From: Planctomycetota bacterium
GTDB taxonomy: Bacteria > Planctomycetota > UBA1135 > JADKAF01
Direction: 5' to 3'
DNA: 64,000 nt
Assembly: GCA_016793245.1 (NCBI GenBank)
Contig: JAEUHW010000286.1
Coordinates: 1 to 64,000, forward strand
Each line of letters opens with the position of its first letter. The stretch's first letter is position 1. The position numbers and the translations under genes are program-made. This document shows positions 1 to 64,000 of this stretch, one piece after another. A model generated the notes under the pieces. That model was not told the DNA's origin, ran no database searches, and saw only the letters and a list, made by a program, of their open reading frames with translations.

Positions 1-199
1 CTCGTCTCGCGGAGCGAGAACGAACGCACGCGCCGCCGGGCGGACCACGGCGAGTAGGGCGGGAGGGTACCGAGGTAACGGGGGAGGGTCAAACGCTTTT
101 CCCGTGGGCCCCGGAGGAGCCGGCGAGGCGCGGGTCGCGGCCTTGAACTGCGGGGGGGCGGAGGGGTAGGACCAGGGGATTCCCTGGCACGCGAGGACC

Positions 200-850
200 A
201 TGCAACGCGATCCCTGGCTCGCGGACTTCCGCGGACTCCGCGGGCGCATCGGGCTCTACGGCGGCTCGTTCGATCCAGTGCATCGCGGGCATCTCGAGGT
301 CGCTCGCTCGGCGCAGCGCGCCCGCGATCTCGAGCGCGTCGTGTTCCTGCCGACGGCGCGGAACCCGATGAAGCCGCGCGGTCCGCGAGCCTCCGATGCC
401 GATCGCGCGGCGATGCTGCGGCTCGCGCTGGCGGCCGAGCCCGATCTCTTCGTGTCGCCGCTCGAGCTCGAGCGCGCGGGCACCTCGTATACCGTCGAGA
501 CCTTGGAGGCGATCCGCGCGGAAGTCGATCCCGCCGCCGAGCTCACCTTCGTCATGGGCTCGGACTGTTTGCCGGACTTCCCGCGCTGGCATCGCGTGCG
601 CGAGCTCTTCGGCCTCGCGCGCCTCTGCGTCGTCGAGCGCGAGGGCTTCGGGCCCGCGGATCTGGAGGGGCTGGTACCCGCTCTCGGAAGAGAACTCGTC
701 GAGCAGCTGCGCCGCGACTTCGTCGCGCGCGCGCCCATCCCGAGCTCGTCGACCGCCTCCCGCGAGGCCGCGAGAGCCGGTCGACCCGAGGACGGCGATC
801 TGCCCGCGGCGGTGGCCCGCTACATTCGCGAGCACGGGCTCTACCGTTGA
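200..850 (+). CDS. nadD: Nicotinate-nucleotide adenylyltransferase NadD
   Basis: This enzyme transfers AMP from ATP to nicotinate mononucleotide, making deamido-NAD in cytoplasmic NAD synthesis. The 216-residue protein has the nucleotidyltransferase signature GLYGGSFDPVHRGHL at about residues 18-32, including the phosphate-binding HxGH (HRGH). Further in are the family-like stretches FLPTARNPMK and TFVMGSDCLPDFPRWH. The family usually begins right at the RIGLYGG strand, so this protein has about 16 extra N-terminal residues. No closer ATG, GTG or TTG exists in frame, so the ATG at 200 is kept. Its TGA overlaps the TTG start of the next gene by four bases, which suggests translational coupling. 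Confidence is high; only the exact N-terminus is open. Confidence 0.95.
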   Translation: MQRDPWLADFRGLRGRIGLYGGSFDPVHRGHLEVARSAQRARDLERVVFLPTARNPMKPRGPRASDADRAAMLRLALAAEPDLFVSPLELERAGTSYTVETLEAIRAEVDPAAELTFVMGSDCLPDFPRWHRVRELFGLARLCVVEREGFGPADLEGLVPALGRELVEQLRRDFVARAPIPSSSTASREAARAGRPEDGDLPAAVARYIREHGLYR

Positions 851-1923
851 GCGCCTGGATCTACGTCGCGCTCGCGCTGGCGGCGGCGCTGCTCGCGCTC
901 GGCGCCACGGCGCTGGCACGCCGCGTCGCGCTCTCGACCGGGTTCCTCGATCGGCCCGAGGGGCGAAAGGACCACGGCGAGGCCGTGCCCTATCTCGGCG
1001 GCGCCGCGGTGGTCTTCGTGTTGCTCGCGTTCCCTTCGGCGGGCTTGCTCGTCGCGTCCGGGATCTTCGGCGGCGTTCCGGGGATCGCGGCCGAAGCGCT
1101 GCGCGAGCTGGCCGATGCGGGACGCGCCTGGGCCGGCTTGGCTCTCGGTCTGGTCCTCGCGTGCGCGGGGGGCACCTGGGATGACCGCGTGAAGCTCGCA
1201 CCGCGCGTGAAGCTGGCGCTGCAATGCGCCGCGGCACTCTGCCCCGTCGTCCTCGCGGAGCTGCGCTTCGACTGGGCGCTCCACGAGCTGCTCGGGGCGG
1301 CGGGGGCCGCGCTGTGGATCGTCGCGGCGATGAACGCGTTCAACTTCCTCGACAATATGAACGGCGTCCTGACCGGCGTCGTCGCCTCGCTCACGCTGCC
1401 GTTCTTCGCGCTGGCCTGGGTCTCGGATCAAGTGGCGATCGCCGCGGCGCTGGCCGTGACCTGCGGCGCGTGCCTCGGGTTCCTGCCGTTCAATTTCCCG
1501 CGCGCGCGCATCTTCCTCGGCGACGGTGGCAGCCAGGCGCTCGGCTATTGGATCGGTGCGCTCGCCGTGCAGGCCAGCTATCTAGGGCCGGGCACGCGCT
1601 GCGCGCTGGCGCCGTTTCTCGTGCCTCCGGCGTTGTTGGCGCTGCCGCTGCTCGATTTGGCGCACGTCGTCTGGTCGCGGCGCCGCCTCGGCGTGCCGAT
1701 CTCGCGCGGAGATCATCGCCATGTCTCCCATCGGCTCGCGCAACGCACCGGCTCCAAGCGGCGCGCGGCGTTCGCTTGCTGGGGCGCGACCTTCGTGCTC
1801 GGCGCGCTCGCCGCGCCGCTCCCGTGGTGCTCGCCGCTGCAAGCGAGCGCCCTCGTCGCCGCTCAAGTCGCGCTGTTCCTCTGGGTCGGCGGCTTGCCGG
1901 CGCGCGGCGCCCGCTCGCATTGA
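847..1923 (+). CDS. Polyprenyl-phosphate HexNAc-1-phosphate transferase (MraY/WecA/TagO family)
   Basis: This integral membrane enzyme would move a sugar-1-phosphate from a UDP-sugar to polyprenyl phosphate, starting a surface glycan. The 358-residue protein is hydrophobic throughout, with about ten membrane segments. It carries the family motifs NAFNFLDNMNGV (about residues 160-171), an LGDGGSQALG loop (about 223-232) and the late cytoplasmic DHRHVSHRL histidine motif (about 288-296). These fit the WecA/TagO branch better than MraY, because no cell-division or murein genes are nearby. The start is a TTG overlapping the nadD stop (TTGA). The substrate is not readable from sequence. Glycan genes further along (uppP, gmd-rmd, rml) make a polysaccharide role likely. 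Confidence 0.85.
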   Translation: MSAWIYVALALAAALLALGATALARRVALSTGFLDRPEGRKDHGEAVPYLGGAAVVFVLLAFPSAGLLVASGIFGGVPGIAAEALRELADAGRAWAGLALGLVLACAGGTWDDRVKLAPRVKLALQCAAALCPVVLAELRFDWALHELLGAAGAALWIVAAMNAFNFLDNMNGVLTGVVASLTLPFFALAWVSDQVAIAAALAVTCGACLGFLPFNFPRARIFLGDGGSQALGYWIGALAVQASYLGPGTRCALAPFLVPPALLALPLLDLAHVVWSRRRLGVPISRGDHRHVSHRLAQRTGSKRRAAFACWGATFVLGALAAPLPWCSPLQASALVAAQVALFLWVGGLPARGARSH

Positions 1924-1979
1924 CCCCCCCTCGGGCGCGTGGAAGAATCTCCGCCTTTTCCCCGCCCCGGGACCCCTCG

Positions 1980-2759
1980 ATGATCGCCGTCATCTCCGAC
2001 CTCCACTCGAACATCCAGGCGCTGCGCCGCGCCATGGAAGACATCGCGGAGCTCGGAGTGACCCGCATCGCGTGCCTCGGAGACGTGGTCGGCTATGGGG
2101 CCAACCCGCGCGAGTGCCTTCAGCTCGTGATGGAGCGCTGCGAGTTCACGCTGCTCGGGAACCACGAAGACGCGCTGCTGAACTACGCCGAGGACTTCAA
2201 CGACAACGCGCGCGCCGCGATCCACTGGACCCAGGATCGCTTGAACGCGCCCGAGTATCCCGCCGACCAGAACTACGCCTTCTGGAACTTCCTCGGCGAG
2301 CTGCCGCACCAGATCGAGACCGATGGCGCGCTCTTCGTGCACGGCTCGCCGCGCGACCCCGTGCGCGAATACATGCTCCCGCGCGACGCTAAGAACGCGG
2401 ACAAGATGGAGCGTGTGTTCGCGGCCCAGACGCAGCCGGTGAGCTTCGTCGGCCACAGCCACGTGCCCGGTGTCTACGTCGAGGGCGGGGAGAAGCACAT
2501 CTCGCCGCGCGAGCTCGAGAACGGGATCTACGTCGTGCCGAAGGACCGTCGCGTGCTCGTGAACGTGGGCAGCGTGGGCCAGCCGCGCGACGGGGACACG
2601 CGCCTCTCCTACGTCGTCTTCGAACCGGCCGCGGAAGGTCGCGCCGCGCGCGTCGCGTTCCGTCGCCTCGCCTATGACCACGAAGCCGCTTCGCGCTCGA
2701 TCCGCGCGGAGCAGGGCCTCCCGGTCTACCTCGCCGAGCGTCTCCTCGTGGGTCGCTGA
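1980..2759 (+). CDS. Calcineurin-like metallophosphoesterase (YfcE/MJ0936 type)
   Basis: This is a 259-residue dimetal phosphoesterase of the Metallophos_2 class. The metal-binding motifs are in order: SDLHSN (residues 6-11), GDVVGYGANP (about 35-44), GNHED (about 60-64), a histidine in LFVHGSPRD (about 118-126) and GHSHVPG (about 157-163). The ATG at 1980 is chosen because the family begins directly with the first metal strand, MIAVISDLH. An upstream in-frame extension would only be a shadow of the preceding gene. No signal peptide is seen, so it is cytoplasmic. The family covers phosphodiesterases and protein or nucleotide phosphatases, and the physiological substrate cannot be told. It lies 56 bp after the transferase and 138 bp before yidC. 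Confidence 0.88.
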   Translation: MIAVISDLHSNIQALRRAMEDIAELGVTRIACLGDVVGYGANPRECLQLVMERCEFTLLGNHEDALLNYAEDFNDNARAAIHWTQDRLNAPEYPADQNYAFWNFLGELPHQIETDGALFVHGSPRDPVREYMLPRDAKNADKMERVFAAQTQPVSFVGHSHVPGVYVEGGEKHISPRELENGIYVVPKDRRVLVNVGSVGQPRDGDTRLSYVVFEPAAEGRAARVAFRRLAYDHEAASRSIRAEQGLPVYLAERLLVGR

Positions 2760-2897
2760 GCCGACAGGGGCGCGCAGACCGTCGCGCGGCGCGCGCGAGC
2801 TTCTCGCGCCGCGCTCCGCGTCGCGCGCGGCGCGCCTCCGATTCTCTCTCCTCCTTCGTTCGTTCGTTCGCCTTCTCGCTCCCGCCCGCAGGACCCC

Positions 2898-4904
2898 GTG
2901 GAAAAGAGACTGCTCGTCTTCCTGCTGCTGACGATCGCTTGGCTCTTCTTCTGGCAGAGCTTCTTCGGCCCCGGCCCCGTGCAACCGCCCGCCGTCACAC
3001 CGGCGTCGGATGCTCCGGCTGGCGAGACCTCGAGCGCGGCCGCGCCGTCCACGCCCACACCGGCGCAAGCCGATGTCCTCGCCGAGCGCGAAGTCGAGCT
3101 CGAGCTGCGCCGTGGCAACTTCGCGGCGCGCTTCTCGAACCGCGGCGGCATGCTCGCCGAGCTGCGCGTGAAGGGCTTCGGGACGAAGGCCGGCCTCAGC
3201 GCCGAGCAGCTCGCCGATCCGCTCTACTGGAGCGCCTTGGTGCAATCGGGTGGTCCGCTCGCGAATGCGCTGCGCTGGAGCGCGCTCCGCGATCCCCGCC
3301 TCCTCGAAGATCGCGCCGCGCCCGGCCTCGAGCTCGCGACCTTCCTCCCCGAGCAGGCGCTCTGGCAGCACGAGTGGCTCGCGGCTCCCGAGGACGGCGG
3401 CGCGCCGCTGCCCCCGACTCACGATCCGGCGCAGCGAGCGGGGATCCGCTTCCGCGTGCGCTTGGCCGGCATCGAGCTGGTGAAGGAGATCCGGCTCCCG
3501 AGCGATCCGGCGCGCTACGACCTGCAGATCGTGCTGCGCGCCTCGGGCCGAGCGCCGAACGGCGAGCTCTACACGGTCTTCGCGCCGGCTGCCGGCCTCT
3601 TCACCAACGAGGACTCGTTCTATCCCGATCCCGTCGCGTGCCGCATCGTCGTCGAAGACGGCGACCACACCGTCGATGACTATCGGATGGCGTCGGGTGC
3701 GGCCCAGGGGCCCGAGTGGTTCGAGGGGATCGCCTCGGACCAGCGTCTCGCGGCCTTCGGCGTCTTCAACAAGCACTTCGCGTTGCTCGCGAGTCCCGGT
3801 GAGGAGACCTTGAGCTCGGGTGCCCTCGCGCAGACGGGCTTCGAGAGCTACGCCACGCGCACGGCCGGCGCGGAGCAGCGCCTCCTTCAGAACTCCGGCT
3901 CGAGCCAGTGGGGCTTCGCCTCGCTCTCGCTGCTGCGCTTGAAGCTCGACGGTACGAAGACGATCGAGCTCCCGTTCCGGCTCTACGCCGGTCCGAAGTC
4001 CCCGGCGATCTTCGACGCGCGGCCCGAATACAAGGCCTACGGCGCGATCGTCGACGAGTTCGATTTCGGCGGCTGGTTCTACAGCATCTTCTTCGCCGGC
4101 CCCGTCGCGCACGTCCTGCTCTGGTTCCTCGAGCTCTTCGGCGGCGTGCTCGGCAACTACGGCCTCGCGATCATCCTGCTGACCTTCCTCGTCCGCACCT
4201 TGCTGTTCCCGATCAACCGGATCCAGCAGGTGAAGATGGCGGCATACGGCGAGCAGATGAAGCGCATCCAGCCCGAGCTGATGCGCTTGAAGGAGCAGCA
4301 CAAGGACGATCCGCAGCAGTACAGCAAGAAGCAGCTCGAGCTGATGCGCAAGCACGGCGTCACCGTGCCGCTCGGCGGCTGCCTACCGATCTTCTTGCAG
4401 ATGCCGATCTTCATCGGCCTCTTCGCCGCGCTGCGCTCGACGATCCTGCTGCGTCACGAGCCCTTCTATCTCTGGATCCACGACCTCTCGCGGCCCGATG
4501 CGCTGCTCTCGTGGGAGCCGGTGACGCTGCTCTTCTTCACCCTCGATGGTCTCAACCTCCTGCCGATCCTGATGGTCGTGCTGTGGGTGCTGCATCAGCG
4601 CATGATGCCGCGCCCGGCGAGCATGGATCCGCAGCAGGAGACCATGATGAAGATGATGACCTTCATGCCGATCCTCTTCGGCTTCCTGCTCTACAGCTAC
4701 GCCTCCGGCCTCGCGCTCTACATGATCACGTCGAGCCTCCTCGGCATCGTCGAGGTCCGCTACATCAAGAAGAAGTGGCCGATCGAGGAGCAGGTGAAGA
4801 AGTACCAGGAGAAGCTCGCCCTGCGCCGGGCGAAGATGCTGGAGCTGCGGAAGCGCATCGAGGAGGCGCAGAAGAAGAACCGCCGGAAGGGGCTGCCGGG
4901 GTGA
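2898..4904 (+). CDS. yidC: Membrane protein insertase YidC
   Basis: YidC inserts and folds inner-membrane proteins, alone or with SecYEG. The 668-residue length and layout match the Gram-negative form. There is an N-terminal membrane anchor (residues 4-20, LLVFLLLTIAWLFFW), a Pro/Ala linker, a large periplasmic domain to about residue 385, and then the conserved five-helix core. The core holds FLVRTLLFPIN at about residue 430, with the conserved groove arginine, and GGCLPIFLQMPIFIGLF at about residue 495. The C-terminal tail is strongly basic (EEAQKKNRRKG), as expected for ribosome contact. The start is GTG. The stop overlaps the GTG of mnmE (GTGA), preserving the ancient yidC-mnmE neighbourhood. 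Confidence 0.97.
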   Translation: MEKRLLVFLLLTIAWLFFWQSFFGPGPVQPPAVTPASDAPAGETSSAAAPSTPTPAQADVLAEREVELELRRGNFAARFSNRGGMLAELRVKGFGTKAGLSAEQLADPLYWSALVQSGGPLANALRWSALRDPRLLEDRAAPGLELATFLPEQALWQHEWLAAPEDGGAPLPPTHDPAQRAGIRFRVRLAGIELVKEIRLPSDPARYDLQIVLRASGRAPNGELYTVFAPAAGLFTNEDSFYPDPVACRIVVEDGDHTVDDYRMASGAAQGPEWFEGIASDQRLAAFGVFNKHFALLASPGEETLSSGALAQTGFESYATRTAGAEQRLLQNSGSSQWGFASLSLLRLKLDGTKTIELPFRLYAGPKSPAIFDARPEYKAYGAIVDEFDFGGWFYSIFFAGPVAHVLLWFLELFGGVLGNYGLAIILLTFLVRTLLFPINRIQQVKMAAYGEQMKRIQPELMRLKEQHKDDPQQYSKKQLELMRKHGVTVPLGGCLPIFLQMPIFIGLFAALRSTILLRHEPFYLWIHDLSRPDALLSWEPVTLLFFTLDGLNLLPILMVVLWVLHQRMMPRPASMDPQQETMMKMMTFMPILFGFLLYSYASGLALYMITSSLLGIVEVRYIKKKWPIEEQVKKYQEKLALRRAKMLELRKRIEEAQKKNRRKGLPG

Positions 4905-6244
4905 GCGCCGCGCGGAGCGGCGCGTCGAACGACACGATCGCGGCGCTCGCCTCCGCCGCCGATCGCGCGGAGCGAGCGGTGCTGCGCGTCTCGGGGCCGG
5001 AGTGTTACCCGATCGTCCAACGCCTCGCGGGCAGCTCCTTCGTACCGCCGACGCGGGGCGCTCGCCTCGCGGAGGTCGAGCTCTCGCTCCCGGACGGGCG
5101 GATGCCGGCGACGCTCTGGTGCTTCCGGGCTCCGCGCTCCTACACGGGCGAGGATCTGATCGAGATCCATGCGATCGGCTGGCCCGTGCTCGTGCACGAG
5201 CTCCTGCGCGCGCTGCAGCGCGCGGGGGCGCGCTTCGCGCGACCGGGTGAGTTCACGCAGCGCGCGTTCCTCGCCGGCAAGCTCGATCTCGCCCAGTGCA
5301 GCGCCGTGCTGCGCCTCACCTCGGCTCGCGATCGCGAGGTCTCGCGCGCGGCCGCGGGGCTGCTCGAAGTCGAGCGCGGGGAGAGCACGGACGCGTTGCG
5401 CGAGGAGCTGCTCGCCATGCTGGCCTTCCTAGAGGCCCACCTCGATTTCGAGGAGGTCGAGATCGCCGGAGCCGGGGAGGAGCTGGCGCAGCGCGCGGCC
5501 GATCTGCGCGCGAGGGTCGCGCTGCAGCGCTCGCGCTGGGAGGCGCTGCCGGCGACGCGCGAGCGGCCGTGGATCGCGCTCTTCGGTCGCCCCAGCGTCG
5601 GCAAGTCGACGCTCTTCAATCGCTGGGTCGGCGAAGAGCGCGCGCTCGTCGACGAAGCACCGGGGACCACGCGCGATCTCCTGCGCGCGGTGGCGCGCCT
5701 CGATGGGATCGAGGTCGAGCTGGTCGATCAACCGGGCCGCGCCGACGAGCGCGCGGAGGTCCGCGAGCGCGCGTTGCTCCAGAGCGCGGATCTCCTGCTC
5801 TGCTGCGTCGATGCCGCCGCTCCCGAGCTCCCGGCCGAGCTCCCGGAGCATCCGCGGCGCTTCCTCGTCCATCTCCGCGCGGACCGCTTGACGGGTGAGC
5901 CGCCGGTCCTCGCCACCAGCGACGCCTTCGCTGGGCGCTTCCTGGTCAGCGTGCAGCGCGGCGACGGACTCTCGGAGCTCGAGCGCTCCCTCGCCGCGGC
6001 GCTGCGCGGCGATCTCGCGGCGGGGGAGGGGACCTCCGGCGTCGAGCTCGAGCAGCGCGAAGCGCTGCGGGCCGTCGAGGAGCACGTCTCGGCGGCCGAG
6101 GTGCTCCTGCGCGCCGGGCTGCCCTTCGAGATCGCCGCCGAAGAGCTGCGCGCCGGGCTCGCCGGGCTCGACCGCATCGCCGGGAGCTGGTCGCCCGAGG
6201 ATTTGCTGGACCGGATCTTCGCGCGCTTCTGTCTGGGGAAGTGA
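4901..6244 (+). CDS. mnmE: tRNA uridine-5-carboxymethylaminomethyl modification GTPase MnmE (divergent G domain)
   Basis: MnmE works with MnmG to modify the wobble uridine of several tRNAs. The 447-residue protein has the N-terminal tetrahydrofolate domain (SNDTIAALASAADR, then GEFTQRAFLAGKLDLAQ), the helical domain with an inserted G domain, and the C-terminal FCLGK carrying the modification cysteine. The G domain is unusual. The P-loop is GRPSVGKST, with Ser where MnmE normally has the potassium-binding Asn (GRPNxGKS). The GTTRD switch is intact, the G3 motif reads DQPGR instead of DTAGR, and the NKxD guanine-specificity motif is replaced by LRAD. The GTG start overlaps yidC. mnmG lies 8.5 kb downstream in this window, so both halves of the enzyme are present. 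Identity is certain; potassium-dependent GTPase activity is in doubt. Confidence 0.94.
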   Translation: MSAARSGASNDTIAALASAADRAERAVLRVSGPECYPIVQRLAGSSFVPPTRGARLAEVELSLPDGRMPATLWCFRAPRSYTGEDLIEIHAIGWPVLVHELLRALQRAGARFARPGEFTQRAFLAGKLDLAQCSAVLRLTSARDREVSRAAAGLLEVERGESTDALREELLAMLAFLEAHLDFEEVEIAGAGEELAQRAADLRARVALQRSRWEALPATRERPWIALFGRPSVGKSTLFNRWVGEERALVDEAPGTTRDLLRAVARLDGIEVELVDQPGRADERAEVRERALLQSADLLLCCVDAAAPELPAELPEHPRRFLVHLRADRLTGEPPVLATSDAFAGRFLVSVQRGDGLSELERSLAAALRGDLAAGEGTSGVELEQREALRAVEEHVSAAEVLLRAGLPFEIAAEELRAGLAGLDRIAGSWSPEDLLDRIFARFCLGK

Positions 6245-6303
6245 GGCCGCTCGCGCGGTGCTCGCCGGCGCACGGCGCTTCAAGATCGTGGGGTGCGGTT
6301 GGT

Positions 6304-6332
6304 TTGACGCACTACATCTAGTGTGTTAGACC
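6304..6332 (+). promoter_or_regulatory. Promoter with NrdR-box-like operator upstream of nrdR
   Basis: A candidate sigma-70 promoter reads TTGACG (6304-6309), 17 bases, TAGACC (6327-6332), placing transcription start about 30 bases before the nrdR ATG. The spacer is occupied by the palindrome GCACTACATCTAGTGT (6309-6324). It matches the published NrdR-box consensus ACACWAWATATWGTGT at 13 of 16 positions, including both outer half-site cores. NrdR is known to repress nrd promoters from such boxes. A box inside the promoter spacer of nrdR itself implies autoregulation of nrdR and the genes coupled to it. Only one box is evident; many NrdR promoters carry two. Confidence 0.6.
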
Positions 6333-6370
6333 CTCGGCCTCTTCTTCTCGGCGCTTGCCCCGGGGCCTCC

Positions 6371-6880
6371 ATGAAGTGTCCTTTCTGCGGTCGCGATGAC
6401 GACAAGGTCATCGACTCGCGTGGCTCGAACGACGCGGCGGCGATTCGCCGCCGGCGCGAGTGCCAGGCCTGCGGCCGCCGCTACACGACCTACGAGCGCG
6501 TGGAGGAAGTGCCTCTGCGCGTCGTGAAGAAGGACGGATCGCGCGTGGCGTTCGACCGGCAGAAGATCTTGAGCGGCCTGTTGAAGGCCTGCGAGAAGCG
6601 CCCCGTGGCGATGGCCGCGCTCGAAGATGCCGTCGGCCGCATCGAGCGGCAGTGCACGGAGAACTTCGATCGCGAAGTGAAGTCGACCTTCATCGGCGAG
6701 CTCGTGATGAAGGAGCTGCGCGAGCTCGATCAAGTCGCGTACGTGCGCTTCGCTTCGGTCTACCGCCAGTTCCGCGACGTGTCGCAGTTCCTGGAGGAGC
6801 TGCGGCCGATGCTCGAGACCCGCAACGAGAAGCGCGAGGAGCCGAGGGAGGAGGATGCCGACCGGCCGCGTCGTTTCTAA
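6371..6880 (+). CDS. nrdR: Transcriptional repressor NrdR
   Basis: NrdR is the ATP/dATP-sensing repressor of ribonucleotide reductase genes. The 169-residue protein starts with the zinc ribbon [18 protein letters not shown], with the second Cys pair in [16 protein letters not shown]. An ATP-cone domain follows ([20 protein letters not shown], about residues 50-140). The length is slightly above the usual 150-160 because of a charged Glu/Arg tail. The ATG at 6371 is chosen because the zinc ribbon must be N-terminal; the upstream in-frame ATG adds unrelated residues. The 3' end overlaps the next gene, which also begins with an ATP-cone, by 26 bases. A NrdR-box-like site lies in its own promoter region. 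Confidence 0.97.
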
Positions 6881-8792
6881 GCGCGGCGGACGGCGCGAGT
6901 CCTTCTCGCTCGCCAAGCTCCAGCGCGCGCTGCAACGCGCGCTGGAGAGCTCTGGCGATCTGCCGTCGTTCGCGAGCCGCGACCTCGCGCAGGCGATCGA
7001 GAAGCGCTTGCCCTTCGCGGCGGATGTCGCGATCGAGAGCAGCTCGATCCGCGCCTTCGTGGAGCGACTGCTCGAGGAGCGGGGGGCTCTCTCTCTGCTC
7101 GCGCATTATCGGCGGCACGCTTCGCGTCGCGAGCGGCAGCGCGCTGCTCTGCGCGTCGCGTACGACGCGCCGAGCGCTCCGGGCCGCGGCATGAGCGAGG
7201 TCTTCGATCCGGCGCGGATCGCGACGCACCTCTGTCTCCACCGAGGATTCGCGCGCGACGAAGCTCTCGCGATCGCGGCCAGCGTCGAGCGGCGCCTCCT
7301 CGCCGCGCGCTGGACCACGGTGGGGCGCGACCTCGTCGCCGCGACCGTCGAAGCCGAGTGCGCGGCCCGTGACTCGGCCTCCCGCAACGCCTCGGATCAC
7401 GGCAGCTCGCGGCGCGAAGTCGTCGGGCCGCGGCGCTCCGAAGTCGAGGAGCTGCTCGAGGCCGGCTGCACGAGCAGCGGCTCCGAGATCACCTCGTGGG
7501 GGCACAGCGTCGAGCAGACGCTCGCGGCGGTCGTCCTCGCGCGCCACGCGACGCGCGGCGGCGCCGCGCGCGACGCCAGCCGTATCGCGCACGCGCAGGG
7601 CGACCTGCACTTCCTCCACTTCGACGCGCCGCATCGCGTCGTCGGCGCCGCGGCGTTGATCGCCCCGGAGAACTTCGATGCGGCGCGCCTCGGGGAGCGG
7701 CTCGCGGAGGTGCTCTTCGCGGAGACGCGCCGCGCCGCGCTGCTCGTCGATGTGCGCGGCGCGAGTGCGGGGCGCGTGCCTTGGAAGCGCGTGCGCCTTC
7801 TCGTGGAGGAGCAGCTCCCGCTGTGGGGATCGATCGCGCGCGCGGCCGGTGGTCGCCTCGGAATCGGCTTGCTGGTCGGCCGCGATGCCGCGTTGGTCGA
7901 GGGCGGGCTGCTCGAGTTGGTCCGCGCCGTCGAGCGCGCGCTCGCCGCGAAGCCGCAGGTGTTCGATCCGCTCGAGCTGGTCGTCGGCTCGCTGGCCGTC
8001 GATGCCTGGACGCAGCCGAACCGCGGCGGAGCCGCCGGGCCGGCGACCGAGCTGCCGCCGCTGCGCTTCGGCACGGCGGATCGGGCGCACCTCGGCTTCG
8101 GCGTGCTCGCCAGCGGTGGCTTGGATGGACTGCCGGGTCCCGAGTCGGGCGGTTCGTGGATCTACGGCGCCGGCGGAGGCATGGCCCTCGATCTGCCGCG
8201 CCTCGCCTCGGGTGTCGGACCGGCCGACGAAGGGGCGTTCTTCGCGGCGCTGCACGCGCTGTTGGAGCTCGGCATCGACGAAGCGCAGCGCCAGAGCGCG
8301 CGACATGAGCGCCGCGCGCGAGCGGGCCTCGGCCCGGCGCTCGCACCTGGTGCGAGAGCCGGCTTCGCCGTCGTGCCGATCGGGTTCCACGAAGCGCTGC
8401 AGATGCTCTGGGGCGAGCTCACGCCTCCGCGCGCCGCGCGCGCGCTGAGCTTCCTGGCGGAGGCCGTCGAGCGCTGCGGGCGCCAGGCTGGCACCGAGTG
8501 GATGCTCGAGCTCGGCGACGCGCCCGACGTGCGCGGGCGATTCGAGCGCCTCGACGATGCGCGCGAGGAGAGCGTCGGTCCGAGCGGGTATGCTTGGGCC
8601 TCTCGCGAGGGGCGTCGCTACGGTCACGGCGTGGCGCCTGCGCGAGGAGGAGCCGGCTCGCTCGACCGCCACGTCCCGAGCCTGCTCCCGTACGGCCGCC
8701 TGCCCGCGCGCGCGAGCGCGACGGGCTCGATCGCCGAGGTCGCGCCGCTCGACGCGCGCGTCCCCGCGGAACGCAGGAACGATTCCCCATGA
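6855..8792 (+). CDS. ATP-cone protein resembling a degenerate anaerobic ribonucleotide reductase (NrdD-like pseudoenzyme)
   Basis: This 645-residue protein starts with an ATP-cone ([21 protein letters not shown], about residues 6-95). The rest reads like the class III reductase NrdD in reduced form. It has [14 protein letters not shown] (NrdD-type entry motif), ALDLPRLA (compare NLPRLA of NrdD) and then [14 protein letters not shown] followed by an Ala-rich helix and a Glu-rich stretch. The C-terminus lacks the RVxGY glycyl-radical loop and the CxxC zinc pairs of active NrdD. Only about four scattered cysteines are present. Catalysis therefore looks impossible. It overlaps nrdR by 26 bases and smc by ATGA, and probably shares the NrdR-box promoter. 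A dATP/ATP-sensing or NrdR-partner role is inference. The family assignment rests on motif reading only. Confidence 0.6.
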
Positions 8793-11700
8793 GCCCCGCT
8801 TCGTCTCCCGAGAGCTCGCCCGACGCCGACGACGGCGCCGCGGGCGCACCGCCCGAGGTGTCCCGCGCGCCGCACGCCGAGGGGCGCGACGGAGGAGATG
8901 GAGCGGAAGTCGAGGCTCCGCCGGCGGATGCTGGCATCGAGGTGGAGCGAGGCTCCGTCGAGGATCTCGCCGAGCCGACGGCGGAGGAGCGCACCGCTGC
9001 GCCGGTCGATCCAGGCCCTGAGAGCGTCCGAGGACCAGAGGTCGCCGCGAGCGCCGATGCGATCGACTCCGCGTCGGACGACCTGTCCGTCGTGTCGGAC
9101 GCGCTGGAGGTGTCCAGCGGTCCTGCGCCGGAGCTGCTCGAACCGCGGTCGGAGGATTCCGCAGCGGAGTCGCTCGGGAATGCGGGCGCGAGTTCTCCTG
9201 CTCTCGCGATGGAGGGCGCCGCCGTCGCTCCTGAGGCCGTCGCCGAGTCCGCGGACCCGGCGACCCCGTCCGCCGAGCGTCCGGCCGAAGCCGTCGTCGA
9301 GCGCGAGCTGCCGTTCCGGCTGCGCTTGAAGCGCCTCGAGATCCAGGGCTTCAAGTCCTTCGCCGATCGCGTGGACTTCCGCTTCGAGCCCGGCATCACC
9401 GGCATCGTCGGGCCGAACGGCTGCGGCAAGAGCAACGTCGTCGACGCGCTGAAGTGGGTGCTCGGCGAGCAGCGCGCGAAGAGCGTCCGCGGCAACGACA
9501 TGCTCGACATCGTCTTCAAGGGCGCGCGCGGGCGCGTCGGCGCGGACGAAGCGGAGGTGCAGCTCGAGCTCGAGGCGATCGACGAGCACGGCAAGCCCGT
9601 GCGCAACGTCGCCGAGTTCGCGCCCGAGGTCGCGATGCTCGCGCGCGGGTTCAGCGTCGGTCGCCGCCTGCGCCGCGACGGTCAGAGCACCTATCTCTTC
9701 AACGGCGACAACGTGCGCTTGAAGGACGTGCGCGGGCACTTGCTCGACACGGGCCTCGGCGTGCGCGCCTACTCCGTCCTCGAGCAAGGCAAGATCGACG
9801 CCGTGCTCGACGCGAACCCCGTCGCGCGCCGCTCGCTCTTCGAAGAGGCCGCGGGCATCTCGCGTTTCCGCCTGCAGCGCAAGGAGACCTTCTCCAAGCT
9901 CGAGCGCACGCAGGTGAACCTCGAGAAAGTCGAGGTGCATCTCGACGAGATGGGGCGCCGCATCGCGAGCCTGCGTCGGCAAGCGGGGCGCGCGCGGCGC
10001 TTCGCCGAGGTGAGCGAGCAACTGAAGGAGCTCCGTCTCGCCACGGGCGTGCTGCAGCTCCGCGAAGTGACGCGCATGCTCGAGCGCGACCGCAAGTCGC
10101 TCGAAGAGCAGGAGCGCACGGTGGCCCGCTTCCGCCGCGAGCGCGTCGCGAAGGACGAGGAAGCGCGCGTACTGGAGCGACAGGTCGCGCGCTACGCCGA
10201 CGCGCTGGAGGACCTCCGCCGCACCTTGGCCGGCGTCGAGGCCGAGGCGCGCTCGCTGGAGGACCAGCGCGCGATCCTGGAGCGCAACCTGGAGCAGGAG
10301 CGCCAGCGCCAGGTCGATGCCGACGAGCAGGCGCGCGTCGCCGAGGCCCAGCTCGCCGAGCGGCGCGCGAAGGCCGAAGGGCTCGATGCCGAGCTGCTGC
10401 GGCGGCGCGAAGCCGAGCTCGAGGTCGAGCGCGAGCTGGAGACGCTGGCCGCGCGCCTCGACGAGACGCGCCGCGCGTTGAACTCCGCGCGGAAGACGCT
10501 GCAGGAGATCGAAGAGCGGCGCATCGAAGCGACGCAGCAGCGCATGATCGCGTCGAACGCGGTGCACGGTCTGCGCGGTCAGATCGAGTCCGCGGAGCAG
10601 CGCATCCTCCGCCTGCGCGAGCGCTTGGCCGAGATGGTGCGCGAAGAGGAGACCCTCGCGGCGGAAGTGCTCCGCCAGGAGCGCAGCGAACGCGATTGCT
10701 CCGAGGACCTGCGCGGGATCCGCGAGCAGATCGAGGCCCTCGTCGATCGCCGCGAGCGCGCCGACCAAGAGCGCAGCTCGGCGCTGCAGCAGCGCCTCGA
10801 GCTGCGGACGCGCCTCGCGTCGTGCGAAGCGCGGAGCGAAGCGTTGGAAGCGCTGGAGCGCGAGCTCGAGGGCTTCGATCCTGGCACGCGCGCGCTGCTC
10901 GAAGGCACCGCCGGCCAGGCTCCGCCGCGCGGTCTGCGCGGCGCGCTGGTCGATCGCTTGCACGTGCCGACCGCGGAGGCGACGGCCGTCGAGGCCGCGC
11001 TCGGCGCGGCGCTCACCGCGCTGCTCGCCGAGGACGTGGACGCGGTGCGCGCCGCGACCCGCTGGCTGCGCGAAGAGCGCCTCGGGCGCGCGGCCTTCGT
11101 GATCGCGCCGCGCCGCGAGCTCGCGACGGAAGAGCTCGCGACGCCGCCGCCGCTGCCGAGCCTGGAGACCGACCTCCGCTCCGAGCCCGGCGTTCTAGGC
11201 GCGTTGCTCGACTGCGTGCGCGTCGACGGCGACGAGATCGCCGAGGTCGTGCGCCATCTGCTCGGCGATGCCTGGCTCGTCGAAGCCGACGCGGATCTCG
11301 CGGCGCTGCTCCTCCGCGCTCCGAACGGGCGCTTCGTGACGCGCGCCGGCGAGATCCTCCGCGGCGGCCCCGTGGTGCAGGCCGTCGGCGGCTATCTCGA
11401 GGAAGGCACCGGCATCGTCTCCCGGCGCAGCCAGCTCGAAGAGCTCGCTCGCGCCGAGGCCGAGCTCCGCGAGCAAGTCGCGCACGTCGAGGAAGCCATC
11501 GCTCGCGTCACCGCGGAGATCGAAGCGGTGCAGGGCACGCAGGCCGACCTCTCGCGCGCCGAGGCGAGTGTCCGGCGCGCGCTCGAGGAAGCGCGCAGCG
11601 CGCGCGTGCGCGCCGAGAGCCGCTTGACGCGCTATCGCGAGGAGCTCGAGCTCTCGCGCCGCGACCTCGGCGATCTCGAGGACGACCTGGAGCGCTACGA

Positions 11701-13222
11701 GGAGCAGCGCGCGAAGGCGACGAACCTCCTGCGCGAGCGCGAAGAGGCCCTCACCAATCTCCAGAAGGAAGGCGAGGCGATCTATCGCGGCGTCGAGGAC
11801 GCGCGCGAGCTGAACGAGGCGTGCCAGCGCGAAGAGCACCGCGCGCGCCTGCAGATGAAGGAGCTCCAGGGCGAACGGCGCACGGCGGAGGAAGCGCTCG
11901 CCGGCTGCCGGCGCGCCGAGCAGGAGAGCCAGCGCCGCATCGGCGAGATCGCGCAGGAGCGGGCCCTCGCCGAGCGCCGCGCGAACGAGGTCCTCGCCAA
12001 GCTGGAGGAGCTCGTGCAGGTGCGTGTGCGCCTCGCCTCTCGCAAGGCCGAGCTCGCCGAAGACATCGGCTCGGGCGATCAGGAGCTGCAGCGCGAGCGC
12101 GCGGCCTTCGATGGTCATCGCCTGCGCCTCGAGCGCCTGCAGGAGCGGCTGGAGCGCATGCTCGAAGCGAGCCAGGAGATCCGTCTCCGCCTGCGCGACT
12201 CCGAGCACAAGTCCGAGGACCTCTGCGTCCGCGTGCGCGATGCCTACGCGCTCGAGCTCGCCGATGTCCTGCGCGAGCGCGCGGCCGCGGGAGCGATCCG
12301 CGACTTCTCCGCGGAGGAACTCGAGGCCGCCGAGCGCGACATGAAGGAGCTCCGCCGCGAGCTCGACAAGATCGGCGGCGTGAACATGGAGGCCGTCGAC
12401 GAGCTCGCGCAGATCGAAGGCAACTACGAGGAGATCAAGAGGAACTGCGATGACCTCCGCCAGGCGAAGAAGCGCTTGGAAGAGCTCGTCGCCTACCTCG
12501 ACCGCGAGAGCCGTTCGCGCTTCTTGGAGACCTTCGACAAGGTGCGCGTGAACTTCCAATCGACCTTCCGACGCCTCTTCAGCGGCGGCATGGCCGAGCT
12601 CGAGCTGATCGGCGACGAAGAGGACCCGCTCGAGAAGGGGATCGAGATCAAGGCGCGCCCGCCCGGCAAGTCGCTGCAGACGATCGGCCTGCTCTCGGGG
12701 GGCGAACGCACGATGACCGCGCTCGCGATCCTGTTCGCGATGTTCCAGGTGAAGCCCTCGCCGTTCTGTCTCCTCGACGAGGTCGACGCGGCGCTCGACG
12801 ACGCCAACGTGCAGCGCTTCTGCTCGCTGGTCGGCGAGTTCGTTTCCGACACGCAGTTCGTCATCGTGACGCACAACAAGCACACGATGGCCCGCTGCGA
12901 CACGCTCTACGGCGTGACGATGCAGGAGTCGGGCGTCTCGTCGCGCGTCGCGGTGCGCTGGCAGGACGTCAGCAGCGACGGGCGCTTCGAGCCGCCGGCG
13001 AAGCGCGCGCTGCCGCTGCCGCCGCCGGAGGAAGAGTCCCTCCCCGAGCGCGTGATCACGCCCGCGGCGAGCAAGAAGCGCGGCAAAAAGGCTGGCGCGG
13101 AGGCTCCCGCATCGGCCGAGGCGCACTCCGCCGAGAACGGCGCCGTGGCGCTCGCGCCGTCCGCCGAACCCGCCGCGGAGCTCCGCAGCGCGAGCGGCGC
13201 AGAGCTCGACGGCGCGAGCTGA
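8789..13222 (+). CDS. smc: Chromosome segregation protein SMC with long N-terminal extension
   Basis: SMC is the ring ATPase of bacterial condensin, which compacts and aligns the chromosome with ScpA and ScpB. The 1477-residue protein is longer than the usual 1150-1200. The conserved head begins near residue 174 ([18 protein letters not shown]), with Walker [10 protein letters not shown] near residue 208. Long Glu/Arg/Ala-rich coiled coils flank a hinge at about residues 710-860. The C-terminal head carries [15 protein letters not shown] near residue 1300 and Walker [14 protein letters not shown] near 1327. About 174 acidic, Ser/Ala/Glu/Pro-rich residues precede the head, and a Lys/Ala/Glu-rich tail of about 80 residues follows it. 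Both look disordered. The ATG at 8789 overlaps the previous stop. A later start would remove the extension, but no obvious SD-linked alternative near the head is evident. Confidence 0.95.
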
Positions 13223-13322
13223 GCCTCTCTCTCGCCGCGCCGCTGCGGCTGCCCGGGTCAGCTCGCCGGAGCGCGCGCACGCGATGGGCGCGCTACGCGA
13301 CGCAGCGGCGGATCGCTCGTCC

Positions 13323-14684
13323 TCAGCCGCCGGTCGGCGCGAACCACTCCGCGTGCTTCGGATCGTCGCGCAGCCGATCGAAGCACGGCAGCTTCGATCC
13401 CGGCCAGGCGATGAATTCCGCTGGCTGGACCTTCTCGTCCTTCAGCGTCTTCAGCGCCTTCTCCCACTGCTTCTGCTCGGCGTAGCACTGCGCCCATTCG
13501 CAGACCGCGGCGGCCTCCAGGCGCTCGCCGCGCGGCACGCGATCGGCGGCCTTGCGGTAGTCGAGCGTCGCCTTGTGCCACTCCTCGAGCGCGAAGAAGA
13601 CGCGCGCTTTGGCGAGATAGCCCCACGGCTCGCGCGGGCTGCGCTCGATCGTCTCCTCGGGTTGCTTCAGGAGCTCTGTGAGGCCGGACTTGTCCTTCTG
13701 GCGGTAGAGCGCGATCGCGGCGGCGCTGCGCACCGAGTAGCTGCGGTTCTCCAAGTACTCCTTCAGGCCGGCGAGGATGCGGCGGTCGCCATCGGCGATG
13801 AAGCCGAGGGCCTCCAGGATCTTCTCCTGCAGCGAGCTGCGCTTCGCGTCGGCGAGGAGCTCGAAGAGCGGCAAGGCGAACGCGGTCGCGCGCGCGTTCT
13901 TCGCGTAGCGCACCAGCTCGAGGGCCGTCTCGGCGTCCTCGATCTTCGGGAGCTGCGCCAGCACGAGCTCGGCGCCTTCGTTGGTGCCGAGATCGGCCAG
14001 CGCGCCGAGCAGCGAACGGAAGCTCTGGCTCTGCGGTGGAAAGCGCGCGAGCTTCGCCGCGATCGCCGCTGCGGCGGGGCGCACCCCCAGGGTCGCGAGC
14101 GCGCGCGCGGCCTCGAGCACCACGCGGTCCTCCGCGTCCTCGAGGCGCGCCGTGAGAGCCGTCGCGCTGCGCGCATCGCGCAAGCCGCCGAGGGCCAGGC
14201 ACGCATCCGTGCGCACTTCGGGCGAGGCGTGGGTCGAGAGACGCACGAGGTCCGCGAGCACGCCGACGTCGCCGAGGCGCTGCAGGCAGCGCGCGGCGTT
14301 CCGCGCGAGGTTTCGCTGCGCCTTCTCGTTGGCCGAGGGCACGAGCTTCTCGACCAGCAGGTCGCTCACCAGCGGCCCGAGCGCCACGATCGCCGTGATG
14401 CGCTTCTCGACGATGTCGCGATTCTCCTCGTAGCTCCAGCCCAGGTCGTTCAGCAGGTCGCCCATGGCGGCCAGCGCGGAGCTGCGTCGCTCCGCGACGC
14501 GGCTCGCGAGGTGGCGGCGGAGCGCTTCGACGCTCGAGGCGCGCTCGGGGAACGCGGCCGCTCCTTCTTCCGCGGGCGTCGCCTGCGGCGCAGAGCTGGC
14601 GGGCGCCGAAGGCGCGGGGGGCGCGGACTCCTGGGGCGAGGCCAACGCGGGCAGGGTCGTCAAAACGGCGCGGATCAGGTACAT
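13323..14684 (-). CDS. Secreted HEAT-repeat protein with TPR-like C-terminus
   Basis: This 453-residue protein opens with a short signal-like segment (MYLIRAVLTTLPALASPQE) and an Ala/Pro linker. The body is a run of about six alpha-helical HEAT or PBS-lyase-like repeats, with recurring blocks such as SPEVRTDACLALGGLRDA, EDRVVLEAARALATLG and SYSVRSAAAIALY. A C-terminal TPR-like part (GYLAKARVFFALEEWHKATLDYRKA, then ECAQCYAEQKQWEKALKTL-type helices) follows. No enzyme motif is seen, so a scaffold role in the envelope is the most that can be inferred. The start at 14684 is preferred over an in-frame extension of 29 residues that would spoil the signal peptide. It is divergent from mnmG, with 89 bp between the two starts. 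Confidence 0.75.
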   Translation of the reverse strand: MYLIRAVLTTLPALASPQESAPPAPSAPASSAPQATPAEEGAAAFPERASSVEALRRHLASRVAERRSSALAAMGDLLNDLGWSYEENRDIVEKRITAIVALGPLVSDLLVEKLVPSANEKAQRNLARNAARCLQRLGDVGVLADLVRLSTHASPEVRTDACLALGGLRDARSATALTARLEDAEDRVVLEAARALATLGVRPAAAAIAAKLARFPPQSQSFRSLLGALADLGTNEGAELVLAQLPKIEDAETALELVRYAKNARATAFALPLFELLADAKRSSLQEKILEALGFIADGDRRILAGLKEYLENRSYSVRSAAAIALYRQKDKSGLTELLKQPEETIERSPREPWGYLAKARVFFALEEWHKATLDYRKAADRVPRGERLEAAAVCEWAQCYAEQKQWEKALKTLKDEKVQPAEFIAWPGSKLPCFDRLRDDPKHAEWFAPTGG

Positions 14685-14773
14685 GGTGCAGGATTGTAGT
14701 CGCGGCGTGCGCGCGGGGGGAAACCCCTCCTCGCGCCGCGGAGCTCGGAGCCAGAGTCGAGGACGGATCAAGG

Positions 14774-16609
14774 GTGAGGAAGGACGTCGTCGTCGTCGGG
14801 GCCGGCCACGCGGGCATCGAGGCCGCGTGCGCGGCCGCGCGTCTCGGCTGCGAGACCGCGCTGGTCACCTTGCGCGCCGATCGCGTCGGCGAGATGTCCT
14901 GCAATCCCGCGATCGGCGGGCTCGCGAAGGGGCAGCTCGTGCGCGAGGTGGATGCGCTGGGCGGCGCCATGGGCCGCATCGCCGACGCGAGCTGCATCCA
15001 GTTCCGCGTCCTGAACACGCGGAAGGGCCACGCGGTGCGCGCGCCGCGCTCGCAGAACGACCGCGACGTCTACCGCCGCGCCGCGACCGAGACCGTGCTC
15101 GCGACGCCGAACCTGGAGCTCCTCGAAGGCGAGGTCGCGGGCTTCCTCGTCGACGAGACCTGCGCGGAGCGACCCGTCATCACCGGCGTGCGCTTCGCCG
15201 ATGGGCGGCAGCTCTCCGCGCGCGCGGTGGTGGTGACGACGGGGACCTTCCTCCGGGGCGTGCTGCACACCGGCGAGGAGCAACGCGTCGGCGGGCGCAT
15301 CGGCGAAGGCGCCGCCGCGACGCTCAGCGATCATCTGCGCGCGCTCGGACTCGGGATGGGCCGCTTGAAGACCGGGACGCCTCCGCGCCTCGATCGCGAG
15401 AGCTTGGATCTCGCGGCGTTGGAGGAGCAGCACGGCGAGCCCTCGCCGCGCGGGTTCTCGTTCTACGGACCGCGGCCGGCCCTGCCGCAGATCTGCTGCT
15501 GGATCACGTACACGAACGAGCGCACGCACGAGCTCATTCGTTCGCAGCTCCATCGCTCGCCGATGTACGCGGGGCGCATCGAGGGGATCGGCCCTCGTTA
15601 TTGCCCATCGATCGAGGACAAGGTGGTGCGCTTCGCCGACAAGGACCGCCATCAGGTGTTCCTCGAGCCCGAGGGGCTCGACTCGCCCTCGATCTACGTG
15701 AACGGCGTCTCGACCAGCTTGCCCGCGGAGGTGCAGGAGGCGTTCGTGCACACGATCGCGGGGCTCGAGAACGCGCGCTTCCTCCGGCACGGCTACGCGG
15801 TGGAATACGACTTCGTCCATCCCGCGCAGCTCGACTGGACGCTGAAGGTGCGGCGCACCGAAGGGCTCTGGCTCGCGGGACAGATCAACGGCACCTCGGG
15901 CTACGAGGAGGCCGCGGCGCAAGGGCTCGTCGCCGGCATCAATGCGGCGCGCGCGGTGCGCGGCGAGGGGAGCTTCGCGTTGGATCGCTCGGAGGCGTAC
16001 ATCGGCGTCCTGATCGACGACCTCGTGCGCTCCGATCCGCGCGAGCCGTACCGCATGTTCACCTCGCGCGCCGAGCATCGCCTGCTGCTGCGCGAGGACA
16101 ACGCCGATCGGCGCCTCGCGGCGCGCGGTCATGCCCTCGGCCTGCTCTCCGCGGCGCAACTCGAGGTCGTGCTCGCCAAGGAGCAGCGCATCGAGGCCGC
16201 CGCCGCGCGCCTGCGGTCGACCTTCCACGAAGGGCGCTCGCTGGCGACCTGGATGAAGCGCCCCGAGATGGACCTCGTTTCTCTCGGCGCGGTGCATCCC
16301 GTGGCGCGCGAGATCGCGCTGTCGGACGACGAGGTGGCCGGGCTCGAGGTCGACTTGAAGTACGAAGGCTATCTCGAGCGACAGCGCCTCGAGGTCGAGC
16401 GCCTGAAGTCGCGCGAGGAGTGCCGGATCCCTGGGGACTTCCCCTTCGAGACCGTGGAGGGCTTGCGCAACGAGGCCCGCGAGAAGCTGCAGAAGCTCCG
16501 CCCGCCGACGCTCGGCGCCGCCGGACGCATCGCCGGGGTGAACCCGACGGACCTGGCGCTCTTGCTCGTGCATCTCGAGCGCGCGCGCCGCGCGGAGCTC
16601 GGTCGATGA
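14774..16609 (+). CDS. mnmG: tRNA uridine-5-carboxymethylaminomethyl modification enzyme MnmG (GidA)
   Basis: MnmG is the FAD- and NADH-dependent partner of MnmE in wobble-uridine modification. The 611-residue protein begins with the dinucleotide fold VVVVGAGHAGIEAACAAARLG (residues 5-25). Family signatures follow: MSCNPAIGGLAKGQLVREVDALGG, the central LKTGTPPRLDRES, RYCPSIEDKVVRF, GLWLAGQINGTSGYEEAAAQGL and REPYRMFTSRAEHRL. The C-terminal helical domain ends soon after GVNPTDLALLLVHL. The length is slightly below the typical 620-630. The start is GTG, with the FAD motif immediately behind. The TGA overlaps the ATG of the following iron-sulfur membrane protein. Confidence 0.97.
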   Translation: MRKDVVVVGAGHAGIEAACAAARLGCETALVTLRADRVGEMSCNPAIGGLAKGQLVREVDALGGAMGRIADASCIQFRVLNTRKGHAVRAPRSQNDRDVYRRAATETVLATPNLELLEGEVAGFLVDETCAERPVITGVRFADGRQLSARAVVVTTGTFLRGVLHTGEEQRVGGRIGEGAAATLSDHLRALGLGMGRLKTGTPPRLDRESLDLAALEEQHGEPSPRGFSFYGPRPALPQICCWITYTNERTHELIRSQLHRSPMYAGRIEGIGPRYCPSIEDKVVRFADKDRHQVFLEPEGLDSPSIYVNGVSTSLPAEVQEAFVHTIAGLENARFLRHGYAVEYDFVHPAQLDWTLKVRRTEGLWLAGQINGTSGYEEAAAQGLVAGINAARAVRGEGSFALDRSEAYIGVLIDDLVRSDPREPYRMFTSRAEHRLLLREDNADRRLAARGHALGLLSAAQLEVVLAKEQRIEAAAARLRSTFHEGRSLATWMKRPEMDLVSLGAVHPVAREIALSDDEVAGLEVDLKYEGYLERQRLEVERLKSREECRIPGDFPFETVEGLRNEAREKLQKLRPPTLGAAGRIAGVNPTDLALLLVHLERARRAELGR

Positions 16610-18138
16610 ACGCATCTCCCGCCGCGGAGAAAGCGCGCGGTGGTTGCGGCCCGGTGCGCGCGTCGAAGGTCGGACGCTGGCGTGCTCTCGTGCTGATCCT
16701 CGTGCATCTCGCGATCGCCGCGCATCTCGCGCACTGGGCGCTCGCGGGCGAGACGCTGACGCCGCTCGAGCCCAGCGAGGCGATGCAGACGCTCGAGCAG
16801 GGCTATGTGAACGCTGGCTTCGTGCTCTTCACCGCGGCGATCCTCTCGACGCTGGTGCTCGGGCGCTTCCTCTGCGGCTGGGCCTGCCATCTCGTCGCGC
16901 TGCAGGACCTCTGTGCCTGGCTGCTCGGGAAGGTCGGCCTGCGACCGAAGCCGGTGCGCTCGCGCTTGCTCGTGCTGGTCCCGTTCTTCGCCGCTTTCTA
17001 CATGTTCGCTTGGCCTTCGCTGCGACGCGCGCTGGACGGCGAGCGCGCACCGGCGTGGGAAGCGCATCTCACCACGAGCGACTTCTGGGCGACCTTCCCC
17101 GGGCCCGTCGTCGGCGCGATCACCTTCCTCGTCTGCGGCTTCCTGCTCGTCTACTGGATGGGGGCGAAGGGGTTCTGCACCTACGGCTGCCCCTATGGCG
17201 CGCTGTTCTCGATCGCCGATCGCGCCGCACCACTGCGTATCGTCGTGAGCCCCTCTTGCGACGGCTGCGGCCACTGCACCTCCGTCTGCACGAGCAACGT
17301 GCGCGTGCACGAAGAGGTGAAGCAGCATGGCCGCATCGTCGACCCCGGCTGCATGAAGTGCTTCGACTGCGTGAGCGTCTGCCCCAAGGAAGCGCTCTCG
17401 TACGGCTTCGCGAAGCCCGCGCTCGCGCTGCGCTCGGCGCAGCGCAAGGTGCACGACTTCACCTGGGGCGAGGAGCTGCTGCTCGCGTTCGGCTTCGCCG
17501 CGTTCTTCCTCGCCTTCCGCGGGCTCTACGACCAGGTGCCCTTCCTGCTGGCGCTCGGCCTCGGAGCGCTGGGCGGGGTCGCGGTGCTGCTCCTCGTGCG
17601 CGCGCTCTCGCGCGTGGACCTGCACTGGCAGCGCTTGCGGCTGAAGGTCGCCGGGCGCCTCACGCGCGCCGGTCGGCTCGTCGGGGCGCTCGCGCTGGCG
17701 TTCCTCGCGTTCGGCGCGCACAGCGCCGTGGTGCGCTGGAGCTCTTGGCGCGGCGGCGAGCTGCTGCAGGAAGCTCAGAGCGCGCGCGGCGCGCGGCGGA
17801 CGCAGCTCATCGAGGAGAGCCGCGCGCATCTCGAGCGCGCGGCTTCCCTCGGGCTCTTCGCGGACGCGCGCCTCGACTTCCAGCGCGGCTCGATCGCCTA
17901 CACCCGCGGCGAGCGCGTCCTCGCGGAGGAGCTGCTCGAGCGCGCGGTGCAGGGCAACCCCCGTCAACCATTCGCGTGGATGGGCCTCGCCGAGGTGCGC
18001 ATCGCGCGCGGCGCGCTCGACGAGTGCGAAGCCGCGCTGCAGGGCGCGCTGCGCCATCACCCCGAGTTCGCGCCGGCGCGCGAGCGCCTGGAGTTCCTGC
18101 GCCTGCGGCGCGCCGCGGGAGCCGAGCCGCCGCGCTGA
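16606..18138 (+). CDS. NapH/NosR/CcoG-like 4Fe-4S membrane protein with TPR tail
   Basis: This 510-residue polytopic protein has four to six membrane helices interleaved with cysteine motifs of the NapH/NosR/CcoG class. CGWACHLVALQD is at about residue 90 and CTYGCPYGALFS at about 190. Two cytoplasmic 4Fe-4S clusters follow: CDGCGHCTSVC (about 222) and CMKCFDCVSVCP (about 248). Such proteins pass electrons across or near the inner membrane, or help copper/haem oxidase assembly. After two more helices, the last 130 residues are TPR-like (ARLDFQRGSIAYTRGERVLAEELLERA, then PFAWMGLAEVRIARGALDECEAAL). This tail is not part of the usual families. The ATG overlaps the mnmG stop, an odd partnership. 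The electron donor and acceptor are unknown; the octahaem cytochrome 8 kb away is one possible partner. Confidence 0.8.
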   Translation: MNASPAAEKARGGCGPVRASKVGRWRALVLILVHLAIAAHLAHWALAGETLTPLEPSEAMQTLEQGYVNAGFVLFTAAILSTLVLGRFLCGWACHLVALQDLCAWLLGKVGLRPKPVRSRLLVLVPFFAAFYMFAWPSLRRALDGERAPAWEAHLTTSDFWATFPGPVVGAITFLVCGFLLVYWMGAKGFCTYGCPYGALFSIADRAAPLRIVVSPSCDGCGHCTSVCTSNVRVHEEVKQHGRIVDPGCMKCFDCVSVCPKEALSYGFAKPALALRSAQRKVHDFTWGEELLLAFGFAAFFLAFRGLYDQVPFLLALGLGALGGVAVLLLVRALSRVDLHWQRLRLKVAGRLTRAGRLVGALALAFLAFGAHSAVVRWSSWRGGELLQEAQSARGARRTQLIEESRAHLERAASLGLFADARLDFQRGSIAYTRGERVLAEELLERAVQGNPRQPFAWMGLAEVRIARGALDECEAALQGALRHHPEFAPARERLEFLRLRRAAGAEPPR

Positions 18139-18164
18139 GCGGCTTCGCCGACTCCGATCGGAAA

Positions 18165-18214
18165 GCGTGCGACCCGCGCCGATCGTCGCGATCGGCGCGG
18201 GTCGCGTGCGTTCT
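18165..18214. terminator. Strong inverted repeat between convergent genes (likely bidirectional terminator)
   Basis: A perfect 17-bp stem (18169-18185 with 18189-18205) closes on a TCG triloop. It extends outward through two wobble and two canonical pairs to 18165 and 18209, and GTTCTTCT follows on the plus strand. It sits between two genes that converge (stops at 18138 and 18239), so it can serve both transcripts. Confidence 0.7.
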
Positions 18215-18238
18215 TCTGGGAGCCTCGCCGAGCGCGCT

Positions 18239-21200
18239 TCAGCGCCAGAGCGCGCGCTGACGCTCCGCGGTGTCGATGCGCTGCAGAGCCTCGAGGAAGC
18301 TCCGCATCTCGCTCGGCGCGAGCTCGCAAGGCTGTAGCGAAAGAGTTCGTTCGAGGACCAGGCGCTCGCCTTCGCGTTCGACCACGAGCGCGTAGCCGAG
18401 GCCGCCGAAGCGCTCGAGCAGCGGCTCGGGAGCCGCGGCGAGACGGCGCCCCGGCGGCGGCACGAAGACGACTCGCACGCGCTCGAAGCGCTCGCCCGCG
18501 AAGGCTCCGGCTCCGGGCATGGCGTAGGGCAGCTTGCGCTCGGGATCGGCGCCGAGCGCGCGAGAGAGGAGCAGCGGTCGCACGCCGAGCGGCGTGCTGA
18601 GCAAGCCTTCTTCGGGAGCCGCGAAGCGCGCGATCTGGCCTTCGGCGCGCACGCGCAGCGGCTTCGCCGGATCGGCGAGATCGACGAAGCTGGCCCCCGT
18701 GATCTCGAGACCGGGCGCGAGCTGCGAGATCACGTTCGCGAGCACGCGGCGCTGATCGCGCTCCGGCAAGCGGCTCACTTGATCGGCGTTGGCGTAGCCG
18801 CTCGTGCTCGGCAGCGCGAGCTCGAGGAAGAGCTTCGCGCGGCTGCCTTCCTCGAGCTGCACCTCGATCCTGGCGTCGCTCTGCGCGTGCGCGAGGCTCG
18901 TCAAGCGGGGCAGGTGCTCGATCTGTCCGCTGGTGCCCGACGACAGGAACGCCTCGCCGCCTTCGAGCTCCTCGGAGAAGCGCCCGAAGGGCAAGCGCAG
19001 CGCGGGAACGCCGATCCACTGGGGCTCGCCATCGCGCGGCAGGAGGCGGAGCAGAGGGGCACCGTAGCGCCCGAGAGGATTGGCGAGTCCTCTGCGATCG
19101 GGGTCGAGCTCGGGCCAGACCGCGCGCGCCAAGGCGGGCCGGAAGGGAATGCCGCAGGTGCGCAGGCACGCCACGTAGAGCTCCAGCGGATCGCCCTTGC
19201 CCTCGAGCAGCGTGCGCGTGGCGTTGCCGCCCTCCGAGCTGGGGTCGCGCACGACGCGCTGCACCGCGGCATAGATCGCGCGGGCACGAGCCGCGTCGCC
19301 CGCGACCCCGCGGATCGAAGCCTCGACGAACGCCAGCAGCTCCTGGGTGGTCTCGGTGCCTTCGAGGAAGCCCGCGTGGATGCGGCGCGCGAGCGCGTTC
19401 GGAGAGACGCGCGGCTGCGCGCTGACCCACGGCAGGAACTTCTCGCGCGGTGGTGAGAAGTTCTCGGGCGCCACGCGGGGCACGTCGCGGCGCGTGAAGA
19501 CGTGGATCGTCTCCTCGGGCTCTTCCAGCACTTCATGCTCGCCGTCGAAGTTCTCCGCGCGGAGATCGAAGGGCGAGCCTTGGGGGAGAACCAGCACGTA
19601 GCGCGTGAAGCGGAACGGCTGCTCCTCGGAGGCGAAGAAGAAGCTCGTGAACGAGCTCACGGGGAAGCGCTGCGGACCCGTGACCTCGACGTAGCTGTGC
19701 TCGACGAAGACGCCCGGAGCGAGCGCCGGCATCGTGAACGCCCCGCGCACCGGCATCGGCTCGTGGATGACGCCCGCGCGATCGATCGTGCGGATCGCCA
19801 GCGTGCGACCGCGCGCCTGCTTCGGCTCGCCGTGCTTGCGCACGCCGCCCTCGTCGACGAGGAACCAGAGCTGTTGCGTCAAAGTCTCCCGCGAGCCATC
19901 GCGATGGACGCGCTCGACCATGAGATCGACCAGGAGCTCCGACGAGGAGGAGCGATCCGCGCTGCTCGGGTCGAACGCGCGAGCGACGGCGAGGGTGTCC
20001 ACGGCGAAGCGTTCGAAGAGCTCGCGACCGTGAGCCGAGCCGTGCGCTCGCAGCGCCTCGCGCAGCTCCGGCTGACCGGGCTCGAGCTCGAGTGATCGCT
20101 CCCACGCGGCGAGTGCCGCCGCCGTCTCTCCGGCGGCCATGCGCGCATGGCCTTCCCAGCGCGGGTAGTCCGGATCGCTCGGGTTCTCGCGGGCGAGGGA
20201 GGCGAAGATCTCGGCCGCCTCGGCAGAGCGTCCGAAGCGCTCGAAGAGATTCGCGCGCCGCAAGCGGAGATCGATGCGCTGCGGCTGGCGCCGCGCGACG
20301 TCCTCGAGGATCTCCAGCGCTGCGGCGCCCTGGCCGGCGAGGATCAAGCGATCCTGGAGCTGCTCCATGACCTCGGCCGCGTTCGGCTGCAGCGCGTGCG
20401 CGGCGCGGAGTGATGCGAGCTCGCCGGCGAAGTCGAGGCGCCGTGCGCAGGCGGCGGCCAGCGCGCGCTGCACTTGCGCATCGCGCGGGCGCAGCACGGC
20501 GAGAGCGCGCAGCTCTTGATCGAGCTCGCGGACCCAGCCCAGCGTCTCGAAGGCGCGGCGGAGCAGCGCGTGCGGCTCGGCCGCGAGCGGCAGATCGCGC
20601 GCGAGGCCGCGAGCGATCTCGATGGTCTCCTCCGCGCGGTCGACGGCGAGGCGCTGCAGCGCTTGCTCGCGCCGTGCGGCGAAGTCCTGCGGATCGAGGG
20701 CCAGCGCGCGTTCGATGGCTTCCTCGGCGCGGCTGCGGCGATAGGTCGCCGGCAGATACTCCGCCGCTTCGCTGAGGCGCGCGAGCAACACTTGGAAGCG
20801 CGGATCTTCCGGAGCGAGGTCGGCCGCGCGCTCGGCGGCGCGCAGCGCTTCGCTCGGGCGATCGTCGACGAAGAGCTCCAAGGCGCGCAGGCCCTGGCGC
20901 ACCGCGCTCGTGGCGAAGCCCTCGCCGCGTGCGAGATAGCTGCTCGGACGCTCGAGCGGCGGCGGGGGCTCGACGCCGGCCGCGCTCCCGCGCGCCGGCT
21001 CGGCGTTCGGATCGGCGGGGAGCTCTCGCGCCGCGAGCGGGCGCGCACCGGCATCGAGATAGCGGACGGCGAACGCCGCCTCCGAGAGATCCTCCAGCTT
21101 CAGCAGCAAGCGGTTCTCACCGGCGCGGAACGCGACGGGCAGCCATGCTTCGTCCTCGCTCGCGCGCTGGGCCTCCTCGCGCGCGTCGAAGAGCGGTGCC

Positions 21201-21889
21201 TCGTTCCACCAAGCGCGCAGCGGCGCGGCGAAGGCGAGATGCAGGTATCCCGCTTGCTCTCGCTCGACGTGCACGCGGAGCAGCGCGTAGCCCGCGCTCA
21301 CCGCGGGATAGAGGCGCAAGCGCGTCGTGAACACGCGCTGGCTCGGATCGCGGCGCAGCGGCATCCAACGCACGGGACCGAAAGCGCCCGGGGCTTCGAA
21401 GCCCAAGCCAAGCGCGCGCTCCGGTGCGAAGGGGACGTCGAGCACGCCGGGCCCGCCATCGCCGAAGGGCCCGATCAGCAGCGCTTCCTTCGCGTGCTCC
21501 GGCCACGTCTCCTCGCCGCTCGGCAGCTCGCCGCGTCGCTCGCGCAGCATCTGCGCGGCGGTGCGGACGAAGGAGCGCAGCGGGTCGGCGAGCTCGGCGC
21601 GAGTCGCGCGCTCCTCGAACCAAGCTTCGATCGGCGCGGGGTCCGCGACGCGCGAAGCATGGCGCACGAGCGCGTGCGCGAGGATGAGCTCCTCCATCGG
21701 CGGACGCGCTTCGCGGAGCAACGCCGGATCGACGGGCGCACCCTCGACGAGTCCGCGCAGCTCGAGGTCGAGGAGGGCGCTCGCGAACGCCTCGAGCGCG
21801 CTCGTCTCCTCTTGTGCGCCGAGGCGCGGAGCGCCGAGGACGAACGCGAGGGCGCAAGCGATCGGAATCGGGAATCGTCGGCAGCTCAT
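18239..21889 (-). CDS. Giant secreted TPR / DUF3857 / transglutaminase-like protein, catalytic triad lost
   Basis: This 1216-residue protein has a signal peptide (FPIPIACALAFVLGAPRLGAQ). It continues with a beta-rich N-terminal region, a long TPR array (about residues 300-600) and a DUF3857-type beta domain (EHSYVEVTGPQRFPVSSFTSFFF). A transglutaminase-like fold lies at about residues 830-960. In active homologues this fold carries a GDCKD cysteine. Here the equivalent stretch is EGKGDPLELYVACL, with Pro in the Cys position, and the later His and Asp positions are also not conserved. It is therefore probably a non-enzymatic binding module. The ATG overlaps the stop of the upstream gene, a paralogue with an intact cysteine, so the two are coupled and likely act together in the periplasm or on the cell surface. 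Function is unknown. Confidence 0.75.
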   Translation of the reverse strand: MSCRRFPIPIACALAFVLGAPRLGAQEETSALEAFASALLDLELRGLVEGAPVDPALLREARPPMEELILAHALVRHASRVADPAPIEAWFEERATRAELADPLRSFVRTAAQMLRERRGELPSGEETWPEHAKEALLIGPFGDGGPGVLDVPFAPERALGLGFEAPGAFGPVRWMPLRRDPSQRVFTTRLRLYPAVSAGYALLRVHVEREQAGYLHLAFAAPLRAWWNEAPLFDAREEAQRASEDEAWLPVAFRAGENRLLLKLEDLSEAAFAVRYLDAGARPLAARELPADPNAEPARGSAAGVEPPPPLERPSSYLARGEGFATSAVRQGLRALELFVDDRPSEALRAAERAADLAPEDPRFQVLLARLSEAAEYLPATYRRSRAEEAIERALALDPQDFAARREQALQRLAVDRAEETIEIARGLARDLPLAAEPHALLRRAFETLGWVRELDQELRALAVLRPRDAQVQRALAAACARRLDFAGELASLRAAHALQPNAAEVMEQLQDRLILAGQGAAALEILEDVARRQPQRIDLRLRRANLFERFGRSAEAAEIFASLARENPSDPDYPRWEGHARMAAGETAAALAAWERSLELEPGQPELREALRAHGSAHGRELFERFAVDTLAVARAFDPSSADRSSSSELLVDLMVERVHRDGSRETLTQQLWFLVDEGGVRKHGEPKQARGRTLAIRTIDRAGVIHEPMPVRGAFTMPALAPGVFVEHSYVEVTGPQRFPVSSFTSFFFASEEQPFRFTRYVLVLPQGSPFDLRAENFDGEHEVLEEPEETIHVFTRRDVPRVAPENFSPPREKFLPWVSAQPRVSPNALARRIHAGFLEGTETTQELLAFVEASIRGVAGDAARARAIYAAVQRVVRDPSSEGGNATRTLLEGKGDPLELYVACLRTCGIPFRPALARAVWPELDPDRRGLANPLGRYGAPLLRLLPRDGEPQWIGVPALRLPFGRFSEELEGGEAFLSSGTSGQIEHLPRLTSLAHAQSDARIEVQLEEGSRAKLFLELALPSTSGYANADQVSRLPERDQRRVLANVISQLAPGLEITGASFVDLADPAKPLRVRAEGQIARFAAPEEGLLSTPLGVRPLLLSRALGADPERKLPYAMPGAGAFAGERFERVRVVFVPPPGRRLAAAPEPLLERFGGLGYALVVEREGERLVLERTLSLQPCELAPSEMRSFLEALQRIDTAERQRALWR

Positions 21890-24800
21890 CGCGCGTCCTC
21901 CTCGCGGTCGGCGCGGATCTCCACGCGCTCCTCTTCCGCGGCGTGGATCGCGTTCACCGCGTCGCGCGCCGCGACGAGGTCGCCGGGGCGCAAGCGGTCG
22001 CGCTCTTGGGTGAAGCGCCGCTCGATCTCGAGGCCGCCTTCGATGGCTCGCCGCGTGCGTTCGTAGCGGAACCCGGCGCCCTCCGCGGTCGAGGCACTCG
22101 GCAGGCGCTCGATGTGGTAGCCCTCCGGCAAGAGGTAGCGCAAGGTCGCGCGGCTCTTGCGCGGCGGTCCGAGCAAGAGGTCGCGCGCGCGCTCCGTGCT
22201 GGGGAACATCCCGCGCAGATCGATCGGATCCAAGCTCGACGGCAAGCTGCGACGCTCGCCGTCGCCATCGCCGAAGCGCGCGACCTTGGCTCGCGCGCGC
22301 ACCACGACGGGTTGGTCCAGCTGGTCCAGCGGAGAGAAGCTGGCGCTCTCGAGCTCGAGCTCGCCGAGGAGAGGCGTCAGCGTCTCCGTGAGCTTGCGCT
22401 CGCGGCGCCCTTCTTCCTCGGCCAACGCGGCGCGCATGCGCGGATCGCCCGCGCCGCTCGCGCGCCACTCGATCTCGATCTCGGCCGCTCCGGAGGCTTC
22501 GAGCTTCACCGTGACGATCTCCACGAGCTCGTCGTCGCGGCTCTCGAGCGGTGGGATCCGGCGCCGCTCCACGCCTTCGGGTTTCACCACGAGCACTTCG
22601 GCGCCGCGGTCGGAGGGCGGCAGCACCTCCAGCGGATGGTGCTCCGCCGTTCCGTCGAGCCAGAGCTCTTCCCGTTCGCCGCGCGGCGGCACGTACGCGA
22701 TGCAGTGGTTGAAGTGATCGACCAGCGCGATGCTCAAGTCCTCGCCGGAGCGGGGCAGCTCGCTGCGGATCAGCACGGGGTGACACGGCACGTCGATCAG
22801 CGCGAGCATCGCGCCGAGCAGGATCGCCTTGTCCTTACAGTCGCCGAAGCGCCGCGCGAAGATCGTCGCCGCGTCGTAGGGCTGATAGCCGTGGATGCCG
22901 AACTCCCACGCCTCGTACTTGATCTCGCGGATCACGAACTCATAGAGCCGGCGGATCTTCTCGCGCTCGTCGCTCGCTCCGGCCACGAGCTCGCTCACCT
23001 TGGCGCGCAGCTCGGGCGAAGGTTCGAGCTGGTGGCGGATCAGGTTCCACCACCAGGCGCCGAACGCGTCCCAGCTCGCGTAGGTGGTGATCTCGAGCGC
23101 CGGGAGGACCTCGCGGAACGCGGGCATGCGCGGTTCGCTCTGCACGGCGGAGAGCTCCAGGAGCTCCCAGCTCCGGCGGCGCAGCTCGCCGCTCTCTTCT
23201 TCCGCGCGGCGCGCGTCTTCGGGCAACCCGCGCTCGTGCACGTGGAGCTCGAGCTCGCGCGAATGCTCCAGCGTGAGGATCGCGCGGCGCGTCGCTCCGC
23301 TCGGCGAGCCGAAGAGGTGCATCAAGCCGAAGTAGTTGCCGAAGAAGCTCTGCGCGAGGTCGTCGTGGCGATACTCGAGATCCACCACGTCGCCGGGCTC
23401 GAGGCGCGGGAGATCGGCGATGCCGCGCCGCGCGAGCTCCGTGCTGCGCGCGTCGCGGCCGAAGGACGCTTGGTCGACCTTGCCGTCGGGGTGGAGCACG
23501 CGCGCGACGAGGAAGCGCACTGATTGCTCGCCGGGGAAGCTGCGCACGCGGAAGACATCGAGCAGGCGCGCGCCCTCTTCGTTCTCGACGCGTATCACCT
23601 GGTGCACATAGCGCAGCGCGGTGGCGTCGCGGTTCAAGTGGATCACGCGCTGATCGAGCAAGAAGCTCAGAGCTTCGCCGCTGCTCGGGCTCGCCGACGG
23701 AGGTTCCTCGGCGGCGAGCACCTGCGCCGTGTCGATGCGCAGCTCGTCGTAGAACGGCTTCGTCGCGCTCTCGCGCCAGCGCAGGTAGCGCTGCCGGCGC
23801 TCGTCCTTGGGATCTAGCTGTGCCGCGCGCCTCAAGAGCTCCAAGCCCTCCTCGTCGCGCTGCTGCTCGAAGCGCAGCTCGGAGAGCAGCTCGAGGAAGC
23901 GCGGCTCCTCGGGGGCGATGCGCACGCGCTCCGAGAGCACGTGCTCGGCTTCGCTCGTGCGCCCCGCGGCGCGGAGCGCACCGAAGAGATCGAGTGCCGC
24001 GCCGCTCGAAGTGGGATCGAGACGGCCACGCCGCGCGCTGAGCGCGATCGCTTCGTCGAAGCGAGCGGTGCGCAGCAGCTCCTCGGTGTGCACGCGGAGG
24101 GCCTCGATCTGCAAGGGGCGTTGCTCGAGGATCGAGCGAGCGAGCGCGCGCGCCGCATCGATGCGCCCTTCGCGGAGCTGCGCGCGCAGGAGCGCCTCGC
24201 GCACCCGCGGATCGCCGCCGCGCGCGGCGCTCTCCAACACCGCGAGATGTTCGGCCTCTCGTCCGGCGCCGAGGAGGAGCGCGCTCTCGAGCAGCGCGAC
24301 CTCGGGGGCGTCGGGACGGAGCGCGCGGGCGCGCTCGAGCCACGCGCGCGCCTGCGTCGGGATCGGCAGCTCGGCGATGAAGTGCGAGGCGAGCGCGAGC
24401 AGCGCGGGCACGCACTCGGGTTCGCGCGCGACCAGCGCTTCCAAGGCGCGGCGGCGCGGGTTCACGTCGCGCTCCTCGGCGCGCGCGGCGTCGGCGGGCG
24501 CCAGCGCCTGCGCATGAGCGAGCGCGTAGGCGCTGCGCTCCGGCGCGCGCGCGGCGGCGCGGGCGAGCGCATCGCGCGCGCTGCGATCCTCGACGTCGAG
24601 GCTCCCGCGAGCTTCGAGCAGTGCGCCGAGGCAGAACGCGCCGAACGCCGATCCGCGCGCGTCCTCGCGCTGCGCTTCGTCGACACCGTCCGGCGGGAGC
24701 GCGATCGCTGCGCGACGCTCGCGCGTGTCGGGGGCACCGAGCTCGAACGGCGCCGGCGCCTGCGAGAGCGAGCGCAGCTCGCGCAACGGCGCACCCAGCG

Positions 24801-25707
24801 GATCGGTGAAGCGCGCCTGGAAGCACCAGTCGCCTTCGCGCTCGGCGATGAGCAGCAGCAGAGTGTTCCGACCTTCGCGGACGCGGAGCGGGATGCGGTT
24901 CTGATCGAAGCCCACGCCGCGCCGCACGTCGCCTTCGGCGACGAGCTCGCCGTTCCACCACACGCGGAAGGCCTCGTCGCTGCCGAGGCGCAGGACCGCG
25001 TCGCGCTCTTCCGGCGCTTCGAGGAACGCGATCGCGTACGCCATGACTTGATCGTTCGGCCGCAGCATCTCCTCCAGCGAGACGCGGCCGCGCACGTCAT
25101 CGCGGAAGGGAACTTCGCGCCACGTGACGCGGCGCTCCTTACCCGCGAGCTCGAGCTCCGGATCCCAGGAGTCGAATGCGCGCGCCGAGCGTGCGAAGCC
25201 GCGGCCGCGCTCGTTGTCGAGTGGGCCGAGCACCCACCAGTCGAGGAGCGGCGCGTGCTCGGCGGTCAGCGCGCGGGCGCGCTGCTCGGCGCCGAGCCCG
25301 AGCGCCAAGTGCCGGCGCGTCGCGAGCCAACGCGCGCGCATCTCCTCGTCGAGGTGGCGTGCGTCGAGCGCCTCCAGGCGCTCCAGCATCTCGGAGCGCG
25401 CGCCGAGGATCGAGCTCGTGCGCGCGATGCGCTGCAGCGCGAGCTCGAAGCACGCGCGGCGCAAGGCTCCGCCCGCCTCGGCATCGCGCGCGAGCTGCTC
25501 GACGCCGCGCAGCGCGGCCTCGCCCTCGGCGCGCGGATCGCCGGCGAGGAGCGCGGCCTGTGCCGCGAGCTCGAAGGCCGGAGGTTCGGCGAAGCTCGTC
25601 GGCGGCAGAGATTCTTGCGCGGCGGCGCGCTCCGCGGAGCAGAGGAGCGATGCGGCGAAGGGCAGGAGTGCCAGCGATGCGCGGCGCAGTCGGGACCAGG
25701 CTCGCAT
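21886..25707 (-). CDS. Giant secreted TPR / DUF3857 / transglutaminase-like protein, catalytic motif intact
   Basis: This 1273-residue protein starts with a signal peptide (residues 1-31, ending ERAAAQ). The start at 25707 is chosen for that reason; an upstream in-frame ATG adds 28 unrelated residues. A beta domain opening with WWVLGPLDNERGRGF is followed by TPR helices to about residue 650. A DUF3857 domain follows (HLNRDATALRYVHQVIRVENE) and then a transglutaminase-like domain. That domain has RRFGDCKDKAILLGAM at about residue 953, the His in VDHFNHCIAYV and the Asp in LWLDGTAEHHPL, which together give a plausible Cys-His-Asp triad. It ends with a DUF3858-like beta domain. The family is widespread in Bacteroidota and Planctomycetota, mostly uncharacterised. 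Coupled by ATGA overlap to the triad-less paralogue. Confidence 0.82.
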   Translation of the reverse strand: MRAWSRLRRASLALLPFAASLLCSAERAAAQESLPPTSFAEPPAFELAAQAALLAGDPRAEGEAALRGVEQLARDAEAGGALRRACFELALQRIARTSSILGARSEMLERLEALDARHLDEEMRARWLATRRHLALGLGAEQRARALTAEHAPLLDWWVLGPLDNERGRGFARSARAFDSWDPELELAGKERRVTWREVPFRDDVRGRVSLEEMLRPNDQVMAYAIAFLEAPEERDAVLRLGSDEAFRVWWNGELVAEGDVRRGVGFDQNRIPLRVREGRNTLLLLIAEREGDWCFQARFTDPLGAPLRELRSLSQAPAPFELGAPDTRERRAAIALPPDGVDEAQREDARGSAFGAFCLGALLEARGSLDVEDRSARDALARAAARAPERSAYALAHAQALAPADAARAEERDVNPRRRALEALVAREPECVPALLALASHFIAELPIPTQARAWLERARALRPDAPEVALLESALLLGAGREAEHLAVLESAARGGDPRVREALLRAQLREGRIDAARALARSILEQRPLQIEALRVHTEELLRTARFDEAIALSARRGRLDPTSSGAALDLFGALRAAGRTSEAEHVLSERVRIAPEEPRFLELLSELRFEQQRDEEGLELLRRAAQLDPKDERRQRYLRWRESATKPFYDELRIDTAQVLAAEEPPSASPSSGEALSFLLDQRVIHLNRDATALRYVHQVIRVENEEGARLLDVFRVRSFPGEQSVRFLVARVLHPDGKVDQASFGRDARSTELARRGIADLPRLEPGDVVDLEYRHDDLAQSFFGNYFGLMHLFGSPSGATRRAILTLEHSRELELHVHERGLPEDARRAEEESGELRRRSWELLELSAVQSEPRMPAFREVLPALEITTYASWDAFGAWWWNLIRHQLEPSPELRAKVSELVAGASDEREKIRRLYEFVIREIKYEAWEFGIHGYQPYDAATIFARRFGDCKDKAILLGAMLALIDVPCHPVLIRSELPRSGEDLSIALVDHFNHCIAYVPPRGEREELWLDGTAEHHPLEVLPPSDRGAEVLVVKPEGVERRRIPPLESRDDELVEIVTVKLEASGAAEIEIEWRASGAGDPRMRAALAEEEGRRERKLTETLTPLLGELELESASFSPLDQLDQPVVVRARAKVARFGDGDGERRSLPSSLDPIDLRGMFPSTERARDLLLGPPRKSRATLRYLLPEGYHIERLPSASTAEGAGFRYERTRRAIEGGLEIERRFTQERDRLRPGDLVAARDAVNAIHAAEEERVEIRADREEDAR

Positions 25708-25942
25708 GAGCCTCCTCGAGAACGTGTGCGGGGCGCGGCGCGCTTCGCTCGAGCGATCGCGAAGAGCAGAGGCCGCGCACGGTGAGCGCAAAGTGTAGCG
25801 CTGGGGCTGCCCGGGGAAAGGGAACTCACGCCGTGCGCGCGCAGCGTGAATGACAGGCGAGCTCGGCGTTGGAGCGCAGACGACGGGCCTGGGCTCGGGC
25901 CGCGTCGCGCTGCGGGCGCGCGCGGCGAAGGAGTGCGCGCGG

Positions 25943-26359
25943 CTACGGAGTGCGCGCGGCGCGCGCCGCGGCGAGCAGCGCGTAGAGCAGCGCGAGCGCG
26001 CCGAGCGGAACGAGAGCGATGCCGAGCGACGGATCGCCCTCGCGGTTCATCACGCCGCCGAGGAAGAACCCGAGAGGCATCGCGATCGCGCCCACACGCA
26101 GGGCGCGCGCGGCGCGAGCGCGCGCCGCGGCTTCGGGCAACCAGCGCTCGCCGAGCGCGCCGAAGACGAGCAGCAGGATGCCGAGGAGGTTTCCGTGCGC
26201 ATGCGCGAGCGTCCAGAGCTCGCGGCGCAGCGCGCTGCCCAGATAGACCTCGACCTTCCAGGCGTGGAGCGCTTCGAGCGTCAGCCCGAGCGGCAAGCTG
26301 AGCGCGAGCAGGACGAAGCCCGTGCGCACGGTGCGGAGCAGGTGGGGATCGCGGTTCAT
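25943..26359 (-). CDS. Small four-helix membrane protein coupled to the octahaem cytochrome
   Basis: This 138-residue protein has about four hydrophobic helices (TGFVLLALSLPLGLTLEAL, NLLGILLLVFGALG, ALRVGAIAMPLGFFLGGV, LGIALVPLGALALLYALLAA). A histidine-bearing stretch, LWTLAHAHGNLLG, lies at the start of the second helix. I do not recognise a named family. Histidines there could bind haem or quinone, as in small respiratory membrane subunits, but this is inference. Its ATG overlaps the stop of the octahaem cytochrome c gene upstream on the same strand, so it is probably the membrane anchor or partner of that cytochrome. The 235 bases between its stop and the next minus-strand gene hold no further gene. 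Confidence 0.65.
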   Translation of the reverse strand: MNRDPHLLRTVRTGFVLLALSLPLGLTLEALHAWKVEVYLGSALRRELWTLAHAHGNLLGILLLVFGALGERWLPEAAARARAARALRVGAIAMPLGFFLGGVMNREGDPSLGIALVPLGALALLYALLAAARAARTP

Positions 26360-28260
26360 TCGCCGATGCTGAGGATGCGGGACTTCGCGGTCTGGAGATC
26401 GAGCAAGGGCAGCACGCGCTCGCGCTTCCAGCGGAAGTCGGCGCCGAGCAAGGGATGCTCCGCTCTCGGAGCCTCGAAGCGCGCCGGCGCGCGTCGCGCG
26501 AAGGCCTCGAGCAAGCCCTCGATGCGCCTGCGGCGCTCCTCGAGTCCGCGCAAGGTGTCGAATTGCTCGAGCTCCGTTCCGAGGCCGAGCGAGAGCTGCG
26601 CTTCGAGCTCGAGGAGGCTGCGCTTCGCGATCCAGCGGATGCTCGGGTAGCCGTCGCCGAGGGTCAGCAAGAGCGCCGTCACCTGCGCGGCGCGTTCGCG
26701 CGGAGGTGTGGCTGCGTCGCGGCGGCCGAGCGCGCGCGCCGCCGCGGCGCGCTGCACCGCGTCGCCCGCGAAGAGCTGCGCCAGCGCATCGGGGAGCTCG
26801 AGCGGCGCGCCATCGCCGCGCGAGGCGGGCGGCGTCGCGTCGAGCCCCCAGAGGCGCGCGCGCTCCTGCACCGCCCACGTCGAGCTGCGCTCGAGATGGC
26901 AGAGCGTGCACGCGTTCGGCCGCGCGAGCTCCGCGTCGCGCTTGGGATCGGGCACCTCGATGCGATGCGAGCGATGCAGGTCGAGGATGCCGTAGGCGAT
27001 GCGCGGCATGTGGCACTCGACGCAGCGCGAGCCGCTCGACTCCGGCGCGTGCTTGGTGTGCGCCGCGACCTCGCGTCCGATCTCGGCATGGCAGCTCGTG
27101 CAGAGCGCGTCGCCGGGCTTCTCCGGCGCGAGCTGGCCCTCCCTCTCGCCGCGATGCATCGCATGGCAGGAAAGGCAAGAGAGCTCGCCGCCGGCGAAGC
27201 AAGCCGAGCTCACCATGCCTTGGTACTCGTACGCGCTGAGTCGCGGCGTTCCATCGGCCCAGAAGCGATCGGCGAAGAGATGCGGCGAAGCACCGGGGAG
27301 CGGCGGCGTGTCGCGCTGCAGTGGCTTCACGTGATCCTCGAGGCGATCGCCGGGGCGATAGCTCGGCCCCTGCGTGAGATAGTCGCGAATGCGCTGCACC
27401 GGCTCGGGCAAGCGCTGCGCGTGGCACTGGCCGCAGACGGCGGAGGCGCGCGAGGCCTCGAGCTGCGCGGGATCCACCAGCGTCGGATCCGGCGCGCCGC
27501 TCCGCAGGTAGCGCGCGAGCGGATCGCGATGGCGCGCGGCGTGCGTCTCGCCGGGGCCGTGGCAGGCTTCGCACGCGATGCCGAGCTCGGCGACCTCCGA
27601 GTCGAAGCGCGCCTCCGACGGCGCGCGATCGATCTCCATGCCCGGGCGAGGAGCGGTGTTGTGGCAGAAGATGCAGTTCTCGTTCCAGCGCGAGAGGTGC
27701 GCGCCGGGCGTCGCGTCGTCGGGGCCGAGGAAGATCGTGTTCACGTGCAGCCAGCGCTCGGCCTCGATGTGCCAGAGCCAAGGCAGGCGCCGGAAGCTCG
27801 CGTCGTCCTCGCCCGCGCCGATGCGCTCGAAGTACTGCTGATAGCGTCGAGAGCCCACGAGCTTCGCGACCTCGGCTTCGCGCGTGCGCCCGCCCTCGTC
27901 GAGGCGGAAGGAGAACTTCCCTGCGCGCTCGAGGGGGACGGCCCGCTGATCGAGATAGGCGAGCTCCGTTCCGTCGAAGCGCCCGCGAACGCGCTGCGGC
28001 TCCGGCCGCTGCGTCATCGTCGCGTGATAGGTCCGCGACCAGCTCGCGTGCTGATCCGGATGGCACGCGAGGCAGGCCCCGCTGCCGATGTAGCCGCCCT
28101 CGCGATGGACGAGCGGCTGCGCCGCGCGCAGGGCCGCGGGGTCCGGGCCCACGGCGAGCCCGAGGACGACCGCCAGCGGGGCGAGCGCGAAGAGCGCGAA
28201 CAGGCGCGCGGGAGCGGAGACGGGAGCGGCGGAGCGCACGGCGCGAGCATAGCGCCGCAA
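26356..28260 (-). CDS. Octahaem c-type cytochrome with HEAT-like tail
   Basis: This 634-residue exported protein has an N-terminal hydrophobic signal or anchor (about residues 15-40). It contains eight CxxCH haem c sites in order: CLACH, CIFCH, CEACH, CGQCH, CLSCH, CTSCH, CVECH and CTLCH. No CxxCK catalytic lysine site of NrfA type is seen, and the motif spacing does not let me assign a known octahaem enzyme. After the last haem come about 200 residues with repeat-like helices (DAVQRAAAARALGRRDAAT, then GYPSIRWIAKRSLLELEAQ). Electron transfer in the periplasm is certain in kind, but donor, acceptor and any substrate are unknown. It is co-transcribed with the small membrane protein that follows. 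The ATG at 28260 gives a good signal segment. Confidence 0.85.
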   Translation of the reverse strand: MRRYARAVRSAAPVSAPARLFALFALAPLAVVLGLAVGPDPAALRAAQPLVHREGGYIGSGACLACHPDQHASWSRTYHATMTQRPEPQRVRGRFDGTELAYLDQRAVPLERAGKFSFRLDEGGRTREAEVAKLVGSRRYQQYFERIGAGEDDASFRRLPWLWHIEAERWLHVNTIFLGPDDATPGAHLSRWNENCIFCHNTAPRPGMEIDRAPSEARFDSEVAELGIACEACHGPGETHAARHRDPLARYLRSGAPDPTLVDPAQLEASRASAVCGQCHAQRLPEPVQRIRDYLTQGPSYRPGDRLEDHVKPLQRDTPPLPGASPHLFADRFWADGTPRLSAYEYQGMVSSACFAGGELSCLSCHAMHRGEREGQLAPEKPGDALCTSCHAEIGREVAAHTKHAPESSGSRCVECHMPRIAYGILDLHRSHRIEVPDPKRDAELARPNACTLCHLERSSTWAVQERARLWGLDATPPASRGDGAPLELPDALAQLFAGDAVQRAAAARALGRRDAATPPRERAAQVTALLLTLGDGYPSIRWIAKRSLLELEAQLSLGLGTELEQFDTLRGLEERRRRIEGLLEAFARRAPARFEAPRAEHPLLGADFRWKRERVLPLLDLQTAKSRILSIGE

Positions 28261-28420
28261 ACTACGTCGCGCCTCAGCGCGTGAGCGAGAATCGCTTCCC
28301 CACGGGCGACCCTGTCGGCAGGCTTCGCCGTCGCGGCGTCATGCGCTGCGCTTGCAGAGCTCCGAGAGGCCGCGGCATCGCGCTTCTCGCTCAGCCTCTC
28401 TGCTCACCGCTCTACGCCTC

Positions 28421-29827
28421 TCACAGCTCGAAGTCGCCGCTGAGATAGTCGTTCTCGCTCGGGCGATAGATCAGCACGAAGTGCTTCTTCTCCTGCCGCA
28501 CGCGGCGATCGCGCAGATACGAGGAGATCTCGGTCGGGCTGGCGAGCGGCGGATAGCGCGGGTCGACGGCCTCTTTCGTCGAGCCCAGCCGCAGAAGGTA
28601 ATCGTCGTTCTGCAGGCCGATCTTCCAGGCCGGTGAGTCCTTGCGCACGCCGACGATCTTCAGAGCGGGGGCGCTGCGGTACCCCGAGCGGATCACCACG
28701 CGCTCGACCTCGATGCCGAAGCGGCGCCAGAGATAGCGCTCGACGTCGAAGCGCGGCAGGTCGAACGCGAGCGCGCTCGGCTGGCCCTCGCGCTGCAGAC
28801 TCAGCGCGAGCGACTCTCCGGGCTTGCGCTCCAGCACCTCGCGCGAGAACGACTGGAGGTCCTTCGTCGCGCGATCGCCGAGGCCGAGGATGCGGTCGCC
28901 GGCTCGCAGACCCGAGCGGGCCGCGTTGCTCTCGGGATCGACGCCGCTCACGACCAGCGTTCCTTCGCGCTCCTCGACCTCGAAGCCGAGATCGAAGCGA
29001 TCGGTCAGGTTCACGTTGAAGAACTGCGAGTCGAGGATGCCCGCGACCTTGTTCACCGGGATCGCGAAGGTGATGCCCTGAGCTTGGGGCATGATCGCGT
29101 TGTTGATGCCGATCAGCTCGGCGTGAGCGTTCAGCAGCGGTCCGCCCGAGTTGCCGCGATTGATCGAGGCGTCGGTCTGCAGCAGGTCGCCGAAGGTGCG
29201 CGGCTGCCCCGTGAACGGATCTTGCACCTGGATCGATCGACCGGTCGCCGAGAGGATCCCCGAGGAGACGGTGTTCGCCTTGCCGTAGGGGTTGCCGATC
29301 GCGATCACGCGCTCGCCGATCAACAGATCGTCGGAGCGCCCGAGGCGCACGTAGGGGAACTGCGCGGAGCCGTTGCCTTCGGCGCGCGCGATCTTCAGCA
29401 GCGCGAGATCCTCGTCGGGGCGTTGGTCGAGCAGCTCCGCGGGGTAGGCGCGGCTGTCGTACTTCTCGTTGAAGTAGACGGTGATCTTCTTCGCGCCGCC
29501 GACGACGTGATAGTTCGTGATGATGAAGCCCTCGGGCGCGATCACGACTCCCGAGCCCTGCGATTGCGCCGGCGGCTGGCCGCCGTAGAAGAACTCGTCG
29601 AACTGCGAGCGCCGCACCGGCGTCGGCCCTTCGCACTGGATGTTCACCACCGCGCCGCCGACCTGCTGTACGACCCACGCTTCGGGGGTCATCCGGTCGA
29701 ACTTGGGCTCGCCTCGCTCCGAGCCGCGCTCGAGCTCGCGCTCCTGGGCGCGCGCCGAGGTGCAGCAGGCGAGAAAGGCCAGAGCGGAGATCGCGGCCGA
29801 AGCGCGCAGCGTGTTCCGGAAGTCCAT
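28421..29827 (-). CDS. HtrA/Deg-like S1C serine protease with two PDZ domains
   Basis: This 468-residue periplasmic protease opens with a signal peptide (residues 1-28, ending TSARAQ). It has a trypsin-like domain with the triad His in IITNYHVVGG (about residue 107), Asp in DEDLALLKIA (about 140) and Ser in INRGNSGGPLLN (about 225). A first PDZ domain follows (DLGFEVEEREGTLVVSGV, then SGLRAGDRILGLG). A second, more divergent PDZ covers about residues 345-430 (ALKIVGVRKDSPAWKIGLQNDDYLL). Family members degrade or hold misfolded envelope proteins. It is a single minus-strand gene. The 160 bases beyond its upstream neighbour's start and the 190 bases before the tRNA gene show no other gene. Assignment to DegP, DegQ or DegS type is not possible from sequence. 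Confidence 0.92.
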   Translation of the reverse strand: MDFRNTLRASAAISALAFLACCTSARAQERELERGSERGEPKFDRMTPEAWVVQQVGGAVVNIQCEGPTPVRRSQFDEFFYGGQPPAQSQGSGVVIAPEGFIITNYHVVGGAKKITVYFNEKYDSRAYPAELLDQRPDEDLALLKIARAEGNGSAQFPYVRLGRSDDLLIGERVIAIGNPYGKANTVSSGILSATGRSIQVQDPFTGQPRTFGDLLQTDASINRGNSGGPLLNAHAELIGINNAIMPQAQGITFAIPVNKVAGILDSQFFNVNLTDRFDLGFEVEEREGTLVVSGVDPESNAARSGLRAGDRILGLGDRATKDLQSFSREVLERKPGESLALSLQREGQPSALAFDLPRFDVERYLWRRFGIEVERVVIRSGYRSAPALKIVGVRKDSPAWKIGLQNDDYLLRLGSTKEAVDPRYPPLASPTEISSYLRDRRVRQEKKHFVLIYRPSENDYLSGDFEL

Positions 29828-29973
29828 GGATCGATGCGGGGTGGAGGTCCGTGGCGGCTCTGCCGCGCTCTCGCCTCTCCGGCTCGGCGAAGCGGAACCG
29901 CAGTCGACCGCCTTATACGACCGGACCGAGGCGTCTGCGAGTCGCGGGGCGGAGGCGATTTCCCTCCGGCCGC

Positions 29974-30001
29974 TTGCACATCGGAGTCGAGGTCCTAGAA
30001 T
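29974..30001 (+). promoter_or_regulatory. Sigma-70 promoter of the tRNA-Val gene
   Basis: TTGCAC (29974-29979), a 16-base spacer and TAGAAT (29996-30001) precede the tRNA by 16 bases. This spacing fits a short 5' leader that RNase P would remove. The -10 region shares the string GGTCCTAGA with the candidate uppP promoter. Confidence 0.6.
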
Positions 30002-30017
30002 CCCCGCCTCGAACTCC

Positions 30018-30091
30018 GGGCGATTAGCTCAGTTGGCTAGAGCACCAGCTCGACAAGCTGGGGGTCGTAGGTTCGAGCCCTACATCGCCCA
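30018..30091 (+). tRNA. tRNA-Val (anticodon GAC), with C at position 33
   Basis: A 74-nt cloverleaf folds without mismatches. The acceptor stem is GGGCGAT with ATCGCCC, the D stem GCTC with GAGC, the anticodon stem CCAGC with GCTGG and the T stem GTAGG with CCTAC around TTCGAGC. The discriminator base is A and no CCA is encoded. The anticodon loop 30050-30056 is TCGACAA, giving anticodon GAC (30052-30054). A35, C36 and A73 agree with valine identity. Position 33 is C (30051) instead of the almost universal U. T32 and A38 could also pair and shrink the loop. It has its own promoter and a hairpin terminator. Confidence 0.93.
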
Positions 30092-30093
30092 TC

Positions 30094-30142
30094 CGTCCCG
30101 CGTCAGCCCGTCCGTATCGGCTGCGCGGGACGCGCCGTTTCT
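30094..30142 (+). terminator. Hairpin terminator after tRNA-Val
   Basis: An outer 9-bp stem (30094-30102 with 30124-30132) and an inner CAGCC/GGCTG stem (30104-30108 with 30119-30123) enclose a 10-base loop. CGCCGTTTCT follows. The hairpin begins three bases after the mature tRNA end, as expected for a factor-independent stop with a short T-tract. Confidence 0.6.
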
Positions 30143-30179
30143 GGACGGGAGATCTGGACGGGAGATCTGGACGGGAGAG
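30141..30179 (+). repeat. Three tandem copies of a 13-bp unit
   Basis: The unit CTGGACGGGAGAT occurs at 30141-30153 and 30154-30166, and with a final G at 30167-30179. No other copy was noticed in the window. It lies in the roughly 400-base gene-free stretch between the tRNA and the acyltransferase, which otherwise holds only the tRNA terminator and the MITE. Confidence 0.9.
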
Positions 30180-30333
30180 ATGGGGAAGGGATCGAGATGC
30201 GGGAGCCTCGGGCCGGATCCCGCGCATCTTCGCGCTGCGGGGTGACGCGCGCTTCCTCGCTCCGCACGCCAGGGACGGGCGACCTCGTGCGATCGGAGCG
30301 CGCGGGCGATCCGCGCATGCGCCAGACCGGCGA

Positions 30334-30502
30334 CTAGCAGCCTGTTGAGAAAGTCATTCGGACTGGAGAACGCGCCTCGGTCGCCTCGCCTTCGTTGCCG
30401 GAACCTAGCTGAAAAACCCGCTTCAGCGCCGGCGCCTGCGCCTCGGCGAGACGCCCGATGCATCGTTCCCAGCCTCGAAGCACTTTTTCAACAGGCTGCT
30501 AG
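30334..30502. mobile_element. 161-bp MITE with IS5-like ends and CTAG target duplication
   Basis: Two terminal inverted repeats face each other. CAGCCTGTTGAGAAAGT begins at 30338, and the complement of CAGCCTGTTGAAAAAGT ends at 30498. They differ at one base. Both are flanked by CTAG (30334-30337 and 30499-30502), a 4-bp duplication of the YTAR type known for IS5-subgroup elements. The 127 bases inside have no meaningful reading frame, so the element would depend on a transposase elsewhere. The right-hand CTAG supplies the TAG stop of the minus-strand acyltransferase gene, so insertion occurred exactly at its 3' end. Confidence 0.8.
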
Positions 30503-31683
30503 GGCGCGCGCCCGATGGTCGCCGGCGCGGCGATGCGCCGGCCGAGGCGCGTCAGCGGGCGTTCGACGAGGTAGTAGCTCGCCGCGGCGCAGACGCAGAG
30601 GCCGAGCAGGTTCCCCGGCCAGGTGAGCAGGGCGGCGGGGAGCAGCGCGGGCAGGGGGACATCGGTCATCGGCTGGTAGAGCGGCGTGAAGAAGAGCTGC
30701 TGCCACAGATAGAGGCTGAACGACATGCGCCCGATCCAGCGCAGCGGCGCCCACTCGAGGAAGCGCCCGAACGAGGACTCAGGGCGCAACAGCGTGCCGA
30801 GCAGGATCAAGGGGACGAGGAGTGCCGTGAGCGTCGGCCGCGAGGGGAGCTGCAGCCACGGCGCGAGGGCGAGGAGGAGGACTCCCGCGGCGACGCAGGT
30901 CGGCGCCAGCCAGCGGCGGAGGCGTTCGCGCCACGTGTCCGACTCGAGCGCGATGGCCGCGAGCGCGCCGAGGAGCAGACCGTCGAGGCGGATGTCGGTG
31001 CGATAGGTGAGGAAGAGGAAGTCCTCGGAGACGAAGGAGATCCGATTGGCGGTGGTGCGCCAGACCATCACGGCAGCGGCGAGGCCGAGGAGAAACAGCG
31101 CCGCGCGGCGCGTCGTCGTGCAGAGCACGAGCAGCGTGGGGAGCAGCACGTAGAAGTGCTCTTCGACGGCGAGCGACCAGAAGTGCGCGGTGTACCAGGA
31201 CGCCGCGTTCTCGCCCGGGACGTAGTTGCGATAGAAACCGAGGCAGGCCTGGAGATCGCTCCAGGCGATGCGGACCCCTTGGTATGCGCCGAGGCCGGCG
31301 ATCGCCGCGAGCAGCAGGAAGTAGGGCGGGAGGATGCGGAAGAATCGGCGCAGGTAGAAGCCGCGGAGATCGATCTCGCCGCGCAGACGCCGCTCCTCGA
31401 GCAGCCGCGAGCAGATGAGCAGTCCGCTGATGCCGAAGAAGACCGGCACCCCGATCACGCCTTGCTCGCAGATCGCCTCCAAGGTCGCGTGGGGGAAGAT
31501 GCCTCCGACGCCGAAGAGCCGAAAGCGCATGTGTGCGAGCAGCACGAGCAGGATCGCCACGGCCCGCCAGCCGTCGAGCGTCGGGAGATAACCCGAGGTC
31601 GAGCGCGCCGCGCCTCGCGAGCCACTGCGGGACGCGGAGGGGGGGCGAGGTTGGTTCTGGAGGGACGGTGCCGAGAGCGGCAT
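30499..31683 (-). CDS. Membrane acyltransferase, acyltransferase-3 (OafA/YrhL) family
   Basis: This 394-residue enzyme with about ten membrane helices would O-acylate a sugar on a surface glycan or lipid. Family marks are YLPTLDGWRAVAILLVLLAH near residue 32 with the catalytic-type His, GVIGVPVFFGISGLLICSRLL, the Arg-rich FYLRRFFRILPPYF and LAVEEHFYVLLP. The start at 31683 is chosen because the longer in-frame form adds 51 Arg/Pro-rich residues. About 30 flexible residues precede the first helix. The stop codon is TAG inside the CTAG target duplication of the adjacent MITE, so the original C-terminus could have been different. It lies 125 bp downstream of the ECF sigma factor on the same strand. 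Confidence 0.9.
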   Translation of the reverse strand: MPLSAPSLQNQPRPPSASRSGSRGAARSTSGYLPTLDGWRAVAILLVLLAHMRFRLFGVGGIFPHATLEAICEQGVIGVPVFFGISGLLICSRLLEERRLRGEIDLRGFYLRRFFRILPPYFLLLAAIAGLGAYQGVRIAWSDLQACLGFYRNYVPGENAASWYTAHFWSLAVEEHFYVLLPTLLVLCTTTRRAALFLLGLAAAVMVWRTTANRISFVSEDFLFLTYRTDIRLDGLLLGALAAIALESDTWRERLRRWLAPTCVAAGVLLLALAPWLQLPSRPTLTALLVPLILLGTLLRPESSFGRFLEWAPLRWIGRMSFSLYLWQQLFFTPLYQPMTDVPLPALLPAALLTWPGNLLGLCVCAAASYYLVERPLTRLGRRIAAPATIGRAP

Positions 31684-31741
31684 AGGGACGTGGTCTCTGC
31701 TGCGCTGAGGTTGCGCATTCTTATCGACCGCCGCTCCCGAT

Positions 31742-31788
31742 GCACGCGAGGGGCCCTCCTCGCAAGGAGGGGGGCGGCTCGCGCGTGC
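31742..31788. terminator. Compound inverted repeat between sigma factor and acyltransferase genes
   Basis: An inner stem CCTCCT/AGGAGG around CGCA (31755-31770) sits inside an outer pairing of GCACGCGAG (31742-31750) with CTCGCGCGTGC (31778-31788), with a 2-base bulge. It lies just after the sigma factor stop on the minus strand. No clear T-tract follows, so it may be a terminator or an attenuating hairpin. Confidence 0.4.
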
Positions 31789-31808
31789 TCCTAGGCCAGA
31801 GCTTCGGA

Positions 31809-32381
31809 TCAGCCGCCGAGGTCCTTCTTCAGCCAAGCGCGGGCCATGCGCCAGCGGCGCTCGACGGTGCGCTCCGAGAGGCCGACCGCGGCGGCGACCT
31901 CGGGCATCGCGAGGCCCCCGAAGAAGCGCAGCTCGACTACTTTCGCCGCTTCGGCATCGAGCGCCTCCAGCCGCTGCAGCGATTCGTCGAGCGCCACGAG
32001 GTCACCGGCTCGCTCTTCGTAGAGCGCGAGGGCGTCGTCCCACTCGCCGCGCGCGAGGTCGCCGCCGCGCTTCAGCGCTTGCTTCTTCGCCGCGTGCTTC
32101 AGCAGGACCCGCCGCATCGCCATGGCCGCGATCGCGAGGAAGTGGTGGCGATTCGCCCACGCGCGCTGCTCCTGTCCCACCAGCTTCAACCACGCCTCGT
32201 GCACGAGCGCCGTGGTTTGCAGGGTGTGGTCCTTCCGCTCGCGGCGGAGCTGCTTGGAGGCCAGGCGATGGAGCTCGTCATAGACCACCGGCAGGAGCTG
32301 CTCGAACGCTTGCTCCTCGCCGCGCGCGCAGCCCTCGAGGAGCTGCGTGACGAGCTCGGGTTGCGAAGTGGGATCGGCCAT
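31809..32381 (-). CDS. ECF-type RNA polymerase sigma factor
   Basis: This 190-residue sigma factor resembles the ECF group common in Planctomycetes and Acidobacteria. Region 2 has YDELHRLASKQLRRERKDHT and LVHEAWLKLVG, with the core-binding helix HHFLAIAAMAMRRVLLKHA. Region 4 has VVELRFFGGLAMPEVAAAVGLSERTVERRWRMARAWLKKDL, a clear helix-turn-helix. Members of this group are often encoded beside a Ser/Thr protein kinase or an anti-sigma factor. Neither is present here: its neighbours are an acyltransferase and the divergent uppP. Target promoters are unknown. The start at 32381 matches the family N-terminus. Confidence 0.92.
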   Translation of the reverse strand: MADPTSQPELVTQLLEGCARGEEQAFEQLLPVVYDELHRLASKQLRRERKDHTLQTTALVHEAWLKLVGQEQRAWANRHHFLAIAAMAMRRVLLKHAAKKQALKRGGDLARGEWDDALALYEERAGDLVALDESLQRLEALDAEAAKVVELRFFGGLAMPEVAAAVGLSERTVERRWRMARAWLKKDLGG

Positions 32382-32474
32382 CGTCGAGAGATCCTGATGC
32401 GGCGAGAGGAGCGGTGGCACTCGCGGTGGGAGCTCCAGTGTACGGCGATCGCGACGCGAGGCGCGATGTCGCGC

Positions 32475-32503
32475 TGGCGATGCGTCGATCGCGGTCCTAG
32501 ACT
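32475..32503 (+). promoter_or_regulatory. Candidate promoter of uppP
   Basis: TGGCGA (32475-32480), 17 bases and TAGACT (32498-32503) lie 39 bases before the uppP start. The -10 is embedded in GGTCCTAGACT, closely like the tRNA promoter's GGTCCTAGAAT. The -35 match is weak (3 of 6). Confidence 0.35.
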
Positions 32504-32542
32504 CTCGGGCCCTTCGGCGGCGGGAGCCGCGACGGGAACGCG

Positions 32543-33355
32543 ATGACCCTCTTCCAGCTCTGCTTCCTCGCGATCGTCCAGGGCCTGACCGAGTTCCTGC
32601 CGATCTCCTCGAGCGGTCACCTCGTCCTCGCGCGCGCCTTACTCGGCATCGAGCTCGAGAACGGCCTGGCGCTGGACATCGCGCTGCACGCCGGCACGCT
32701 ACTCGCCGTGATCGCGATCTACCGGAGCGACGTGCTCGCCCTGATCCTCGCGGCGTTTCGGCTCCCGGGATCCTGGTGGCGCGGACGCGAGCTCTCGGAC
32801 GCGGAGCGCTTGCTCGCCGCGGTCTTCGTCGGGACACTGCCGGCCGCCGTCGTCGGTCTCTCCGCGAAGGACTGGATCGCGGAGCACTTCGAGACCGTGG
32901 GTCCCGTCGGACTGGCGCTGCTCGGCTCTTCGCTGTGGCTCGGCTACGCCGGGCGGCGCGGCGGGGGCACGCGCGAAGAGGTCACGCTGCGAATGGCCCT
33001 GCTCATCGGGCTCGCGCAGTGCATCGCCCTCCTCCCCGGCGCGTCGCGATCGGGCTGGACCATCGCCGCCGGGCTGCTGCTCGGTCTGCGCGCCGAGCGC
33101 GCGGCGCGCTTCTCGTTCCTGCTCTCCTTGCCCACGATCGGCGGGGCCGTGCTGCTCGAAGGCCGCCATGTGCTCGACGGGAGCGCGCCGATCGGGCTCA
33201 CGACCGGCGAGCTCTTGCTCGGCGTCCTGATCGCCGGCCTCTCGGGCCTCCTCGCGTGGCGCGGGCTCTTGCTCGTTCTGCGCCGCGGATCGCTGGCCTG
33301 GTTCGGCGCGTATTGCGCTTGCGCCGGTCTGCTGGCGATCTCCCTCGCGTGGTAG
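32543..33355 (+). CDS. uppP: Undecaprenyl-diphosphatase UppP (BacA)
   Basis: UppP removes a phosphate from undecaprenyl diphosphate and recycles the lipid carrier for peptidoglycan and other glycans. The 270-residue polytopic protein has both family signatures. Motif 1 is QGLTEFLPISSSGHLVL (residues 13-29), with the catalytic Glu and Ser/His. Motif 2 is LLPGASRSGWTIAAGLLLGL (about residues 161-180), with the essential Arg. Length and about eight helices are typical. It diverges from the ECF sigma factor with 160 bp between, and precedes gmd-rmd, in keeping with a glycan-building neighbourhood. Confidence 0.97.
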   Translation: MTLFQLCFLAIVQGLTEFLPISSSGHLVLARALLGIELENGLALDIALHAGTLLAVIAIYRSDVLALILAAFRLPGSWWRGRELSDAERLLAAVFVGTLPAAVVGLSAKDWIAEHFETVGPVGLALLGSSLWLGYAGRRGGGTREEVTLRMALLIGLAQCIALLPGASRSGWTIAAGLLLGLRAERAARFSFLLSLPTIGGAVLLEGRHVLDGSAPIGLTTGELLLGVLIAGLSGLLAWRGLLLVLRRGSLAWFGAYCACAGLLAISLAW

Positions 33356-33389
33356 TCGTGAATTCCCCGAAGCACGAGGCCGCCCGTGA

Positions 33390-34463
<1,074 letters not shown>

Positions 34464-34479
34464 ACGAGCGGAGGACGCG

Positions 34480-35427
34480 ATGCGCTGCTTCGTGACGGGA
34501 GCCGCTGGCTTCGTCGGCGGTCATCTCCTGCGCGAGCTGCTCTCCGCGGGCCACGAGGTCTTCGCGGCGCGCCATCGCGCGCCGTCGAAGGCGAGCGAGC
34601 CGGCGGAGGGGAACGTCGCGTGGCAGAGCTTGGACCTGCTCGACGCCGCCTCCGTCGCGCGCGCCGTCGAGCGCGCCGCGCCGGAGGCCGTCGTGCATCT
34701 CGGCGCGGTGACCTTCGTGCCGGAGGTCGAACGCGATCGAGCGCACGCCTACGCCGTGAACGCGAGCGGCACCTTGCACGTTCTGGAGGCCGTGCGCCAG
34801 ACGGCGCCCGACGCGCGCTTCCTCCTCGTCTCCTCCAGCCACGTATACGCTCCACTCGAGGGCTCCCTCGCGGAGAGCACGCCGCTCGCCCCGGCGTCGT
34901 TCTACGGCGTGACGAAGCTCGCCGCCGAGCGCCTCGCCGAGCATTACCGCGGCGAAGGGCTCGCGGTGTCCGTCGCGCGCGCCTTCAACCACATCGGCCC
35001 CGGGCAGGCGCCGCTCTTCGCCATCCCATCGTTCGCGCAGCAGATCGCGGAGATCGAGCTCGCGCGGCGTCCGCCGCGCCTCGACGTCGGGAATCTCGCC
35101 GTCGAGCGGGACTTCACCGATGTCCGCGATGTCGTGCGCGCGTATCGGCTGCTGATCGAGGGCGGTGCACCGATCGGGACCTACAACGTGGCGTCCGGCC
35201 GCGCGATCGCGATCGGTTCGCTGCTGGAAGCGCTCCGCGCTCGCGCGCGCGTCCCGATCGACCTGCACGTCGATCCGCGGCGCTTGCGGACCGGTGAGCA
35301 GCGCAGCGTCTGCGGCTCCGCCGCGAAGCTCGCGGAAGCCACGGGTTGGTCTCCCGACCACGAGCTCGAAGCGTCGCTGGGGGAGATCCTCGACGCGGCG
35401 CGTGCGGTCGCCGCCGAGGCTCCCTGA
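34480..35427 (+). CDS. rmd: GDP-4-keto-6-deoxy-D-mannose reductase-like SDR (Rmd type)
   Basis: This 315-residue extended SDR has the nucleotide motif VTGAAGFVGGHLL, catalytic SSSHVY and YGVTKLAAE. The later ARAFNHIGPGQAPLFAIPSFAQQIAEIE and VGNLAVERDFTDVRDVVRAY are characteristic of Rmd and Tyv-like reductases. With gmd immediately upstream it most likely makes GDP-D-rhamnose, a rare sugar in surface polysaccharides. It is less similar to GDP-fucose synthase, which carries different motifs. Product specificity remains inference from the gene pair. It converges on the amidase gene. Confidence 0.85.
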   Translation: MRCFVTGAAGFVGGHLLRELLSAGHEVFAARHRAPSKASEPAEGNVAWQSLDLLDAASVARAVERAAPEAVVHLGAVTFVPEVERDRAHAYAVNASGTLHVLEAVRQTAPDARFLLVSSSHVYAPLEGSLAESTPLAPASFYGVTKLAAERLAEHYRGEGLAVSVARAFNHIGPGQAPLFAIPSFAQQIAEIELARRPPRLDVGNLAVERDFTDVRDVVRAYRLLIEGGAPIGTYNVASGRAIAIGSLLEALRARARVPIDLHVDPRRLRTGEQRSVCGSAAKLAEATGWSPDHELEASLGEILDAARAVAAEAP

Positions 35428-35449
35428 GTCGCGCCGTAGCCTCGCGAAC

Positions 35450-35490
35450 GAGCGCGGCGCGCTCGCTGGCGCGCCGCTCCTTCGCACGTT
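35450..35490. terminator. GC-rich inverted repeat between convergent rmd and amidase genes
   Basis: GAGC plus GGCGCGC on the left (35450-35462, with a 2-base bulge) pairs with GGCGCGCCGCTC (35468-35479). CTTCGCACGTT follows. It lies between two converging stops at 35427 and 35530 and could end both transcripts. The imperfect stem and weak T-tract keep confidence moderate. Confidence 0.4.
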
Positions 35491-35529
35491 CGCGTTCGCG
35501 CGTGCCTCGGACCCGAGAGAGCCTTTCGC

Positions 35530-36810
35530 TCAATCGTCAGCCAAGTTGCCCGCGCGACCGCCGCGCAGATCCCGCACCACGCTCATCAGCCGCTCGCCGG
35601 GGCATTCCGTGGACTGGCCGGTGAAGTACTTCCGCACCTCGCCGTGGCCGAAGATCTGGTCCTTGCTCACGCGGTAGCGCCCGCGCTCGGCATCGACCAA
35701 GGTCCGCAGCGCGCGCTCCTGCGCTGGGGTCGGCGCCACGCTCACGAAGTTGCCGAGCAAGCAGATGCCGAGGTTCCGCTCGTTCGCGTCCGTGTTGCCG
35801 GCGTGGGCGCCTTGGAAGCGCTTGTCGCGGCCTTCCCAGATGCGTCCCTGCGAATCGATGAGGTAGTGGTAGCCGATGTCCGCGTAGCCGCGCTGGAAGT
35901 GCCCGTTCTGGATGCTGCGGATCTGCTTCGCGGCTTCTTCCAGCGGCGCGCTCGTGGGCTCCATCGCGCTGTGATGGATCGTGATGCGACGCACGGCGCT
36001 CATCGGACTCTGGTCGTCGCGCGGCGCAGCCGCTCGCCACGAGCTGCGCGGCAGCACTTGGAACGCGAGGCCCGGCGTGCTGTTCAGCGGCGGCTTCGAC
36101 GGCGTCGCGCGCGGCCCGGTCGTCGCGCCGCGCTCGCCCGCGCGGCGCCGCAGCGCCAGGAACTCCTGCTCCTGGAAGCTCGACGGGCGCAGCTTCTGCG
36201 CTTCGGCGCTCTTGCCGGTGCGCTCATACGCGAGGCTCAGGAAGGCGCGGAAGCGGAGCTCGTCGCGCGCCGAGAAGTCCCCGCGCTCCGCGGCGAGCGG
36301 CTCCAATTCCTCGACCGCCAGCTCCGGCTGCCCTTCGCGGAGATAAACCTCGCCGAGCCCGAGCGCCACGCGTCGACGCACGCTCTCTTCGCGCGGCGCG
36401 TCGTAGCGCGCGAGGCGGAAGTTGCGGCGCGCGCGACGCAGATCGTTCTGCTCGAGGTAGAGCTCGCCCAGCTCGGCTTCGAGGACCGCGACCGTCGCCG
36501 GCTCACCTTCGCCCTGCAGTCGCGCGAGGCGGCGTTCCAGCTCGGCGATGCGCCGCTCTTCCGGATCCGCCGGAAGCGTCGCTCGCGGCGAGCCGGAGGG
36601 GTCGTCCTCGGAGAGCCGCGAACGCGAGCTCGAGCAGCTCGAAGCCACGAGCGCGAGGAGGACGAGTGCCCCGATCCCCGAAGCCCGCCCAATTCTCGGC
36701 GCGAGTCCCGCTCTCGGAGTCGAGCACAGAGGCAGGCCGCGCGGCGTGGCGAGCCTCGGCGAGGCGTCACACCGGTCAGTCGAGTGCCGTCGCGAGCAAA
36801 GACAGAACAT
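35530..36810 (-). CDS. TPR lipoprotein with N-acetylmuramoyl-L-alanine amidase (PGRP) domain
   Basis: This roughly 426-residue envelope protein has an N-terminal hydrophobic segment, GIGALVLLALVASSC, that looks like a lipoprotein signal. The segment starts unusually late (about residue 45), so the true start may lie downstream of the ATG at 36810. A middle TPR-like region (LEAELGELYLEQNDLRRARRNFRLA, then LGLGEVYLREGQPELAVEEL) may bind partners. The C-terminal amidase_2 fold holds the zinc ligands: RITIHHSAMEP, GYHYLIDSQGRIWEGR, QGAHAGNTDANERNLGICLLGN and FGHGEVRKYFTGQSTECPGERL. Such enzymes cut the amide between muramic acid and the peptide. It likely acts in cell-wall turnover. Confidence 0.82.
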   Translation of the reverse strand: MFCLCSRRHSTDRCDASPRLATPRGLPLCSTPRAGLAPRIGRASGIGALVLLALVASSCSSSRSRLSEDDPSGSPRATLPADPEERRIAELERRLARLQGEGEPATVAVLEAELGELYLEQNDLRRARRNFRLARYDAPREESVRRRVALGLGEVYLREGQPELAVEELEPLAAERGDFSARDELRFRAFLSLAYERTGKSAEAQKLRPSSFQEQEFLALRRRAGERGATTGPRATPSKPPLNSTPGLAFQVLPRSSWRAAAPRDDQSPMSAVRRITIHHSAMEPTSAPLEEAAKQIRSIQNGHFQRGYADIGYHYLIDSQGRIWEGRDKRFQGAHAGNTDANERNLGICLLGNFVSVAPTPAQERALRTLVDAERGRYRVSKDQIFGHGEVRKYFTGQSTECPGERLMSVVRDLRGGRAGNLADD

Positions 36811-36989
36811 GGGCGGCAAGCAACACGCCTTTGGACCACAACCCCGCAGAGACGATCGTCCTTCCGAGGCGCAGGGTCAAGGAACGCCTTCAAGGCGGAG
36901 TCCTTTCGGGGTCGATCAGGGGCTCTGGTGCGCGGTGTTCGATCGCCGGCGCCGCGCGGGGAGAAAGAGAGAGGAGCTTCTTACCGACC

Positions 36990-37325
36990 ATGCAGATCCA
37001 CGCGGAGCGCGTCGCCGGCGTCGCGGTCGTGAGCTTGTGCGGCACCATCGATCTGCGCGCACCTCACGAGCTGCGGGAGCGCGTCCTCGCCGCGGTTCAG
37101 GCCGAGGAACCTCCGCGCCTGTTGCTCGACCTCGCCGAGCTGGAGGGCCTCGACTCCGCGGTGCTCGCCCTCGTCGTCGCGGTCGGGCGAACCTTGGCCG
37201 GTCGCGGTGGCCAGTTGAAGCTCTGCGCTCCGCACGCCGGCGTCGAGGCCTTCCTGCGCTTGAGCCGCGTCGATCGCGCGTACGAGACCTTCGCGGAGCG
37301 CGACGCCGCGCTCGCGAGCTTCTGA
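36990..37325 (+). CDS. STAS-domain anti-sigma factor antagonist-like protein
   Basis: This 111-residue single STAS domain runs from VAVVSLCGTIDLRAPHELRERV through LLLDLAELEGLDSAVLALVVAVG to the final helix FLRLSRVDRAYETFAERDAAL. SpoIIAA-type proteins are switched by phosphorylation of the first Ser in a DSSG motif. Here the site reads LDSAVL, keeping the first Ser but not SG. The ATG at 36990 has a GAGGAG element about 12 bases upstream. It stands at the head of a three-gene cluster with a SpoIIE-like protein and a receiver domain, the usual parts of partner switching, but no anti-sigma kinase is near. Confidence 0.85.
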   Translation: MQIHAERVAGVAVVSLCGTIDLRAPHELRERVLAAVQAEEPPRLLLDLAELEGLDSAVLALVVAVGRTLAGRGGQLKLCAPHAGVEAFLRLSRVDRAYETFAERDAALASF

Positions 37326-37386
37326 AGCGCTGCGCCATGGCCCCGCTCGATCGCGCTCCTGTCGCTCCGGACTTCGAGAGGTCGAC

Positions 37387-39009
37387 GTGAATCGCCGCCG
37401 CCGATTCGGCGCCGCGCTGCAGGCGGTGATGGAGCCCCTTCGCACGGGAGCGCAGGCGCTCTCCTGGGCGGCCTTGGAGGATCGCGCGGGTACCCAGCTC
37501 GCGCGCTGGTCCGCCGGCGAGACGACCGCCTCGGCACCGCGCGAAGCGCTCGCGCGCTTCGATTTGCCGCCCTCGGCCGGCGAGGCCGAGGATCTGCGCC
37601 TCGTGGTGGCGGCCGCTTGCGCTGACCTCGAGCTCGCGGAGCTGGGGCCCTGGGCCGCGAACCTCTGCTCGCAGCTCCTGCAGCGAGAGCACGAGCTGGA
37701 GGACCTCGCCTCCGCGCTCGGGCGCTGCTTCGAGGAGCGCGCGGCGCTGGTCGAGCTCGCGGCCGAGCTCTCGCAGAGCACCAACGAAGAGTCGCTCTGC
37801 GCCGCTCTCGCTCGCCGCTCCGCGGAGCTCGTCGGCGCGCCGCGCTCCTTTCTCGCGCTGCGCGATGAGCTCGGCGCGAGCTATCGGCTCAGCGGCAGCT
37901 GCGGCTTCGATCGCGCGATCGACGCGCGCTTCGATCTCCGCTGCGGCCTGACGGGCGCCGTACTGCGGGAGGGCGCGCCGTGTTGGATCGAGGACGCCCT
38001 CGACTTCCCGCCCGAGGGCTTGGCGCCCTTCGAAGAGCAGGCGCGCCGCAGCTTGCTGCTGGTGCCCCTCGCCGCCCGCGGAGCGCCCGAGGCGCTGGGG
38101 GTCCTCGGGGTGCTCGACGCCGGTGGAGCGCGCGGGCTCACCAACGAGGACGAGCGTTTGCTCGGCTTCCTCGCCGAGCACGCCGCCGCCGTGATCGGCG
38201 CGCTGCGCCGACGCGCGATGGAGCACGAAGCACGCGCGGTGCGCGAAGCGCGGCGTTCTCTCGGCGCACGACCCGGCGAAGTCGTCGCTGGCTGGGAGCT
38301 CGGCTGGGCCGAAGCCGCGGCCCCGCACGGAGGCGCCGAGCTCGCCGAGTGCCTGCGTCTCGAGGGCGGGGCGTGCGCGCTCGCGATCCTCAGCACCTCG
38401 GCGCGCGGAGCGCTCGCGCCGGCGCGGCTCGCCGGGGCGCGTGCGACGCTGCGCGCTGTGCTCGCCACCGAGCGCGCGCCCGCGCGCGCTCTCGAGGCGC
38501 TGCATGCGGCTCTGGCGAGCGAGCTCGCCGAAGCGGGCGAACTGCTCGGCGCGACGCTCGCCGTGCTCGACTTCGATGGCGCCGTGCGCATCGCCGTCGC
38601 CGGACATCCCGCGCCGCTCGTCCGCCGCGCGAGCAGCGGAACCGCGGAGCTCCTGGAGATCGGCGGACCGATGCTCGGGCTCGAGGCGCGGAGCTGCGGC
38701 GCGCCGGAAGAGCGGTCGGCGACCTTGGGGCGCGGCGACGCGCTCGTGCTCTGCTCGCCCGGCGTGGCCTTGGCCCGCGGCTTGCGCGGCGCTTCCCCTG
38801 CTGGCGCTCTGGTGCGCCACGCTCTCGCGAGCGAAGCCTCGCGCGAACCGCGGATGCTCGCGGAGGCACTGCTGCAAGAGCTCGAGCGCCGCGCCGGAGC
38901 TCCGCGGCGCGACGATCGAACGATCGTCGTCGCGCGTTTCCCCGAGCTGCCGGAGCGCGCTGCGGCGATGTGCGCGAGCGCCGGCGCCGCGGCGGAGGTG
39001 GGGCCATGA
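37387..39009 (+). CDS. GAF / SpoIIE-like PP2C-fold protein with most metal ligands lost
   Basis: This 540-residue cytoplasmic protein has a helical N-terminus, then a GAF-like domain at about residues 120-280 ([21 protein letters not shown], with LVPLAARGAPEALGVLGVLD). A C-terminal PP2C/SpoIIE-type domain covers about residues 300-530. The latter keeps VAGHPAPLVRR and the final DDRTIVVARFPE. The metal-binding places are altered. GGDYYD is GGAELAE, the GDVSG loop is LSTSARG, and TDGV is SPGVAL. Three of four acidic sites are missing, so phosphatase activity is doubtful. It may be a non-catalytic binding partner or an inactivated RsbU-like sensor. It lies 61 bp after the STAS gene and overlaps the receiver gene by ATGA. 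Confidence 0.75.
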   Translation: MNRRRRFGAALQAVMEPLRTGAQALSWAALEDRAGTQLARWSAGETTASAPREALARFDLPPSAGEAEDLRLVVAAACADLELAELGPWAANLCSQLLQREHELEDLASALGRCFEERAALVELAAELSQSTNEESLCAALARRSAELVGAPRSFLALRDELGASYRLSGSCGFDRAIDARFDLRCGLTGAVLREGAPCWIEDALDFPPEGLAPFEEQARRSLLLVPLAARGAPEALGVLGVLDAGGARGLTNEDERLLGFLAEHAAAVIGALRRRAMEHEARAVREARRSLGARPGEVVAGWELGWAEAAAPHGGAELAECLRLEGGACALAILSTSARGALAPARLAGARATLRAVLATERAPARALEALHAALASELAEAGELLGATLAVLDFDGAVRIAVAGHPAPLVRRASSGTAELLEIGGPMLGLEARSCGAPEERSATLGRGDALVLCSPGVALARGLRGASPAGALVRHALASEASREPRMLAEALLQELERRAGAPRRDDRTIVVARFPELPERAAAMCASAGAAAEVGP

Positions 39010-39407
39010 GCCATCCGAGCCCCGGCGCTCCGGTGCGGATCCTCTGCGTCGACGACGAACCTTACATCCTGCGCTCGCTGGCCTATGTGCTGCGGCGCGA
39101 AGGCTTCGAGGTCTTCGAAGGGCGCCACGGCGAAGAGGCGATCGAGCTCGCGGAGCGCCTGCTCCCGGCCTTGATCTTCCTCGACGTGATGATGCCGCGG
39201 GCCAACGGCTACGAAGTGTGCGCACGTCTGCGCCGCGATCCGCGACTACGCGCGGTGCCCATCGTTTTCTTGAGCGCGCGAGGTCAGGAGTCCGATCGCG
39301 ACGAAGGTCTCGATGTCGGAGCCACGCGCTACGTGACCAAGCCCTTCTCGCCCGCGCTCATCGCGCGCTTGGCGCGCGAGCTCACCAGCGCCACCGCGAA
39401 CGGTTGA
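39006..39407 (+). CDS. Single-domain response regulator (CheY-like receiver)
   Basis: This 133-residue receiver has the acidic pair VDDEP (residues 15-19), the phospho-acceptor Asp in LIFLDVMMPRANGYE (about residue 59), the switch Ser in VFLSARG and the Lys in YVTKPFSP. All key positions are intact and no output domain follows. Its ATG overlaps the stop of the degenerate SpoIIE-like gene, so the pair is translated together and the receiver may signal through that protein. The cognate histidine kinase is not in this window. Confidence 0.92.
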   Translation: MSHPSPGAPVRILCVDDEPYILRSLAYVLRREGFEVFEGRHGEEAIELAERLLPALIFLDVMMPRANGYEVCARLRRDPRLRAVPIVFLSARGQESDRDEGLDVGATRYVTKPFSPALIARLARELTSATANG

Positions 39408-39575
39408 GGTCGAGCGTCGGCGCGACCTCGCTCCCGGAGCGGCGTCGCCCGGCGGCTCGTTCGCATAGGGGATCGCGGCCGCGAGGCTGGCTCGCGGCCG
39501 GTCGCGCGCCCCAGCGCTTCGCGCGCAGGGCGCGGTTACACTGCGGGCGCTCCCGCGCCACTCCACCAGGTGCCC

Positions 39576-42521
39576 ATGTCGGTCGTTCGCACGACGCGCT
39601 CTCTCTACTTTCTCGGCGTCCTCGCCGCGTGCTCCACGCTCGGCTCCGTGCACGTGCGGGGACAGGAGGAGCCCGTCGATCCGGTGCTCTTGGAGGAGAT
39701 CGACGCCGACCTCCGCCAAGGCAAGCTCGAAGCGGCCGAGGAGCTCCTCACCGAGCTTGCGAGCGAGAGCCCGAGCGATCCCGCGCTCGCCGTGTTGCAC
39801 GCGCGATATCTCGTCCGGCGCGGACGATACGAGCAGGCGCTCCTCCGGCTCGAGGCTGCCGCGGCTGGCACTCCGCCGCGCGGAGAGGTGTTCGCGCTGC
39901 GAGGGGAGGCGCACCTCCGCCGCGGCGACTACGAGGCCGCCGAGCGCGATCTGCGCGCGGCGTGGGACGCGCGGCCGCGCTCGTATCGCGGCGCCTTCCT
40001 CCTCGGCGAGTGCTTGCGCGAGCAAGGGCGACGCGCGGAGGCGCGAGCGCACGGACAGGCCGTCGTCGCGGAGAGCGCGAAGGAAGCGCCGCGCGCGCCG
40101 GCGGATCTGGTCGAGCTCGGGCGATCGCTGCAGGCGCTGCAGCAGTACCAGCCGGCGAGCGAGTGCTACGCCGATGCGCTGCGCGCCGACCCTCGCAACG
40201 CCGACGCGCGCGCCGCGCTCGGCGAGCTGAATCGCCTCGTCTACAACGACACCGACGGCTATCCGAGCGCGCGCCCCGACCTCGAGAAGGCGCTTTCACT
40301 CGACGCGCTGCACCCCGAGGCGAACTTCGCGCTCTTCGTGCTCTACGGCGAGAACTTCCGCCGCGATCGCGAGAAGCGCGGGCGCTGGCGCGCGAACCTG
40401 GTCGCGCTCGATCCGCGCCACGTGCCTCTCGCGCTGCGCGAGGCGGAGGAGCTCCTGCGCGATCGCCGCTTCGAGGACGCGCTGAAGCGCATCGAGGATG
40501 CACTCGCGGTGCAGCCGCGCTCAAGGCGCGCGCTCGCGCTGCGCGCCGCCCACGCGTTCGCGCGCGGCGATCGCGAGACCTTCGCGCGCCTCGAGTCCGA
40601 GCTGCTGGCTCGCGATCCCTCCTACGGCGAGCTCTACGCGATCCTCGGGCGCACCCTCGTCGATCTCTATCGATTCCCGGAGGCGGTCGCTCCGCTGCAG
40701 CGCGCGGTGGAGCTCGATCCCTCGCTCGTCGAAGCGCACATCCTGCTCGGGCAAGCGCTCGCGAACTCGGGGCGCCACGCGCAGGGCCTGCGCGCGCTGC
40801 TCGACAGCCGCGAGGCATTGCCGGGCATCGTGCATCCCTGGCGCGAGAACATGATCACGGCGCTCGCCGCGCTCAGCGAGGAATACGTCGTGCGTCCGCA
40901 CGGCGACTTCCTCTTCTACCTGCAGCCGCAGAGCGCGCCGGTGCTCGAGGAGTACTTGCCGCCGATCTACGAGCGCGCGCTCGCCGTGCTGAGCGAGAAG
41001 TACGGGATCAAGCCACCGTTGCCGGTGCACGTCCAGGTCTTCGATGCCTTCGACGATTTCTCCGCGCGCACCGTCGGCTTCACCGGCTTCGGCGCGCTCG
41101 GCGTCTGCTTCGGCAACACGATCACCGCGGTAGCGCCCGCGGCGCGCGAGTTCCGCGGCAAGTTCTGCTGGATGTCGACGGCGTGGCATGAGTTCGCGCA
41201 CGTGATCACGATCGCGCTCTCGGGCGCGCGCATCCCGCGCTGGCTCACCGAAGGCGTCTCGACCTACGAAGAGAAGCAGCTGCATCCGGGCTACGATCGC
41301 CACTTGGAGCTCGAGCTCGTCGATGCCTACGAGAACGGCGACATCTATCCCGTCGAGCGCTTGAACGAAGCGTTCCGCACGAACCGCATCATCTTCGGCT
41401 ACTACCAGGGCGGGCTCATCTGCGAGTACCTGGCCGGGACCTACGACTTCAAGCGCATCGCGCAGATGATCAGGCTCTACGGCGAGGATCGCTCGACCGA
41501 GGAGGTCTTCCGCACTTGCTTCGAGCTGACGCCGGCGGAGTTCGACCGGCGCTTCCTCGCGTTCGTGAAGGAGAAGATCGCGCCGATCCGCGTCGTGCCG
41601 AACTTGCGCGGCGAGCGCCTCGCGCGGCTCATGGAGCGCGTGCGCGACGATCCGCGCGATGCCGCGGCGGGGGAGCTGCTCGCGTGGCAGCACTTCCGCG
41701 CCGGGCGCCTCGTCGATGCGGAGCTCGTGTTGGGGCAGGTGCTCCGCATGCAGCCCGAGCACGGGCGCGCGTGGCTGCTGAAGGGCCAGATGATCGCGGC
41801 ACGCCAGGGCGCGGATGCTCGAGCGGCGCTCGAGCGCGGCTTCGCCGCGGGTGGCGAGGAGTTCGGTTCAAGGCTCCTCCTGGGACGGCTGCTCGAGCGC
41901 GAGGGCGATCTCGCCGGCGCGGAGGCGCAGTATCGGGCCGCGGCGCTCGCGTTCCCGGGCTGTGGCGATCAAGCCAGCTCGCCGCATCTCCAGCTCTTCC
42001 GCTTGCTGCGCGGGCAAGAAGGGCGCGCTGCCGATGCCTACGCCGAGCTCGAGCGCTACTGCGAGATCGACGGAGCGGCCTTCGAGCCGCGTCGGCGGCT
42101 CGCCGCGTGGAAGGTCGAGCGCCAGGATTGGGCTGCCGCGGATCGCCTCTACCGCGAGGCGAACTTCATCGATCCCTTCTCGCGCGAGCTGCACCTGCGC
42201 TGGTCGCGCGTGCTGGAGCGGCTCGGCCGCGAGGTCGACGTGAGGCGCGAGCTGCGCGTCGCGCGTTCCTTCGATCCCTCGCTGGATCTCTCGACCGTCG
42301 CCCCGCCGTCGCCCGACGAGGCGCCCGAGGCGGATGCGCCTTGGGGAATCCCGGGCGTCAGCGATGACGCGATCTTCCGAGCGGAGACGCAGGCGCTCGA
42401 GGCGGAGAGCTGGCTCCGCGAGGGGCAGCGCGAGGCCGCGCGTTCGGCGGCCTCCGCCGCGCTCAAGGTGCACGGGGATTGCGCGCGCGCGCAGGCGCTG
42501 CTGAAAGCCCTCGGAAACTGA
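39576..42521 (+). CDS. Exported TPR protein with HExxH zinc metallopeptidase domain
   Basis: This roughly 981-residue exported protein has a signal segment (RSLYFLGVLAACSTLGSV). A long TPR array follows (about residues 40-440), then a gluzincin-like peptidase core near residue 540 with AWHEFAHVITIALSG carrying HEFAH. RIPRWLTEGVSTYEEKQ is next, where the Glu of the WLxEG helix is a likely third zinc ligand. More TPR helices continue to the C-terminus. This layout matches uncharacterised peptidase_MA-like proteins of Planctomycetota. The substrate is unknown. GTG at 39570 and ATG at 39576 are both possible starts; ATG is chosen. The 168 bases upstream hold a TACACT -10-like element at 39537. 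Confidence 0.82.
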   Translation: MSVVRTTRSLYFLGVLAACSTLGSVHVRGQEEPVDPVLLEEIDADLRQGKLEAAEELLTELASESPSDPALAVLHARYLVRRGRYEQALLRLEAAAAGTPPRGEVFALRGEAHLRRGDYEAAERDLRAAWDARPRSYRGAFLLGECLREQGRRAEARAHGQAVVAESAKEAPRAPADLVELGRSLQALQQYQPASECYADALRADPRNADARAALGELNRLVYNDTDGYPSARPDLEKALSLDALHPEANFALFVLYGENFRRDREKRGRWRANLVALDPRHVPLALREAEELLRDRRFEDALKRIEDALAVQPRSRRALALRAAHAFARGDRETFARLESELLARDPSYGELYAILGRTLVDLYRFPEAVAPLQRAVELDPSLVEAHILLGQALANSGRHAQGLRALLDSREALPGIVHPWRENMITALAALSEEYVVRPHGDFLFYLQPQSAPVLEEYLPPIYERALAVLSEKYGIKPPLPVHVQVFDAFDDFSARTVGFTGFGALGVCFGNTITAVAPAAREFRGKFCWMSTAWHEFAHVITIALSGARIPRWLTEGVSTYEEKQLHPGYDRHLELELVDAYENGDIYPVERLNEAFRTNRIIFGYYQGGLICEYLAGTYDFKRIAQMIRLYGEDRSTEEVFRTCFELTPAEFDRRFLAFVKEKIAPIRVVPNLRGERLARLMERVRDDPRDAAAGELLAWQHFRAGRLVDAELVLGQVLRMQPEHGRAWLLKGQMIAARQGADARAALERGFAAGGEEFGSRLLLGRLLEREGDLAGAEAQYRAAALAFPGCGDQASSPHLQLFRLLRGQEGRAADAYAELERYCEIDGAAFEPRRRLAAWKVERQDWAAADRLYREANFIDPFSRELHLRWSRVLERLGREVDVRRELRVARSFDPSLDLSTVAPPSPDEAPEADAPWGIPGVSDDAIFRAETQALEAESWLREGQREAARSAASAALKVHGDCARAQALLKALGN

Positions 42522-42657
42522 GCCGGCGGCCCGCTCTTCTGGGCGCTGCCGAGGAAGTCGCAAAGAAGCGTAGCGCGCCTTCTTGCGGCGCTTCTCCGCG
42601 CAGGGCTACGATCGCCCCCCCTCCAGCGGCCCCTCGCCGCCGCGGAGGGGCCCGACC

Positions 42658-43989
42658 ATGGAAGACCCCGAAGCCCTCCTCCGCGACTTCGCCCGCACGC
42701 TCTCTCGCGGCGCGTTCGGCCGGCGGGAGACGGTGCGCGGGCGGTCTGCCAGGGCGGAGCGAGAGCTCTTCGAGCCCTTCCCTGGGCCGGCCGAGGAGCC
42801 GAACCGCGAACCCGCCGCGACGGCCGGTGCCGATCCCGCGGTGGAGGAGGGGGAGATCCGCGCTCGGCGCAGCGCGCGCATCGCGCGGCGGCCCGCGGAG
42901 TCCACCGGGCTCCAGCCCACGCGCCGCCCCGAGGCGGAGCTCGGAGCGAGACTGCCGTTCGACGAGGTCGAGACCGACCCGGCGCTGGCGCGGTCGCCGG
43001 AGCGCGAGACGCCGCGCTGGAGTCGACATCCCGCGCTCTCGGGGGGCGCCGCGTTCGAGACCTTCGCCGTCGACGATGAGAACCGCCTCGCGTTCCGCGC
43101 GGTCCTCGAGACCGCGCAACGACCCGGCGCGCTGGCGAAGCTGTTGTTCCTCCACGGAGTGCGCGGCACCGGCAAGACGCATCTGCTCCGCGCTTGCGCC
43201 GAGGTCCTCGCCTCGCGCGGGCTCCGCGTCGTGCAGCGCGATGCCGAGCGCCTGACCCTGGAATTCACGACCGCGCTCGCGGAGGGGCGCGTCGATGCGC
43301 TGCTCGCCAACCTCGGCGTCGGCGATGCGTTCCTCCTCGACGAGGTCCATCGCGTCGGCCAACGCAAGGCGACGCGCACCTTCGTCGCGCGGCTGCTCTT
43401 GCATTACCTCGAGAGAGATCGCCTCGTGCTCGTCGCGAGCCGCTACCACCCCCGGCAGATCCTCGGGCTGGAGGAGCGTCAGGTCTCGCTGTTCCTCTCG
43501 GGCTTCTCGGTGCAGGTTCGCCCACCCGCCGAGGCGACGAAGGAGCGTTGGCTGCGCCAGCGCCATCGCCTGCTGACGGGCGAGGAGCCGCCGCGCGAGC
43601 TGCACCGCTTGAGCCGCGCGATCCGCGGTGGGCTCGGCGACCTCGCCGCGGCGCACGATCGCTTCCTCTTCGGCGCCGAGATCGAAGAGCTCGCGGGGCT
43701 CTTCGGCGAGGGCATGCCCGCCGTCCTCGCGGCCACCGCGGAGCGCGTCGGCATCGAAGCGAAGCTGCTCGGCGAACGCGCATCGAGCCGCGCCCTCTCC
43801 CGCGCGCGCGACATCGCGAGCCACGTCGCGCTGCGGCTCGGCTATCGCGCGGAGATGGTCGGGCGTCATCTCGGCGGCCGGCGTCCGCAGACGGTGCGCG
43901 CCGCGGCGCGGCGCGTCTCGGAAGCGCTGGCATCGGATCCCGAGCTGCGCGCGGCGGTGGAAGGCGTGCTGATGCGGATCAGCGGCTGA
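42658..43989 (+). CDS. DnaA-like AAA+ protein with altered DNA-binding motif
   Basis: This 443-residue protein begins with about 130 low-complexity, charged residues in place of DnaA domains I-II. The AAA+ domain is DnaA-like: Walker A LFLHGVRGTGKTHLLRAC near residue 165, Walker B DAFLLDEVHRV near 222, VLVASRYHPRQILGLEERQ and a lid domain. Domain IV follows (ALSRARDIASHVALRLGY, then GRHLGGRRPQTVRAAARRV). In DnaA the motif is GGRDHTTV, whose Asp-His-Thr residues read the DnaA box; here it is GGRRPQTV. It may be the organism's divergent initiator or a DnaA paralogue of Hda or DnaC-like function. Its neighbours tmk and holB are replication genes. No DnaA-box cluster was spotted nearby. Confidence 0.72.
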   Translation: MEDPEALLRDFARTLSRGAFGRRETVRGRSARAERELFEPFPGPAEEPNREPAATAGADPAVEEGEIRARRSARIARRPAESTGLQPTRRPEAELGARLPFDEVETDPALARSPERETPRWSRHPALSGGAAFETFAVDDENRLAFRAVLETAQRPGALAKLLFLHGVRGTGKTHLLRACAEVLASRGLRVVQRDAERLTLEFTTALAEGRVDALLANLGVGDAFLLDEVHRVGQRKATRTFVARLLLHYLERDRLVLVASRYHPRQILGLEERQVSLFLSGFSVQVRPPAEATKERWLRQRHRLLTGEEPPRELHRLSRAIRGGLGDLAAAHDRFLFGAEIEELAGLFGEGMPAVLAATAERVGIEAKLLGERASSRALSRARDIASHVALRLGYRAEMVGRHLGGRRPQTVRAAARRVSEALASDPELRAAVEGVLMRISG

Positions 43990-44069
43990 GAAGATGAATG
44001 GGAATCGATGCGGCGACCGCGCACCATCCTCGCTCTCTCGCTGAGGCTGCGATCGCACGCGAACCGCGC

Positions 44070-44696
44070 ATGTTCCTCGTCCTCGATGGTCCCGATGGCT
44101 GTGGGAAGAGCACGCAGGCCCGCCTCCTCGTCGAGGCTCTGCGCGCCGAAGGGCGCACCGTGCAGCATCTCCGCGAGCCCGGCGGCACGCCGCTCGGCGA
44201 AGCGCTGCGCGAGCTCTTGCTGACGCGTCGCGAGCAGGGCTTCGAGATCGCTCCGCGCGCCGAGGTCCTGCTCTTCTTCGCGAGTCGCTGCCAGCTCCTG
44301 GAGGAGCGCGTCCGTCCCGCGCTCGCGCGCGGGGAGACCGTCGTCTGCGAGCGCTACGTCTCCAGCACCTTCGCGTACCAGTCGCGGGCCTCGGGCGCCG
44401 GCGAGGAGCTGGTGCTCGGGATCGCGCGCGCGGTGCTCGCGGAGGCGTTCCCGCCGCCGCTCACGCTGATCCTCGACCTGCCCGCGGAAGAAGGTCTGCG
44501 GCGCAGCCACGCGCGCGCCGGCGCGGATCGCATCGAGGCGCGTGGGCTCGCGTATCACGCGGCGGTGCGCCAGGGCTTCCTGCGCTACGCGGAGCTCTTC
44601 CCGAGCGTGACGCGCGTGCTCCCCGTCGCGGGGCGGAGCGTGGAAGAGGTCGCCGCGCTCGTCCGCGCGGCGCTGCGCGAGGCCGAAGCGCGATGA
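44070..44696 (+). CDS. tmk: Thymidylate kinase
   Basis: Tmk phosphorylates dTMP to dTDP for DNA synthesis. The 208-residue protein opens with the P-loop FLVLDGPDGCGKSTQARLL. It carries the DR(Y/H)-type motif as CERYVSSTFAYQ (about residue 95) and the lid region near EEGLRRSHARAGADRIE. The ATG at 44070 puts the P-loop right at the N-terminus as in the family. An upstream ATG at 43998, just eight bases after the dnaA-like stop, would add 24 residues without homology and cannot be excluded. The stop overlaps holB (ATGA), which also serves replication. Confidence 0.93.
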   Translation: MFLVLDGPDGCGKSTQARLLVEALRAEGRTVQHLREPGGTPLGEALRELLLTRREQGFEIAPRAEVLLFFASRCQLLEERVRPALARGETVVCERYVSSTFAYQSRASGAGEELVLGIARAVLAEAFPPPLTLILDLPAEEGLRRSHARAGADRIEARGLAYHAAVRQGFLRYAELFPSVTRVLPVAGRSVEEVAALVRAALREAEAR

Positions 44697-45733
44697 GCGC
44701 GCACGCGCTCGAGCTCGAGCAGGTGGTCGGGCATGCGGACGTGCGCGCGGCCCTCGTCGATGCGCTGGCGAGCGATCGCTGTCCGCCGTGCTACCTCTTC
44801 GCCGGACCTCCGGGAGTCGGGAAGCGCACGCTCGCCGCGGCGTTCCTGCGCGCCTTCCTCTGTCTCGCGCGGCGCGCGGACGGGAGCGCCTGCGGACTCT
44901 GCGCTGCCTGTCGCGCCGCCGAGCGCGGTCAACATCCCGATCTCCACCTGGTGCCGCAGAAGACGAGTCGGAGCGGCCGCCTGGAGATCACCACCGTGCG
45001 CAGCGAGGTCGTCGAGGTCTTCGACTTGGAGCCCAAGTACTCGCGACGGCGCGGCGTGCTGATCGACCGCGCCGAGACCCTGAGCGAAGAGGCCCAGAAC
45101 TCCCTGCTGAAGACGCTGGAGGAGCCGCCCGCCGGGGCTTGCCTCGTGTTGGTGGCGACGACGGAGACGGCCCTGCTGCCCACGATCCTCTCTCGCGCTC
45201 GGCTCCTCCGCTTCGGGCGCCTCGCGGCGGAAGATGGCCTCGCGATCCTGAGGCAGCAGAGCGGAGGGGCCGAGCCGGAGCTGGTTCTGCGCGAGGCGCT
45301 CGCGCTCGCGGACGGCTCGCCGGGTGCCGCGCTGGAGCTGCTGAGCTCCGAGCTCTTCTCGGAGCGCGCGACGCTCGCCGGCTGGATCCACGCCGGCGCG
45401 CCCTCGCCGGCGGACCTGCGCGAGCTGCTCCCGGGCCTGGATACCGGTGGGCGCAGCGAAGGCACACGAGAAGAGCGCAAGGAGCGCTTGCACGAGCTCT
45501 TCCAGCTCACGCTGCTGCTCGCCGGCCGCGAGCTCCGCGAAGGCTGCAGCGCCGACGCACCGGGCGCGTCCGCGAGCGACGCCGATCGCGAAGAGGAGCT
45601 CCGCCGCGGCGCGCTCATGGCGAGTTGTCAGCGCTGGGCCGAGCTCGGTTTGCGCGCGCTCGACGACCTCGAGGCGATGGTGACCCCCGAGCTCGTCTTC
45701 GAACTCTGGGCCGCCGGCTTGCCTCGCGCCTGA
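44693..45733 (+). CDS. holB: DNA polymerase III subunit delta' (clamp-loader)
   Basis: Delta' is the stator of the clamp loader that places the sliding clamp on primed DNA. The 346-residue AAA+ protein has FAGPPGVGKRTLAAAFL (about residues 36-52). A four-Cys zinc module is built from CLARRADGSACGLCAACRAAERGQHPD (63-89). The family stretch NSLLKTLEEPPAGACLVLVATT (about 131-152) and SRARLLRFG sensor region follow. The C-terminal domain is Glu/Arg/Leu-rich and variable, as usual. The P-loop Lys-Arg variation is common in delta'. The ATG overlaps the tmk stop, the standard tmk-holB pairing. Confidence 0.93.
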   Translation: MSAHALELEQVVGHADVRAALVDALASDRCPPCYLFAGPPGVGKRTLAAAFLRAFLCLARRADGSACGLCAACRAAERGQHPDLHLVPQKTSRSGRLEITTVRSEVVEVFDLEPKYSRRRGVLIDRAETLSEEAQNSLLKTLEEPPAGACLVLVATTETALLPTILSRARLLRFGRLAAEDGLAILRQQSGGAEPELVLREALALADGSPGAALELLSSELFSERATLAGWIHAGAPSPADLRELLPGLDTGGRSEGTREERKERLHELFQLTLLLAGRELREGCSADAPGASASDADREEELRRGALMASCQRWAELGLRALDDLEAMVTPELVFELWAAGLPRA

Positions 45734-45795
45734 GCGCAGTGTTGACTTCTGTCGGAAACAAGACGCAGCGCGCCGCGATCCGGCGAGCCTGAGAC

Positions 45796-46209
45796 ATGGA
45801 CCCCGCCCAGCAGGAAGAGCAGATCCGGCGCATCGCCCGGATGCACGGTAGCTTCGATCCCCAAGCCTACGGCTTCGTGCTCGAGGGTCTGGGCTGGACC
45901 GTCGATCAGCTCGGTCGCCGCGACAAGTCCGAGCCGCATCGCCACGTCAGCGGACGAGAGCTGCTCGAAGGGCTGAAGGACTACGCGCTCGAGGTCTTCG
46001 GCCCGCTCGCGCGCACCGTGCTGCAGCTCTGGGGGGTCCGGCGCAGCGAGGACTTCGGAGCGATCGTCTTCCACCTCGTCGATGCGCAGATGCTCTCGCG
46101 CCAGGACAGCGATTCGCCCGACGACTTCGCCCGCGGCTACGACTTCCGCGATGCGCTGGAGAGCAGCTACCGCGTCCGCTTGCCGAGCCGACTCGGCGGC
46201 GCGCCGTAG
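45796..46209 (+). CDS. Minf_1886 family protein (conserved, unknown function)
   Basis: This 137-residue soluble protein belongs by appearance to the Minf_1886 family, found in Planctomycetota, Verrucomicrobiota and related phyla. Recognisable stretches are YGFVLEGLGWTVDQ, GRELLEGLKDYALEVFGPLA, VLQLWGVRRSEDFGAIVFHLVDAQML and a final FDFRDALE-type segment (here YDFRDALESSYRV). No enzyme motif, signal peptide or membrane segment is seen. It follows holB by 62 bases and converges on the S41 protease gene across the hairpin repeats. The family role is unknown. Confidence 0.85.
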   Translation: MDPAQQEEQIRRIARMHGSFDPQAYGFVLEGLGWTVDQLGRRDKSEPHRHVSGRELLEGLKDYALEVFGPLARTVLQLWGVRRSEDFGAIVFHLVDAQMLSRQDSDSPDDFARGYDFRDALESSYRVRLPSRLGGAP

Positions 46210-46277
46210 CGCGAAGCCTCGGCGCCGCGTCGTCGGTGCTCGCGAAGTCGATCACCCGCGAGGGCGTGCGCTCAGAA

Positions 46278-46302
46278 CCTGTCGGAGAATGTCTCCGACA
46301 GG
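46278..46302. repeat. Perfect 11-bp inverted repeat with ATG triloop
   Basis: CCTGTCGGAGA (46278-46288) and its exact complement (46292-46302) are separated by ATG. It lies between convergent genes, next to three tandem hairpin repeats. No T-tract follows on the plus strand, so it may be part of a REP-like cluster or a terminator. Confidence 0.75.
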
Positions 46303-46310
46303 CTCTTCGA

Positions 46311-46406
46311 TGACTGCTGGCTCAACACCTGACGGTGTTGGATGACTGTTGGCCCAACACCTGACGGTGTTCGGTGTCTGCTGGCCCAACACCTGACGGT
46401 GTTCGG
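46311..46406. repeat. Three tandem 32-bp repeats, each carrying the same small hairpin
   Basis: Units at 46311-46342, 46343-46374 and 46375-46406 are nearly identical; only a few positions vary (for example CTGCTGGCTC, CTGTTGGCCC and CTGCTGGCCC starts). Each has the palindrome AACACC-TGAC-GGTGTT, a 6-bp stem with a 4-base loop. They fill the space between the convergent Minf_1886-type gene and the S41 protease gene and could end transcription from both sides or act as REP-like sites. Local short ORFs across them are incidental. Confidence 0.85.
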
Positions 46407-46439
46407 TAGGAACGAGCTTGTCGATCGATCGACGAGCTC

Positions 46440-48827
46440 TCAGCCCTTCTTCTCCTTCTCCTTCAGCTCTTCTTCGCGGCGCTTCGCCGCCTCGGCGAGC
46501 TCGGTCGGGATGCGAGCGAATTCGGGGACCTCTTCCAAGCGCGCGCCCAGCTTCTCGAAGACCTTCGAGAGCGCCGTCTGGAGCTGGATGTCCTCTTCGT
46601 AATCGCCCTCGAAGCGGTAGCCGGGGAACACCTTGCCGCGGTCGTCGCTCACGCGCTCGCGGACGTTCAGGCGCACCCAGCGCCGCACGTCGTCCTTCGA
46701 GAGCGTCTTCACACCCAGGCCCTCGAAGAACGCGTCGAACTCGGGATAGCGCGAGGTGTCGTGAGCATCGCCCTCCGCGAGCTTCACGAAGAGCTCGCGG
46801 TGCTTCGGGAACTGCTCGTCGACGTACTTGCGGAACACGCCCTTGCTGACGAGCCGCTCCAGCTCCTGGAGCTGCCAGATCGGCAAGCGCTCGTGCTCGA
46901 TCTCGATGTCGGGCTTGATGCCGCCCTCGTCCTTCAGCGTTCCGTCCTTGTTGTACTGCGTGTTGATCGAGCGCCCGTTCGGCAGGAAGTACTCCGAGGT
47001 GGTGATCTTCACGCGCGGAGAGTAGTCGTAGACGCCTTGCGTTCCGTAGGGATTCGAGTCGGTGAACGGCTCGTACTCGTCGAACTTGCCGTTGTCGTTC
47101 TTGTCGACGTACTCCTCGTCCTGGAAGAGGCGCTGGAGCTGCTGCACGGTGCCCTTGCCGTAGCTGCGCTCGCCGACGAGCACGGCGCGGCCGTGGTCCT
47201 GCAGCGCGCCCGCCACGATCTCGGAGGCCGATGCGCTGCGCTCGTTGATGAGTACGGCGACCGGCAGGCCCTCCGGCACGAGCGGACGACCGCGGGTCGA
47301 CATCGTCTTCTCCGCTTCGACGCGGCTCACCGTGCGCACGACCTTCGTGCTCCGGGGCAAGAAGACGTTGGCGACCTCGACGGCGATCTCGAGGAAGCCG
47401 CCGCTGTTGTTGCGCAGGTCGAAGACGAGGCCGCGCATGCCGCGCTTCGAGAGGTCGGTGATGGCGCGGCGCAGCTCCTCGGCGGCGTTGCTCGAGAAGG
47501 AGACCAGCTCGACGTAGCCGATGCCGCCGGGGAAGAGCTCGTACTGGATCACCGGCACCTGGATCTGGTCCCGCACGATGGTGAAGTCCTTCGGCTCCTC
47601 GAAGCCGGCGCGGAAGACCTTCACGACGACCGGCGTGCCCGGCTCGCCCTTCAGGCGCTTGATGATGTCGTCGTTCGCCTTGCCCTGCGTCTCCCAGCCA
47701 TCGACGGTGAGGATCGCGTCGCCCGAGCGCAGGCCGGCCTGATAGGCGGGGCCGGAGTAGATCGGGCGCGTGATCTGGAAGATGCCGTTCAAGGTCTGCA
47801 CGAAGGCGCCGATGCCGCCGTAATCCTGGTTCAGGTCGAAGAGGAAGCGCTTGTAGTCCTCGCCGCTGATGTAGGTCGAGTGCGGATCGAGCGCGTTCAG
47901 CATGCCGCGCGCGGCGGCTTCGATGAGCTCCTTGTCATCCCAGAGATCGCCCTGCACGTGCTGCGTCTGGATCATCTCGCGGATGCGATTCAGGAGCTGC
48001 ACGTTGGCGACGTCCATGCCGCGCGTCTCGCCCGCGCCATCGCGCTTCATGCGCGCGCTGAGCTGGGCGATCGTGCGCTGATAGACGAGGTCCCGCTCGT
48101 CGATCTCGAGGTAGAGGCGCGCGACCTGACCCGCTGCACCGCCGCGGTCGCGCATGCGCTCCAGGTCCTTCCGGACGCCATCGACGTCGCCGATCTCCGC
48201 GAGCGCGAGGACCGCGCTCTCGCGCAGCGCGACGTCGCTGCTCTCGAGGACGCGGCGCAGCTCGGCCTTGGCCTCGAGCTGCTGCGCGGGCTTGCCGAGC
48301 TCGAAGAGCGCGGTGGAGGCGCCGACGCGCGTGGCGCCCGGCAGCTCGCCCGCGGCCAACTTCTGCGCCAGCGCATCGCCGACGCGCTCGCTGGTCTGCT
48401 CCTGGAAGCGCACGACATCGGCGCGCAACGCCTGCGCGGCGGCGCTGCCGACCCCGTCCTCGACGCCGCCGTGGATCGCTCCGAGCAGGAGCCCCGCGGC
48501 GTCGTCGATCTGCGCGGAGGCGCTCGCGAGGCGGAGCAGGCTCTGCCCGTAGATCAGCTTCGCTCGGTCGGGCGCGTCCTTGCCCGCCGCCCGCAGCGCT
48601 TCGATCACGCTGGGGATTCCGGCCTGGTCGGCGAGGGCCAGGACGTCGTCCTGGAGCTCCGGCAGTCGATCGACTTCGAGCTTCGCGGCGCGCTCGGCGA
48701 TGCGCGCGAGCTTGGCCGCCAGGTCTTCTTGGGCCCGGGCGACTCCGACCGGCGCGCCGAAGATCGCGAGCAGCGCGAAGGAGAGCGAGGCGAGGCGAGG
48801 CTGGCGAGTCGTTTGCATCGGCATCAT
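46440..48827 (-). CDS. S41 carboxy-terminal processing protease with HEAT-like N-terminal region
   Basis: This roughly 795-residue periplasmic protease has a signal peptide (LASLSFALLAIFGAPVGVARAQ). About 230 residues of helical, repeat-like sequence follow (ALRESAVLALAEIGDVDGVRKDL). Next is the tail-specific protease core: DPHSTYISGEDYKRF, a PDZ (IYSGPAYQAGLRSGDAILTVDG), GGIGYVELVSFSSNAAEEL, RNNSGGFL, the nucleophile Ser in NERSASASEIVAGAL and the general-base Lys in GERSYGKGTVQ. The C-terminus is long and Lys/Glu-rich. Start: three in-frame ATG codons lie within ten bases; 48827 is used. CtpA/Prc-like enzymes trim or degrade envelope proteins. The extra N-terminal repeats are unusual for the family. 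Confidence 0.9.
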   Translation of the reverse strand: MMPMQTTRQPRLASLSFALLAIFGAPVGVARAQEDLAAKLARIAERAAKLEVDRLPELQDDVLALADQAGIPSVIEALRAAGKDAPDRAKLIYGQSLLRLASASAQIDDAAGLLLGAIHGGVEDGVGSAAAQALRADVVRFQEQTSERVGDALAQKLAAGELPGATRVGASTALFELGKPAQQLEAKAELRRVLESSDVALRESAVLALAEIGDVDGVRKDLERMRDRGGAAGQVARLYLEIDERDLVYQRTIAQLSARMKRDGAGETRGMDVANVQLLNRIREMIQTQHVQGDLWDDKELIEAAARGMLNALDPHSTYISGEDYKRFLFDLNQDYGGIGAFVQTLNGIFQITRPIYSGPAYQAGLRSGDAILTVDGWETQGKANDDIIKRLKGEPGTPVVVKVFRAGFEEPKDFTIVRDQIQVPVIQYELFPGGIGYVELVSFSSNAAEELRRAITDLSKRGMRGLVFDLRNNSGGFLEIAVEVANVFLPRSTKVVRTVSRVEAEKTMSTRGRPLVPEGLPVAVLINERSASASEIVAGALQDHGRAVLVGERSYGKGTVQQLQRLFQDEEYVDKNDNGKFDEYEPFTDSNPYGTQGVYDYSPRVKITTSEYFLPNGRSINTQYNKDGTLKDEGGIKPDIEIEHERLPIWQLQELERLVSKGVFRKYVDEQFPKHRELFVKLAEGDAHDTSRYPEFDAFFEGLGVKTLSKDDVRRWVRLNVRERVSDDRGKVFPGYRFEGDYEEDIQLQTALSKVFEKLGARLEEVPEFARIPTELAEAAKRREEELKEKEKKG

Positions 48828-48997
48828 CGAGGTTCCGAAGGGAGGGAGCGCGACGCCGACCTCCGCGGAGGAACGGCACCGCGTCCTTGGCGTGCGCGCT
48901 TCATCGCGCTCGCCCCGCGCGGGCGGTTGCGGTATTCCATACGGCCCGCATGCCGCTCCGCAAAGGCCGGAAGGGAAAACGCTTGCCGTAGGCGCCC

Positions 48998-49486
48998 ATG
49001 GAACACGATCGTCCGACGCACCTCGACGCTGAAGGAGAAGCCGCGATGGTGGACGTCTCCGGCAAGCGCACGAGCGTCCGCAGCGCGAGCGCCGAGGCGC
49101 TCGTGCGCTTCCCCGCGGGAGTGCGCGCGCGTGCGTTCGCCGGCGAGGCTGGCAAGGGCTCGATCCTCGGCGTGGCAAGAGTGGCCGGTATCCAGGCCGC
49201 GAAACGCTGCGCCGACCTCATTCCTCTCTGTCACACGCTGCCGCTGGATGGCGTCGCGGTCGAGTTCGAGCTCCGCGGCGAGGACGAGCTGCGCGTGCTC
49301 TGCACCGCTCGCACCGAGGCGCGCACCGGCGTCGAGATGGAGGCGCTCACGGGAGCCGCGCTCGCCGCGCTCACCGTCTACGACATGACGAAGGCGCTCG
49401 ACAAGGGCATCCGCATCGACGGTCTGCGCCTGCTCGCGAAGAGCGGCGGCAAGTCGGGAGATTGGAACGCCCCTGACGCCGGCTAG
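48998..49486 (+). CDS. moaC: Cyclic pyranopterin monophosphate synthase MoaC
   Basis: MoaC makes cyclic pyranopterin monophosphate in molybdenum cofactor synthesis. The 162-residue protein shows the family order MVDVSGKRTSVRSA, GARVAGIQAAKRCADLIPLCHTLPLDGV-type region (here from VARVAGIQAAKR), ARTGVEMEALTGAALAALTVYDM and the final KSGGKSGDW with catalytic Lys. It is the only moa gene visible here. Its partner MoaA is not in the window. Confidence 0.97.
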   Translation: MEHDRPTHLDAEGEAAMVDVSGKRTSVRSASAEALVRFPAGVRARAFAGEAGKGSILGVARVAGIQAAKRCADLIPLCHTLPLDGVAVEFELRGEDELRVLCTARTEARTGVEMEALTGAALAALTVYDMTKALDKGIRIDGLRLLAKSGGKSGDWNAPDAG

Positions 49487-49718
49487 TGGGGGGGAGCGCT
49501 GAGCCCCTTCGGGGCATCGGCGCCTCGGCTCTGGAGAAAGCGCGGCGGCTCTGACACCATGCGCGCCGCGCGCGGCTGGCTCCGCTCAGGCGAGTCGAGC
49601 CGATTCCGCAGCGCACCGTCACACATTCGTACCATCACACCGAGGCGCCCACCGAGGTGCCCAGCGGGGCGCCCGTCGGCGCGCCCTCCGTTCACCGCGC
49701 AACCTCCGGAGTTTGCGG

Positions 49719-50207
49719 ATGGAACTGCACGAGAAGATCCAACAGCTTGCCAAGATCCTGCGCGATTCCGACCTCGGGGAGATCCTCGTCGAGGAAGAGG
49801 GGATCCGGATCCGCTTGCGGAAGAGCGCGCCCGCGAAGGGCCGCGAGTACATGGCGCTCCCGGCGATGGCCGCCGCACCGATGGCGTTGCCCGCTGCCGC
49901 ACCGGTCGCCGCCTCCGCTCCGGCGGCCGCCGCGCCCGTCGCCGCCGCTCCCGCCGCCGAAGCCGGTCTCGTCCCGTTCCTCTCGCCGATGGTGGGGACC
50001 TTCTATCGCTCGCCCTCGCCGGATCGCGAGGTCTTCGTGAAGGTGGGTTCGCGCGTGAACGCGGACTCGACGCTCTGCATCATCGAGGCCATGAAGGTGA
50101 TGAACGAGATCAAGGCCGAGACCAGCGGCGAGGTCGCCAAGGTCCTGGTCGAGAATGGAGCGCCGGTCGAGTTCGGCCAGCCGCTGTTCCTGATCCGCCC
50201 CGCGTGA
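49719..50207 (+). CDS. accB: Biotin carboxyl carrier protein of acetyl-CoA carboxylase
   Basis: AccB carries biotin between the carboxylase and transferase parts of acetyl-CoA carboxylase. The 162-residue protein has the N-terminal helical part ([21 protein letters not shown]), an Ala/Pro-rich linker (about residues 44-82) and the biotinyl domain with the acceptor Lys in [11 protein letters not shown] (about 123-133). The preceding thumb-type [14 protein letters not shown] is typical. The ATG at 49719 is preferred over TTG at 49713; a CCGGAG sequence stands upstream. The 232 bases before it contain GC-rich stem-loops but no gene. accC follows after 19 bases. Confidence 0.97.
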
Positions 50208-50226
50208 ACGGAGTCTGAACCCCACC

Positions 50227-51573
50227 ATGTTCCGAAGGGTCCTGATCGCGAACCGCGGCGAGATCGCCTTGCGCGTGATGCGCGCCTGCCGCGAGCTCGG
50301 CATCGAAACCGTCTGCGTCTACTCCAAGGCCGACGAGGAGGCCGCCTATCTGCGCTTCGCCGATCAGGCGATCTGCATCGGTCCCGCGCCGAGCGCGCGC
50401 TCCTACCTCGACATCCCGAGCATCATCGCCGCCGCGGAGATCGCCGATGTCGAAGCCATCCATCCCGGCTTCGGCTTCCTCTCCGAGAACGCGCACTTCG
50501 CCGAGGTCTGCCAGAGCTGCAAGATCAAGTTCATCGGGCCCAATCCCGAGACGATCGCCGCGCTGGGCAACAAGACGCGCGCGCGAGAGATCGCCGCAGA
50601 GGCCGGTGTGCCCACCGTGCCGGGCTCCGACGGACCGGTGCTGACCGAGGAAGAAGCGCTGCTCACGGCGCGCAAGATCGGTTACCCCGTGATCATCAAG
50701 GCCGCGGCGGGCGGCGGCGGACGCGGCATGCGCGTCGCGCACAACGAGATCAGCTTGGTGAACGGCTACCACCAAGCGCGCGCCGAAGCCGAGGCCGCAT
50801 TCAAGGACTCGACGGTCTATCTCGAGAAGCTGATCATCGAGCCGCGTCACGTCGAGTTCCAGATCCTCGGCGACGAGCACGGCAATCTCCTGCACCTCGG
50901 CGAGCGCGATTGCTCGCTGCAGCGTCGCCACCAGAAGGTCGTGGAGGAGTCGCCTTCTCCGATCCTCGACGAAGACCTTCGGCGCCAGATGGGGGAGGCG
51001 GCCGTCGCCGTCGCTCGAGCGGCGGGCTACTACAATGCCGGCACCGTCGAGTTCCTGGTCGACAAGGAGCGCAACTTCTACTTCATCGAAGTGAACGCGC
51101 GCATCCAGGTCGAGCATCCGGTGACCGAGATGGTCACCGGCATCGACCTGGTCCAGCAGCAGCTCCGCGTGGCCGCTGGTGAGCACCTCGGCTTCCAGCA
51201 GAAGGACATCCAACTCCGCGGCCACGCGATCGAATGCCGCATCAACGCCGAGGACCCCGACGCGAACTTCCGTCCTTCGCCCGGGCGGATCGAGCGCTTC
51301 GTCGCGCCCGGCGGGCCGGGCGTGCGCTTCGATTCGCACGCGCACGCCGGCTACCGCATCCCGCCGAACTACGACTCGATGATCGGCAAGCTCATCATCT
51401 ATCGCCCGACGCGGCGGCAGGCGATCCACGCGATGGCGAACGCGTTGGAGGAGTTCGAGGTCGGCGGGGTGAAGACGATCATCCCGCTGCACCAGCGCAT
51501 CATGCAGCACCCCGACTTCCTCGCCGGTCGCGTCGACACCGGCTTCATCGAGCGGGTGCTGATGGCGCGTTGA
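50227..51573 (+). CDS. accC: Biotin carboxylase of acetyl-CoA carboxylase
   Basis: AccC carboxylates the biotin on AccB with ATP and bicarbonate, the first step of fatty-acid synthesis. The 448-residue ATP-grasp enzyme shows [17 protein letters not shown]-type N-terminus (here [13 protein letters not shown]), the [10 protein letters not shown] segment, the glycine-rich ATP loop [12 protein letters not shown], the biotin/metal region [20 protein letters not shown] and the C-terminal [17 protein letters not shown]. Most homologues read [16 protein letters not shown] here is a known variant. Operon with accB, 19 bases apart. Confidence 0.97.
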
Positions 51574-51760
51574 GCGCCGCAGCACCTGCCTCGCGCCGCC
51601 AGGGTCGCGGAGCCGAGGCCCCGACGGAGCAGCGCTCGCCGTTCCCAGTCGGGAGGATCCTCGCGCGCGGCTCTCGCCGAACGCTCGCGAGGTTCAGCTC
51701 CTCGCCCTTTGCGCCGATGGAAGATCGGCCGAAGTTCCTCCGCGCGCACCTAGGCCCCGC

Positions 51761-52855
51761 ATGAGCCTCGCATCCGAAACCTCTGCGCCGCCCCTCCGGC
51801 GCGGCCTCTCGCTGATCGCCGTCGTCCTGGGCGCCCTCGGTGCGACGGGCTGCGTGCAGTGGTACGCCTACGATCCCGCGCCTCACCACGGCGAGGGGGG
51901 CTTCCCGCCTCCGGAGATCGAGGCGCCCGTTCCGCGCGAGGGCGGCCTGCCGATCGCCCCGGTGGCGCTGCGGTATCAAGGCGGAACCGTGGACTACCGG
52001 CCCGCGGGTTCGCGCGGAATGCATCGTTTGACCTTCTACGAGAACACCGGCGAGGTCTCGCCGGGAGCGTACGTTCTGAGCTACAGCGCCTCGCGCGCGC
52101 AGCTCCAGTTCGGCGAAGGGTCGCAGGTGATCCTGCACAACCGCTGCACCGCGCTCGTCGAGGACGCGACGAAGACCGGCAGCTTGCTCTATCTCTCCGC
52201 GCTGGAGCGCGTCACGGCCGATCTCGATCCCGCGGCGCGTCTGCGCTTGCCCGGAGGCGCGCTGGTGGGGGCCGCGCCGCAGACGGCCGAGAGCGCAGCC
52301 CCAGCGGAGAGCGCACCTGAAGGCGCGGCGCCCGCGAAGCCGCCGGGGCAGGAGGCCCTCCCTTTCTCGCTGCTCGAACTGCTGAAGGCCGGAGGGCCGG
52401 GCGCCGGAGCCGGCCCCCTCGGGGCGCTCGCGGCCGGCGGTGCCGAGCAAGCTGCCCAGGATGGCGGGGAGGCGCCGCGGCTGCGCTTCGTCGCCACGGA
52501 CTTTCGCGCCGGGCGCTACGTGCGCGTGAAGAATCGCGGGAACCTCCCGCTCCTCGTGGCCCACGTCTCGGGCGATGTCACGCTCGGACCGGGTGAGTGC
52601 GTCGACTTCCCCGTGCTGCGCGGACTCGAGCGCGCGAGTCTGCCCCCGACGGCGGCGCTCCTCGCCAGCGAGACCGCCGGCGGTCTCCGCGTGCGCGCCG
52701 GGGACGGAGCGCGCCTGCGAGTCGAAGGCGAAGCCGTCGAGATCGAAGCGCTCGGCGCGAGCGGTCGAGCCTGGGCCTCGAGCACGGAGATCGCGCTCGA
52801 GCCCGGCGAGAGCGCGCGCGTGCGTCCGCTGCATGGAGCGCCGTTGGCGCGCTGA
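51761..52855 (+). CDS. Putative lipoprotein of unknown function with duplicated beta-rich region
   Basis: This 364-residue protein has a lipoprotein signal (LSLIAVVLGALGATGC, cleavage before Cys at about residue 31). Two beta-rich parts are separated by an Ala/Pro/Glu linker (about residues 165-235). The first has VDYRPAGSRGMHRLTFYENTGE and SASRAQLQFGEGSQVILHNR, the second GRYVRVKNRGNLPLLVAHVSGDVTLGPGECVDFPVL. The repeats of short beta strands with turns recall FecR or SH3-like wall modules, but no firm family is recognised. It stands alone, 187 bases after accC and 152 before the UDP-xylose synthase gene. An outer-membrane attachment is inferred. Confidence 0.65.
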   Translation: MSLASETSAPPLRRGLSLIAVVLGALGATGCVQWYAYDPAPHHGEGGFPPPEIEAPVPREGGLPIAPVALRYQGGTVDYRPAGSRGMHRLTFYENTGEVSPGAYVLSYSASRAQLQFGEGSQVILHNRCTALVEDATKTGSLLYLSALERVTADLDPAARLRLPGGALVGAAPQTAESAAPAESAPEGAAPAKPPGQEALPFSLLELLKAGGPGAGAGPLGALAAGGAEQAAQDGGEAPRLRFVATDFRAGRYVRVKNRGNLPLLVAHVSGDVTLGPGECVDFPVLRGLERASLPPTAALLASETAGGLRVRAGDGARLRVEGEAVEIEALGASGRAWASSTEIALEPGESARVRPLHGAPLAR

Positions 52856-53007
52856 AATGGGGGCGCGCTGAAGAGGGGGATGCGCTCGCGAAAGTCGGAT
52901 CCGCCCCACGTCGGGCTCACACACTGGCCGAAACGAGGGCGGCGCGCTCCTAGCGTCGCCCAGCAACAGCGCCGCGCCCGAGCCGGGCCAGGCGAAGGGA
53001 TGTTGGA

Positions 53008-53958
<951 letters not shown>

Positions 53959-54000
53959 GAGCGCCGCGAAGCAGCGGAGCGCGAGAGAGGAGAGAACATC

Positions 54001-55875
54001 ATGTGTGGAATCATCGGATGCGTGCAGCGCGACGGGGGCGACCTCGTGCGGCGCTTGTTGGACGGGCTGAAGCGCCTGGAGTACCGCGGCTATGACTCCG
54101 CCGGAGTCGCGGTGCTCGAGGGGCAGAACGCGCAGGTGCGCCGCCGCGTGGGCAAGCTCGCGGCGCTCGAGGAGCACCTGCTGCGCGATGCGCTGCCGAA
54201 GGGCGCGCGCGTCGGGCTCGGTCACACGCGTTGGGCGACGCACGGCCGCCCGAGCGACGCCAACGCCCATCCGCACCGCGACGCCACGGGACGCCTCGTG
54301 CTCGTGCACAACGGGATCATCGAGAACTACGAGGAGATCAAGGCGCAGCTCTCGGCGGCAGGTCACGTCTTCACCTCGGAGACCGACTCCGAAGTGCTCG
54401 CGCATCTGGTCGGCGCGCACCTGGAGCGCCTGCAGCGCGATGGTGTCCGCGGCGGCATGCATCCGCTCACCGCGGCCGTGCGCTCGGCGACGGCCGAAGT
54501 GCGCGGGGCGTGGGCGGTCGCGGTGATCCACGCCGACTATCCCGATCGCATCGTCGCGACCCGGAAGGACTCGCCGCTGGTGATCGGCGTCAACGGCACC
54601 TGCTCCTACGTGGCCTCCGACATCCCGGCGTTCCTCGCGCAGACGCGCGACGTGCTGTATCTGCAGGACGGGGAGCTCGCGGAGCTCACGCCGGATGGCG
54701 TGGTGGTCTACGACCTCCAGATGCGCGAGGTGAAGCGCCCGTTGCAGCGCATCGAGTGGGACGCGCAAGCGGCGGAGAAGAACGGCCACCCGCACTACAT
54801 GCTGAAGGAGATCCTCGAGCAGCCCATGGTCATCGCGCGGGCCGCGTTCTCGCGCCTGAAGGAGACCGAGGGCGACGTGCGCTTCGAGGATTTCCCGTGG
54901 GGCGACGACGTCTTCCGCGAGATCCAGCGGATCCAGATCGTCGCGTGCGGCACCTCGCTCCACGCCGGACTCGTCGGCAAGTTCCTGCTCGAGCGCTGGG
55001 CGCGCATCCCGGTCGAGTGCGACTTCGCGAGCGAGTACCGCTACCGCGGCGCGGTCGATGGCGGGAAGACCTTGGTGATCGCCATCACGCAGTCGGGCGA
55101 GACCATCGACACGATCGGCGCGCTGCGCGTCGCCGCGGAGCGCGGGGCGCGTACCCTCACGATCTGCAACGTGAAGGGCTCGACCTTGGCCCGCGAAGCC
55201 GAGGCCACGATCCTCACGCACGCCGGCCCCGAGATCGGTGTCGCCTCCACGAAGGCGTTCACCTCGCAGCTCACCGCGCTCTACCTGCTCTCGCTGCGCA
55301 TCGGGCGCGCGCGCGGACGCCTCGACGCCGAGGCGGGACGGCGCATCCTGCAGGATCTTCGCGAGCTGGTCGCGAAGCTGGAGGCGATGGTCAACCCGAC
55401 CTTCCTGAAGGAAGTGAAGCGCGTCGCGGAGAAGCTCTGCCGCTTCTCGAAGTTCTTCTTCCTCGGGCGCGGGCTGCACTACCCGATCGCGCTCGAAGGG
55501 GCCCTCAAGCTGAAGGAGATCAGCTATCTCCACGCCGAGGGCTATCCGGCGGGCGAGATGAAGCACGGTCCGATCGCGCTCGTCGATCCCACGCTCTGCA
55601 CGCTGGTCGTCGCGCCGCAAGGTCGCCTCTACGACAAGGTGCGCGCGAACGTGGAGGAGATCATGGCTCGCCGCGGCAGCGTCGTGATGGTCGGCAACGA
55701 CCCGAGCGATCGCGGGCAGGCGGAGGAGTTCATCCAGATCCCGACGACGAGCGAGGAGCTCTCGCCGATCGTCGCCGTGATCCCGCTGCAGCTTCTCTCC
55801 TACTACATCGCGGACACCCTGGGGCGCGAGATCGATCAGCCCCGCAACCTGGCGAAGAGCGTCACCGTCGAATGA
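54001..55875 (+). CDS. glmS: Glucosamine-fructose-6-phosphate aminotransferase (isomerising)
   Basis: GlmS makes glucosamine-6-phosphate from fructose-6-phosphate and glutamine, feeding UDP-GlcNAc. The 624-residue protein begins MCGIIGCVQRDGG with nucleophile Cys2. The glutaminase domain has GHTRWATHGRPSDANAHPH and HNGIIENYEEIK. Two SIS sugar-isomerase domains follow (CGTSLHAGLVGKFLLE, ITQSGETIDTI, EIGVASTKAFTSQL), and the end is NLAKSVTVE, as in the family. GAGAGGAGAGAA precedes the ATG. No glmS-ribozyme fits the 42-base gap before it. The next gene overlaps by ATGA. Confidence 0.97.
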   Translation: MCGIIGCVQRDGGDLVRRLLDGLKRLEYRGYDSAGVAVLEGQNAQVRRRVGKLAALEEHLLRDALPKGARVGLGHTRWATHGRPSDANAHPHRDATGRLVLVHNGIIENYEEIKAQLSAAGHVFTSETDSEVLAHLVGAHLERLQRDGVRGGMHPLTAAVRSATAEVRGAWAVAVIHADYPDRIVATRKDSPLVIGVNGTCSYVASDIPAFLAQTRDVLYLQDGELAELTPDGVVVYDLQMREVKRPLQRIEWDAQAAEKNGHPHYMLKEILEQPMVIARAAFSRLKETEGDVRFEDFPWGDDVFREIQRIQIVACGTSLHAGLVGKFLLERWARIPVECDFASEYRYRGAVDGGKTLVIAITQSGETIDTIGALRVAAERGARTLTICNVKGSTLAREAEATILTHAGPEIGVASTKAFTSQLTALYLLSLRIGRARGRLDAEAGRRILQDLRELVAKLEAMVNPTFLKEVKRVAEKLCRFSKFFFLGRGLHYPIALEGALKLKEISYLHAEGYPAGEMKHGPIALVDPTLCTLVVAPQGRLYDKVRANVEEIMARRGSVVMVGNDPSDRGQAEEFIQIPTTSEELSPIVAVIPLQLLSYYIADTLGREIDQPRNLAKSVTVE

Positions 55876-57221
55876 ACCCCCACGCTTCCGCTCCGGCGTC
55901 CTCCCTCACGCCGGGGCCCGAGCTCGCCTCGCTGCCCGCGCGTCTAGCGCGACGCGAGGCCACCGTCGGCATCATCGGCCTCGGCTACGTCGGCCTCCCG
56001 CTCGCGATGGCCTTCTGCGAAGAAGGCGTGCGGGTGATCGGGATCGATGTCTCGCCGCGGAAGATCGCCACCTTGAACGCGGGCAAGAGCGATGTCGAGG
56101 ACATCCCCGCGGCGCAGGTCGCGAAGCACATCGATTCGAAGCGCTTCCTCGTGACCGCGGACTTCGCCGCGCTGGCCGCGGCCGACACGATCTCGATCTG
56201 CGTGCCGACGCCGCTCAGCAAGTCGCGCGACCCAGACATGTCGTACATCGTCTCGGCGCTGGAGTCGATCCTGCCGCACATGCGGAAGGGGCAGCTCCTC
56301 GTGCTCGAGAGCACGACCTACCCGGGCACCACGCGCGAGGTGATGCTCCCGCGCATCGAGGAGCGCGGGTTCAAGGTCGGCGTCGATGTCGGGCTCGCGT
56401 TCTCGCCCGAGCGCATCGACCCCGGCAACAAGAAGTACGGCGTCCGCAACACGCCGAAGGTCGTCGGCGGGTGCACGCCCTTCGCGACGGAGGCGAGTGC
56501 CGCGCTCTACGGGCTGGTCTGCGATCACGTCGTGCGCGTCGACGGCGCCGACACGGCCGAGATCGTGAAGCTGCTCGAGAACACCTTCCGCGCGGTGAAC
56601 ATCGGTCTCGTGAACGAGATCGCGATCGTCTGCGCGAAGCTCGGCATCGACGTGTGGCAGGTGGTGGAGGCGGCGGCGACGAAGCCCTTCGGCTTCATGC
56701 CCTTCTATCCCGGGCCCGGGCTCGGCGGGCACTGCATCCCGATCGATCCGCTCTACCTCTCCTGGAAGCTGCGCACGCTGAACTACAACGTGCGCTTCAT
56801 CGAGCTCGCCGACGAGGTGAATCGCTCGATGCCGGATCACGTCGTGACGCGCGTCACGGACGTGCTGAACGAGCGCGGCAAGGCGGTGAAGGGCTCGCGC
56901 ATCCTGCTCGTCGGCATGGCCTACAAGGGCGGCGTCGGCGACCTCCGCGAGTCCCCGGCGCTGGATGTCGCCGAGAAGCTGCTCGACCGCGGGGCGAGCG
57001 TCGCGTTCCGCGACGATCACGTCGGCAAGGTCGTGCTCGAGCACAGCGGGCGCGAGCTCTCGCGCGCGGAGGGTTGGAACGGCGGCTTCGATCTCGCGGT
57101 GATCCTGACCGCGCATCCGGGCACCGACTATCGCGGGCTCCTGGACGGCGTGCCGGACATCCTCGACACCCGGAATGCGCTCCGCGGCCAGAGCGGGCGG
57201 GCGGCGGTCCATCGCATGTGA
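55872..57221 (+). CDS. Nucleotide-sugar 6-dehydrogenase (UDP-glucose / UDP-GlcNAc dehydrogenase family)
   Basis: This enzyme oxidises the C6 hydroxyl of a UDP-sugar to a carboxylate using NAD. The 449-residue protein has the N-terminal NAD fold VGIIGLGYVGLPLAMAFCEEGV, SICVPTPLSKSRDPDMSYI, ESTTYPGTTREV, the NTFRAVNIGLVNEIA helix and the catalytic cysteine in GPGLGGHCIPIDPLYLSWK. The C-terminal domain has LLVGMAYKGGVGDLRESPALDV. The GHCIPIDPxYL form resembles WbpA-type UDP-GlcNAc dehydrogenases, but UDP-glucose cannot be excluded. Next to UXS a UDP-glucose role would give UDP-xylose. The ATG overlaps the glmS stop. About 30 residues precede the NAD fold. Confidence 0.88.
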   Translation: MNPHASAPASSLTPGPELASLPARLARREATVGIIGLGYVGLPLAMAFCEEGVRVIGIDVSPRKIATLNAGKSDVEDIPAAQVAKHIDSKRFLVTADFAALAAADTISICVPTPLSKSRDPDMSYIVSALESILPHMRKGQLLVLESTTYPGTTREVMLPRIEERGFKVGVDVGLAFSPERIDPGNKKYGVRNTPKVVGGCTPFATEASAALYGLVCDHVVRVDGADTAEIVKLLENTFRAVNIGLVNEIAIVCAKLGIDVWQVVEAAATKPFGFMPFYPGPGLGGHCIPIDPLYLSWKLRTLNYNVRFIELADEVNRSMPDHVVTRVTDVLNERGKAVKGSRILLVGMAYKGGVGDLRESPALDVAEKLLDRGASVAFRDDHVGKVVLEHSGRELSRAEGWNGGFDLAVILTAHPGTDYRGLLDGVPDILDTRNALRGQSGRAAVHRM

Positions 57222-57237
57222 GCGCTGGCGGATGGGA

Positions 57238-57270
57238 GGCCGTCGGGAGCGCCTACGGCTCCGGACGGCC
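57238..57270. terminator. Inverted repeat after the dehydrogenase gene
   Basis: GGCCGTC plus GGAGC (57238-57250) pairs with GGCTCC plus GACGGCC (57257-57270), with one mismatch, around a 6-base loop. It lies 17 bases after the stop. There is no T-tract, so termination is only likely. Confidence 0.4.
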
Positions 57271-57395
57271 GCATGCTGGGACGGCGCGCGGGTCTAGGAT
57301 TTCGCTATGGCCTCGGTCGTAGGGAACCAGATCGCCGCAGCGTGCATCCGAGGGTTATGCTTCCAGCCCCGATCGCACGCAAACCCAGGCACCCC

Positions 57396-58907
57396 ATGAC
57401 CTCGCTGCGACCGCTCCTCGCGCTCCCAGTCCTCCTCGCCCTCGCCTCCGAAGCCGACGCCCAGCTCGCCCTCCGCAAGTTCGGTGGGGCGGTTCCGGGC
57501 ACGACGCGCTTCGACCTCTCCGGCGGCACGCCGGGCAACCCGGTGTTCCTGCTGTTCTCCGACCGCGAGCAGCAGACCCCGCTCGTCCCGGGCGTCACGC
57601 TGGACATCGACCTCACCTTCTTGCAGGTCTGCTCGGAGATCCCGCTCTTCTACGCGCAGTTGAACGGCAGCGGCGCGGCGACGCGCTCGATCCCGATCCC
57701 CGCGGAGCCGCTCCTCGAAGGCGTGCGCCTCACCTTCCAGGCCTTCGAGTTCCTGCCCTTCGACGAGGTCTCGAACAAGACGCGCCTCACGTTCCAGGCC
57801 CCCGGGACCTTCGCGCCGACGGCGGACGCGACGCAGATCCCGATCATCACCGGCCAGGGCTTCGTCGAGCCCGACGGCAAGGTGCTGCTCGTCGGCGGCT
57901 CGGGGCCGGTGGTGAACCGCTACGACCCCGACACGCAGGAGTTCTCGGTCGCCGGCGTCGTGCCGTCGGGGAACATCCTCGCGACGCAGACGCTGCTCGC
58001 GGACGGCCGCGTGTTCGTGTGCGGCGGTATCGGCCTCACCGGTCAGCCGACCGATGAAGCGTGGGTCTGGGATCCGGCGACGGGGCTCTCGACCCAGGTC
58101 GGGCCGATGACTGCGCCGCGCGCGGGCCACGCCGCGGCTCGCTTGAACAACGGCCGCGTCCTCATCGTCGGCGGCGCGCGCAGCCTCGACTTCGCGGATC
58201 TCGCGACCTTCCTGGCCGGCATCCTCGAGACGAGCGAGATCTTCGATCCGGTCGCCGGAACCCTGACGCCTGGTCCGAGCCTGCTGGAGAAGAAGCTCTT
58301 CCACTCGGCGACGACCCTCACCGGTGGCGACGTCCTCATCGCGGGCGGCCTCTCGGTGCTGCCCGTGGTGAACATCCCGACGGTCTCCTTCCTCGCGCAG
58401 ACCTACCTCGCGAACGCGAACGTCTTCGGTCTGCCGGCGCTGATGTCGACGCCGCGCATGCTGCACGGCGCGGTCGCCCTCAGTGACGGTCGCGCGCTGC
58501 TCGCCGGCGGCGTCTCCATCGACTTCACGACCTTCCTCACGACCGGCAACATCGCCGACCTGATCATCGGGACCGTGCCGAACGCGATCACCTATCGCGG
58601 CGGCCTCTTCGGCAGCTTCTCGTCGCCGCAGCCGCTGCAAGCTGGGCGCATGCTGCCGGCGATCGCCGCGATCCCGGGAGCGAAGGCGCTGATCGCGGGC
58701 GGCTTCAACGTGCGCGTCGACGTGCCCACACAGACCTTCGTCTTCGAGCCGCTGCTCTCGAGCGACTTCTTCGCCGCGGGCACGGCCACTCCGGCCGGTG
58801 ACATGGCAGCGGCGCGTATCGGCGCCGTCGCGGTCACCTTGCCCGAAGGCAAGGTGCTGGTCGCCGGTGGCGGCGCGCTGCAGAGCGAGCTCTTCCAGCC
58901 GCGCTGA
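57396..58907 (+). CDS. Secreted Kelch-type beta-propeller protein
   Basis: This 503-residue secreted protein has a signal peptide (MTSLRPLLALPVLLALASEADAQ), which decides the start at 57396. Upstream in-frame ATGs would bury it. The N-terminal 150 residues are beta-rich and unassigned. The rest contains repeated Kelch-like blocks of the form G(R/K)VLxxGG: DGKVLLVGGSGPVVNRYDP, ADGRVFVCGGIGL, NNGRVLIVGGARSL, TGGDVLIAGGLSV, SDGRALLAGGVSI and EGKVLVAGGGALQSELF. About six blocks suffice for one beta propeller. Such proteins bind sugars or other proteins outside the cell. Transcription probably ends at the strong hairpin just downstream. Confidence 0.85.
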   Translation: MTSLRPLLALPVLLALASEADAQLALRKFGGAVPGTTRFDLSGGTPGNPVFLLFSDREQQTPLVPGVTLDIDLTFLQVCSEIPLFYAQLNGSGAATRSIPIPAEPLLEGVRLTFQAFEFLPFDEVSNKTRLTFQAPGTFAPTADATQIPIITGQGFVEPDGKVLLVGGSGPVVNRYDPDTQEFSVAGVVPSGNILATQTLLADGRVFVCGGIGLTGQPTDEAWVWDPATGLSTQVGPMTAPRAGHAAARLNNGRVLIVGGARSLDFADLATFLAGILETSEIFDPVAGTLTPGPSLLEKKLFHSATTLTGGDVLIAGGLSVLPVVNIPTVSFLAQTYLANANVFGLPALMSTPRMLHGAVALSDGRALLAGGVSIDFTTFLTTGNIADLIIGTVPNAITYRGGLFGSFSSPQPLQAGRMLPAIAAIPGAKALIAGGFNVRVDVPTQTFVFEPLLSSDFFAAGTATPAGDMAAARIGAVAVTLPEGKVLVAGGGALQSELFQPR

Positions 58908-58960
58908 ACTCGTAGCTCGGTGAGCCGCGGCGCTCCAGCGCAGCCACCTCGAACCGCGCG

Positions 58961-59019
58961 ACGACGCCGGGCGGGACCACCCGAGAGGGAGGTCCCGCCC
59001 GGCGTCGTTCTCGTTCGTC
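58961..59019 (+). terminator. 18-bp perfect stem terminator after the Kelch gene
   Basis: 58961-58978 pairs perfectly with 58991-59008 (18 bp, GC-rich) around a 12-base loop. TCTCGTTCGT follows. It stands 54 bases after the stop and about 140 before the DUF4397 gene, so the two secreted-protein genes likely have separate transcripts. Confidence 0.75.
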
Positions 59020-59157
59020 AGCGAAGCCGAGGCGCATCCGGGGTCGTCGCGCCATGCGAAGCAGGAATCCGATCCGACCCAGCGGATCCGACCACTCTCG
59101 TCCCACGCAGGTCCTGAAGTACTCGCGCGCGATCCCCGCGCGTCCGAGGGAGGAACG

Positions 59158-60432
59158 ATGCTCACGCTTCGCTCACTGGCTACCGGTCTATCCACGCTGC
59201 TCTTCGCCGCAGCGCCCGTCTTCGCTCAGAAGGCCCAAGTCGTCGTCGTGCACGGCGTTCCCGGGGCCACCGTCGACGTCTACGTGAACGGCAACCTCGC
59301 CATCGAGGACTTCGAGCCCTTCACCGTCACCGATGAAATCACCCTCACCGCGGGGCAGGTCGACCTCGCGATCGTCGCCGCCGGCGGCTCGATCAGCAGC
59401 CCGATCGCGACCTTGAGCGCCAGTCTCGGCGACGGCAGCTTCTCCACCGTCACGGCCAATCTCACGGCGACGGGCGCGGTCGAGCTCCGCGCCTTCGCCA
59501 ACGATGCCGCGCGCACGGATGCCTCGCGCGATGCCGTGCTGGTCGTGCGACACGTGGCGCAAGCTCCGCTCGTCGACCTCGTCGTGCGCAGCGTCGAGAA
59601 GCAGAAGGTGCTCGCGAGCGCTTCCGGTCTCGCGAACGGCCAAGAGCTGACGACCCTCCTGAAGGGCGGCGGCTTCTACGAGGTCGAGGTGCTGCCGACC
59701 GGCTCCACCGCGCCGGTCTTCGGACCGCAGACGATCTTCGTGTCCGCGGGTTCGACGCTCGCGCTCTACGCGGTGGGCTCCGTCACCGGCGGCAGCTTCC
59801 AGGTGCTCCAGCAATCGTTCGTCACGTCCAACGTGGCGCGTCTCGATGTCGTGCACGGCATCCCCGGCGTCCCCGTGGATGTCTATGTGAACGGTCAGGT
59901 CGCGATCCCGAACTTCCAGCCGCTCACCAACACCGGCGTGCTCGAGTTCGCACCGGGAACCTACGACATCGCGCTGACCACCGTCGGCGGTTCCATCGGT
60001 TCACCGATCCTGCGCGGCGACTTCGATCTCGCGCGCGGCCGCGCTTCCTCGCTGGTCGCCTGCCTCGATGAAGGCGGAGATCCGCAAGTGCTCGCGTTCC
60101 TCGAAGACCTGAGCGCGGCTACCGCGCGCCAGTCGCGCTGCATCGTGCGCCACTGCGCCGCTGCTCCCGAGGTCGGGGTCGCGTTCTTCTCGGGCAAGCT
60201 GGACAAGGCCGCGCTGATCTCGGATCCGGCGGTGATCGAGAACGGCGACCAGGCCGATCTCGTGGCCGCGCGCTCCGGACTGCTGTCGATCGGCCTGCCC
60301 GGTTCGGCGCTCCCGCTCTTCACGCCGACGTCGGTGCGCCTCGCCTCGCGCGGCCAGAGCGTGGTCTACGTCTTCGGCTCGCTGAACGGCGGCTCGGTGT
60401 CGACCTTCGTGCAGGAAGTGCCGACCTTCTGA
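59158..60432 (+). CDS. Secreted protein with two DUF4397 domains
   Basis: This 424-residue exported protein begins with a signal peptide (LATGLSTLLFAAAPVFAQ). The domain QVVVVHGVPGATVDVYVNGNLAIEDFEPFTVTD (about residues 26-60) recurs as RLDVVHGIPGVPVDVYVNGQVAIPNFQPL (about 232-260), marking two tandem DUF4397 domains with long beta-rich extensions. DUF4397 is common in secreted or cell-surface proteins of unknown role. GAGGGAGGAACG directly precedes the ATG, a strong ribosome site. It is flanked by terminators on both sides, so it is likely a single-gene transcript. Function is unknown. Confidence 0.9.
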   Translation: MLTLRSLATGLSTLLFAAAPVFAQKAQVVVVHGVPGATVDVYVNGNLAIEDFEPFTVTDEITLTAGQVDLAIVAAGGSISSPIATLSASLGDGSFSTVTANLTATGAVELRAFANDAARTDASRDAVLVVRHVAQAPLVDLVVRSVEKQKVLASASGLANGQELTTLLKGGGFYEVEVLPTGSTAPVFGPQTIFVSAGSTLALYAVGSVTGGSFQVLQQSFVTSNVARLDVVHGIPGVPVDVYVNGQVAIPNFQPLTNTGVLEFAPGTYDIALTTVGGSIGSPILRGDFDLARGRASSLVACLDEGGDPQVLAFLEDLSAATARQSRCIVRHCAAAPEVGVAFFSGKLDKAALISDPAVIENGDQADLVAARSGLLSIGLPGSALPLFTPTSVRLASRGQSVVYVFGSLNGGSVSTFVQEVPTF

Positions 60433-60462
60433 GCTGCGTCTCCGGAACCGAGCGCCGCTCCC

Positions 60463-60510
60463 AGGGCCGTCCGCGCCTCCGCGCGGGCGGCCCTTCGTCT
60501 TTGCCTCTTC
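60463..60510 (+). terminator. Hairpin terminator after the DUF4397 gene
   Basis: AGGGCCGTCCGCGC (60463-60476) pairs with 60481-60494 over 14 bp with one G-T wobble. TCGTCTTTGCCTCTT follows, a T-rich tract. It begins 31 bases after the stop. Confidence 0.7.
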
Positions 60511-60597
60511 CGTGGGGCTCGGCGTGCTTGCGCGCGGGCGTTTCGATCGCCGCAGCGACTCTTCACGAGCGGGGCGACGCTCGCGCCTGCGCTCGGC

Positions 60598-60626
60598 TTG
60601 TTCGGCATTGTCGATTCCGGTAAAAG
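60598..60626 (+). promoter_or_regulatory. Candidate promoter of the rmlA-rmlD-rmlB operon
   Basis: TTGTTC (60598-60603), 17 bases and TAAAAG (60621-60626) lie in the 328-base gap before rmlA, after the DUF4397 terminator. The spacing is ideal, but both hexamers are imperfect. A leader of about 130 bases would follow, which holds two copies of a short palindrome (separate entry). Confidence 0.35.
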
Positions 60627-60642
60627 CCGGCGCATCGAACCA

Positions 60643-60702
60643 GCCGAAGCTCGGGTCGGCACGAGTGCTGCGGCGGCCCACATCGGGTGCGCCGAAGCTC
60701 GG
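60643..60702 (+). repeat. Direct repeat of a 12-bp palindromic motif in the rml leader
   Basis: GCCGAAGCTCGG occurs at 60643-60654 and 60691-60702, 48 bases apart. Its ends are complementary (CCGA/TCGG around AGC), so each copy may be a protein site or a tiny hairpin. It sits between the candidate promoter and the rmlA start. The rest of this gap shows nothing else. Confidence 0.4.
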
Positions 60703-60760
60703 CCCACCGGGTCTCGCCAGAGGCGAACCCGAGCCCCGTCACCCTCGAGAAGGCACGAAC

Positions 60761-61528
60761 GTGAAAGGCGTCATCCTCGCCGGCGGTTTGGGGACCAGGC
60801 TCCGCCCGCTGACCTCGATCACCAACAAGCACCTGCTTCCCGTCTACGACAAGCCGATGATCTACTACCCCATCGAATCGATGGTGGTGGCGGGCATCGA
60901 CGAGATCATGATCGTGACGGGGGGGAACTACGCCGGCGACTTCCTGCGCCTGCTGAAGAACGGCAAGGACTTCGGGCTGAAGAAGCTCTCCTACGCCTAT
61001 CAGGAGGGCGAGGGCGGCATCGCCGACGCGCTCTCCTTGGCCGAGGGCTTCGCCGAGGGCGAGAAGATCTGCGTCGTGCTCGGTGACAACATCATCGAGA
61101 AGAACTTCGCCAAGGCCGCGGCCGACTTCCGCGCGCAGTCGGTGGGGGCGAAGATCCTGCTGAAGGAAGTGCACGATCCGCAGCGCTTCGGTGTCGCGGA
61201 GCTGGATGGGAAGAAGGTCGTGCGCATCATCGAGAAGCCGCAGCGCCCGCCGAGCAACCTCGCGGTGATCGGCATCTACATGTACGACCAGCACGTCTTC
61301 GAGATCATCAAGACGCTCGTGCCCTCCGATCGCGGCGAGCTCGAGATCACCGACGTCAACAACGCGTACATCAAGAAGGGCCAGATGACCTACGAGGTCC
61401 TCGACGGCTGGTGGACCGACGCGGGGACCTTCTCCTCGCTGCATCGCGCCGCGAGCCTCGTCGAGAAGGGCGGCGCCAATCTTCCGCCGGCGGGTGTGAA
61501 GGACCGCTTCAACACGTCGCGCACGTGA
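60761..61528 (+). CDS. rmlA: Sugar-phosphate nucleotidylyltransferase (RmlA-type, short form)
   Basis: RmlA joins glucose-1-phosphate to dTTP, giving dTDP-glucose. The 255-residue enzyme has [35 protein letters not shown]-type active site (from residue 3), [27 protein letters not shown] and [13 protein letters not shown]. It is shorter than the usual 290 residues and lacks the C-terminal allosteric helices, like the short nucleotidyltransferase class. The GTG start at 60761 has GAGAAGG upstream. It overlaps rmlD by GTGA. Base specificity (dTTP) is inferred from rmlD and rmlB beside it. Confidence 0.88.
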
Positions 61529-62463
61529 CCGCGCAGACGAAGGCGCTGATCTTCGGCGCGCGGGGCATGCTCGGCAGCGAGCTCCTGCGCGCCGCTCCGA
61601 GCGGCGTCGTCGCCGTGGGCATCGCGCGCGAGCGCTGCGACGTCGCCGATCGCGCAGCGGTGCGCTCGCTCGTGCGCACCGAGAAGCCCGCGTTGCTCCT
61701 GAACGCGACGGCGTACACCGCGGTCGATCGCGCCGAGGAGGAGCCCCTCGCGGCGTACCGCGCGAACGGCCTGGGCCCGCTGAACTTGGCGCTCGCCGCG
61801 CAGGAGTGCGGCGCTCGCCTGCTGCACGTCGGCACGGACTTCGTGTTCGATGGCGCGCGCCTACCGCGGCGGCCGTACGAGGAGTTCGACGCTCCGAATC
61901 CGCAGAGCGCCTACGGGCGCTCGAAGCACTGGGGCGAGCAGGCCGTGCTCGAGGTGGGGGGCTCCGCGCAGGTCGTGCGCACGCAGTGGCTCTACGGACC
62001 GCGCGGGAAGCACTTCGTCGGCGCGATCCTGAAGGCCGCCACCGAGAAGCCCTTCCTCACCGTCGTCGACGATCAGCTCGGTTGCCCGACCTACACCGTC
62101 GATCTCGCGCGCGCGCTCTGGCGCATCGCGCTCGAGGGAGAAGCGGGCCTCTGGCACTGCGCGAATGCCGGCGAGGCCTCGTGGAACACCTTCGCCGCGC
62201 GCGCGCTGGCCCTCACCGGCAGCGCCGTGGAGGCGCGTCCGATCAGCACGGCCGAGCTCGCGCGCCCCGCGGCGCGACCGGCGTACTCCGCGCTCGCTTG
62301 CCGCCGACTCGAGCTCTCGCTCGATCTCTGCATGCGCCCGTGGACCGAGGCGCTCGCCGAGTACCTCGCCGATCCCGTGGAAGTGGAAAGGCTCAGGCGC
62401 GGGGCGCCGCCGACCGAAGTCCAGACCGAGCAACCTCGCGCCCGGGAGGCGCGCCCGCACTGA
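61525..62463 (+). CDS. rmlD: dTDP-4-dehydrorhamnose reductase
   Basis: RmlD reduces dTDP-4-keto-rhamnose to dTDP-L-rhamnose. The 312-residue SDR has the NADPH motif [34 protein letters not shown], the active-site [10 protein letters not shown] and [16 protein letters not shown]. The later [15 protein letters not shown] and [18 protein letters not shown] are family hallmarks. The GTG start lies inside the rmlA stop and the TGA overlaps the rmlB ATG by one base, so all three genes are coupled. About 25 extra C-terminal residues extend it. Confidence 0.93.
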
Positions 62464-63485
62464 TGTCGCAGACGATCCTGGTCACCGGCGGCGCCGGCTT
62501 CATCGGCTCCAACTTCGTCCAATTGCTGCGGCGCGTGCGCCCCGACTGGACGATCGTCAACTTCGACGCGCTCACCTACGCAGGGAACCTCGAGAACCTG
62601 CGCGCGCTGGAGCGCGACGCGCGTCATCGCTTCGTGAAGGGCGACATCACCGACGGGGCGGCGGTGAAGGCGTGCTTCGAGCAGCACCGACCGCAGCTCG
62701 TCGTGCACTTCGCCGCGGAGAGCCACGTCGACCGCAGCATCCTCGGCGCGAGCGCCTTCGTGAACACGAACGTCCTCGGCACGCAGGTGCTGCTCGACGC
62801 CGCTCGCGCCGCAAAGGTGGAGCGCTTCCTGCACGTCTCGACCGACGAGGTCTACGGATCGCTGGGAGCGACGGGCCTCTTCACCGAGGAGACGCCGCTC
62901 GCCGCGAACTCGCCCTACTCGGCCTCGAAGGCCGGCTCCGATCTCCTGGTGCGCGCCGCGTTCCACACGCACCACATGCCGGTGCTCACCACGCGCTGCT
63001 CGAACAACTACGGGCCGTACCAGTTCCCCGAGAAGCTGATCCCCTTGATGATCACCAACGCTCTCGAGGGCAAGAAGCTGCCGGTCTACGGCGACGGCAT
63101 GAACGTCCGCGACTGGCTGTACGTCGAGGACCACTGCACCGCGATCCTGCGCGTGCTCGAGGCCGGCGCCCCGGGCGAGGTCTACAACATCGGCGGCAAT
63201 AACGAGATGCCGAACATCGACATCGTCCGCCGTGTGCTCCGCGAGCTCGGCAAGAGCGAGTCGCTGATCGAGTACGTGAAGGACCGCCCGGGCCATGACC
63301 GCCGCTACGCGATCGACGCCTCGAAGATCGAGCGCGAGCTCGGCTGGCGCCCGCAGTGGACCTTCGAGCAGGCCCTGCCGCTCACCGTGCAGTGGTACCT
63401 CGCGAATCGCGAGTGGTGGCAGCGCGTGAAGAGCGGGGCCTACCAGGAGTACTATCGCCAGCAGTACCAGGGGCGGAGCTCCTGA
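62463..63485 (+). CDS. rmlB: dTDP-glucose 4,6-dehydratase
   Basis: RmlB makes dTDP-4-keto-6-deoxyglucose. The 340-residue SDR has the NAD motif [32 protein letters not shown], the family [24 protein letters not shown], active-site [10 protein letters not shown] with the Asp-Glu pair, [14 protein letters not shown] and [29 protein letters not shown] follows. The end [16 protein letters not shown] matches RmlB. No rmlC epimerase is visible in this window, although one is required for L-rhamnose; it may be encoded elsewhere. Confidence 0.97.
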
Positions 63486-63595
63486 CCTTCGGTCGGCGGA
63501 TCGCGCGTCCGATCGCGGCGGCGAAGGGGCTCGGCGGGGTCGGAGGCAACTCTGGCCCGTCGCGGCATCGTCCGGAACTCTCGAGTAGCGGAAGC

Positions 63596-64000
63596 ATGAG
63601 CAAGTCCACGGCAGCACTCCTGGCAGCGGTCCTCCTGGCCGCGTGCCTCGGCTCCGGCTGCGTCAGCTACCGCGTTCCCGATCGGCGCGAGCTCGCCGAG
63701 ATGGTGCAGAGCGGCCCGGGCGGCCGCACCTATGGCGACGCCCAGGAGGAGAACTACATCGTGATCGGCGACGGCGTCGCCGTCGCGGACAACCTGAACC
63801 CCGAGGACCTGACCCTCGCCCCGCAGATCGTCGACATCGACGGCACGATCGAGATGCCGTTCCTGGGCTCGGTCCACGTGGCAGGGATGACCCAGAAGGA
63901 GCTCGAGGCCGAGCTCACGAAGCGCTACGCCCCGTACTACGAGGGCGGCGCCGACGACCTCGACATCAAGGTGAGGATCACCTCGCGCGCGAAGTACTTC
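63596..64000 (+). CDS. Polysaccharide export (Wza-type) outer-membrane lipoprotein, 3' end cut by window
   Basis: The first 135 residues are visible and the gene continues past the window edge. The start ATG at 63596 is followed by a lipoprotein signal (LLAAVLLAACLGSGC, lipid Cys at about residue 22). After a linker comes the polysaccharide-export N-terminal domain: NYIVIGDGVAVADNLNPEDLTLAPQ-like segment (residues about 50-74), then VDIDGTIEMPFLGSVHVAGMTQKELEAELTKRY. This is the typical pattern of Wza/KpsD-type polymers' exit channel. It is 110 bases after rmlB. It probably opens an export and polymerisation cluster beyond the window. Confidence 0.88.
   Translation, partial: MSKSTAALLAAVLLAACLGSGCVSYRVPDRRELAEMVQSGPGGRTYGDAQEENYIVIGDGVAVADNLNPEDLTLAPQIVDIDGTIEMPFLGSVHVAGMTQKELEAELTKRYAPYYEGGADDLDIKVRITSRAKYF

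Follow-up and report, generated by a model that had tools for sequence, protein, structure and literature searches.

The DnaA-like gene of the window (the whole stretch of planctomycetotal DNA analysed here, 64,000 nucleotides) is a DnaA paralogue of ancient origin, distinct from the canonical initiator. Within the phylum, 14 family-level groups have this paralogue upstream of tmk-holB, and many others do not have it. Judged from residues and gene order, the window paralogue is best read, tentatively and at a little less than an even chance, as a partner or regulator of DnaA that does not itself initiate replication. Control of initiation is known in detail for few lineages, and we found nothing in open PMC text on DnaA limitation in this phylum; a syntenic, ancient DnaA paralogue with recurring losses of switch residues offers a concrete, testable candidate for such control. 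No description of a tmk-linked DnaA paralogue was found in open-licence PMC full text, subscription journals and preprints lying beyond that scope.

A DnaA-type protein encoded next to tmk and holB

The sequence-only reading of this DNA recognised an AAA+ core and a helix-turn-helix (HTH) of DnaA type in the product, and both are borne out by profile and structure comparisons: the protein scores 74.8 bits to Pfam Bac_DnaA (cut-off 23), matches the DnaA equivalog model TIGR00362 at E 6e-33, and has solved DnaA structures as its best structural relatives (E 3e-17). On these matches, its homology to DnaA is far beyond chance. The TIGR00362 score (114.5 bits) lies below the cut-off of that model (343.9), as does the score to the C-terminal Bac_DnaA_C domain (21.1 bits, cut-off 31.5); at E up to 0.01, Bac_DnaA_C is matched in 19 of 20 members of the paralogue group. 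A Pfam search found no match to DnaA_N (PF11638, domain I) in the window protein. The claim that low-complexity sequence replaces domains I-II is fair for this protein and does not extend to the whole family, since domain I is recognised in 8 of the 20 orthologues aligned. A single-sequence AlphaFold model of the paralogue had a mean pLDDT of 38 and was set aside.

Table 1. Features of the paralogue gene and its neighbours, in window positions
Feature	Position	Strand	Remarks
TPR / peptidase-MA-like protein, conserved upstream neighbour	39570..42521	+	In 11/19 order loci, 8/9 other-family loci
Shine-Dalgarno-like GGAGGGG	42644..42650	+	7 nt before paralogue ATG; predicted from sequence
DnaA paralogue, 443 aa	42658..43989	+	ORF, 443 aa plus stop; Bac_DnaA 74.8 bits; orthologues close to tmk in 29 genomes, its own among them
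Low-complexity N-terminal region, residues 1-120	42658..43017	+	62% R/E/P/A; where DnaA domains I-II would be
Walker A GVRGTGKT	43156..43179	+	Lys in 29/29 operon proteins
Walker B FLLDEVHR	43330..43353	+	DE instead of DnaA's DD
Sensor 1 VASRYHPR	43432..43455	+	E. coli Asp269 to Arg
Box VII RQVSLFLSG	43477..43503	+	Arginine finger (E. coli R285) to Leu
Sensor 2 region RGGLGDLAAA	43624..43653	+	E. coli Arg334 to Gly
Domain IV basic loop	43768..43812	+	Minor-groove Arg399 to Ser, Arg407 kept
Recognition-helix region HLGGRRPQTVRAAARR, residues 404-419	43867..43914	+	From alignment
tmk (dTMP kinase)	43998..44696	+	TIGR00041 140.3 bits; start 8 nt after paralogue stop
holB-like DNA polymerase III delta' subunit	44693..45733	+	Overlaps tmk by 4 nt
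Minf_1886 family protein, conserved neighbour	45796..46209	+	TIGR04138 133.2 bits

The reading frame opens with ATG, and an in-frame TTG lies further upstream at 42583. A perfect 8-bp hairpin (GGCCCCTC/GAGGGGCC, window 42628-42652) covers the Shine-Dalgarno-like motif; folding of the entire leader is no better than that of its shuffles (z -0.95).

The gene order around the paralogue is conserved. Within the order, 41 genomes were searched (40 and the window's own) and 20 regions taken for comparison, of which one (L053), a short weak match without the operon, was dropped, leaving 19 loci. In 18 of these the paralogue stands immediately before tmk, and in the remaining one (G035) it is 2.7 kb away; holB is present in all 19 and the Minf_1886 gene in 18 (opposite strand in L050). 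Furthermore, among the 17 of these loci in which a tmk start could be placed, a candidate start overlaps the end of the paralogue by 1-10 nt in 15. The holB-like frame of the window scores 129.2 bits to Pfam DNA_pol3_delta2, above the cut-off of 27, and 164.6 bits to TIGR00678, below the cut-off of 180.6. In loci from other families, taken with longer flanks, the arrangement paralogue-tmk-holB-Minf_1886 recurs in 9 of 9, and the only one of them without the TPR gene stops at a contig end. An 875-aa frame with no Pfam match follows in the window (46761-49388), and many of the loci have its relatives in the corresponding position, downstream of Minf_1886. The paralogue is probably expressed together with tmk and holB, and the identity of its operon-mates may reflect only that shared expression.

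Ancestry, distribution and the canonical DnaA of the genome

In a maximum-likelihood tree with long branches, the internal order of which is not to be trusted, 26 operon proteins make up one side of a single branch and 55 other DnaAs (that of E. coli and 54 from the phylum, of which 3 are short) the other, with support of 85/98. A quick search with 29 operon proteins against the 55 again separated them by a single branch (SH-aLRT 96). The window protein has the three features by which the tmk-linked paralogue is defined, namely its side of this branch, its place upstream of tmk-holB and an Arg at sensor 1. A recent duplication within the genome was rejected, as grouping the window protein with the DnaA of its own genome gave a p-AU of 0.0044. 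Of the two options that the sequence-only reading had left, a sole DnaA or a paralogue that may regulate initiation, it is the latter that stands, strengthened, in the form of an old, syntenic gene upstream of tmk-holB. Operon copies are 0.24-0.67 identical and canonical copies 0.53-0.89, the operon copies being less alike in each of the 11 genome pairs compared, and the copy of genome G002 is reduced (287 aa, lid not alignable). Such fast evolution, together with the reduced copy, would be compatible with a role that drifts or is particular to a lineage.

The paralogue was identified in 20 of the 41 genomes of the order (families f1 1/1, f3 1/1, f5 8/9, f6 8/8 and f7 2/2) and not in f2 (0/1), f4 (0/10) or f8 (0/9); in f4 and f8 it is absent at tmk in 10 of 10 loci. 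Elsewhere in the phylum, with one genome sampled per family, it stands at tmk in 9 of 73 other families (f10, f13, f19, f21, f23, f27, f32, f36 and f44); none was found at tmk in the other 64, where some loci are shortened by contig ends and single absences are soft. In two further families (f11 and f34) tmk was not found. Two weak matches were dropped from this survey, G001 (18.2 bits) and G094 (15.9 bits), which by eye consist of an SRP-type GTPase and a delta'-like subunit, as were the duplicate tmk loci L082, L084, L085 and L086. In two f8 genomes, G036 (L070) and G020 (L076), a TPR/peptidase gene lies directly against tmk, an apparent clean loss of the paralogue unless it was never gained; three other loci have a gap of 0.6-0.9 kb between the TPR match and tmk with no recognisable DnaA inside. 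A profile search matched 392 of 393 genomes of the phylum because canonical DnaA matches the profile too, and no count of the paralogue is taken from it. Since the paralogue is absent from many genomes of the same order and from many sampled families, it is dispensable.

The sequence-only reading had proposed looking for a canonical DnaA, and one was found. The host assembly (7.57 Mb, 458 contigs, 89.6% complete) holds a second DnaA on contig C118, located in a dnaA-dnaN-dciA-gyrB cluster, with domain I, the motif GGRDHST and scores of 481.6 bits to TIGR00362 and 94.3 bits to Bac_DnaA_C. This rules out the window gene as the only DnaA, and with it the suggestion that the origin box must differ from the usual one; because the window gene is not the sole DnaA, the origin question is carried by the canonical gene. 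A canonical-type DnaA is present in 25 of the 26 paralogue genomes examined first (out of 29), and the one exception, G035, is a 66%-complete assembly. A contig scan with one protein found only one locus, which comes from a deltaproteobacterial MAG and encodes a DnaA of canonical type. The presence of a DnaA-like gene, with or without an HTH, is by itself no evidence for an origin or its box, and automatic annotation may label such paralogues dnaA.

DnaA boxes were examined, as likewise proposed. The exact box TTWTNCACA occurs 0 times in the window (0.04 expected) and 0 times in the 19 kb canonical locus (0.03 expected), and a one-mismatch box, TTCTCCACA, lies in the gap of ~740 bp between the canonical dnaA and dnaN (L003, about 9433-10168). 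The same 9-mer also occurs twice between dnaA and dnaN of genome G042 (L130). On its sequence, the dnaA-dnaN gap of L003 is a candidate oriC.

Switch and DNA-reading residues

In E. coli DnaA, Arg334 is described as serving ATP hydrolysis and Arg285 ATP-dependent assembly, while Val211 and Arg245 contact single-stranded origin DNA and Arg399 and Thr435 contribute to box binding (PMC5742627). The box-reading set is given as R399, P423, D433, H434, T435 and H439 (PMC7561715). We compared switch and DNA-contacting positions, in E. coli numbering, between the 29 operon proteins and the 55 other DnaAs. The P-loop is intact, with Walker A Lys178 also in all 55 others, and the second acid of Walker B is Glu in 23 of 29 operon proteins and Asp in 55 of 55 others. 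The sensor 1 position, Asp in 50 of the 55 others, is Arg in 28 of 29 operon proteins and in none of the 55. Sensor 2 Arg334 is kept in 3/29 vs 55/55 and the arginine finger Arg285 in 13/29 vs 54/55; in the window protein the switch residues read D269R, R285L and R334G. Of the positions that contact single-stranded DNA, the H motif has V or I at 211 in 8 of 29 operon proteins vs 47 of 55 others, and the B motif R or K at 245 in 17 of 29 vs 42 of 55, a weak difference.

The DNA-reading residues are likewise changed. Arg407 is found in every protein of both sets, whereas Arg399 is kept in 5/29 operon proteins (Lys in 10) vs 51/55 others, Asp433 in 0/29 vs 45/55 and the box-reading His434 in 3/29 vs 55/55; the window protein carries R399S, D433R, H434P and T435Q. 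The signature is not uniform across paralogues, some of which keep the arginine finger, the sensor 2 Arg or His434. As had been read from the sequence, GGRRPQT aligns where E. coli DnaA has GGRDHTT. Its use as a defining motif does not carry over to the relatives, which have GGRTRAAVSY, GWxSASSV and others, and GGRRPQT was seen in the window protein only, whose family is represented by one genome in the sets searched. To judge from the alignment, the mark of the family is the loss of DnaA-box-reading residues rather than GGRRPQT.

Within families the recognition helix is conserved, and between families it differs (GGRTRAAVSY-like in f5, GWxSASSV-like in f6). Among the 8 f5 orthologues, mean identity in the recognition-helix region is 0.70, close to the Walker motifs (0.73 and 0.72), with 0.38 in the H/B-motif region and 0.51 in the lid; among the 8 f6 orthologues the corresponding values are 0.59, 0.60 and 0.71, 0.25 and 0.22.

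Proposed role and comparison with known systems

As a non-initiating partner or regulator of DnaA, the paralogue would still bind ATP through its P-loop, yet would stand off the usual ATP-DnaA/ADP-DnaA switch, because the sensor 1 Asp has become Arg, the sensor 2 Arg is gone and the arginine finger is often absent. A switch altered in this way makes it unlikely to build an initiator filament or to melt an origin alone. Head-to-tail DnaA assembly would be altered in the paralogues, and to a marked degree in the window protein. The paralogue probably still binds DNA, at other targets, since the recognition helix is conserved within families and differs between them, and the HTH would thus probably bind sites other than the DnaA box. 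The paralogue could act on DnaA by mixed AAA+ contacts, for example by capping or spacing the DnaA oligomer, and/or could bind DNA close to the origin or to genes of replication, its production being tied to that of tmk and holB. It would thereby fill a niche occupied elsewhere by Hda or YabA, as a member of neither. A bolder version, which we think somewhat unlikely, envisages a class of DnaA, as deep as the phylum, that abandoned initiation to become a DNA-binding AAA+ partner of the canonical DnaA, a built-in and operon-coupled controller with a re-specified HTH, co-assembling with DnaA or capping it at the origin, so that initiation would be a two-DnaA process.

The retained HTH, with Bac_DnaA_C in 19/20 members, and a promoter-like box before the paralogue would also suit a DnaA-derived transcription regulator, for instance of its own tmk-holB operon or of nucleotide or replication genes, with no direct role in initiation. 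For B. subtilis and Caulobacter, DnaA itself is described as acting on transcription as a factor of this kind (PMC4447404, PMC3193534). We regard such a regulator as unlikely: the 8 f5 copies have no clear shared operator upstream (in 8-mer footprinting the best 8-mer reaches 5 of 8 copies, as do 6 of 50 mononucleotide shuffles), the promoter-like pattern is generic and shows no excess in the window (16 occurrences against 17.7 expected), and the kept AAA+ core with its invariant P-loop goes beyond what a simple repressor needs. Recognition helices specific to each family, domain I beside AAA+ and HTH domains in 8/20 aligned orthologues, and B-motif contacts to single-stranded DNA that are not clearly lost could instead point to a second initiator that recognises a box of its own and fires either another origin of the chromosome or an integrated replicon. 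Against this stand the depleted H motif, the losses at sensors and finger, and a gene order passed on vertically within a chromosomal operon and not next to a replicon, and we consider it very improbable.

Linkage to holB raises a further possibility, a replisome-loading or restart factor, that is, a helicase-loader or clamp-loader accessory in which the AAA+ module would work with delta' (the holB product) or DnaB. DnaC and DnaI are DnaA relatives that load the helicase, and the DE now found in Walker B is common in many loaders. DciA (PF05258) was undetected in 8 of 8 f6 genomes, all paralogue carriers (G005, G010, G015, G019, G023, G027, G031 and G035). It may simply be too diverged there, however, and DciA is found in the other 33 of the 41 genomes, among them paralogue carriers of f1, f3, f5 and f7; this coexistence rules out a general replacement of DciA by the paralogue. 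DciA was also sought beside dnaA at five f6 loci, four of which have no dnaN or gyrB match beside dnaA, the fifth giving only marginal gyrB and dciA matches (E 0.44 and 0.18). Scores to the IstB and DnaI models also fall far short of the cut-offs, and a loading or restart role is in our view improbable.

Among known systems, DnaA itself (TIGR00362) shares with the paralogue the AAA+ core, the HTH domain, common ancestry and, in some orthologues, domain I. The paralogue differs at sensor 1, sensor 2, the arginine finger and the box-reading residues, and in being encoded with tmk-holB while the canonical DnaA lies elsewhere. Other extra DnaAs of the phylum resemble it as additional DnaA-family genes in genomes with another DnaA, but none of the 55 non-operon proteins, these included, has lost His434, and all of them are separated from the operon proteins by the branch. 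The second DnaAs of f9, f57, f59 and f72 (L116, L114, L115 and L113), on the canonical side, have N, H or T for D433 and keep His434. Three finished genomes (L117, L118 and L119, of f26, f70 and f67) have a short DnaA from base 1 and a longer one elsewhere; the short frames (340, 365 and 347 aa) leave no room for domain I and carry GRGNHST, GGRDHTT and GRDHTT, and in L118 and L119 a frame that by eye resembles the beta clamp follows.

The helper ATPases DnaI/IstB and DnaC are likewise DnaA-related AAA+ ATPases, and are not known to carry the DnaA HTH. In a comparison that comprised IstB and DnaI models and no DnaC model, the window protein scores 34.2 bits to IstB (cut-off 200) and 21.7 bits to DnaI (cut-off 228). 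Hda/HdaA, too, is a DnaA paralogue beside a canonical DnaA, and by analogy the paralogue is a candidate regulator. It is not Hda, an identity that fails on the TIGR03420 score (47.7 bits, cut-off 194.8), on the clamp motif and on domain layout. By regex, the 29 paralogue proteins share no N-terminal clamp-binding motif, and the window protein has a single match, which begins within box VII at residue 275. Furthermore, the paralogue keeps an HTH domain, which in the window protein scores under the Pfam cut-off and which is absent from E. coli Hda, and E. coli Hda keeps the sensor 2 Arg and the arginine finger, both lost in the window protein. Hda is nonetheless, as an analogy, a precedent for a DnaA paralogue turned regulator.

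YabA of Bacillus is a negative regulator of DnaA associated with tmk and holB, and yabA shares its operon or neighbourhood with these two genes. A single STRING group, made up of genes that co-evolve with polC, lists YabA together with tmk, holB and yaaT (PMC3814617). YabA is described as acting on DnaA assembly and as having an N-terminal helix bundle and a Zn-binding domain (PMC5295017); it is an unrelated protein and no relative of DnaA. By analogy, its association with tmk-holB points the same way as the reading of the window paralogue as a partner or regulator of DnaA.
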